Origin: Thermodesulfobacteriota bacterium | Lineage (GTDB): Bacteria > Desulfobacterota > WTBG01 > CAIYCZ01 > CAIRTM01 | Length of the DNA stretch: 34,297 nt | Direction of reading: 5' to 3' | NCBI GenBank assembly: GCA_028282925.1 | Contig: JANQGV010000037.1 | Location: forward strand, 1-34,297 | In this document: piece after piece, positions 1 through 34,297 of the stretch | Numbering within the stretch: position 1 is the stretch's first letter | Layout: each line of letters starts with the position of its first letter | The notes under the pieces: generated by a model | Database searches by the model: none | Seen by the model: the letters and a program-made list of their open reading frames with translations, nothing else | Told to the model about the DNA's origin: nothing | Translations under genes and position numbers: made by a program

Positions 1-1
1 G

Positions 2-391
2 GTTGCCCTGGCCGTGGTGAAGAAGATATTGTCGTGGGGTGGGGGCGGCAGGGGTGGTGTTGCCGATGATTTGATGCGGTTCGGTGGAGGAGTCGGGGAG
101 CCGTGGAGGAGCGGTTGGTGTGTCGTTACTTTCGGCGGTCACGAAGAGGTTGCCGGTATTGCATTGATTGAAGTGCCTGTGTGTGAGGATGTGGGTGGTC
201 TGATGCAATATGCCGATACCACGGGGCCCCATGCCTGGCGTTTTGCTGTTGAGCAGACGTTTAAGCCTGTTTCGTACTTGCTGTCGCTGCTGGCGGGGTC
301 TCCGGGAGCTATTGTTTTTGATGTTGGGCCGATTCTTTTGACACGGGACAGGCTGGCGAGAAGCGAAGATGGAGGGATCTATAAAACATAA
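2..391 (+). CDS. 3' end of an unrecognised protein (5' end outside window)
   Basis: Frame +2 is open from the first complete codon to a stop at 389-391, so this is probably the C-terminal ~129 residues of a longer gene. The ORF track starts it at a GTG (14), but the frame is open upstream and no ribosome binding site precedes that GTG. The sequence is glycine-rich at first, then carries a hydrophobic stretch (ending around VFDVGPILLTRDRL) and a charged tail. I do not recognise the family. A weak AT hairpin (CATAAAAC/GTTTTATG) directly follows the stop and may mark transcript end. Confidence 0.5.
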   Translation, partial: VALAVVKKILSWGGGGRGGVADDLMRFGGGVGEPWRSGWCVVTFGGHEEVAGIALIEVPVCEDVGGLMQYADTTGPHAWRFAVEQTFKPVSYLLSLLAGSPGAIVFDVGPILLTRDRLARSEDGGIYKT

Positions 392-492
392 AACTGTTTT
401 ATGGCATATTGTTTGGTAAATATTCTTTAAAGCACAATATATAGTTTTTTCAGTATGCAGTCCATCAAAATGTAGCCCCTGGAACAAAGGGC

Positions 493-520
493 TTGACGAA
501 AGCAATTCATACCATATATA
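493..520 (+). promoter_or_regulatory. Promoter of tRNA-Arg
   Basis: TTGACG (493-498) and TATATA (515-520) are separated by 16 bases, with the tRNA starting 12 bases after the -10. Position and match to sigma-70 consensus support a dedicated promoter. Confidence 0.6.
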
Positions 521-532
521 GTAAGAAGTGTC

Positions 533-609
<77 letters not shown>

Positions 610-617
610 CCTTATTT

Positions 618-651
618 TGCACTGAGTTGCAATGCTCGGTGCATTTTTTTT
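618..651 (+). terminator. Intrinsic terminator after tRNA-Arg
   Basis: A stem of TGCACTGAG (618-626) and CTCGGTGCA (635-643), 9 bp with one G-U, is followed by eight T residues. It lies 9 nt after the tRNA. Confidence 0.85.
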
Positions 652-1032
652 GCTTACCTTTTGCGGGGCCTTGTGGCAGGGGGTGTACTTCGGTACTTAT
701 GGAAACCCCAGGAGTCTGCATCATATGTACTCCGCTTTTTTTATGGGTATCCAGAACTGAAAGCCACCATCGAAAACAAGGGCTTCCCCTCAAGACATCC
801 AGAATGATCGGAACACGCTTCCGCCTGGCTTGATTGATATTCTCATCTGGTGATTTTGCACTGTCAATAAAAAGCACCGGATATATCTTCCCCAACAAAA
901 ACACATACGTGCCAGGGGCGGGATATTTGGGATTCAAACGGATTGCCAGGTGGGCAGGGGGGTCCGTTTCCTTTCAGGAGAGCTTGGCCTACCCTCCAGT
1001 CTTCATGCAGGAATTTCGTTGCTGAGATCAGC
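652..1032. other. Non-coding stretch, nothing supportable
   Basis: About 380 bases between the tRNA terminator and the stop of the pseudopilin gene. Several short ORFs cross it on both strands, but none has a convincing ribosome binding site or recognisable protein sequence, and the longest (539-937, minus) runs through the tRNA. It could hold a decayed gene; I cannot identify one. Confidence 0.4.
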
Positions 1033-1386
1033 CTACTCGTAACGGATATCGTCTTCCGTACCGAACGAACCGTCCGGGCCGGCACTCTCCAGCCGAAATC
1101 CTTTTGCCAGCCGTGTGTAGCGAAGCGATGTTCCCCATGGATCGTGATCGTTCTTCACATCTTCGAGTCCTTCGAGTCGAGCGATCAGCCAATCCGGAAA
1201 CTGTTCCTCCGAGGGTAGACGATTCTTTTGAATCTTGTTTATGCGCAGAGCTTTGCCGATTTGCACAAGCTGAACACGGGCTATATTCGTCTTCAGCTCT
1301 CCCTCGGTGCTTTTAAGCATATCGATTTGAGTGGACGTGATGACGCCTGCGATAGCTAAAGAGCAAATAATTTCGTGGATATGCAT
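1033..1386 (-). CDS. Short GspG-like pseudopilin without leader peptide
   Basis: A 117-residue protein whose C-terminus (WGTSLRYTRLAKGFRLESAG, then PDGSFGTEDDI) matches the calcium-site end of GspG/PulG major pseudopilins of type II secretion. The N-terminus (HEIICSLAIAGVI) resembles the mature pilin helix with Glu at position 5, but there is no prepilin leader and no Gly before a cleavage site. The frame upstream reaches a TAA with no usable start codon, and GGGAGG sits 8 nt before the ATG, so the leaderless start looks real. No other secretion gene is adjacent. Expression is probably controlled by the c-di-GMP-I riboswitch immediately upstream. Whether it assembles into a pseudopilus or acts in the cytoplasm or membrane cannot be told. 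Confidence 0.8.
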   Translation of the reverse strand: MHIHEIICSLAIAGVITSTQIDMLKSTEGELKTNIARVQLVQIGKALRINKIQKNRLPSEEQFPDWLIARLEGLEDVKNDHDPWGTSLRYTRLAKGFRLESAGPDGSFGTEDDIRYE

Positions 1387-1430
1387 TTCGACCTCCCTGA
1401 TTAAGGTGTTATGTATAGAAACTGCTTAAA

Positions 1431-1463
1431 ATAAAAAAACCTGTCCCCCAATACAGGGACAGG
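1431..1463 (-). terminator. Expression-platform terminator of c-di-GMP riboswitch
   Basis: On the minus strand CCUGUCCC and GGGACAGG form an 8-bp stem followed by a run of seven U residues. It stands between the aptamer and the pseudopilin start. Its 5' half (CUGUCCCUGUAU) is perfectly complementary over 12 nt to the 3' part of the aptamer (1500-1511), which defines an antiterminator alternative. Confidence 0.85.
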
Positions 1464-1485
1464 CCTTTTACATTGCAGATGTTAT

Positions 1486-1556
1486 CTCCGGCAGTTCCGC
1501 TGTCCCTGTATCGGATCGGTAACTTTGCGTCCCAGTCTTCCGGCTGGTTTGCCTTT
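1486..1556 (-). promoter_or_regulatory. c-di-GMP-I (GEMM-I) riboswitch aptamer
   Basis: Read on the minus strand the RNA contains GGCAAACC, then a stem capped by a GGAA tetraloop (CCAGCC-GGAA-GACUGG), then GGGACGCAAAG, then a second stem (GUU-CCG-UCC pairing with GGGA-CGG-AAC) closing on UGCC. These are the conserved blocks of the GEMM-I class, in order. The residue equivalent to G20 of the Vibrio Vc2 aptamer is G rather than A, which favours c-di-GMP over cGAMP. The stacking A of GCAAAG is present. The aptamer begins ~6 nt after the predicted transcription start and ends ~20 nt before the terminator hairpin. Because the aptamer's P3 strand would otherwise act as antiterminator, ligand binding should switch the gene off. 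Confidence 0.88.
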
Positions 1557-1569
1557 TTCAGAGATTCTA

Positions 1570-1605
1570 AGTATTAGTACTGATGTACCATTGTCAATCA
1601 GTACT
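1570..1605 (-). promoter_or_regulatory. Promoter with overlapping 9-bp inverted repeat
   Basis: On the minus strand TTGACA (1592-1597) and AATACT (1570-1575) are 16 bases apart, giving a start near 1562 just ahead of the riboswitch. A perfect inverted repeat AGTACTGAT (1576-1584) / ATCAGTACT (1597-1605) surrounds the spacer and touches the -35, a plausible operator for an unknown regulator. Confidence 0.5.
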
Positions 1606-1746
1606 TTCTTTTTCGGTCGGAAATGCTCCCTCGTTAAGTATTTTTTTTGAAAGTGCGATTTTTTCTTCCTCGAACAACACCCAGCGCAACCTTTACCGCG
1701 AAGATTTGATTGTTTTGCCTAAAACCTGCTGTTTTGCTCGAGGAAA
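1606..1746. other. Non-coding stretch between pseudopilin promoter and chelatase terminator
   Basis: No gene is supported. It contains widely spaced complementary segments TTCCTCGA (about 1667-1674) and TCGAGGAA (about 1737-1744) that could close a ~75-nt RNA structure on either strand, next to the terminator at 1747-1790. I could not match this to a known RNA family. Confidence 0.3.
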
Positions 1747-1790
1747 TAAAAAAAGCCGGTCTGCAATCTGGGCAAACCGGCCGTTTTTTT
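1747..1790. terminator. Bidirectional intrinsic terminator
   Basis: GCCGGT (1755-1760) pairs with ACCGGC (1776-1781). The stem is preceded by an A tract and followed by a T tract, so it can stop transcription on both strands. On the minus strand it lies 26 bp after the stop of the chelatase-like gene. Confidence 0.8.
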
Positions 1791-1816
1791 AAGACGTTAT
1801 TTACTTTAAAATACAT

Positions 1817-2728
1817 TTACTGTAATCCATTTACCCACTCGGTTGCTACATCAACGATCCATTGTGAAATTCGCTTATCCGGTAAAATTCCCCGTTTAGC
1901 AAAATGAATATTCTTTCCGGCAAATAAATCTTTGGTTGCGGTTTTTTTCCCCATCATAAACGAAACAGAATGAGTTGCCATTTTCTCAACACCCATTGAA
2001 AGGTATAGTCCAACAACAATCGTTTTCTCTTTTTCTTCAGTTGCTTTCAAGATTGCCGGAACACCTTCAGTTGCATACGATTGACCAACTTCCACAAAAG
2101 CATAATCAAAATATGTAATTCCAGTTTCAGCACACACGTGATTTCCAATTTTTCTGCACAGAGAATTCCAAATCGGCTCAAAATCTTCAGCACCATGGGC
2201 AAGAAGAACAATGCCTTCAGAATCCGGGGTTGTTGATAATTCTTCAACTCTATCCAGCATGGATTTTTTCAGGATATCGCTATTGGCCAATGTCGGGCCG
2301 ACAGTTATTTTCATTTCTGTATTCGCAATTTCTATTCCTTCGCTTTTAAGTTCATGTAAAATATCTTTATCGCTATAGGTTCCTAAAATAGCCGGGATGT
2401 CAAATAAAGAATGTCCGGATGTGGAAATCAAGAGCGGTATTGCATAAACCCTGTTAATGCCCCGGCTCTCAAAATCTTTCATTACCGTATTGATTGAGGG
2501 CTCATTAAATTCCATCAAAGCAACGCGAATTGCACTGAATTGCTGATTTTCCTTTTGGGTCATGATCCCCTGAACTTCTTTTTCAAGTTTTAGAACCGGT
2601 TGGTTCCATTGGGGCATGGGTGAGCCATGAGCAATAACAATCAAACCATATTTTTCCTGAGCGTGCACAGCAGTAGATACTAAAAAAAACGAAACTGCCA
2701 TGAGTAACATCTTTTGTACCCTTTTCAT
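1817..2728 (-). CDS. Exported CbiX/CbiK-like sirohydrochlorin chelatase family protein
   Basis: A 303-residue protein with an N-terminal signal peptide (about residues 1-23, ending in VHAQ). It has two similar halves, each opening with the family's His motif: IVIAHGSPMPQW (about 30) and IVLLAHGAEDFEPIW (about 173). CbiX/CbiK enzymes insert Co2+ or Fe2+ into sirohydrochlorin. A periplasmic form (CbiK-P) is known in Desulfovibrio, and this protein is probably exported likewise. It follows the zinc-ribbon gene by 3 nt with GGAGG 10 nt before the ATG, so the two are co-transcribed behind the Moco-type riboswitch. Export argues against ordinary cobalamin synthesis and for handling of a tetrapyrrole or metal outside the cytoplasm, fitting the neighbouring TonB operon. 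The exact metal and substrate are unknown. Confidence 0.82.
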   Translation of the reverse strand: MKRVQKMLLMAVSFFLVSTAVHAQEKYGLIVIAHGSPMPQWNQPVLKLEKEVQGIMTQKENQQFSAIRVALMEFNEPSINTVMKDFESRGINRVYAIPLLISTSGHSLFDIPAILGTYSDKDILHELKSEGIEIANTEMKITVGPTLANSDILKKSMLDRVEELSTTPDSEGIVLLAHGAEDFEPIWNSLCRKIGNHVCAETGITYFDYAFVEVGQSYATEGVPAILKATEEKEKTIVVGLYLSMGVEKMATHSVSFMMGKKTATKDLFAGKNIHFAKRGILPDKRISQWIVDVATEWVNGLQ

Positions 2729-2731
2729 GCT

Positions 2732-2935
2732 TTACTGCCTCCAGTTGTTAAGTTGTTTTTTAACTTGAATCTTCATGAAGATTTCAGGGTAGAGTTTTTG
2801 TGCACATTCCGGGCAGATGCCATGGGTAGCATATATATCGGGATGAGCACCGACATCACCGTCGTCTTTAATCCAATTTCCCCTGTCGTCCTTTATTTTT
2901 TTGCAGCTTGCGCAAATCGTCACCATAGCAATCAT
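2732..2935 (-). CDS. Small zinc-ribbon-like protein (CxxC...CxxC)
   Basis: A 67-residue protein with CASCKKIKDDRGNW near the N-terminus and GICPECAQKLYPE near residue 45, the two Cys pairs of a small zinc-ribbon-like module. The same module is often attached to sensor proteins of sulfate and metal reducers; here it stands alone. AAGGAAA lies before the ATG. It is the first gene after the Moco-type riboswitch and its terminator and is followed immediately by the exported chelatase-like gene. It may be regulatory or a metal-handling partner; no function can be assigned from sequence. Confidence 0.75.
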   Translation of the reverse strand: MIAMVTICASCKKIKDDRGNWIKDDGDVGAHPDIYATHGICPECAQKLYPEIFMKIQVKKQLNNWRQ

Positions 2936-2949
2936 TACTTTTCCTTATG

Positions 2950-2984
2950 AAAAAAAACCGGTATCGTAGTTAAACGCATACCGG
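2950..2984 (-). terminator. Intrinsic terminator of the riboswitch leader
   Basis: On the minus strand CCGGUAU (2978-2984) pairs with AUACCGG (2958-2964), followed by eight U residues. It lies between the aptamer and the zinc-ribbon start codon, so it is probably the expression platform. Confidence 0.85.
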
Positions 2985-2989
2985 CTTCT

Positions 2990-3089
2990 GTTTCCCTATC
3001 CAAACATGGGAGGCAGGAGCTTTTCAGCTCCTTCCCTTTCGGCCGTTTTTCTTAACGGTTACAGCGTTAGAGCCACGGCTTTGGGAAAC
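2990..3089 (-). promoter_or_regulatory. Moco (molybdenum/tungsten cofactor) riboswitch-like leader
   Basis: Read on the minus strand the leader is closed by GUUUCCC/GGGAAAC and contains GGCUCUAACGCUGUAACCG, a CCGUU/AACGG hairpin, a long AGGAGCU-GAAA-AGCUCCU hairpin with a GNRA loop, and GCCUCCCAUGUUUGGAUAGG. I compare this with the E. coli moaA leader as I remember it. The blocks GGGUCAACUGAUACGG and GCCUCCCGUAUCUGGAAAGG there correspond in order and position to those here. No cobalamin-riboswitch B12 box is visible. A covariance-model search against the Rfam Moco family would decide it. With a terminator directly after, it would be an off switch. Confidence 0.68.
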
Positions 3090-3103
3090 ATGCTTTATTA
3101 CAC

Positions 3104-3132
3104 AATTTAGGCCATCCTAAATTAATTGTCAA
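3104..3132 (-). promoter_or_regulatory. Promoter of zinc-ribbon/chelatase operon with DtxR-type box
   Basis: On the minus strand TTGACA (3127-3132) and TAAATT (3104-3109) are 17 bases apart, giving a start just before the Moco-type leader. The palindrome TTTAGG-CCAT-CCTAAA (3106-3121) fills most of the spacer and reaches into the -10. It contains TTAG-N6-CTAA, the pattern also found at 16335-16348 and 18935-18948. Confidence 0.65.
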
Positions 3133-3230
3133 GCTCTAATTTGATTAGATGTGCATAATTTAAGAGCTGCATTCATTGCTATTTCCACGGAAGGTGTTGT
3201 TTTGCACTGTGTCGAGAGGCTCGGTTTTTT

Positions 3231-4007
3231 TTAAGAGCTGTGTGCTTTGCGTTTGGGCAACATTTTGATGAAGTAACCCATCGGGCACACTAGCATGCAG
3301 TACGATCGTCCTCCCAACAGCGGTATTCCGATGACAAAATAGAAGAACTCGGCTGTAAAAAAATAGGAAAGCTTCTGCGCCGTGCGTATGGGGTCGGTAT
3401 AGTCCGGTCTGAAGAGAATAAATGCAAGTGCGGCCGTCATCAGCGCAAAATAAAGGGGCGGTATGATGCGGGTGGCTTTGCCGGAACGAACGGGTTTTCC
3501 GGGAAACAACCTGCCATAGGTTTCCGAAAAAAAAGCTCCATGGGGGCACAGGTAGCCGCAAAAGGCGCGGATCCCCCAGCGATACGTCATCAGGGGTACG
3601 GCAACCAGCCCGACAGCAAGGCTAATCACAAGCGCGGCCCGGGGGGTTGCGGGATCGAAGCATTGCAGCGAATGGGGCCAGGGGTACAGAAGGCAGGTCC
3701 AGCTCCAATCGCCGAGCAGCATGGGCAGCACCAGAATAACAGTGAAATGGGCTGCGGCCAGGCACAGGAGCCGTGCCCGCCGGGCAGGGTACCGAATAAC
3801 AGCATACACAATAAGACCGGCCATCACCAGTTCGATCAGAAGCAGGCAGGTCCAGAAAAATGCATAGGTACTCTCCGGGGGCTTGTGACCCCCGGACGGG
3901 CCGAACTCAAAAAGGATTTTTACGCATTCCGTTGTAAAGGTTACAAAAAAAAGAAACCAGAGCAGAAAGCGGGCTGTTTGTTTGACCTTCATTGCAGTAC
4001 GAAGCAC
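3231..4007 (-). CDS. NapH-like polytopic membrane Fe-S protein
   Basis: A 258-residue membrane protein with about five to six hydrophobic helices. It has two cysteine motifs of the NapH/NosR/CcoG type, FCGYLCPHGAF (about 148) and YCMLVCPMGYF (about 236), each C-x3-C-P on a loop near a helix end. The 2[4Fe-4S] ferredoxin-like tail usual in NapH is absent. Family knowledge suggests membrane electron transfer between quinol and a partner. As the last gene of the TonB operon, 42 bp after the receptor, it could supply electrons to reduce an imported metal complex; that is inference. The listed start is GTG; an ATG five codons in (3992) is an alternative, and neither has a strong ribosome binding site. 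Confidence 0.75.
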   Translation of the reverse strand: MLRTAMKVKQTARFLLWFLFFVTFTTECVKILFEFGPSGGHKPPESTYAFFWTCLLLIELVMAGLIVYAVIRYPARRARLLCLAAAHFTVILVLPMLLGDWSWTCLLYPWPHSLQCFDPATPRAALVISLAVGLVAVPLMTYRWGIRAFCGYLCPHGAFFSETYGRLFPGKPVRSGKATRIIPPLYFALMTAALAFILFRPDYTDPIRTAQKLSYFFTAEFFYFVIGIPLLGGRSYCMLVCPMGYFIKMLPKRKAHSS

Positions 4008-4049
4008 CTTGTTTTTTGTTTCTCCCGTACCGTACGGTGCGGCTGTCGC

Positions 4050-6098
4050 CTAAAACCGGTATTCAACCTCCATCCAGTATGACCGCTCAGGGCCTATGTC
4101 GGCGTTGTGCTGGACATATTCCTTATCCGTGAGGTTGGTCAACACGCCCTTAATGCTCAGATGATCCAGCAGTTCCAGCCGCACCGACAGATCAAGAACA
4201 GTGTACGAGGGAAGCTCTGTCGGCTGGCCGCTCATACGGTCCTTATAGAACAGTGAGTCGGTAAAGCGTGCATCAAGCGAAGTCGTTAAACGAATGCTCG
4301 CAGTAGGGTGACAGGTTGCCCGCAGGCCGGCATTGGCCCGGTGCATCGGTAGATCCCCCAGGCGGCCGTCGTCTTTATCCACCGCATGGGTATAGGTATA
4401 ATTCAGATACCCGCTCAGCCAGGACAGGATCTCGCCTTCGAGACCGACCTCGAATCCGTCGGTATCGACTTCACTGAGGTTTTTATATTGCATTTTGCCG
4501 CCGCCCATAACCGGATAGATCAGGTCGTCTGCCGATGTATAAAACGCGGTGAAGTGAAAGCGCATCCAGTCGGTCAGGTTAATGGCGATACCGAGATCAT
4601 AGGAGGTGATGGTTTCGGGGTCAAGGTCGGCGTTTGCCAGAAAAGGGATGCCGGGAATCATTTCCCACGCCGGCATGTGCAGCTCGCTCAAATTGGGTGC
4701 CCGGAACGAACGACCCACCGACCCCCGAATGCTGATGCGGTCGTTAAGCGTATACAGCAGCCCAAGCTTGGGCGAAAAAGCTTCTTCACAACGGGAGTTG
4801 ATGTCGTATCGCACACCCATTGTGACGGTCAAGCGGTTGAACAGTTCTGATTCATTCTGCAGATATATGGCCTGCTGATTCAGGCTTTTTTCCATCACCT
4901 CACCAATGGTGCGCCGGCTCCGGTCCCGGTTTTTCCAATAGCCCTGTTTGTATTTGTAGTCGATTCCGGCCGTCAGGAAATGGGATTTTCCCCACGGCAT
5001 CGCCGCCTGGACCTCCATGCCCGTGTCCCGGCCCCAGTAAAACTGGGTGCCCCATTCATACATAAAAACAGGTAGCTGTGTTTCACGGATATTTTCTCTT
5101 TTGCTGCGGTTTCCGTCGTAATTGGTATATAAACGCATCTTGAAATCGACGCGGTCCCACATACGCTTTCGGAGCTCGCCGCTCACAAACCAGAAACTGC
5201 GGTCGGCGTATTTGTCCCGGGTTTCGGGAAGACGTTTTGTTTGATCCAGGCCGACATAGGCATCCGTGTAACTGCCGGTAAGCGACACGGAAGTGTCCGG
5301 GCTGAAATCATAATCAAGCCGCCCGAAAAGACGGGCGTCGCGATACCCGGCGTTTTTGGTTGCCTTGAATTCTTTATCAAAGCGCCCGCTGAGCATATTA
5401 TAGGAATAGTCGACGTTTTTACCGTTTCTGAACTGGTTGTCGATGCTGCGGCGGGAGGCATTCAGGGCGACATGCAAGGGGCCCCGGCGGCCGACAAGGC
5501 GCACACCGGCCTCGCGAAAATCGTCGCTGCCGGCCTTAATAAAAGGAGTAACGTCGACGCCGTCGGTCAGGCGTTTTTTAGTGATCACGTTGATGACACC
5601 GCCCATGGCGTTGCTGCCGTACAGGGAAGAAAAGGCGCCTTTGACGACTTCGATCCGTTCGATAGCGGAAAGCTGCACCTGGTTGGCCTCAATGAAACCG
5701 GTCAGGGGCGAGTTGATGGGCACGTCGTCCACCATGAAAAGAACGCGGTTGCGGCCCACCACCCCGCGGATATTGTAACTGGAGGGCATGCGCATGCCAA
5801 GATCGGTCTGTTTGTCTACATCAATACCGCCCAGCTTGCGCAGCAGATCGTCGACATTATTCGCGGCCGCATTCTCGATTTCCAGGCTGGAAACAACACT
5901 TACATCGGCAAAAATCTCGTCGATCGCCTTTTCCGAACGGGTTGCGCTAATGACGACCCTGTTCATTCTGACATCATCCTGATTGCGGGCAGCGGTATTG
6001 TGGCTATCGGGGTTCTCATCGGCGGCAATAACCGGTTGTGCAGCAAAACAAACCGTCGACAACAGCATAAAAAACACTACACATACAAATTTTTTCAT
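4050..6098 (-). CDS. TonB-dependent outer-membrane receptor (BtuB/CirA-like)
   Basis: A 682-residue protein from the start chosen here (AAAGGA about 8 nt before ATG at 6098, followed by signal peptide MKKFVCVVFFMLLS...). The ORF-track start 30 codons earlier would place the signal peptide internally. After the signal comes a TonB-box-like segment (MNRVVISATRSEK), a plug domain (SSYNIRGV, NRVLFMVDDVPI, IERIEVVKGAFSSLYGSNAM) and a long beta-barrel ending in Phe (NLTDKEYVQHN...EVEYRF). It imports a ligand across the outer membrane using energy from TonB-ExbBD. It lies downstream of tonB and the TPR gene. The plug resembles BtuB/CirA/heme-siderophore receptors, but the ligand cannot be read from sequence. 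A 100-bp gap separates it from the TPR gene. Confidence 0.95.
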   Translation of the reverse strand: MKKFVCVVFFMLLSTVCFAAQPVIAADENPDSHNTAARNQDDVRMNRVVISATRSEKAIDEIFADVSVVSSLEIENAAANNVDDLLRKLGGIDVDKQTDLGMRMPSSYNIRGVVGRNRVLFMVDDVPINSPLTGFIEANQVQLSAIERIEVVKGAFSSLYGSNAMGGVINVITKKRLTDGVDVTPFIKAGSDDFREAGVRLVGRRGPLHVALNASRRSIDNQFRNGKNVDYSYNMLSGRFDKEFKATKNAGYRDARLFGRLDYDFSPDTSVSLTGSYTDAYVGLDQTKRLPETRDKYADRSFWFVSGELRKRMWDRVDFKMRLYTNYDGNRSKRENIRETQLPVFMYEWGTQFYWGRDTGMEVQAAMPWGKSHFLTAGIDYKYKQGYWKNRDRSRRTIGEVMEKSLNQQAIYLQNESELFNRLTVTMGVRYDINSRCEEAFSPKLGLLYTLNDRISIRGSVGRSFRAPNLSELHMPAWEMIPGIPFLANADLDPETITSYDLGIAINLTDWMRFHFTAFYTSADDLIYPVMGGGKMQYKNLSEVDTDGFEVGLEGEILSWLSGYLNYTYTHAVDKDDGRLGDLPMHRANAGLRATCHPTASIRLTTSLDARFTDSLFYKDRMSGQPTELPSYTVLDLSVRLELLDHLSIKGVLTNLTDKEYVQHNADIGPERSYWMEVEYRF

Positions 6099-6197
6099 TT
6101 GCCTATCCTTTCCATTAATATTGCGGCAGTTATCATATAGTACGTTGTGCAATGTATCCATCCCCCGGTGCTGAACTACATTGTTCACTGTATCCTG

Positions 6198-7475
6198 CTA
6201 AGGAGATGTATCGGGTTTAAAGCCCGGCGGTGGCTCATTACGGGCCGCATCGAGGCTTTTAAGAATCGAGAGATACGGCAATGCCTGGTCGCGCACTTTC
6301 GGTTCGCGGGCGGCCAGGGTAAGTTCGGTTCTGGCCGTTTCCCAGCGCGCCAGGTCCCAGGCAATGCTGCCCCGCAGGAGATGAAGCCTTCCGTTTTTGC
6401 CGGTGCCGCAACGACCGGGGTTGAGAGCGGCAAGAGCGTCGTCAGAGCGGCCGCTGCTGTGGAGCAAACGTGCCCTGGGCAGGCAGGCATTCTCAGTCGC
6501 GGATATTTCGTCGGCCTTATCAAGAAAGGCAATCGCCCGGTCGTAGCGGTGCGCACGGGTATAGGCATCGGAAATCCGTCGGTACACGTCTGCGGTGGTA
6601 GCATTGTCGCATGACGCTTCAAGCACCCTGGCGGCCTGCAGTGGCGCCCCGAGATACAAATATATCTCGGCGAGGTTTTTTGCATCGCGCGGGTTTGTCT
6701 TCGGGCTCAGCGCAACAGCCACGGCCAGGGCCGCAGCAGCCTGGGGGTACTGTTCGCGCTCGAAACGCAGGTGTGCAAGCAATTTCCAGTACTCGGGGTT
6801 GCCCGGTGTTGTATTTAAATACCGTTCAAGGGTTTGTTGGGCCAGCACGATATCATTGAGGGCGATACAGGTGTGCACAAGCAGCTTGAGCCACTCGGGG
6901 TCTGTTTCGGTATACCGCTCAAGAAGCTCCTGCAAAACACGACGGGCCGTCCTGAAGTCTTCGGCCTGATAATAGGAAATGGCAGCCTGGTGGAGCAGTT
7001 TTCTGCATTCGTCGGCCTGTGAAGGCTGGGACTGTCGGTTCCGGCCGGAGGCGGACTGCTTGATGGAGCAGGCCTTTTCAAAAAAATCTCCGGCGCCGCC
7101 GTACGCTTCGGTTTCATATGAAGCTACCGCGCAGTTCAGGCAGAGCGAATAATTATCGGGCTCAATAATCAACCCTTTGCGGTAGATCTGCAGCGCTTCG
7201 GAGGTCTTCTCCTGCTGATACAGAACGTTTCCCAGCAACAGGCAGACCGTGGCAGAGACGGCATCCGGCTGATGTTCAATGTGCGATTTTAAGATTTTTT
7301 CTGCGGCGGCATACTGTTTCTGCCGGATATGGGTATGGGCCTTCAGGAGAACGGCGCGCGTACGTGGACTGTCAACGTCGGCCTGCGCTCCGGCTGCGGC
7401 AAGGATGAGCGCCGTAAGGACGGCAGGGGCAATCTTGTGAAAAACGCGTAATGAAAGCAGTTTACCGGTGTTCAT
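6198..7475 (-). CDS. TPR-repeat exported protein of TonB2/TtpC-type system
   Basis: A 425-residue protein with an N-terminal signal or anchor (hydrophobic about 13-32, ending AGAQA) and multiple tetratricopeptide repeats across most of its length (YAAAEKILKSHIEHQPD, TSEALQIYRKGLIIEPDN, YPQAAAALAVAVALSP, YDRAIAFLDKADE). TPR proteins are the usual last member of DUF3450-TtpC-ExbB-ExbD-TonB clusters in marine and other Gram-negative bacteria and are thought to aid assembly or coupling at the envelope. Its ATG overlaps the tonB stop by 4 nt, so translation is coupled. Confidence 0.9.
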   Translation of the reverse strand: MNTGKLLSLRVFHKIAPAVLTALILAAAGAQADVDSPRTRAVLLKAHTHIRQKQYAAAEKILKSHIEHQPDAVSATVCLLLGNVLYQQEKTSEALQIYRKGLIIEPDNYSLCLNCAVASYETEAYGGAGDFFEKACSIKQSASGRNRQSQPSQADECRKLLHQAAISYYQAEDFRTARRVLQELLERYTETDPEWLKLLVHTCIALNDIVLAQQTLERYLNTTPGNPEYWKLLAHLRFEREQYPQAAAALAVAVALSPKTNPRDAKNLAEIYLYLGAPLQAARVLEASCDNATTADVYRRISDAYTRAHRYDRAIAFLDKADEISATENACLPRARLLHSSGRSDDALAALNPGRCGTGKNGRLHLLRGSIAWDLARWETARTELTLAAREPKVRDQALPYLSILKSLDAARNEPPPGFKPDTSP

Positions 7476-8128
7476 GTCAAATCAAACTCCAGGGGTAGAA
7501 CCACCCAGGTGGAAACCGCTTCTCCCTCAAGTATGCCGGGCTTGAAGCGCCATTTTTTAACGGCCTGCAGCACCGCCTGGTCGAATACGCCGGGAGGTAT
7601 GGACTCCTGTATCGAGATATCCTGCACGCGTCCTTCGGTGTTCACCAGAAAGCGTACCGTGACTTTTCCTGTAATTTGTCTGCGGCGGGCGCTAAACGGG
7701 TACACCGGGTCCACCTTCCTGAATAGGCGGGGTGCAACATCCACGTCGCCGATCTCATAGCCGTGAAAGGCACCGTCGAGTGCCGACAGTGCCAATCCGG
7801 TTGTGATCCGGGAAGACATGCCCAGCTCAAGGGGCGGCGGGGCGATGTTTAAACGGGGACGCGGAGTGTTTTTCATAGTTCGGCTCGCGGGAGCTTTTTT
7901 CAAAGCGGCCGGGGGTTTTTCTTTGGGCTGCATTTGCCGGGGCGGTTCCTCCGGCGGCAACGGCGGGGCGGTTCGGCTGATCAGGACCGGCATTTCATAC
8001 GACTCCGGCTGCTCGGGAAGGTCGCTGCGCAGGAGAAGGGGGATGCCCAGGAAAAGAAGCATGTTCACAAGAACCGTTCCCAGGGCGATTGTGCTGCCGC
8101 CCGCCAGTTTTCTGCGCTGACGTTTCAT
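7472..8128 (-). CDS. tonB: TonB energy-transducing protein
   Basis: A 218-residue protein with an N-terminal membrane anchor (about 14-34), a proline-rich periplasmic spacer (PPLPPEEPPRQMQPKEKPP...), and a C-terminal TonB domain (VDPVYPFSARRRQITGKVTV...QAVKKWRFKPG) ending in FDLT. It carries proton-motive energy from ExbB-ExbD to outer-membrane receptors such as the one encoded downstream. ATGA-type overlaps with exbD and the TPR gene indicate one transcript. The short linker and domain order fit TonB2-type proteins of TtpC systems. Confidence 0.95.
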   Translation of the reverse strand: MKRQRRKLAGGSTIALGTVLVNMLLFLGIPLLLRSDLPEQPESYEMPVLISRTAPPLPPEEPPRQMQPKEKPPAALKKAPASRTMKNTPRPRLNIAPPPLELGMSSRITTGLALSALDGAFHGYEIGDVDVAPRLFRKVDPVYPFSARRRQITGKVTVRFLVNTEGRVQDISIQESIPPGVFDQAVLQAVKKWRFKPGILEGEAVSTWVVLPLEFDLT

Positions 8129-8541
8129 TCCGGCTTCCTCGCGGCGACACTGATGTTTTGCACACCGGCCATGCGGCAGGCGTCGAGCACCATGACGACG
8201 ATACCGTTGTGACTGAGACGGTCGGCGGCGATGACGACCGACCCCTCAGGTATTTCAGCCAGAAAGCGTTCCATGCGTGCCCGGACTGAGCGGACGTCGA
8301 CGGGCCGCCCCTCGATATACACCAGATCCTCGGCGGTAATTGCAATAACCATATTGGTCTTTTCCTTGGAAACGGCTGTTTTGGCCACAGGCCTTTTTAC
8401 ATCGACTCCCGCTTCCTTTACAAAGCTGGTTGTGGCAATAAAAAAGATAAGCAGGATGAAAATCATGTCCATCAGCGGGGCCATGTTCAGCTCGGTTGTT
8501 TGTCTTCTCTGTCTCAGGCGTCCGTAGCGAATGCTGTTCAT
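8125..8541 (-). CDS. exbD: ExbD biopolymer transport protein
   Basis: A 138-residue single-pass protein. The helix begins LNMAPLMDMIFILLIFF, with the conserved membrane aspartate at residue 25, the proton-coupled position in ExbD/TolR/MotB. A periplasmic domain follows (SHNGIVVMVLDACRMAGVQNISVAARKPE). It forms the proton channel with ExbB to energise TonB. Overlaps tonB by 4 nt and follows exbB by 19 nt. Confidence 0.95.
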   Translation of the reverse strand: MNSIRYGRLRQRRQTTELNMAPLMDMIFILLIFFIATTSFVKEAGVDVKRPVAKTAVSKEKTNMVIAITAEDLVYIEGRPVDVRSVRARMERFLAEIPEGSVVIAADRLSHNGIVVMVLDACRMAGVQNISVAARKPE

Positions 8542-8560
8542 AGTGATATCTTTCCTGCCT

Positions 8561-9181
8561 TCAGGCCCCTATCTCCGAGTGGGTGTGGGGGTCAAGCTCC
8601 CGGAACAGTTCAACGCAGAAATGTTTCATCCGGTTTTCAAGCTGCCCGGACTTCTGTAGCAGAAAGCTTCCCAGCAGCAGGCCCGGGACGGAAACAATCA
8701 AACCCGCCTGTGTGGTGATCAGGGCCGCGGAAATACCTGCTGAAAGGGCGCGGGCGTTGCCGGTTCCGAAAAAGGCGATGGCATCAAAGGTTGTTATCAT
8801 GCCGCCGATGGTACCCAGCAGACCCAGCAGCGGCGCTATTGCAGCCAGAACCAGAATCGTTCCGATGTGGCGTTCACTCATGCTGATGCGGCGCGCCAGA
8901 ACACTGTCGAGGAGCGCCCGGTCGAGGTCACGGATACGGGAGCGTGACTGCATGAAAACCGAAACAATTTCACGCTGCCAGTCTGCGGCTTTGATGTCTG
9001 TTCCGTGCGTCTGCAGCTCATCTACATTAATGTGACGCTCGGCTTTTAAACATCCATCGAATTCCATGTATTTTTTCATAATCAGTATCCACATCCATAC
9101 CGAGATGAGGAGGAGCGGAAGCATGACCAACCCGCCGCCGGAAAAATAGCCTCCGATGTTTTCATACAGGTTGCTGAGCAT
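8561..9181 (-). CDS. exbB: ExbB/TolQ/MotA-type proton channel subunit
   Basis: A 206-residue protein with three predicted helices: about 17-36, about 110-135 (LGLLGTIGGMITTFDAIAFFGTG) and about 145-172 (GISAALITTQAGLIVSVPGLLLGSF). These contain the conserved LLGT and T-T residues that line the ExbB proton path. It partners ExbD. Its start codon overlaps the stop of the long TtpC-like gene by one base. This is the second ExbB-type protein of the operon, as expected for a TonB2-type system. Confidence 0.95.
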   Translation of the reverse strand: MLSNLYENIGGYFSGGGLVMLPLLLISVWMWILIMKKYMEFDGCLKAERHINVDELQTHGTDIKAADWQREIVSVFMQSRSRIRDLDRALLDSVLARRISMSERHIGTILVLAAIAPLLGLLGTIGGMITTFDAIAFFGTGNARALSAGISAALITTQAGLIVSVPGLLLGSFLLQKSGQLENRMKHFCVELFRELDPHTHSEIGA

Positions 9182-10629
9182 CAGGCTGGCTTTCCGTTAA
9201 CCCCGTTATTGGTTACCAGGGTAACGGCGAATGCCGTTCCCTTTTCTTCCATATCGCCTATGATCGCATCAACCCGCCGCTCAAGGAAATGGTGCATGAA
9301 CATAATGGGAATGGCCACCGCCAGCCCGAGCTGGGTCGTAACCAGGGCTTCTGAAATGCCCCCCGACATCATGCGGGGATCACCTGTACCGAAGAGGGTT
9401 ATGACATGGAAGGTGTTGATCATGCCGGTCACGGTTCCCAGCAGGCCCAGCAGAGGTGCTATGGCAGCCAGCACGCCCAGGGTCGGGATAAAGCGCTCAA
9501 GTCGCGGCAGTTCCTTCAGCAGGGCTTCCTGCAGGGCATCCTCGATAACGTCGCGGGTGGTTCCCAGGTGTTGCAGGGCGCTGAGCAGGACCCGGCAGAC
9601 AGGCACCTGCACTTGCTGCTCGCAAAAACTGCGACACTCCTGCCATTTTTGTCCGGCACCCATTTTGGTAACTTTTTCGATGATTGAGTCGGTATTGGAG
9701 CGGATTCGTCTCAGGAAAAGGAGCCGCTCGACAGCCAGTCCCAGGCCGACAATCCCGACCAGCAGGATCGGCCAGACCAGAATGCCTCCCGATTGCAGCC
9801 GCTCGGCAATGCTCCTGCGGCCGGCAAAACGCTGAAAAACCGCACCGCGTGACAGATCAAGAAAGAGATGGTCCGATTGCCCGTCCATGTAGCGGTCGAT
9901 GTTTTTTGCCACTCCCCGGGAAAGCTTTCCCTTGACGGCCAGCAGCCGGCCGCCGGGGGTCGGGCGCAGGTAGCCGGTTGCGCCGTCGGCCGTCCGGTAG
10001 CATGCCGTAAGCATGCCGATCCGCATTATTTCGCCGGAAACAACCTGTCCTTCGGAGTTGATGAACTCGCCTTTGCGTCTGGTGGGGATGCCTGAAAGGC
10101 CCATGGTTCTCATCAGTACGTCCACCAGCGAGCGGATTCCGGCCATGCCCGGAAAACGTTCGGCCCGGGCCAGGGTAGCTATTGTGTCCCGCACCGACGG
10201 CATTTCCGCCAGCATGAATCCTTCACTGAGGAGGCTTTCGAGTTCCTTGGCAGCCGTTTTTACCGTGCCTTCAATGATTTTGATTTCCTCACGCTGCTCT
10301 TCGAGCTCTTTGGACAGGGTGCGCTCCTGCTCCATAAGCTGGTCGAACTGTTTTTTTAAATCGGCGAAGGTACGCTCGCGCCGGTCGGATTCGGCTTTGA
10401 GTTCCGACAGTTCTTGCTGAAGGCGGAGGCGCTCCTGGATGATTATTTCTTCCGTCCTTTGAGCATCTTTAATCGTTTGCTGCTTCTGCTGCTGCAGCTT
10501 CGTCGCAGCCCGGGTCCAGGCATTGTCGGAAGCAGGCGGCGCATCCTGCGCTGAGATACTTACTGGTAAAAGCATCCAGAGCAGCAGGAAACACAACATG
10601 ATAGTGCAGCGAAATAGTCTTTTTTTCAT
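9181..10629 (-). CDS. TtpC-like long ExbB-family protein
   Basis: A 482-residue protein with a signal peptide (about 1-28, SISAQ), a periplasmic region starting with a long coiled coil (about 40-135, rich in Q/E/K/R: KLQQQKQQTIKDAQRTEE...), then a C-terminal ExbB/MotA domain. The domain has a helix near 285-308 (GILVWPILLVGIVGLGLAVE) and LLGLLGTVTGMINTFHVITLFGTG near 400. This architecture is that of TtpC, which in Vibrio is an extra component needed by the TonB2 system. ATGA overlaps on both sides tie it to the DUF3450 gene and exbB. Confidence 0.9.
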   Translation of the reverse strand: MKKRLFRCTIMLCFLLLWMLLPVSISAQDAPPASDNAWTRAATKLQQQKQQTIKDAQRTEEIIIQERLRLQQELSELKAESDRRERTFADLKKQFDQLMEQERTLSKELEEQREEIKIIEGTVKTAAKELESLLSEGFMLAEMPSVRDTIATLARAERFPGMAGIRSLVDVLMRTMGLSGIPTRRKGEFINSEGQVVSGEIMRIGMLTACYRTADGATGYLRPTPGGRLLAVKGKLSRGVAKNIDRYMDGQSDHLFLDLSRGAVFQRFAGRRSIAERLQSGGILVWPILLVGIVGLGLAVERLLFLRRIRSNTDSIIEKVTKMGAGQKWQECRSFCEQQVQVPVCRVLLSALQHLGTTRDVIEDALQEALLKELPRLERFIPTLGVLAAIAPLLGLLGTVTGMINTFHVITLFGTGDPRMMSGGISEALVTTQLGLAVAIPIMFMHHFLERRVDAIIGDMEEKGTAFAVTLVTNNGVNGKPA

Positions 10630-11405
10630 TGTTTATACGTTCCTATGGGTATATCCAGCAATTCTATCGCCCGTTTGCGCTGCGCCATGTCCATTGCCCT
10701 GCCGATTGCGGCACCGTAGCCCGAAGCGATTTTTTGCCAGGTGTTTTCACGTGCATTCCAGTAGCCCGATTCTTTTGCATCGAGGGTTTGATAAAAAAGC
10801 GCCGTCCGGCCCAGACGCAACAGCTTTACCCGGACAGGCGAGCCGTTAAACTCCAGTGCGGTTTCCGTAACATCGATGGTCCGGCCGTACGAAGCCTCAA
10901 CCTGCAGGGCTTCAACCACTCTTCTCAATTTTTCGCTCAAACCGATATGATAGTCATTCAGCGAGTCATGCAGAAATTTCAGCCGGCGCTGACGCTCTTC
11001 GGGCAAAAACGGGACATCTTTGCGGACCTGCTCTTCAAGTTCGCGCAGGCTTTGGTTGAGGAAGGGTTCAAGCTCCATGCGGAGCCGGCGCATTTCTTCT
11101 CTTTTACGCTCCAGTTCACGTATGGCGGTTTGCTGCTTTTCAATATAGCTGGTGTATTTTTCCTGTTGAAAGGTGAGCCAGGCGTTTTTTGTTTTCAGGT
11201 TGCGGATTTCTTCCTGCAGGCCGTGGCGCTGATCATCCCAGGCGGCGACCCTGTCCTGGGCCTTTTTTTCGATAGCTATTGCTTTGCCTGCCGTTGCGTC
11301 GACAAGCTTCGGCTGCAGGTCCAGGCATACCGCTGGATGCGCGGTGAGCACCGCCAGCAGAACGGCTGCAACAAGTATGTTTTTTTGAGTGATCATACGA
11401 TTCAT
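10626..11405 (-). CDS. DUF3450 family periplasmic coiled-coil protein
   Basis: A 259-residue protein from the start chosen here (ATG at 11403-11405 with GGAAAA just before; the ORF-track start lies 19 codons upstream and would bury the signal peptide). The signal peptide (about 1-25, ending AVC) is followed by a long helical, charged region (WDDQRHGLQEEIRNLKTKNA...EKQQTAIRELERKREEMRR) and a C-terminal globular part (RLGRTALFYQTLDAKESGYW). DUF3450 proteins regularly precede TtpC in TonB2-type clusters, but their molecular role is not known. It overlaps ttpC by 4 nt. Confidence 0.9.
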   Translation of the reverse strand: MNRMITQKNILVAAVLLAVLTAHPAVCLDLQPKLVDATAGKAIAIEKKAQDRVAAWDDQRHGLQEEIRNLKTKNAWLTFQQEKYTSYIEKQQTAIRELERKREEMRRLRMELEPFLNQSLRELEEQVRKDVPFLPEERQRRLKFLHDSLNDYHIGLSEKLRRVVEALQVEASYGRTIDVTETALEFNGSPVRVKLLRLGRTALFYQTLDAKESGYWNARENTWQKIASGYGAAIGRAMDMAQRKRAIELLDIPIGTYKQ

Positions 11406-11519
11406 TTTTCCGTTTCGATGTCTGTTATAGATAAAAAACTGATTTTTAAGCCCGGTCGGCACAAGCCCTTAAGGTGCGCATGCACATATGCACCGGTGCG
11501 GTTTCAAAAAATGCAACTG

Positions 11520-12653
11520 CTATAAGGGCATCCGCAGCTTTTTGAGGAGCTCAATTTTTTCGGATTTGGTCATTTTCCTGTTTTTTATTTCACTCCTGGC
11601 CGTATGGAGTTTTTTCGTCGCTGTATAAAGTCCTGTTTCCGGGGGCGGCACCACACGCTTGCCCCTGCCGTAGGGGTCGTGACCGGGGCTGTTGTCAAAT
11701 TCCTCGGAGATGAGGTAAATATTGGTTGTGACGTTTTTAGAACCGCCGTGATAGCCGCTGTGGGCCCCGTTGATATAGTCTGCAATGGTTTTTTCATAGT
11801 CAGTTATACCGGGGTTGTAATAGGATATCAGCCAGCAGAATCCCCGGAACTCGAAGGTGGGTATTTCATCGGCCTGACCATCGAAATAGGTCTGGGTTCC
11901 GTCGGTGCTGTACAGCGACATATAGGTAAGGGTTGACATTGGATTTTCAATCATGTTTTGAAAGCTGTGGGTTTCGTCAAACCCGTAAACACCATCATCA
12001 TTGGCGGTATCTTCAGAATTGACGGGACGTCCCGTATAGAGCTCCAGGGTGGCGAATCTGGTTTTGTCCCACAGGTCTTTCCGGCGGTACAGCTCCTTGC
12101 GCAGCCTGAAAATATCCGCGGGAAAATCGGCCTGGGGGTCGTCATAGATGGCCTGTACCTGCTCTTCGATATAGGGTATTTTATCCGCCTTGGGCAGAAG
12201 CGTGAAGCCTTTCGGGGTCGAGTTGAGGTGAAACCGGCTGTCGCCACGATTGTTCCATTTCGCACCATAGGTGGTGAGCATGGGATGGTGATGGCCGCCG
12301 TTGGGGATGCCGAGTTCCTCGACCTCGCCGTCGAAGTAGGCCAGGAGTTTGTCATAGTACCAGCATTTTTCTTCAATCCACCAGTCATGAAACTCATCGT
12401 CAAATTCATTGATCGGGTATGCCCACCACCAGCCGTCATACTTTGCCAGCACATAGCCGTCGTCCACCCATTCGGTACGCAGGTTTTTTTGGGTAAAATA
12501 CCGGTTTCCCGTTGTGAGGTCCGTCTGCCAGTTTGCCCGGCAACCGCTCTTCCGGGTGGTTTCTGCATGAGCCCATTTTGTGTTCAGGGGAAATCCAAGG
12601 CCGATTCCCGCAGTCGACAGTCCTGCAAGTTTTAGAAATGATCTTCTCTTCAT
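11520..12653 (-). CDS. Tat-exported aromatic-rich protein of unknown function
   Basis: A 377-residue protein starting at the ATG at 12651-12653, which has AAGGAGC 6 nt upstream; the ORF-track start six codons earlier lacks this. The N-terminus MKRRSFLKLAGLSTAGIGLG is a clear twin-arginine signal, so it is exported folded, often with a cofactor. The mature part is unusually rich in Trp, Tyr and His, with segments DGWWWAYPINEFDDEFHDWW, EEKCWYYDKL and GGHHHP, and three scattered Cys. The C-terminus is basic and helical (TKSEKIELLKKLRMPL). I do not recognise the family. Its place between the ABC pair and the DUF3450-TtpC-TonB genes suggests a periplasmic binding, redox or ligand-processing role in the same pathway. 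Confidence 0.85.
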   Translation of the reverse strand: MKRRSFLKLAGLSTAGIGLGFPLNTKWAHAETTRKSGCRANWQTDLTTGNRYFTQKNLRTEWVDDGYVLAKYDGWWWAYPINEFDDEFHDWWIEEKCWYYDKLLAYFDGEVEELGIPNGGHHHPMLTTYGAKWNNRGDSRFHLNSTPKGFTLLPKADKIPYIEEQVQAIYDDPQADFPADIFRLRKELYRRKDLWDKTRFATLELYTGRPVNSEDTANDDGVYGFDETHSFQNMIENPMSTLTYMSLYSTDGTQTYFDGQADEIPTFEFRGFCWLISYYNPGITDYEKTIADYINGAHSGYHGGSKNVTTNIYLISEEFDNSPGHDPYGRGKRVVPPPETGLYTATKKLHTARSEIKNRKMTKSEKIELLKKLRMPL

Positions 12654-12779
12654 ACTTTTGCTCCTTATCATGTGTACGTCAAATGGTTATCTGTTTCGGT
12701 CCTACAGGCCTATCTATAGCAAACGTCATTATCCGGTTGCAGGGAGGGCGGTCCACTGTAGCATTACACGGCACCCACG

Positions 12780-14534
12780 TCACTGTAGCGAGGCGTCGGC
12801 CCGCCCATGCTTGAGCAGTTGCCGGAATGTTCCGTTACGGTTCATTAACTCTCCATATGTTCCCTGTTCGACGATGGTGCCCTCATCAAGCACCATAATG
12901 GTATCGGCGCCCACGATGGTAGACGGCCGGTGAGAAACCGTTATAATCGTCTTGTCCTTAAACTCGTGAGCTATTGTTTTCAAAATGCTGCCCTCGTTCA
13001 GGGTGTCCAGATTGCTTGTCGCTTCGTCAAGGAGGATAACGGGGGCATCGTGAATGAGGGCCCGCGCTATGGCGATTCTCTGCCGTTCACCGGCCGAAAG
13101 CCTGCAACCGGATTCACCGACCCTGGTTTGATAGCCGTTGGGCAGGGTCATGATGAAATCGTGAATATTGGCGCGTCTGGATGCTGTTTCCACCTCCTCG
13201 GTGGTTGCGGCCGGATTGCCTGTTTTAATGTTGGCTTCGATAGTGTCATTGAAAAGGTATGTATCCTGAGAGACCATGGTCATGTTCGAACGCAGATACG
13301 AAAGGGGGGGTTCCTTGATGTTCTCCCCGTTCAAGAAGATCTCTCCGTGGTCGACATCCCAGAAACGCAGCAACAGCCTCAGGACGGTACTTTTGCCGGA
13401 CCCGCTCGGGCCGACTATGGCCGTTTTGGTGTTCGGCTTGATAGCGATGTCCAGATCACGGCAGACAGACTCATCCTTTCCGGGATACGAGAACAGGACA
13501 TTGTTATAGTTGATATCAGGCGTATTGTGACGCACCCGGGAGTGTGCTCCCGGGTGCTCGATGACGAGGGGTTTTTCGTCCAGCAATGAGAATATCCTTT
13601 CAGACGCCGCAAAGGTATGCATCAAGTCGTTGGTCAATGCGCTTAATGCAACAAGAGGACCGAAGGAGCTTGCCGCGGTAACGGTTACGATAATAACACC
13701 GTCAATGCCGATATCTCCCAGGTGCAGGCGATAGAGGGCGCTAAAAAGAACGGCAGCGGTCCCGCCAAGGATACAGGATTCGGAAAGTGCCATGACAAAC
13801 CCCTCATACCTCCGCAGTTTGCGTGAAGCATCGGTCAGTTCCTGTCCTTTGCGGCGAATCTCTTTTTGCCGGTCTTCGGCGCGGCCGAACATAATAAGCT
13901 CGCGCAGCCCCTGCAGGCTGTCGAGAAAATGGGTATTGATGGCGGAAAACCCCGCATGATAGTTTCTGCCGGTAGCCCGGACATGCCGCGCGATGTATAA
14001 GGGTATCAGGGTGCACAAATAGAATACAAGCAGAATCAAAGAGAAGCCGTACCAGAAGGTGCCGGCAAAGATGAGTACGGTAAGGGGTACCACAATGCCG
14101 ATGGATACCGGCGCAATGGTGTGGGCGAAAAAAACCTCAACATACTCGACATCCCCCATAATGGTCGTCACAATGTCGCCGGACCGTTTATCGATCAGCT
14201 TGGCGGGCGCAAGCCGGCGCAGAGCCCCGAAAATTTTTTCCCGCATGAGCGACAGCAGGCGAAAGGCGACATCATGACCCATGAGTTGTTCAAAATAGCC
14301 CAGGGGGCCACGCACTAGAGCGGCTGCAAGGGTTAAACCGACAAGTGCTTTAAAAGGCAACGCCAGTTGTATTCCCAGCGCACTCGCCACTACCATGGAA
14401 CCGAATACCATGATAAGAACGGCCGAGAGATTACCGAGAATGCCAAGAAAAATACAGGCGAGCATGGTCGGTGCAAGAGGAGTCACCATGTGTAAAAGCC
14501 GCAGCATTATTTTAACGGCCGGTTGTTTATGCAT
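12780..14534 (-). CDS. CydC-like ABC half-transporter (permease-ATPase)
   Basis: A 584-residue fused membrane-ATPase protein from the ATG at 14532-14534 (AAAGGAGA upstream). The N-terminal exporter-type membrane domain (about 1-310) includes YFEQLMGHDVAFRLLSLMRE and LIDKRSGDIVTTIMGDVEYVE, strongly reminiscent of CydC. The ATPase has Walker A VGPSGSGKST, signature LSAGERQRIAIARAL (Ala in place of the usual LSGGQ second Gly) and Walker B VILLDEATSNLD. It overlaps the stop of its partner by 8 nt, so the two form a heterodimer. CydDC exports thiols or handles heme; related pairs (YbtPQ, IrtAB) import siderophores. Context favours a role with the TonB uptake genes. Confidence 0.9.
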   Translation of the reverse strand: MHKQPAVKIMLRLLHMVTPLAPTMLACIFLGILGNLSAVLIMVFGSMVVASALGIQLALPFKALVGLTLAAALVRGPLGYFEQLMGHDVAFRLLSLMREKIFGALRRLAPAKLIDKRSGDIVTTIMGDVEYVEVFFAHTIAPVSIGIVVPLTVLIFAGTFWYGFSLILLVFYLCTLIPLYIARHVRATGRNYHAGFSAINTHFLDSLQGLRELIMFGRAEDRQKEIRRKGQELTDASRKLRRYEGFVMALSESCILGGTAAVLFSALYRLHLGDIGIDGVIIVTVTAASSFGPLVALSALTNDLMHTFAASERIFSLLDEKPLVIEHPGAHSRVRHNTPDINYNNVLFSYPGKDESVCRDLDIAIKPNTKTAIVGPSGSGKSTVLRLLLRFWDVDHGEIFLNGENIKEPPLSYLRSNMTMVSQDTYLFNDTIEANIKTGNPAATTEEVETASRRANIHDFIMTLPNGYQTRVGESGCRLSAGERQRIAIARALIHDAPVILLDEATSNLDTLNEGSILKTIAHEFKDKTIITVSHRPSTIVGADTIMVLDEGTIVEQGTYGELMNRNGTFRQLLKHGRADASLQ

Positions 14535-16296
14535 AGACGGTCTCCTTTTGATAGCGTTCAAGCTCTGCCTGCTGTTTAACCAGCTTCGCATATGTTCCGT
14601 TGCTTTGCGTCAGTTCGGCATGCCTGCCCGATTCCACGACGTTGCCGTCTTTCAGGACGTAAATCGTATCGGCGTTTTCAACGGTAGCCAGGCGGTGTGA
14701 TATGATCAGGGTTGTTTTGTGCTTAGCAAGCTCTGCAATAGCACCCCATATTTTGTTTTCGTTTTCGATATCGACGTTGGATGTGGCTTCGTCGAAGATG
14801 TACAAGTCGGCATCATGCAGCAGGGCCCGGGCAATGGCCAGGCGCTGTCGCTGCCCGCCGGAAAGTTTGTTCCCCTGCTCCCCGACGTCGGTGTCCAGGC
14901 CGTGGGGCAGCGATTGCACAAAGTCGTCGAATCCCGCTGCCCTACAGGCTTCCAGCATGTGCGCTTCGGTCGCCCCGGTGTTGCCCAGCCGCAGGTTGTC
15001 GGCGATGGTGCCCGCAAAAATGTAGCTGCTGTGCGGAACGATGGAAACCAGCTTGCGCAGATGCTCCAAAGGTATCTCTTTTATATCGATACCGTTCAGC
15101 ATGATACTGCCCTGATCCGGATCAAAAAACCGTGCTATCAAACCGGCAACGGTACTTTTGCCTGAGCCTGACTCTCCCACTAGGGCTACGGTGTGCCCGG
15201 CCTCGACAGTAAGGTTGACGTTTTGCAGAATGGGTCGTGTGCCGTCGTATGAAAACCCGACATTTTCAAAGGTAATGGATACATGGCGATCCTGCCTGTT
15301 TTGAAGCGCTGCCGGCACTTCCCGGGGAAAGCAGGTCAGGTCCGGCTTTTGCTCAAGCAATGCAAAAATTTTTTCGGATGCGGCGATTCCATTGACGCCC
15401 GCATGATAGTAGGAGCCGAGGGTCCGCAGGGGTAGAAAAAAATCTGCTGCAAGAAAGAGGATAATAATGGCCTGGGAAAGACTGATTGTGCCCTTGGCCA
15501 GGGCAAACCCGGCCAGCACTATACCGATGGCGGCACAACCATAGGCAATGACGTCCATAATAACTATGGACGTTAACTGCATTCTCAGCAGACGCATGGT
15601 TGCATTGCGAAAAGCCCATGATTTTTCTTTCAAGGTTTCCTCACGGTCTTCATCGCGTACGAAAATTTTCAGGGTCGTGAGACCCTGCAGACTGTCAAGG
15701 AAAAAGCCGCCAAGTGCTTCGTAGTTGTCCCAGTATCCGCCCATAACACGCTTGGCCCATTTCATTACCGCGATGATGGAAGCCGGTATCAGGGGGACGG
15801 CCAGGAGCAGAATAAGGGCCACGCCGAGATGAATGGTGGAAAAGCAGATGAAGAGTATCAGCGGGGCTATCAAGCTGTAAAACATCTGCGGCAGATACCG
15901 TCCGAAATAAATCTGCAAAGCCTCAACGCCGTCTACCGCAGCGGTAACGATATGAGCCGTCTGGGTTTTTTCGAGGTACCCCATTTCCAGTTCGAGCAGC
16001 TTGGCATAGATCATATCCCTTAGATGCCGGCGGACATGCGTGGCGCTGTTAAAGGACGCTTCGTTTGTCAGCAGAGTAAGGATGAACTTGAAAATGATAA
16101 TGCATGCTATCACCGCGGCAGTCAGAATAACGTCCTGCGGGCCCCAGACCCCGGTATACAGCTTTTCAATCAACCTGGCGATACAAACAACCTGCACGAT
16201 GTTTGCGAACAATTTCAGGATTTTATAGACAACGGTACGTGTTATCCAGGAGCGCGACTCTTGTGCGAGAGAGAACAGTTTTTTGTTGACGATCAT
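14527..16296 (-). CDS. CydD-like ABC half-transporter (permease-ATPase)
   Basis: A 589-residue fused permease-ATPase. The membrane domain (about 1-320, six helices) carries CydD-like features such as GRYLPQMFYSLIAPLILF and GYLEKTQTAHIVTAAVDGVE. The ATPase has Walker A VGESGSGKST, signature LSGGQRQRLAIARAL, Walker B LYIFDEATSNVD and the switch His in IISHRLAT. It is the first gene of the long operon, 24 bp after the predicted transcription start at about 16321, and its partner overlaps it. GAGG lies 13 nt before the ATG, a loose ribosome binding site. Substrate and direction of transport cannot be determined from sequence. Confidence 0.9.
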   Translation of the reverse strand: MIVNKKLFSLAQESRSWITRTVVYKILKLFANIVQVVCIARLIEKLYTGVWGPQDVILTAAVIACIIIFKFILTLLTNEASFNSATHVRRHLRDMIYAKLLELEMGYLEKTQTAHIVTAAVDGVEALQIYFGRYLPQMFYSLIAPLILFICFSTIHLGVALILLLAVPLIPASIIAVMKWAKRVMGGYWDNYEALGGFFLDSLQGLTTLKIFVRDEDREETLKEKSWAFRNATMRLLRMQLTSIVIMDVIAYGCAAIGIVLAGFALAKGTISLSQAIIILFLAADFFLPLRTLGSYYHAGVNGIAASEKIFALLEQKPDLTCFPREVPAALQNRQDRHVSITFENVGFSYDGTRPILQNVNLTVEAGHTVALVGESGSGKSTVAGLIARFFDPDQGSIMLNGIDIKEIPLEHLRKLVSIVPHSSYIFAGTIADNLRLGNTGATEAHMLEACRAAGFDDFVQSLPHGLDTDVGEQGNKLSGGQRQRLAIARALLHDADLYIFDEATSNVDIENENKIWGAIAELAKHKTTLIISHRLATVENADTIYVLKDGNVVESGRHAELTQSNGTYAKLVKQQAELERYQKETVYA

Positions 16297-16327
16297 AATA
16301 TCCAGTTTCCTCGCGGAAGTTAGAGTG

Positions 16328-16356
16328 TTTACAGTTAGCCCGCCCTAATTTGCCAA
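16328..16356 (-). promoter_or_regulatory. Promoter of ABC/TonB operon with DtxR-type box in the spacer
   Basis: On the minus strand TTGGCA (16351-16356) and TGTAAA (16328-16333) are separated by exactly 17 bases. The spacer holds TTAGGGCGGGCTAA (16335-16348), a TTAG-N6-CTAA palindrome like the one in the zinc-ribbon/chelatase promoter. Binding of a repressor here would block polymerase. Confidence 0.65.
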
Positions 16357-16362
16357 TTATTC

Positions 16363-16390
16363 TCGACTAACGGGCACTTCTCTTTATACT
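16363..16390 (+). promoter_or_regulatory. Probable ferredoxin promoter
   Basis: TATACT (16385-16390) is a good -10, with TCGACT (16363-16368) 16 bases upstream as a 4/6 match -35. The DtxR-type box lies 15 bp upstream of this -35, so control of the divergent ferredoxin by the same regulator is possible but less certain. Confidence 0.4.
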
Positions 16391-16442
16391 TACCCATATA
16401 TGCAATACATACACTCCCACCCAACGAAAGGAGAAATGTACA

Positions 16443-16634
16443 ATGGCTTACAAAATTAGTGAACAATGTAACCTGTGTGATGCATGCCGCCTGCAGTGCC
16501 CGCGTAACGCAATCTCCATAGCCGAAAGCGGTACGATCTACACAATCGACGAAGATCTCTGCAATGATTGTGCAAACCTGTCCGCGGTTCGTTGTGTTCC
16601 CCATTGCCCTGTTGATGCTATTTCACAAGCGTGA
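16443..16634 (+). CDS. Small 2[4Fe-4S] ferredoxin
   Basis: A 63-residue protein with a first cluster motif CNLCDACRLQCP (C-x2-C-x2-C-x3-C-P) and a second CNDCANLSAVRCVPHCP (C-x2-C-x7-C-x3-C-P). The widened second motif is the YfhL/FdxN-like ferredoxin pattern. AAAGGAG lies 9 nt before the ATG. It is transcribed divergently from the ABC/TonB operon. It carries low-potential electrons in the cytoplasm; the partner is unknown. Confidence 0.95.
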   Translation: MAYKISEQCNLCDACRLQCPRNAISIAESGTIYTIDEDLCNDCANLSAVRCVPHCPVDAISQA

Positions 16635-16660
16635 TTTTTTAGTGCGCATGCCTGCAATCG

Positions 16661-16690
16661 GCCGGGACGCATTCTTGTTTTCGTCCCGGC
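16661..16690. terminator. Hairpin terminator between convergent ferredoxin and DUF3793 genes
   Basis: GCCGGGACG (16661-16669) pairs perfectly with CGTCCCGGC (16682-16690), a 9-bp GC-rich stem followed on the plus strand by a T-rich stretch (TGTTTGCTTTT). It can serve both converging genes. Confidence 0.75.
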
Positions 16691-16711
16691 TGTTTGCTTT
16701 TGGAGTCCGGT

Positions 16712-17293
16712 TTACATGCTGAGAAATGACCGAGCCCTTTGTTGAGCCTGCTTGAACTCCATGCTTTTTCTTAATGAGGGCTGCGGGTCCCCGTGGATTC
16801 TCCAGCCGCACATCCCCGTGCAGGGTGATGAAATAAGCCCCATATAGCCCAGAACGTCTTTCGCAGGGTACCCCAGGGCAAAACCGATCTCGTGAGGTAT
16901 CTGTTCCGTTGCCTGCCAGCGCTGCCCCACTTCCGCAAGAAATGTCTCCGGGGCAACCTTTTCCGGATATCCAATCGTATGTAAAGCCCATGCCGGAACC
17001 ATTTCCAGCGCTTCCTGAACCCTGGCGTGGTTGTAAAAGACAATCCGGGCGCAGGATTTGTCCTGCAAGAGCACCTTGAAAGAACAGTTCCAAGCCGGTG
17101 CACGTGCGGCAATAATCCTGAGTTGCCGGCTGATTGCCATGCGGCACTCGCCCGCCATCAGCATCAGCAGTTCACCGGATTTGTTTCCAAAGAGCACGCA
17201 TGCTATGTGGACAAACAGCCATTTTTCAAAAGCGGCCCTGTTGTGCGGCAGATATTGTACGTGGCTTTTCCATTTCTGTAACTTGGGGCTCAT
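16712..17293 (-). CDS. DUF3793 family protein
   Basis: A 193-residue protein with the DUF3793 hallmark PHEIGFALGYPAKDVLGYM (about 144-162) and Cys residues before it (GECRM) and after it (CTGMCGW). AAAGGA lies 8 nt before the ATG. DUF3793 proteins are frequent in anaerobes and often sit beside ferredoxins, flavodoxins or metal-uptake genes; no activity is known. Here it lies between the ferredoxin and the DtxR-type regulator, consistent with a metal-responsive neighbourhood. Confidence 0.8.
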   Translation of the reverse strand: MSPKLQKWKSHVQYLPHNRAAFEKWLFVHIACVLFGNKSGELLMLMAGECRMAISRQLRIIAARAPAWNCSFKVLLQDKSCARIVFYNHARVQEALEMVPAWALHTIGYPEKVAPETFLAEVGQRWQATEQIPHEIGFALGYPAKDVLGYMGLISSPCTGMCGWRIHGDPQPSLRKSMEFKQAQQRARSFLSM

Positions 17294-17399
17294 ATGCAGT
17301 ATCCTTTATTTGTTTTCTACTGTTGCAAAAGCGTGGCTTGTTTGTTCAGAGAATATGCCCCTGTCATTACCGGTTTTTTGAACAGACAGAGTGTTTCCG

Positions 17400-18101
17400 T
17401 TACTCTTTAAACAGCTCACGAATCCTAACGACATTTACGCCGATCTTGCGGGCGATTGACTGTGAAACGGCAACGGTCTTCCCCTCTACGTTAATGCTTA
17501 TCGGCCCGTCAAAGGGGGCGACCTCCAGCACCGTAATTTCTGCACCTGGAACAATGCCCATATCCTTCAAATAGTGTAGCTGATCCCGGTCACGGTCACT
17601 GACCTGTTTTACAATGACCTTTTTGCCGGCAAGAACATCAGCCAGCAAATGATATTCGAAAACTTCAATAGTCCCTTCCTCGGTGGGAATAGGATGCCCA
17701 TGGGGGTCTACCGTGGGGTATCCCAGCATTGAATCGATGGCATGCATAAAGCGTTCGGATACAACATGCTCCAGCCGACAGGCCTCATCATTTACCTCAT
17801 CAATGGGATATTTAAGAACGTTTACCAAAAAGGTCTCAATCAACCGGTGTGTGCGCAATACCCGTAGCGCTATAAGGCGCCCCTCCGGGGTGAGCATCAC
17901 TCCATGTCGCCATTGGTGGTCCAGGTAGCCATGCTCCGCCATTCGGACAATCTTCTCCGAGACCGTGGGAAGACTTACTCCCAGGCTTTCGGCAATGTCC
18001 TTGGTGCGGGCATAGGACCGCTCATGGGTCAGACGGTAAATAGCAACAAGAAAATTTTCCGTGGATTCGGTTAATACATTTGTTTGTTTTTTAAACAGCA
18101 T
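17400..18101 (-). CDS. DtxR/IdeR-family metal-dependent transcriptional regulator
   Basis: A 233-residue protein with an N-terminal winged helix (about 1-75: TKDIAESLGVSLPTVSEKI), a metal-binding dimerisation domain (about 76-145) and a C-terminal SH3/FeoA-like domain (about 155-228, LHYLKDMGIVPGAEITVLEV). Metal ligands visible are Cys108, Glu111 and His112 in ACRLEHVVS, with His85 and Glu89 in THRLIE. The Cys is the DtxR/IdeR iron-type signature; manganese-type MntR has Glu there. The position of DtxR Met10 appears to be Asn16. It lies 3 nt after the PAS gene, so they share a transcript. Candidate operators (TTAG-N6-CTAA) lie at 3107, 16335 and 18935. Confidence 0.93.
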   Translation of the reverse strand: MLFKKQTNVLTESTENFLVAIYRLTHERSYARTKDIAESLGVSLPTVSEKIVRMAEHGYLDHQWRHGVMLTPEGRLIALRVLRTHRLIETFLVNVLKYPIDEVNDEACRLEHVVSERFMHAIDSMLGYPTVDPHGHPIPTEEGTIEVFEYHLLADVLAGKKVIVKQVSDRDRDQLHYLKDMGIVPGAEITVLEVAPFDGPISINVEGKTVAVSQSIARKIGVNVVRIRELFKE

Positions 18102-18104
18102 CAG

Positions 18105-18593
18105 TTACGGTTCCTGTTTTTTTGCCTGCATTATGTAAAAAGACCGGTGTGACAGATGTATTACTCCGGTAAACTTGTATGGAGTGCCACAGTCGTTCCT
18201 GAGTGTGGTTCCGGTATCAAGGGCATAGACGTACTTTCCATTTCTTTTCCGTACCCTGTACTCGATCAAATATGGTTCCTGGGCTTTCAGGTGATAATAG
18301 AGCCTTTTTCCGACATACGTATGCTCATCAGGATGCAGAAGGTTGTGCCATTCCTGAAGTGTTGCAGGAAAAGCTGTTCTTGAATAACCGAGCGTTTCAG
18401 ATATTTTTCCGTACCAGTCGATTGAATCCGTGATAATATTCCATTCATAGGCCAGCCCTAAAAAAAAAGCCTCAAAGTGCACATGAGCCCTTTTATTGTC
18501 CCTGGCTGCCCGAGTTTGTAAAAGAACAGGAAGTGCATCATGGCTAGAGAGTATTCTTCCCGCATATTTGTTTTCCGGCAACATAAGGCGCAT
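18105..18593 (-). CDS. Stand-alone PAS-domain (PAS_3-like) protein
   Basis: A 162-residue protein. Residues about 45-152 look like one PAS_3 fold: YEWNIITDSIDWYGKISETL, then W-x2-LLHPDEHTYV, EYRVRKRNGKYVYALDTG, and FTGVIHLSHR near the end. No output domain is attached. Translation of the downstream dtxR-like gene is probably coupled. A PAS sensor in an operon with a metalloregulator suggests a second input (redox, oxygen, heme or small ligand); this is inference. No strong ribosome binding site precedes either possible ATG. Confidence 0.75.
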   Translation of the reverse strand: MRLMLPENKYAGRILSSHDALPVLLQTRAARDNKRAHVHFEAFFLGLAYEWNIITDSIDWYGKISETLGYSRTAFPATLQEWHNLLHPDEHTYVGKRLYYHLKAQEPYLIEYRVRKRNGKYVYALDTGTTLRNDCGTPYKFTGVIHLSHRSFYIMQAKKQEP

Positions 18594-18780
18594 CCAGGTT
18601 AAGCTTTTATTTAATGAAGGTTCTCGCCTGGTACGGGCTTTGTTTGTACATTAATAGGCCAATCGATCTGTTATGTGTACCATGTTATCCACAACGTGGA
18701 ATGATACTGCTTTTGTCTGCGACTACACCATTTTTCAGGGTGTTTTCTGCCATGAGTTTGCCCGCATTTTTCAACGCTAA

Positions 18781-18799
18781 TTAGTTTTGGCGAGCCTAA
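18781..18799. promoter_or_regulatory. IdeR/DtxR-like 19-bp box
   Basis: TTAGTTTTGGCGAGCCTAA matches the IdeR consensus TTAGGTTAGGCTAACCTAA at 15 of 19 positions. It lies about 60 bp into the predicted leader of the PAS-dtxR transcript, which fits autoregulation. Confidence 0.5.
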
Positions 18800-18864
18800 T
18801 ATTTTAGGTAAACAAGTACATGAAAGTGTGCTTGATACCCCGTCCAATCCATGCGAAGCATTTT

Positions 18865-18893
18865 ATTATGCATTGGTTTGCGTGCAGCGTCAA
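18865..18893 (-). promoter_or_regulatory. Promoter of PAS-dtxR operon
   Basis: On the minus strand TTGACG (18888-18893) and CATAAT (18865-18870) are 17 bases apart. The transcript would start near 18858 and have a ~265-nt leader. Confidence 0.5.
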
Positions 18894-18930
18894 TTTTTAG
18901 TTGTTTTTAAATAAATTATTCTTTCAATAT

Positions 18931-18952
18931 AAAATTAGTTTATCCTAATTTT
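18931..18952. promoter_or_regulatory. Perfect AAAATTAG-N6-CTAATTTT palindrome (DtxR-type operator candidate)
   Basis: An 8-bp perfect inverted repeat with a 6-nt spacer. It contains TTAGTTTATCCTAA, the same TTAG-N6-CTAA pattern as in the chelatase and ABC/TonB promoters. On the minus strand TTCAAA and TATATT flank it with 18-bp spacing, so it may again sit inside a promoter. Confidence 0.6.
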
Positions 18953-19086
18953 GAAGGGGAAGCAAGCTTTTTTTTGCGCCTACCGTAATAAATCACGCTG
19001 CAACTGAAGTGCGTCACCCTGTTTTGTTCTGTTTTGATTGATTCAATCCACTTGCGATATGCGCCACAGGAGGGGCTCAGTTTGTC

Positions 19087-19115
19087 TTGCATAAATAACC
19101 ATTCTTATCTATAAT
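19087..19115 (+). promoter_or_regulatory. Promoter of TIM-barrel gene
   Basis: TTGCAT (19087-19092) and a perfect TATAAT (19110-19115) are 17 bases apart, giving a start near 19122. This rules out the TTG start at 19121 proposed by the ORF track unless the message is leaderless. Confidence 0.65.
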
Positions 19116-19171
19116 ACGGCTTGGCTGTAAAGTTCGAGAGAGCGTGGTCGCCGGATTTTAACCGGATACGT

Positions 19172-20038
19172 ATGGACGAGAAAAAGTGGCGATGTGCGGA
19201 CACTGTACGAGCGGTTTTTCTTAAGTGTTTTTTTTGCTTCAGGGGTGTGCCGGGTATCAGGGTGTCTTATGGTGGACAGCATACTGTGCAAATAGGCGGA
19301 CGGGCTCATAGTGTTGAAGAGGTAACCCAACTGGCTCAAGCCGGGCTACCTTTTGCGGAAATCAGCATTCTTGATCCGGACACCTTTTTCAAGAAAGAAC
19401 TCCATCCGCTACGGCAATTGCAGGACCGGTACGGGATAACCTATCTTGCTCACGGACCTGAGGAAGGCAATGCCTGGGAGCCCGATGTTCTAAGGAACAA
19501 GCTGCTTCCCCACATGCGGTCGGTTGTTGATTGTGCACATGAACTTGCAATACCCCTGGTCACAATCCATTTCTGGATAGACCGGCGCTTTATCGACGAG
19601 GCCGTCATACAGGAGAAAATCGGCATTCTGGAGCAGATGGTTGAGTATGCCGTTTCAAGACACGTTGTGCTGTGTATTGAAAACCTCAGTGAAAAACCGT
19701 CTGATTTTCTCCCTGCATTTGAAGCGATACACGACCTGAATATGACGCTTGATATCGGTCATGCGGAATTGCTGAGTGAAGCAAATAGAAGCTATGAATT
19801 CAGTTCCGCCTGTATGGATAGAATACGGCACGTACATATACACGACAACAAAGGCGGCAACAGTCCTGAAGACGATATCCATTTACCCCTTGGCCGGGGA
19901 ACAATAGATTTTGTCTCAATTCTATCGGATTTGAGGCAAAAAGGGTATGACAAGACAATAACGCTTGAGGTTAAGCCGGAATTTGTTTTGGCCGGAAAAG
20001 AGCTTATTGAAGCGGCATGGAAAGACGGTAACGAATAA
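19172..20038 (+). CDS. Sugar phosphate isomerase/epimerase-like TIM-barrel protein
   Basis: About 288 residues from the ATG at 19172 (start uncertain). The family core begins at IRVSYGGQHTVQIGGRA, so a GTG at 19247 or 19262 is also possible. Xylose-isomerase-like (AP_endonuc_2) features follow in order: FAEISILDPDTFF, YLAHGPEEG, IENLSEKPSDF (metal Glu), LDIGHAELLS (Asp/His), HVHIHDNKGG...HLPLGRGTIDF (His) and TLEVKPEF (metal Glu). These proteins use a divalent metal to isomerise sugars or cleave related substrates; the substrate is unknown. It has its own promoter, and the small gene downstream follows after 17 bp. Confidence 0.85.
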   Translation: MDEKKWRCADTVRAVFLKCFFCFRGVPGIRVSYGGQHTVQIGGRAHSVEEVTQLAQAGLPFAEISILDPDTFFKKELHPLRQLQDRYGITYLAHGPEEGNAWEPDVLRNKLLPHMRSVVDCAHELAIPLVTIHFWIDRRFIDEAVIQEKIGILEQMVEYAVSRHVVLCIENLSEKPSDFLPAFEAIHDLNMTLDIGHAELLSEANRSYEFSSACMDRIRHVHIHDNKGGNSPEDDIHLPLGRGTIDFVSILSDLRQKGYDKTITLEVKPEFVLAGKELIEAAWKDGNE

Positions 20039-20055
20039 AAAGAGGAATACGGGCC

Positions 20056-20364
20056 ATGAAAGAGTCGGCGATTTATCAGGGACTTGAAGATATTGCACAG
20101 ATGCTGGATGTTAAAGTGTGCACGGTGAATATGCGCAAATATTCCTATAGTATTAAAAGTGGACTATGCCGTGTTAAGGGAGAGTACCGGGTAATACTGG
20201 ATAAGCATCTGCACTTGTCCGAGAAGATTGACGTGCTGGTGGATGCTTTGCAAACCTTTGATTTCGACATCAGCAGTCTTGAGCCGCCGATCAAGAAGCT
20301 CATGGAACGAAATTGTGTTGCGGACAAGCAACGTTTCCTTTTTCAAACCGACGTTCCTGCCTAG
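20056..20364 (+). CDS. Conserved small protein of unknown function
   Basis: A 102-residue soluble protein, with AGAGGA before the ATG, directly after the TIM-barrel gene and probably co-transcribed. It contains SGLCRVKGEYRVILDKHLHL followed by a predicted helix (SEKIDVLVDALQTFD), a pattern I associate with uncharacterised deltaproteobacterial proteins, but I cannot name a domain. It converges with the Hpt gene with only 7 bp between stops. Confidence 0.75.
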   Translation: MKESAIYQGLEDIAQMLDVKVCTVNMRKYSYSIKSGLCRVKGEYRVILDKHLHLSEKIDVLVDALQTFDFDISSLEPPIKKLMERNCVADKQRFLFQTDVPA

Positions 20365-20371
20365 GCTGTGT

Positions 20372-20701
20372 TTATTCCTGAGAGAGTTTATTAAACGAGT
20401 CGACAAGCAGTTCGTATTCTTTGCGTAATTCTTTTATCAGTTCATCAAGACCTTCCTTTATTCCCTGGCGGTCTTTATCGTCGATGGTTTTAGCCAGTTC
20501 GAAAATGCCTTCCAGACCGAGACTTCCGGCAGAACCTTTCAGCGAGTGCGAAGCTTCATGGGCCTTGTCCAGTTCTCCGGCCGCTATGGCAGCTTCCAGG
20601 GTTTCAAGGTCGGCGCCGCCGGATTCAAAAAACAGTTCAAGCATTTCGATGTATTCATCCACCTCTAATCCAAGGTTTTGGCTCAGCTCTTGTATGTCCA
20701 T
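20372..20701 (-). CDS. Hpt-domain phosphotransfer protein
   Basis: A 109-residue protein from the ATG at 20699-20701 (AGGAAAGGG upstream; the ORF-track start is 12 codons earlier without one). It is a single histidine-phosphotransfer domain with the motif EASHSLKGSAGSLG around the phosphorylated His, in a helical bundle rich in Glu and Leu. It passes phosphate between response regulators. It lies 115 bp downstream of the REC-PAS-HisKA gene on the same strand, the obvious partner. Confidence 0.9.
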   Translation of the reverse strand: MDIQELSQNLGLEVDEYIEMLELFFESGGADLETLEAAIAAGELDKAHEASHSLKGSAGSLGLEGIFELAKTIDDKDRQGIKEGLDELIKELRKEYELLVDSFNKLSQE

Positions 20702-20816
20702 AGTTCCCTTTCCTGTGAAAAGAATTAATACTGACACGCCTGATTATCACAACGTACATACATAGTACTATCGGCATCGCCGGGCCTTCACGAGCCTTTT
20801 GAAGTATGCATGCGTA

Positions 20817-21941
20817 TTACTCCCAGATTCCCTTCAGCCCTTTCCGGTTGCCGGACCGCGTTGACTTGTCGATATCAATAATTTTTATATTCTTCCCAAA
20901 ATCCTTGGTTTTGTAGGATACAATGCTGGTGAACTGTTCCGTCAGCCGCCCGAGGCGTTCCACCTGATCAAATATGACCCGGATTCTGCGGTTGAATTTC
21001 TCATCATATTTTTTGCTGTCTTTCAGCAGTAGCTGGGTGTGGCCGGATATTACCGCAAGGGGCTGGTTGAGCTCATGTGCAGCGGCCCCGGCCATTTCGA
21101 CAACGCCGGTCAAGCGCTCACGCATAATGCGTTCTTCTTCGAGCATAATTTTTTCCGTCAGGTCGTTTACCACAACGGTTGTTCCTATGAGCTTTTCATC
21201 CCGGATGACATTGGTGCAGGAGAATGAGTAGACACTGTCTACATAGCGCAACAAAAGCTCTTTGGTTGTGCTTTTGGTTGTGTTCAGCAGTTCGTCGAGG
21301 GCTGCTTTTATTTCCGGGGCTTTATCCGGTGAAAATCCTTCGGTGAAGTTCCGACCGATCACCTGCCATTCCTTTTTCCCCAACAGCTCCTGGGCCGGAG
21401 GATTGGCATAGGTTATGACGTGTTTCGTGTCCAGCTCGATAACGGCCTCACTCATGCTGTTCAGTATTGCTTCAAAGTGCCGCTGGGCAAACAGGAGTTC
21501 CTGGACCACCGTCCGGGGGTAGACACCTTCCTGCCCGAGAATCATTTCCGAGCCCGGTGTCTGGTCCCGGTCATTGATGAGAGAAAGTGCTTTGATGACA
21601 TTTTCCTTGAGTTTGGGGAACGCGGCTTTGGCTATGCAGGCATCGGCTTTCATTGAAGCAATTTTTTGCTGGGCCTCAAGCGCCACCGCGGATACTATTA
21701 CGACCTTTGTATCGGCAAATTTCGGCGTTTGTTTGATAAATCTGCAGATTCGGTCACCGCCGATGCGCGGCATGACCAGGTCGAGAAATACGATCTGGAA
21801 CTGTTTCTTTTTGAGTTTTTTAAGGGCCTCAAGGCCACCGTAGGCTTTGTCGACCTGGTAACCCTCTTTTTCCAAAATGCCGGCCAGCAGTTCGACAATA
21901 ACCTTCTCATTATCAACAATCAGCGCTTTAGGGGCGTCCAT
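20817..21941 (-). CDS. REC-PAS-HisKA protein lacking the kinase ATPase domain
   Basis: A 374-residue protein. Residues about 5-120 are a receiver domain (ALIVDNEK, phospho-acceptor in FLDLVMPRIGG, then VVIVSA). About 160-270 is a PAS domain (FEAILNSMSEAVIELDTKHV...FSCTNVIRDEKLIGTTVVVNDLTE). About 285-350 is a HisKA dimerisation domain with the H-box AAAHELNQPLAVISGH. The protein then ends (GNRKGLKGIWE) with no HATPase_c domain. The phospho-His segment must therefore be served by another kinase or act as a phosphatase or phosphotransfer dimer. The Hpt gene downstream fits a split phosphorelay. Confidence 0.88.
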   Translation of the reverse strand: MDAPKALIVDNEKVIVELLAGILEKEGYQVDKAYGGLEALKKLKKKQFQIVFLDLVMPRIGGDRICRFIKQTPKFADTKVVIVSAVALEAQQKIASMKADACIAKAAFPKLKENVIKALSLINDRDQTPGSEMILGQEGVYPRTVVQELLFAQRHFEAILNSMSEAVIELDTKHVITYANPPAQELLGKKEWQVIGRNFTEGFSPDKAPEIKAALDELLNTTKSTTKELLLRYVDSVYSFSCTNVIRDEKLIGTTVVVNDLTEKIMLEEERIMRERLTGVVEMAGAAAHELNQPLAVISGHTQLLLKDSKKYDEKFNRRIRVIFDQVERLGRLTEQFTSIVSYKTKDFGKNIKIIDIDKSTRSGNRKGLKGIWE

Positions 21942-22269
21942 TCTGAGGCACCATCTGTTTTTATTGGTTCTTATCGCATTTATCCGAACATTTCCAGCAT
22001 GCTCCCGTTAAGAGAGTATTCCTACGGGCTTCGTGCTGTTTATGCTCGATAATTACGGTTACAGGACAGGGTTGCTGCGTATACGCCGATACCACCGGCT
22101 GTTTAAGTAATGATTAATCCTTAAAAAGTGTATCGGAAAATACCCGATGATGTTGAATACATTTTAAAAAAAATAAAAAGCTTTCAGGTAAAACAATATA
22201 TCTCTTTGAATATTCTACCACTTTTGGGTATTATGCAGTTTTAACGGTACATGACAGCGGGGAGCGTAG
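21942..22269. other. Divergent intergenic region
   Basis: About 330 bp between the minus-strand REC-PAS-HisKA gene and the plus-strand Mur-ligase gene. It becomes AT-rich toward the right and contains the ligase promoter; no RNA family was recognised. Confidence 0.5.
22206..22234 (+). promoter_or_regulatory. Promoter of Mur-ligase gene
   Basis: TTGAAT (22206-22211) and TATTAT (22229-22234) are 17 bases apart, about 35 bp before the start codon, which has GGGGAG upstream. Confidence 0.65.
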
Positions 22270-23616
22270 ATGAAACACTATTATTTTGTAGGCATCGGCG
22301 GCAGTGGCATGAGCCCGCTGGCACAGGTTTTAGGGCAGCGGGGGCACCGGGTGGGCGGTTCAGACAGAAATTACGACCGGAAGCTCAATAAACTTTTTTT
22401 CAACAAGCTTGAAAAACAGGGGATTTGTTTGTTTCCCCAGAACGGAAGCGGACTTCCCGAAGACCTCGATGCCCTGGTGGTATCGACCGCCATTGAGGAC
22501 GGTAACCGCGATGTTCAATACGCCCGCAGCCGCGGGGTGCCGATTATTCATCGGGCAACCCTGCTTGCGGAACTGTTCAATGCCGACCGGGGGATCGGCA
22601 TCGGCGGCACCAGTGGTAAAAGTACGGTGGTCGGCATGGTGGCTTCGGTGCTCGACGCGGCCGGTGATGAACCGACCGTTATCAACGGTGGTATTGTAAA
22701 ACAATATGTATCGCGGGAGCTGGTCGGTAATGCCAGGAACGGCCACGCGGCATATATGGTTGCGGAGGTGGATGAGAGTGATGGGAGCATTGTGCACTTT
22801 GCGCCTGAAATCGGCGTTATTACCAATATTTCCAAGGACCATAAGGAGGTTTCCGAACTGCGCGGGCTTTTCCAGACTTTTGCCGGCAAGGTCGGCGGGA
22901 AACTCATTATCAACGGCGACTGTGCTGAATGCCGCACCCTGGATGCCTCCGGCGCCCTGACCTTCGGGCTGGGTCCCGGCAATGATTTTGTTGCCCGGGA
23001 TACAGCCTGCTCCAGCCGCGGCAGCAGTTTTGTTGTCGGCGAAAACACATTTCACATCCGTCTTCCGGGAAAGCATAACGTATATAACGCGCTGGCGGCA
23101 ATCGCGGTGGGTTCAGCGCTTTCCATCCCCTGGAAAGACATACAAAAAGGGCTTGCACGATTTCGCGGCATTAAACGGCGCCTGGATATAATCGGGTCCA
23201 GAAAGGATGTACTTGTGGTCGACGATTTTGCCCATAACCCCGATAAAATCAGGGCTTCGGCTGCAACGCTGCGCCTGATGGGGCAGCGGGTTATTGCTGT
23301 TTTTCAGCCGCACGGATACGGGCCCACCCGCTTTATGCTCACAGAACTTGCGGAAGCTTTCAGTTCCGGCTTGAAGCCGGACGACATGCTGGTCTGTCTG
23401 CCCATTTATGATGCCGGCGGCACCGCCGACAGAACCATTTCCGGAAAAGACCTGGTGGAAAGGGTTCAAGGACCCGGAGCGAGGTATGTCGACGGCAGAA
23501 AAGAGGCGGTACGGCTTGTGGGAGAAATTGTGAAGCCCGGTGACGTTGTTGCTGTTATGGGCGCCCGGGACGATACGCTGACCGCTTTTTCACGCCGACT
23601 GCTTAAAGAGATTTGA
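22270..23616 (+). CDS. MurC/Mpl-like Mur ligase family protein
   Basis: A 448-residue protein with the three Mur-ligase domains. The N-terminal Rossmann part is HYYFVGIGGSGMSPLAQVLGQRGH. The ATP-binding central domain has P-loop GIGGTSGKSTV and VAEVDESDGSIVHFAPEIGVITNIS. The C-terminal domain has LPGKHNVYNALAAIAV, VVDDFAHNP and VIAVFQPHGYGPTRFM. MurC adds L-Ala to UDP-MurNAc and Mpl re-uses the tripeptide; both normally carry GTHGKT, while this protein has GTSGKS, and the substrate is therefore open. It stands alone, away from a dcw cell-wall cluster, which fits a recycling or specialised ligase. Confidence 0.88.
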   Translation: MKHYYFVGIGGSGMSPLAQVLGQRGHRVGGSDRNYDRKLNKLFFNKLEKQGICLFPQNGSGLPEDLDALVVSTAIEDGNRDVQYARSRGVPIIHRATLLAELFNADRGIGIGGTSGKSTVVGMVASVLDAAGDEPTVINGGIVKQYVSRELVGNARNGHAAYMVAEVDESDGSIVHFAPEIGVITNISKDHKEVSELRGLFQTFAGKVGGKLIINGDCAECRTLDASGALTFGLGPGNDFVARDTACSSRGSSFVVGENTFHIRLPGKHNVYNALAAIAVGSALSIPWKDIQKGLARFRGIKRRLDIIGSRKDVLVVDDFAHNPDKIRASAATLRLMGQRVIAVFQPHGYGPTRFMLTELAEAFSSGLKPDDMLVCLPIYDAGGTADRTISGKDLVERVQGPGARYVDGRKEAVRLVGEIVKPGDVVAVMGARDDTLTAFSRRLLKEI

Positions 23617-23625
23617 TGCGGCCGG

Positions 23626-23661
23626 GGCGGCTGTCGGAGAACGCCCATCCTTCAACAGCCG
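23626..23661 (+). repeat. Copy 1 of a dispersed 25-bp repeat with hairpin
   Basis: GGCGGCTGTCGGAGAACGCCCATCC-type sequence (23626-23650) is nearly identical to 27216-27240 (three substitutions). GGCG and CGCC can pair within it, and here CGGCTGT (23628-23634) also pairs with ACAGCCG (23655-23661), giving a possible terminator between convergent genes. Confidence 0.6.
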
Positions 23662-23679
23662 ATCTGTTTCGGCAGGTTC

Positions 23680-24171
23680 CTAGAGTGCAACAATCTCAGC
23701 TTGCATGCGGTCCGTGTCCAGTAACGCCACGGTAGCTTTACCGCTCAGCCATCCCCCGGCCTCCCCGGGGTTGATAACCAGCGGTATGCCGGTACCGACC
23801 GAAGCTTCATGATTATGCCCATAAACGACTATATCGATGGAGGTGGAGGTTTTGTAGGCATCGAGTCCGTCGTGCTCATGCATGAGTAAAATCCGTTTTT
23901 CATTCCAGGTTATGATTCTCGGGCCTGCAGCTATGTTGCCCAGGTCTGAAAATGCCTTGTGTAAGCCGATTTTTTCGCCGTCGTTGTTGCCGTATACCAG
24001 TTCCATAGGGCAATTCAGTTGTTTGAAATCCAGAACAGTGAATGGGGAAACCAGGTCGCCTGCATGCAGAACAAGCCCCACCTCATTTTTGTTGAAAATA
24101 TCTACGGCTTTTCGAATGGTATGCCTGTTGTCATGGGTATCGGCAATGATTCCTATGGTATGGGTGCCCAT
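23680..24171 (-). CDS. YfcE/MJ0936-type metallophosphoesterase
   Basis: A 163-residue single-domain phosphoesterase with the full set of metal motifs in order: IIADTHDN (about 7-14), HAGDLVSP (about 36-43), YGNNDGE (about 60), LLMHEHDG (about 95), VYGHNHEA (about 118). GGGAGG lies before the ATG. Members hydrolyse phosphodiesters or phosphomonoesters with two metal ions; the natural substrate is usually unknown. Confidence 0.92.
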   Translation of the reverse strand: MGTHTIGIIADTHDNRHTIRKAVDIFNKNEVGLVLHAGDLVSPFTVLDFKQLNCPMELVYGNNDGEKIGLHKAFSDLGNIAAGPRIITWNEKRILLMHEHDGLDAYKTSTSIDIVVYGHNHEASVGTGIPLVINPGEAGGWLSGKATVALLDTDRMQAEIVAL

Positions 24172-24746
24172 TGTAGTTCCTCCCTCAGTATATTTTTTAC
24201 CTGTTTAATCGTACCGGCTGTTCATTGAGCGGCATCTGGTTTTTTTAACACAAACAGATCCACTGCGTAAATGGAAATTACAAAAACAGCAGCGGTTCTG
24301 AGCAGCCTTTTATAAACGTTTGCATACATGGAAGTGCTTTTTTAATAGAAAAAATCCATAAAATATTTCCCGTATACGTCTATTGAAAGTAAATGAAACA
24401 GGGCAATTGAACAAGAGAGAATTGTTGCGGAAATCCTTTAAAACTCAAATAAGTACCTAAACAACAAAAACAACAAGGTGAGGTATCTTTACATGCATTA
24501 AAACCCCGGCTCCCCCCGTAAATAATTATAATATTTTGCTATTTTTAGTTTGACATTGGTAATTGCAATATTGTATTAAAAGTAGGTGACACAAAAGCAA
24601 AATATTAAACTGATTATTATTTTAAATAATTTTATTATAGAGAAAGGGGGGATAAACGAGGGGAGAAAAATTCCTATTAAATTGTTCTGATTGATTATTG
24701 AATGTATGTAAAGATACGATATTGTTTTAAGATGAAGGAGGCAATA
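24172..24746. other. AT-rich non-coding region and leader of secreted-protein gene
   Basis: About 575 bp with no supported gene. The right part carries a promoter (24550-24579) and a ~160-nt leader with purine-rich blocks (GAAAGGGGGGATAAACGAGGGGAG). No known riboswitch was recognised in either strand. Confidence 0.5.
24550..24579 (+). promoter_or_regulatory. Promoter of the secreted-protein pair
   Basis: TTGACA (24550-24555) and TATTAA (24574-24579) with an 18-base spacer, about 165 bp before the start codon. Confidence 0.45.
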
Positions 24747-25259
24747 ATGAGAAAAGTTACTATTGGTGCAATTATCCTCACCTTGGTTTGTACATTCTGT
24801 GTAGTATCACCTGCTATTGCACGTGATTATGTCGTTCGCGAAGTTATTTCACTGGGTGTCGGTGAAAGCCAGCAGAGAGAATTCGAAGTTAATGATGTTA
24901 TCCAGATTCCTGCATTGCAGCCTATGGAAGGTTTTGTTCTGGTTGCCACCGGTAGTTCAGATGCTCCCGCCGGAGACCTGACCATTACGGTGAGTGCTTC
25001 CCCCGAGAAAGAGTTCGGCGCATTGATGGATTACGGCATCATCGGTTTCGGTTTCAGCCTGGATGCAGGTGTGCTTTTTATCTATGAAACGGTTACCACT
25101 CCTTACACAATCAGTGAGGCAGTTTCAATAAATTCATCTTTTGGTTTTGCATATGTGGGTGCATTTATCAGTGGAACAGAAGGAACTGTTGAAAAACCCG
25201 TACCTTTTACCATGACTTTTTCGCTTGCAGCCGGAGAGGCACCCGCAGCAGAAGGTTAA
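24747..25259 (+). CDS. Secreted protein of unknown function (first of pair)
   Basis: A 170-residue protein from the ATG at 24747, which is preceded by GAAGGAGG; the ORF-track start 15 codons earlier is not supported. The signal peptide is about residues 1-25 (GAIILTLVCTFCVV...AIA). The mature part is acidic, Cys-free and beta-rich in appearance, with many small residues (GDLTITVSASPEKEFGALMD, FGFAYVGAFISGTEG) and ends VPFTMTFSLAAGEAPAAEG. No family is recognised. The next gene, 21 bp downstream, encodes a similar-sized secreted protein with a comparable ending, so they are probably functionally paired. Confidence 0.8.
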   Translation: MRKVTIGAIILTLVCTFCVVSPAIARDYVVREVISLGVGESQQREFEVNDVIQIPALQPMEGFVLVATGSSDAPAGDLTITVSASPEKEFGALMDYGIIGFGFSLDAGVLFIYETVTTPYTISEAVSINSSFGFAYVGAFISGTEGTVEKPVPFTMTFSLAAGEAPAAEG

Positions 25260-25280
25260 TCTTTTTTTGGGGAGAAAGTA

Positions 25281-25751
25281 ATGGGAAAATCAAAAATTGT
25301 TTCCAGCCTAATTGCATTTGTAGCAGTGTTTGTTTTGCTGCCTTCTCAGGTGTTGGGTGCCGATGCTGTCCAAAACAGTATAGGTACAAACTATGATATT
25401 ATTATCTTAACACCGGGGCATGCAAGGACGATCTACTACGAACTTGATGATCCTATCTTCAACAACGGCAGTGCTTTTCAGGCTACGGCTATCTTGACAC
25501 TGGGGGCTGGTACCCTATCCGTATCAGTGGGAAACAATTCGCCCATTGAAGCGGGCTCGGAAATAGTATATGCAACAACGGGCCTGGTAGGGACAACTCC
25601 GGTACTTGATTATTCCTATAGCTCATCACCGATACTGCTGACCATTCCGGTTGCCGATTTTGGTGTCGGTATGCTCATTACCAGTGTGCTGTACAGCGTG
25701 GGAAGTCCGGACTTCCCGATTACGATGAGTATGGTTTTCTCTCTAAATTAA
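25281..25751 (+). CDS. Secreted protein of unknown function (second of pair)
   Basis: A 156-residue protein with GGGGAG before the ATG and a signal peptide (about 1-26, ending VLGA). The mature region is hydrophobic, Ser/Thr/Gly-rich and Cys-free (ATAILTLGAGTLSVSVGNNS, VLDYSYSSSPILLTIPVAD) and ends PITMSMVFSLN, resembling the end of the preceding protein. The two may be distant duplicates. A strong terminator follows, so they form a two-gene unit. Role unknown; an extracellular or periplasmic structural protein is conceivable. Confidence 0.78.
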   Translation: MGKSKIVSSLIAFVAVFVLLPSQVLGADAVQNSIGTNYDIIILTPGHARTIYYELDDPIFNNGSAFQATAILTLGAGTLSVSVGNNSPIEAGSEIVYATTGLVGTTPVLDYSYSSSPILLTIPVADFGVGMLITSVLYSVGSPDFPITMSMVFSLN

Positions 25752-25778
25752 CTATTTTATTTTTTACCGGGTTATATG

Positions 25779-25819
25779 AAAGCCTTGAGGAAAGAGTTTT
25801 TTCTTCAAGGCTTTTTTTT
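25779..25819 (+). terminator. Intrinsic terminator of secreted-protein pair
   Basis: AAGCCTTGA (25779-25787) pairs with TCAAGGCTT (25805-25813), running into a stretch of eight T residues. Confidence 0.9.
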
Positions 25820-25968
25820 CTCTCAATACTTTTATATAATTAAAGTACAATGAGGTTTTGATGTTTGCTGTGCAGGGATGATAGCGTTAAGCCGGTTGCG
25901 CATTCATGAAGAATACAGGTGTGGCCCGTATCGGTGTAAAGGTGAGTTCTTAGAGAAAGGCTGTTTTT

Positions 25969-27216
25969 ATGCAGAGACTTTTTTTGATTGTGGCGATTGT
26001 ATTGTTTTTGTTTCCCGGTGCCGATAGTTACGCTGCCGGTTTGTATGTGCCCGGAGAAATTTTAGTTGCTTTTAAGCCGGAGGTGCCTGCGAGCATGCGT
26101 CGGTCTGTTATAGAGGCCCGGGGGGCCGGGATTGCGGGGCCGAACGGTGATTATGGGTTTACCCGTGTGCGTGTGCCGGCCGGGACTGTTTTAGCGGGTG
26201 TCGGGGCATTGAGAGACGACCCTGCCGTGCTGTATGCCGAGCCGAATTATATCATTACGGCTTACGGTATTCCCAGCGACCCTCTTTTCGGCCTGCAGTG
26301 GCATTTTTCAATGATTGATGTTGAAAACGCCTGGGATGTGAGTACCGGAGAAGGAGTGACCGTGGCGGTTGTGGATACCGGGATAGAGCCCAACGGCAAC
26401 GACGGTTTCGGCGACAGACTGCTTGATGGATACAATGCTTTCTGGAATGTGAGGGGCTTTGATACGGATGTGAACAATCATGGAACGCACGTTGCAGGCA
26501 CAATAGCCCAGGAAACAAACAATGCAATCGGGGTAGCGGGCGTTGCCTACAATGCTTCCATCCTGCCGGTGAAGGCGCTTACCAGTTTCCGGTCGGGTGT
26601 TGTTGCTCAGGGGACCGTCGCTTCGGTGTCGGCCGGTATAAGGTGGGCGGTAGACAACGGCGCAGATATTATTAATTTAAGCCTGGGCACCGACAGCCCC
26701 TCCTGGTTTTTACAGCAGGCCGCCGAATATGCCTATGACCATGACGTAACAGTGGTGGCTGCTTCCGGAAACACAGGTGGAGATGTGGGATATCCCGCTG
26801 CATATGATTCCGTGATTGCGGTAGGTGCGGTGAACTATCTCGGCCTGCGGGCCTACTATTCAAGCTATGGTGCCACACTTGACGTGGTTGCCCCCGGAGG
26901 CGACCGGTCGCGAGATGACAATAACGACGGATATCCTGACGGCGTTTTCCAGGAGACCTTTGACCGGGAACTGACCTTCGGCACCGGCGGTTTTGACTGG
27001 AGGTATGAGTGGGATTACAAGCCGTTCAACGGTACGTCCATGGCCTGCCCCCATGTTGCCGGTGTTGCCGCCCTCGTTAAATCCCTGCACCCGGAATGGG
27101 GACCCGATGAGATCCGGGAGGCCATTGTTGCAACCGCCCGGGATCTGGGGGTAGAGGGTAAAGACGATGTGTACGGTTATGGTCTTGTTGATGCCTATGG
27201 AGCCGTTACCTATTAG
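25969..27216 (+). CDS. Secreted subtilisin-like (S8) serine protease
   Basis: A 415-residue protein. The signal peptide is about 1-22. An inhibitor-like prodomain (about 25-100) begins [14 protein letters not shown] and ends [12 protein letters not shown]. The catalytic domain carries all elements: Asp in VAVVDTGIE (about 141), His in [11 protein letters not shown] (about 175), oxyanion Asn in [10 protein letters not shown] (about 268) and Ser in [19 protein letters not shown] (about 355). It is complete and has no extra C-terminal domain. AGAAAGG lies upstream of the ATG. It probably acts outside the cytoplasm and may process nearby secreted proteins. Confidence 0.95.
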
Positions 27217-27240
27217 GCGACTGTCGGAAAACGCCCATCT
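27216..27240 (+). repeat. Copy 2 of dispersed 25-bp repeat
   Basis: GGCGACTGTCGGAAAACGCC-CATCT begins on the last base of the protease stop codon and matches 23626-23650 except for three positions. The GGCG/CGCC arms can pair. Confidence 0.6.
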
Positions 27241-27292
27241 CCTGTGTTGCGCTCACCTTTCGTCACTGCGACTAGTTATTTTTTAGCTTTTG

Positions 27293-27343
27293 ATTCCCCT
27301 GGGTAGCTATAGGTTTTCAGCTTTCTGGGAGGGGGGATTTTTC
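27293..27343 (+). terminator. Possible terminator after the protease
   Basis: ATTCCCCT (27293-27300) can pair with the GGGGGGAT block (27331-27338), followed by a run of five T residues and later a T-rich stretch. The loop is long, so confidence is limited. Confidence 0.4.
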
Positions 27344-27348
27344 CTTTT

Positions 27349-27394
27349 TTGCTTTTACTTTTGATCTGGATTATACTATAAAAAAGTATAATCC
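27349..27394 (+). promoter_or_regulatory. Promoter with 10-bp palindrome over the -10
   Basis: TTGCTT (27349-27354) and TATACT (27372-27377) are 17 bases apart. A perfect inverted repeat GGATTATACT (27368-27377) / AGTATAATCC (27385-27394), with a 7-nt loop, covers the -10 and the probable start site. It may be an operator or an initial hairpin. Confidence 0.6.
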
Positions 27395-27422
27395 ATCAGC
27401 CGAACCCCACGTAGCCGAAACC

Positions 27423-29240
27423 ATGAATAACCCGGATCTTTTAGCAGAAATCGAACAATTTTTACTGCATAATCCTGCTCTGCTGGAATTGCTGAAAGAT
27501 CCTGCAAAGCGGCGAACCCTGGAGTATCTGTGCCGGGAAGATTTCGACCGGCTTGATTATCTGCTTAAAAATCCATGGCTTAATCTGGAGAAGGTTGTCA
27601 GTATTGCCGACAGCATTATGAACATCTCTCCCGAGATTTCCAGCGATGATCTGCTTAATATCCTCTGTGAATATACTGTTCGCCTGACGGATGCCATTGC
27701 CGCAACGTGCCGCACGTATGATCCGGTCAAGAAGACCATGGTTGCCAGCGGGGCCAATAACTGGAGTATTGAGAGAATTGAAGCAATTCCATATGAGGAC
27801 TCTCTGGCCGGGCGGGTCATAAAGGACAAAACCCACTGGTGTGTGCCTGATATCAGCGCGGAGCCGCTTTACAAAGAAAAGGACAAGATTGTCGGTATGG
27901 GTATTAATTCCATGCTGGCCCTCCCCATACAACTCATTGATTATGAAGGTGCGGAAAAGAAAAGTGTTCTGTTGGGAACATTGCAGATCTATTTTCGGGA
28001 GAAGGGCAAGACCTTTTATCCCCAGCAAATCAAACTTGTAAAAAGCATTGTAAGCCGCTTCAGTTATGTTTTAGCGCAACAGCGCAAATTTGCACTTCAG
28101 AAAAAATCGCAGATTATTCAGGAAAGCCGCAAAGCACTCGTTTCCATCCTTAAACGGACCCAGTCGCTTGATCAGGTGCTGAGTTTTCTGGTTGCCAAAA
28201 TTGCGGAAACAATCAGCGTACACAGGTGCTCTCTTTTTTCCATTGAGACAGACCCCGACGGCAGGCATTTTGCAATCCTGATTGCCGGGTATCCGCTGGC
28301 ATCCTTTGAGCACCGCTACGGGGTTACACTGACTTTTGAAGAACATCCGGCATTTAAAGAGGTATACGAAACCGGACAGCCGCTCCTTATCGAGGAGGCC
28401 CGGAACGATCCCCGCATGCGGGCCAGTTACGAACTGTATTTACATAAGAAAATAGAAAACGTCTATTTTTTTCCCATTAAAGATGAAGATGATGTGGTTA
28501 TGAATGTTCTGGTTCTTGATGGTGACGAATCCCGGCCCCTGGATAAGGATGACCTGTTTTTCAGCAACGCCCTTATTCAGGACATTGAACTGTGTATCCA
28601 GGCGTCTATCCGCTCTCAGGAGCGGCACGATTTTTTCAACCAGATGCTTTCTTTCGGTGCAATAGCCAAAGTGTATGCCAAAAAGCTTGCATCGCCCGAA
28701 TCCACCGCCGAGGAACTGAACCTTCTGTATAAAAAATTGTACAAGAGTATGCTTGCCGTAAACGACATCATTACGGACCGGGTTCCCTTTGCCCAAAAAG
28801 AGGTTTTTGATTTGAACGAGGTAATTGCCGAACGGCTCGAAGCATACTACTTCCCCCCCCAGGTATCCGTGGAAGAGAGTATTTCCAAAAACAGTGTAAT
28901 GATTACGGCCGACAAGAAAAAAGTCGGGCGGATAGTGGGCAACCTGCTTGACAACGCCCATAAAAAGCTGGAGGAGCTTAAAAAAGGCGTTTTGCGGGTT
29001 ATGTCGTTTATGGAAGATGACTATGTAGTTATTGAAATCGGCAATACAGGCACTATTCCGGAAGACCTCCGGAAAGGGCTCCTGCAGGCCCATCGGCTTA
29101 TGCCGCAGCATAACCGGGACGAAGGCGGGCAGGGACTGTCGATTGTAAATCTTTTTACGGTCATGCATAATGGTGAAGTGGCCTTTGAAAGTTCAGCCGA
29201 AAAAAACTGGACGGTCTTCAGGGTCAAACTGCCGTTGTAG
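27423..29240 (+). CDS. GAF-GAF sensor histidine kinase-like protein
   Basis: A 605-residue soluble protein. After a helical start (about 1-60) there are two GAF-like domains (about 75-220, with GRVIKDKTHWCVPDISAEPL and SMLALPIQL; about 240-395, with HRCSLFSIETDPDGRHFAIL). Then comes a helical region with RHDFFNQML (about 400-408) and a C-terminal HATPase-like domain (about 490-605) with N-box GRIVGNLLDNAHKKLEEL and G-box EGGQGLSIVNLF. The usual HisKA HE-x-NP box is missing; HDFFNQ resembles the Spo0B/DcuS-type H-box. No response regulator is adjacent. ATP-site residues look intact in outline. Confidence 0.82.
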   Translation: MNNPDLLAEIEQFLLHNPALLELLKDPAKRRTLEYLCREDFDRLDYLLKNPWLNLEKVVSIADSIMNISPEISSDDLLNILCEYTVRLTDAIAATCRTYDPVKKTMVASGANNWSIERIEAIPYEDSLAGRVIKDKTHWCVPDISAEPLYKEKDKIVGMGINSMLALPIQLIDYEGAEKKSVLLGTLQIYFREKGKTFYPQQIKLVKSIVSRFSYVLAQQRKFALQKKSQIIQESRKALVSILKRTQSLDQVLSFLVAKIAETISVHRCSLFSIETDPDGRHFAILIAGYPLASFEHRYGVTLTFEEHPAFKEVYETGQPLLIEEARNDPRMRASYELYLHKKIENVYFFPIKDEDDVVMNVLVLDGDESRPLDKDDLFFSNALIQDIELCIQASIRSQERHDFFNQMLSFGAIAKVYAKKLASPESTAEELNLLYKKLYKSMLAVNDIITDRVPFAQKEVFDLNEVIAERLEAYYFPPQVSVEESISKNSVMITADKKKVGRIVGNLLDNAHKKLEELKKGVLRVMSFMEDDYVVIEIGNTGTIPEDLRKGLLQAHRLMPQHNRDEGGQGLSIVNLFTVMHNGEVAFESSAEKNWTVFRVKLPL

Positions 29241-29309
29241 GCCCTGTCATGAAAAGCCGGCGGGAAGTCTTTCGGCCGTGAGTAACGATACAGTAATGAA
29301 GGGAGAAAT

Positions 29310-30428
29310 ATGGGAACCAGAACAGCGCACGTTAAGGAAGCAGGCCAGAGCCTGTGGCTGGACAACATCCAGCGCAAAGAACTGCAGGATGGTACACTGA
29401 AGCGGATGATTGTAGAGGACGGTATATGCGGGGTAACGTCTAATCCTACAATTTTTATGAATGCCGTGTCGAAAAGCACGGACTATGACGAACAGATAAT
29501 GCGGCTTACCAATGAAGGTAAAAGCAGTGGAGAGATCTATCACCATATCACCATAGAGGATATACGTACCGCCGGGGAACTGTTTTTGCCCGTGTATGAA
29601 GAAACCGGGCACAAGGACGGCTTTGTCTCCATTGAGGTCAATCCCCAGCATGCGTTCAATGTGGAAGAGAGCATACTGGAAGCACGTGATGTGGTTACGG
29701 AAATCGGCCTGCCCAATATCATGGTGAAAATTCCCGGAACCCGCGAGGGACTGGCTGTTGTGCGGCAACTCATTATTGAGGGTTTTAATGTCAATGTGAC
29801 GCTGCTGTTCGATCCGGAACGCTACCGGCAGGTTGCGGAGACCTATATTCAGGCCCTCGAGGAACGGTCACGCCAGGGAAACGATATATCCGATGTTCAT
29901 TCGGTGGCCAGCTTTTTTATCAGCCGGGTAGATGCCAATGTAGACCGGATTCTGGACGAGTCCGGTAAAGAGAATGCAGCAGCCCTGCGCGGAGAGGCTG
30001 CAATCCAGGTTGCCAAGGTCACCTATGCAATCTATCAGGACCTGTTCTTCGGTGAGCGCTTCAGTGCTTTACGGGAGAAAGGGGCACGGATACAACGGGT
30101 GCTGTGGGCAAGTACAGGAACGAAAGACCCGTCTTACAGTGATGTGAAGTATGTCGACGGTCTTATCGGTCCCCAGACAATCAATACGCTGCCTCCTAAG
30201 ACCCTCGCTGCCTTACGAGACCATGGTGTCGTCAAGCAAACCATTGACATCGGATTGAAGGATGCGCCGGAGATACTGCGTAACATTGAAGCCTGCGGAG
30301 TCGACTTTGCAGCGCTGTACAGCAGGCTTGAGGACGAAGGGGTCAAGGCTTTTGAAAAGTCATATCTCGATCTGCTCCAGTCGGTTGAGGAAAAGGGTAA
30401 AAGTTTGTGTGCCAAAGCCGCGAACTAG
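29310..30428 (+). CDS. tal: Transaldolase
   Basis: A 372-residue protein of the long transaldolase type (usual length about 360-380). Diagnostic segments are SLWLDNIQRKEL, GVTSNPTIFMNAV, FVSIEVNPQHAF, the Schiff-base Lys in IMVKIPGTREGL (about 143), FNVNVTLLFDPERY, VASFFISRVD and LWASTGTKDPSYSD. It transfers dihydroxyacetone units in the non-oxidative pentose phosphate pathway. AAGGGAGA lies just before the ATG. It follows the GAF kinase gene by 69 bp with no terminator seen, so read-through is possible. Confidence 0.96.
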   Translation: MGTRTAHVKEAGQSLWLDNIQRKELQDGTLKRMIVEDGICGVTSNPTIFMNAVSKSTDYDEQIMRLTNEGKSSGEIYHHITIEDIRTAGELFLPVYEETGHKDGFVSIEVNPQHAFNVEESILEARDVVTEIGLPNIMVKIPGTREGLAVVRQLIIEGFNVNVTLLFDPERYRQVAETYIQALEERSRQGNDISDVHSVASFFISRVDANVDRILDESGKENAAALRGEAAIQVAKVTYAIYQDLFFGERFSALREKGARIQRVLWASTGTKDPSYSDVKYVDGLIGPQTINTLPPKTLAALRDHGVVKQTIDIGLKDAPEILRNIEACGVDFAALYSRLEDEGVKAFEKSYLDLLQSVEEKGKSLCAKAAN

Positions 30429-30922
30429 TAAATTTTTAAAACCCACGGCTTTCAGCCGTGAGACCTGAATAGCTTTGAATGATTCTGTGGGAAAATATTC
30501 ATAAGACGCTACGCGTCTTCTACCCCTTTTCTTTGCTCGCTCCAAAGAAAAGGGGGAAAAGAAAGGGCGCCCTGCAACTTGTCCCGCCATTGGCGGGATA
30601 CCCTCGCGGCACGATTTCAGTCGGCGGGTCAACAAACTCGCCCCTGAACGGCGGGGCTCAAACATGTCGCCCCTTGTCTCCTCCTGAATGAGTTTATCCT
30701 TGGGCGAAGCCGAAGGGCTGCACTCGGCTGCATTGCAATGGGAACAAGAAAGCCCGTAACTAATCAACGGTAAATACTTTTAGTGATCAATGTTGCATAT
30801 ATATTAGTGTGATGTACCCCTTTGGGGTGCTTTCTAAAGACTCGCCCTATGGGCGAGGTAAAGGATAATTCTCCGTGGTTGCATGAAAGGTGTGTGAAAA
30901 CAGATAAGGGGGGCTGATCTGC
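30429..30922. repeat. Hairpin-rich non-coding element (possible non-autonomous mobile repeat)
   Basis: Nearly 500 bp without a gene but with at least six perfect hairpins. Most have 3-nt loops: CACGGCT/AGCCGTG (30444-30460), AAGACGC/GCGTCTT (30503-30519), CCCGCC/GGCGGG (30583-30597), ACCCC/GGGGT (30816-30828) and CTCGCCC/GGGCGAG (30841-30857). In addition a 13-bp stem CCCCTTTTCTTTG/CAAAGAAAAGGGG spans 30523-30555. Terminal small hairpins resemble ends of IS200/IS605-type elements or REP/PATE-like repeats. The first hairpin may also end tal transcription. Confidence 0.5.
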
Positions 30923-31852
30923 CTATGCGGGCTCGGCATATCTGATTACGCGGTTTTTGCCTGAGGCTTTCCCTTCGTACAGGGCCGCATCGGCCGTGCG
31001 AACCAGTTCCCGTTTGGTTGTGGCCTTGCCGGGTAACGATGAAATGCCGATTGTGACGCTGATATGGCCGAGGGGCTTTCCATCATCTGTTTCAAAGGCA
31101 TATTCGTCGACTTCTTCACGTATACGTTCGGCCACAACGCTTGCTTCATCCTCGGCGGTCTCCGGCAGCACAACAAAAAATTCCTCTCCGCCGTAGCGGG
31201 CCACAAAGTCGGACCCGCGCGTGTTTTTTTTGATCAGCTGTGCAATCCGTTTCAGGACCATATCACCGGCGAGATGTCCGTAGGTGTCGTTGCAGGCTTT
31301 GAAGTCGTCAATGTCTATCATCATAACGGTCAGGGGTCTGTTGTAGCGTGTGGCCCGCTCGATTTCCGTCTGGAGCGTTTCGCTGAAAGAGCGGTAATTT
31401 GCCAGATCGGTAAGTTCATCACTGTTTGAAAGCTTTTTGTAAAACTCCCGTTCATGGGCCATTTCCATAAGCCGCTTTGTTTCAAGGGCTTTCTCCACGG
31501 TCAGTTTAATGTGGTCGAAATTGAACGGCTTTGTGATAAAGTCAAACGCCCCGGCCTTCATGGAATCCACGGCATGTTCGATCGTGGCAAAGCCCGTGAT
31601 GACGATAATGGGAATATCCAGGCCCAGGTCTTTGATGTTTTTGGTAAGGGATATGCCGTCCATTTTTGGCATAATCAGGTCGGAGATGATCAGGTCGTAG
31701 GTTTTCTGGTCGAGCATCTCCAGGGCATTCATGCCTGAATCCGTGGTGTCAACGCTGAATCCGTCTTCAGCCAGCAGTTCGGCCACCGTGTCGCGAGCCG
31801 AGGCCTCATCGTCTACTATCAGGATCTGAATATTCTTTTTTTCATCAGCCAT
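30923..31852 (-). CDS. REC-GGDEF response regulator (diguanylate cyclase)
   Basis: A 309-residue protein. The receiver domain (about 8-125) has acidic DDE, phospho-acceptor Asp in LIISDLIMPKMDG (about 59), Thr in IVITGF and Lys in FITKPF. The GGDEF domain (about 145-305) has ELTDLANYRSF, MMIDIDDFKACNDTYGHLAG and the active-site signature RYGGEEF. An inhibitory I-site RGSD lies five residues before GGEEF. It should make c-di-GMP from two GTP when phosphorylated and be product-inhibited. It is a single-gene unit with no adjacent kinase on its strand. The ribosome binding site is weak (AGG about 12 nt upstream). Confidence 0.95.
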   Translation of the reverse strand: MADEKKNIQILIVDDEASARDTVAELLAEDGFSVDTTDSGMNALEMLDQKTYDLIISDLIMPKMDGISLTKNIKDLGLDIPIIVITGFATIEHAVDSMKAGAFDFITKPFNFDHIKLTVEKALETKRLMEMAHEREFYKKLSNSDELTDLANYRSFSETLQTEIERATRYNRPLTVMMIDIDDFKACNDTYGHLAGDMVLKRIAQLIKKNTRGSDFVARYGGEEFFVVLPETAEDEASVVAERIREEVDEYAFETDDGKPLGHISVTIGISSLPGKATTKRELVRTADAALYEGKASGKNRVIRYAEPA

Positions 31853-32254
31853 GATGGAGAATAGCCTTTGTGTAGGACAAACACGTGCTTACTGCGTTCA
31901 TACTACCGTATATTTTATCCCCGTTTCCGGGATGCTGGGATTATCCAATGATGTCTCGCTGTATGGTGCATGTATTCTATCTATATTCAACATGGATGTC
32001 AATTGGATTAAAAAGATATATATATTACGTTATATATAGTAAATTTTGCTTATTGCCACCATAAAATAGTTATTAATAGCATGTGTCGACAGCAGCGGTA
32101 TGGCTTTGCATAAAGCAAGCGTTGTCCCGACTCAGGGCTGAAAAGTTCCCGGCAGCCCAGACTAGTGCTTGACATACAGGTAGATTGTGTATTTTATTAG
32201 GTGAGTTTGATCAATTTTTCAACAAAAATGTCCTACGCTTAGAGTTGCTATTGC
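31853..32254. other. Intergenic region between diguanylate cyclase and glycosyltransferase
   Basis: About 400 bp, divergent. It contains a near-perfect AT palindrome around ACGT (TATATATATTACGTTATATA, 32015-32036) and the glycosyltransferase promoter. No gene or recognised RNA was found. Confidence 0.5.
32169..32197 (+). promoter_or_regulatory. Probable promoter of glycosyltransferase
   Basis: TTGACA (32169-32174) is a perfect -35; a T-rich -10 (TTTTAT, 32192-32197) lies 17 bases downstream. The start codon follows about 58 bp later. Confidence 0.45.
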
Positions 32255-34297
32255 ATGTCTATGAATATTCTAGTTGTCACAGGTATTTTCCCCCCCGATA
32301 TCGGCGGTCCCGCAAGTTACGTTCCTGCAATTTCCCGGGCGTTACAGGACAACGGGCATAGGATAACGGTCATTACCCTCAGCGACGATCCGGCACAACA
32401 GGACGATGGCCGGACGTTGGATGTGGTGCGCATACAGCGTAACTCATTTCGTCCGCTACGCGTTATTAAAACAATCGCAACGATTTTTCGGCTGGGCTGG
32501 AAAGCCGATGTGCTCTTTGTGCATGGTCTTGCCCTTGAGGCAGTGCTTGCCAACCTGGTTTTGCGGAAACCGCTGGTGCAAAAAATAGTGGGCGATCTTG
32601 CCTGGGAACGGGCCAGGATGTTCGGTTCTACGGACGACGGCATTGAACTTTTCCAAAAGAAAAAATACGGTCTCCGACTGGAGCTCCTCAAAAAGCTCAG
32701 GGCCTACTGGGTTGCACGCAGCTCTGTTTTGATTACGCCCAGCCGTTATCTAAAAAGAATCGTCCAGGAATGGGGGGTGCCGGAAGACAAAATCCGGGTG
32801 ATATACAACGCCGTGGAGATGCCTGATGCAGCATTGCCTGGTGAAGGGGTAGATGTTCCCGCAAACGGCGGTTCAGTGAAAAAAGTTGTTTCGGTAGGCA
32901 GGCTGGTTCCATGGAAGGGGTTTGAGGCCCTTATTGCCGTTTGCAGCGGTATCCCGGAAATGGAACTGAGTATTGTCGGAGAGGGGTCGGAAAGAGCACA
33001 CCTGGAGTCGTTGATAGAAAAACACGGGGTTTCCGGCAGGGTGCGTCTGGCAGGCCAGCTTGGGCGCCGGGAGGTTTTTACCGGCCTGCAGCGGGCCGAT
33101 CTTTTCGTGTTGAATTCATCCTATGAAGGCCTGCCCCATATCGTGCTTGAGGCGATGGCCGCCGGGACGCCGGTTATCGCCACCAACACCGGCGGGACCC
33201 ACGAGTTGGTACAGGACGGCTATAACGGTATTCTTATCCCGGCTGGGGACTCCTCAGCCCTGGAAAGTGTTGTCCGTACAATGCTCTCCGATGAAGCGCT
33301 TAGGGAACGGATTGTAAAAAACGGATGTGCCACCCTCAAACAGTTCGGTTGGGACGGGCTGGTCAACACGACCGAACAACTGCTTGCTGCAGCGGCCGAC
33401 GGTCACATTGATCTGCCGGGTGACGATGCCGGATCAATATCCGAGCGCCTGAAAGTGCTTTTTATCAGCACAACGCGATTTCCGTCCCGGCCCGATCCAA
33501 CGCTGATAAAGAAATGGAAGGGACTGGAACCTTTTTTCCAGTCGAAAGTAATCTCCTTTGGGGACGGTCAGGCGGGCGCGCAGGCCGAACTACACGGATC
33601 GCGCTGGGTGCTGTTGTCTTCGCGCCTGCCGCGAATGTTGCGCTATGCTCTGCACTTTGTGGTTTCGTGGTGGATTACGACGGTCGAAGCGTGGAAGAAA
33701 TCGACCTCTGCCGTTGTGGCCCAGAGCCCCTATGAAGCGGTTGCACCGGCACTGGCCCTGTTGCCCTGGAAGTTGTTTGGAGTTCCGTCAAAACCGAAAC
33801 TCATTATAGAAATTCACAGCGACTGGCGCGAGGGGGTAATGCTCTATCACCGGACATGGTTTTCGGGGCTGGAAAAAGCCGCCAGGACCATTGTGGGCAG
33901 GTTCAGCCTGGGGCAGGCCGATGCCTATCGCGCGATTTCATCGTACTGCCGTAACCTTCTGCCCCGGGGATCGCAACAGGTGTTTGTGTTTCCGACATTT
34001 ACCGACCTTGACAGTTTTCAATCTCCGGAAGACGATCTTATGCGCGAGATGCAGGATCGGTATGGTAGAAACTATTTTTCCTATGCCGGAATGCTGATTT
34101 ATCTTAAAGGAATCCACCATCTCATTCGTGCCGTTGCAACCGTTGCGGCATCGCACCCGGACGTTCGGCTTATCATCGCCGGGAAAGGTGCCGAGGAAGA
34201 GCGGCTGAAAAGCCTGGTTCGTCAGGAGAAGCTGGAAGAGCATATTCAGTTTGTCGGACATCTCGAACAAAACCGGCTGGCCGCCCTGATAAAGAAT
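32255..34297 (+). CDS. Tandem GT4-family glycosyltransferase (3' end outside window)
   Basis: Frame from ATG at 32255 (a second ATG at 32261 is possible) stays open to the last base, 681 codons, so the gene continues past the window; the ORF track omits it. Domain 1 (about 1-390) is a complete GT-B glycosyltransferase: NILVVTGIFPPDIGGPASYV, VSVGRLVPWKGFEAL, LSIVGEGSERAHLE, and the donor-site LNSSYEGLPHIVLEAMAAGTPVI. A second GT4 begins near 408 (LKVLFISTTRFPSRPDPTLI) and includes FSYAGMLIYLKGIHHLIRA and RLIIAGKGAEEERLKSL before truncation. Such enzymes transfer sugars from nucleotide donors onto surface polysaccharides. The fusion suggests two successive additions. Substrates unknown. Confidence 0.88.
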   Translation, partial: MSMNILVVTGIFPPDIGGPASYVPAISRALQDNGHRITVITLSDDPAQQDDGRTLDVVRIQRNSFRPLRVIKTIATIFRLGWKADVLFVHGLALEAVLANLVLRKPLVQKIVGDLAWERARMFGSTDDGIELFQKKKYGLRLELLKKLRAYWVARSSVLITPSRYLKRIVQEWGVPEDKIRVIYNAVEMPDAALPGEGVDVPANGGSVKKVVSVGRLVPWKGFEALIAVCSGIPEMELSIVGEGSERAHLESLIEKHGVSGRVRLAGQLGRREVFTGLQRADLFVLNSSYEGLPHIVLEAMAAGTPVIATNTGGTHELVQDGYNGILIPAGDSSALESVVRTMLSDEALRERIVKNGCATLKQFGWDGLVNTTEQLLAAAADGHIDLPGDDAGSISERLKVLFISTTRFPSRPDPTLIKKWKGLEPFFQSKVISFGDGQAGAQAELHGSRWVLLSSRLPRMLRYALHFVVSWWITTVEAWKKSTSAVVAQSPYEAVAPALALLPWKLFGVPSKPKLIIEIHSDWREGVMLYHRTWFSGLEKAARTIVGRFSLGQADAYRAISSYCRNLLPRGSQQVFVFPTFTDLDSFQSPEDDLMREMQDRYGRNYFSYAGMLIYLKGIHHLIRAVATVAASHPDVRLIIAGKGAEEERLKSLVRQEKLEEHIQFVGHLEQNRLAALIKN

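Follow-up and report, generated by a model that had tools for sequence, protein, structure and literature searches.

What is taken up, and under which control, by a row of eleven genes in which a TonB energiser and an outer-membrane receptor are joined to an ABC transporter resembling the heme transporter CydDC? The window (the whole stretch of DNA that was analysed, 34,297 nt from a Thermodesulfobacteriota genome) was checked for ORFs and its proteins were searched for domains. The source genome (5.6 Mb, 324 contigs, the window being on contig 281; 96% complete) and 16 others made up the class-level comparison of 17 genomes. Eleven ORFs lie on the minus strand from 16296 to 3231, in the order ABC-A, ABC-B, Tat protein, DUF3450, TtpC, ExbB, ExbD, TonB, TPR, receptor and Fer4_5 (Table 1); all the same-strand genes reported by the first-pass annotation were present over that span, and their domain assignments were verified.

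Overlaps of 4 nt were measured between TPR and TonB, TonB and ExbD, and TtpC and DUF3450, and of 1 nt between ExbB and TtpC; ABC-A and ABC-B overlap by 8 nt when ABC-B starts at Met20, or by 65 nt if the mechanical start is taken. Gaps separate ABC-B from the Tat protein (108 nt), the Tat protein from DUF3450 (57-114 nt) and TPR from the receptor (9-99 nt, depending on the start). No terminator-like hairpin was detected on the operon strand in the ABC-B/Tat and Tat/DUF3450 gaps, and the only predicted iron operator of the row precedes ABC-A, with no further site in the row, including before the TonB genes. Because of these two features, a single transcript of the eleven genes is the simplest reading. 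Upstream, the operon is bounded by a divergent ferredoxin gene, and the iron operator lies in the intergenic region that the two share; downstream, it is bounded by a Moco riboswitch with a terminator (2940-3098).

Table 1. Features of the operon and its surroundings, in window coordinates.
Feature	Position	Strand	Evidence or remark
ABC-A, CydD-like half-transporter, first operon gene	14527-16296	-	ABC_membrane + ABC_tran
ABC-B, CydC-like half-transporter	12780-14591	-	ABC_membrane + ABC_tran; likely start 14534
Tat-signal exported protein, unnamed family	11520-12671	-	twin-arginine signal RRSFLKL
TtpB (DUF3450)	10626-11462	-	PF11932 264.8 bits; likely start near 11405
TtpC, DUF3450-like N-part + MotA/ExbB domain	9181-10629	-	PF01618 113.4 bits; PF11932 22.5 bits (below cut-off)
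ExbB	8561-9181	-	PF01618 (MotA_ExbB) 77.3 bits
ExbD	8125-8541	-	PF02472 95.1 bits
TonB	7472-8128	-	PF03544 (TonB_C) 80.8 bits; TIGR01352 over cut-off
TtpD, 425-aa TPR protein	6198-7475	-	matches to many TPR families
TonB-dependent outer-membrane receptor	4050-6188	-	PF00593 (TonB_dep_Rec barrel) 168.5 bits, PF07715 (Plug) 82.6 bits; likely start near 6098
Membrane protein, two CX3CP Fe-S motifs (Fer4_5, NapH-like), last gene	3231-4007	-	PF12801, two stretches
Predicted DtxR-type operator, TTAG-N6-CTAA	16335-16348		39-52 nt upstream of ABC-A
Predicted DtxR-type operator	18935-18948		upstream of PAS/DtxR-FeoA genes
Predicted DtxR-type operator	3107-3120		on -10-like element of the separate downstream unit
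Candidate regulator, DtxR-family repressor fused to FeoA domain	17400-18101	-	PF01325, PF02742, PF04023
Ferredoxin gene, 2[4Fe-4S]	16443-16634	+	upstream limit of operon
Promoter-like site	3132-3104	-	front of downstream unit
Moco/W riboswitch RF01055	2977-3098	-	42.4 bits, gathering 36
Terminator hairpin, strong	2940-3000		z -5.1
CbiX-like gene, signal peptide, chelatase homolog	1817-2728	-	preceded by riboswitch and 67-aa Zn-ribbon-like ORF

The middle of the row is a TtpC-type (TonB2) energiser, with ttpB, ttpC, exbB, exbD, tonB and ttpD standing together. This six-gene core is already known, and its content and order are those of the published Vibrio TonB2 system: in V. vulnificus, TtpB2 is a DUF3450 protein, TtpD2 is a 425-aa TPR protein in the matching position, and siderophore uptake requires all six genes, ttpB2-ttpC2-exbB2-exbD2-tonB2-ttpD2 (PMC6957404). 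The likeness to the TonB2/TonB3 systems of that species extends to iron regulation and, for TonB3, to the inclusion of a receptor gene, but a CydDC-like ABC pair, a Tat protein and an Fe-S membrane protein are not described there (PMC6957404); control there is by Fur, whereas the operon here has a DtxR-type operator. Further copies of the six-gene cassette were found in the source genome (contig C104) and in two relatives (G071, G034), with a partial copy in a third (G388), each followed by a different putative receptor of 930-957 aa, that of C104 being confirmed as a receptor. The earlier proposal of an uptake route leading from the outer to the inner membrane, powered by a TtpC-type energiser, is supported.

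For the control of the row, the dyad TTAG-N6-CTAA (TTAGNNNNNNCTAA) was counted three times in the window, each time in an intergenic position, where 0.26 would be expected (0 of 100 shuffles); by itself this count is weak, because the motif had been noticed before it was counted. An independent check came from a genome-wide scan, which led to a locus on contig C69 where feoA, feoB and dtxR lie together with DUF2325 and NicO-type genes. Six copies fall within about 7 kb there (6229-13270), where 0.12 would be expected (0 of 300 shuffles), and a spacing of six bases is set apart from all the others. Between the feoA site TTAGCCGCCCCTAA and the operon site TTAGCCCGCCCTAA, 12 of 14 bases are identical, and the dyad is missing from most of the other loci scanned in the source genome and its relatives. 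The stricter form TTAGG-N4-CCTAA occurs once in the genome, so beyond its four-base arms the motif is only loosely kept. The canonical 19-bp IdeR/DtxR consensus was rejected in favour of the N6 dyad, since the site before ABC-A agrees at only 13 of 19 positions, a match that chance would produce about 4.5 times per window. No vitamin B12 riboswitch was found.

With one predicted operator common to the operon and to feoAB/dtxR in a single genome, the operon is very probably repressed under iron by a DtxR-type protein, for which the DtxR-FeoA fusion encoded in the window is a candidate; the operator before the first gene is support beyond what the first-pass annotation had. The dyad is also a candidate iron-operator motif for an uncultured deltaproteobacterial class, whose iron regulon might then be read from genomes. 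The C69 locus itself is a candidate iron-regulon core for the class.

The inner-membrane step would fall to the ABC pair. ABC-A scored 463.8 bits against the CydD model TIGR02857 (curated cut-off 435) and ABC-B 315.6 bits against the CydC model TIGR02868, just under its cut-off of 329. The best PDB match of the ABC-A TMD was CydD (97.8 bits, next family 46) and that of the ABC-B TMD was CydC (63 bits), so that the likeness to the heterodimeric CydDC holds subunit by subunit. A YbtPQ-type importer was disfavoured, its chain 6p6i_A matching more weakly in both cases (26.5 against 97.8 bits for ABC-A, 34 against 63 bits for ABC-B). In E. coli CydDC, heme is ligated by H85 of CydC and H312 of CydD (PMC10374445); in our alignments, ABC-B His106 is placed at H85, and ABC-A His298 and Tyr297 are placed at H312 and Y311 of CydD. 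The axial histidine pair was kept in every CydDC-like pair aligned and is missing from other ABC transporters of the source genome. The pair differs from CydDC in that it is about 28% identical, forms a sister branch to CydDC proper in a small tree, has Gln and His aligned in ABC-B with the propionate-holding R81 and R136 of CydC, and lies inside a TonB operon in a genome where cytochrome bd was not detected. Searches for cytochrome bd subunit I (CydA, PF01654) gave no match in the source genome or in the 16 class relatives, while a control search recovered CydA in 10 of 14 known genomes. On the strength of this absence from 17 class genomes, service to cytochrome bd was rejected, and the pair probably has another task.

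The receptor carries both PF07715 and PF00593 above their cut-offs, its signal peptide being a reading of the sequence. NCBIfam does not separate heme from vitamin B12 as the substrate: the heme model TIGR01785 gave 197.3 bits (cut-off 316.85) and the vitamin B12 model TIGR01779 gave 192 bits (cut-off 599.7), about equal and both far below their cut-offs, and siderophore receptor models also gave scores. At the histidine that heme receptors carry between the FRAP and NPNL motifs, the protein reads FRAPNLSELH...NADL, and the position is Tyr in the relative from genome G314. The two closest receptor relatives (about 50% identical), in the source genome (C323) and in G314 (C223), both have chelatase genes of the CobN/ChlH and ChlI/D types as neighbours, and a CobN-like gene stands beside a more distant relative (30%). 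The C323 chelatase comes closest to ChlH, followed by CobN and after that HmuS, a ranking that indicates a tetrapyrrole but not which one. On C323 (12201-20000), the paralogous receptor (50%) stands directly beside the ChlH/CobN-type and ChlI/D-type genes.

A known counterpart is the Bacteroides hmuYRSTUV system, in which a TonB receptor with its own ExbB-type proteins serves heme iron, and the CobN-like HmuS, whose gene lies beside the heme receptor, strips iron from heme (PMC12583661). The operon here differs in its inner-membrane transporter and in having no CobN/ChlH gene inside it, the chelatases of this type being found beside the closest receptor relatives. Because the heme-ligand histidines are kept, cytochrome bd was not detected and the receptor relatives adjoin chelatase genes, a tetrapyrrole appears to be the best-supported cargo, on moderate evidence; the first-pass leaning towards a tetrapyrrole gains from the first and the last of these points.

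Our preferred reading, to which we give about an even chance, is that of an uptake operon under iron repression, whose cargo would most likely be heme or a metallo-tetrapyrrole related to it. At low iron, the DtxR-type repressor would leave the operator before ABC-A and transcription would run from ABC-A to Fer4_5. The cargo would be bound by the outer-membrane receptor, which TonB, powered by ExbB/ExbD and the proton motive force and acting with TtpB, TtpC and TtpD, would open to let it into the periplasm. The CydDC-like pair would then carry the tetrapyrrole over the inner membrane, held between ABC-B His106 and ABC-A His298; the twin-CX3CP protein may supply electrons for iron reduction, and the Tat protein would act in the periplasm. 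Several points count against the model: E. coli CydDC moves heme outwards, into the periplasm (PMC10374445), so that import by the ABC pair would be a reversal; R81 and R136 are replaced; the receptor models are ambiguous; the operon lacks a CobN/ChlH gene; and the full gene set is not conserved.

A narrower proposal, which we put forward only tentatively and rather doubt, is that a CydDC branch standing apart from cytochrome bd has taken over transport across the inner membrane in TonB-dependent uptake of heme (tetrapyrrole), where it replaces the usual binding-protein-dependent importer of the BtuCD/HmuUV type and runs the opposite way to E. coli CydDC. If this were true, an anaerobe would import heme by a CydDC-type pump and not by a binding-protein-dependent importer, a CydDC relative would probably be without a function in cytochrome bd assembly, and the case would speak to the dispute over which substrate CydDC moves and in which direction.

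That ABC importers with an exporter fold can take up siderophores is established for YbtPQ and IrtAB. The operon could accordingly be read as iron-repressed siderophore or metallophore uptake, with the ABC pair as such an importer and the Fe-S protein reducing ferric iron, a possibility that we consider unlikely but worth weighing. It is in keeping with the iron operator, with the scores of the receptor against siderophore models and with the service of Vibrio TonB2 systems in siderophore uptake, but both TMDs score far higher against CydD/CydC than against the YbtPQ chain 6p6i_A, both CydDC heme-ligand histidines are kept, and the receptor relatives adjoin tetrapyrrole chelatases. Among known systems, the FUR-regulated pqqL cluster of Desulfovibrio resembles the row by its description, being an iron-regulated deltaproteobacterial row with an ABC transporter and exbB/exbD/tonB, proposed for siderophore transport; it differs in its first gene, which encodes a peptidase, and in its control by Fur (PMC545781).

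The heme-uptake reading treats the row as one unit, and the first-pass annotation had proposed comparing genomes for conservation of its full gene set. Conservation of this kind was not borne out. The whole operon was not found again in the 17 class genomes, nor in any of 80 receptor relatives in named genomes; as a conserved unit it was rejected for the class, the ABC pair, Tat protein, Ttp/TonB genes, receptor and Fer4_5 protein occurring apart and with other neighbours. G274 alone yielded a close ABC-A relative (42%), and there the pair lies beside a cation-efflux gene. In a wider profile search with ABC-A, the four best further relatives, from other genomes of the phylum, were inspected: one (G098) adjoins cydAB, and no TonB/receptor genes of the window type were detected beside the other three. 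The earlier expectation, that the ABC/Tat genes and the TonB genes would be together in relatives and co-regulated, therefore failed in its first half, while co-regulation is supported by the shared iron operator. Since the blocks occur apart in relatives, the operon combines known blocks in an unusual way and is not a new kind of system; with every block known and the exact assembly found in no relative checked, it is plausibly a new route of heme/iron scavenging.

The same separation of blocks could mean that chance has brought together two transcription units of unrelated function, one for a CydDC-like exporter, which may or may not include the Tat protein, and one for TonB and the receptor. 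The ABC pair standing alone in G274, the separate occurrence of Ttp module, Tat family and Fer4_5 orthologs, and the gaps of about 110 nt flanking the Tat gene would all fit, yet we hold this to be improbable: TonB/receptor genes are usually iron-regulated, the single iron operator of the row precedes ABC-A with none before the TonB genes, and the gaps flanking the Tat gene lack a terminator-like hairpin. Quite improbable is periplasmic heme supply, in which the pair would export cytoplasmic heme for use in c-type cytochromes or other hemoproteins of the periplasm and the receptor would feed the same pool, both being raised at low iron: this would agree with the known direction of CydDC, the kept heme-ligand histidines, a genome with no cytochrome bd to serve and an operon where domain searches found no periplasmic binding protein of BtuF/HmuT type, but iron-starved cells are not expected to spend iron on heme export and the operon is without a cytochrome maturation gene.

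Within the heme-uptake reading, the two least defined steps are those of the Tat-exported and Fer4_5 proteins: the "reduction and processing" of the first-pass annotation was deduced from one Fe-S protein and one Tat protein lacking a known fold, and both roles are possible ones. The Tat protein had no match in Pfam, NCBIfam or PDB, including a profile search of PDB, and its single-sequence structure model reached a pLDDT of 36. Alignment of the family gave conserved motifs around GGHH.P, RGDS.F.LN, ETHTF.N, YHGG and GRG.R. Homologs were found in 10 of 395 phylum genomes, in varied settings, with three copies in the source genome, one of which (C197) follows another receptor gene; the operon would place this unnamed family near iron acquisition. 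A distant copy on C117 (1436-3702) lies behind an Lcl_C-domain gene, and its upstream TTTTGGCGAGGCTAA nearly matches the operator-like TTTTGGCGAGCCTAA at window positions 18781-18799. At locus L031 (5134-10838), tandem copies stand beside a NIR_SIR Fe-S protein and a molybdopterin oxidoreductase. Orthologs of the Fer4_5 protein (56-64% identity) occur elsewhere in the class with other neighbours.

Downstream of the row, the CbiX-like gene was considered as a twelfth operon member and rejected, as a promoter-like site of its own, the Moco riboswitch and a terminator lie upstream of it. The histidines of its HGS and GHSLFDIP motifs align with the active-site histidines of CfbA-type proteins. The predicted promoter of this unit also has a matching iron operator, and joint Moco and iron control of a chelatase-like gene would be an odd arrangement. 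Further along the minus strand, a c-di-GMP-I-GGC riboswitch (RF03167, 1486-1562, 66.3 bits) precedes an ORF at 1033-1386 on the same strand.
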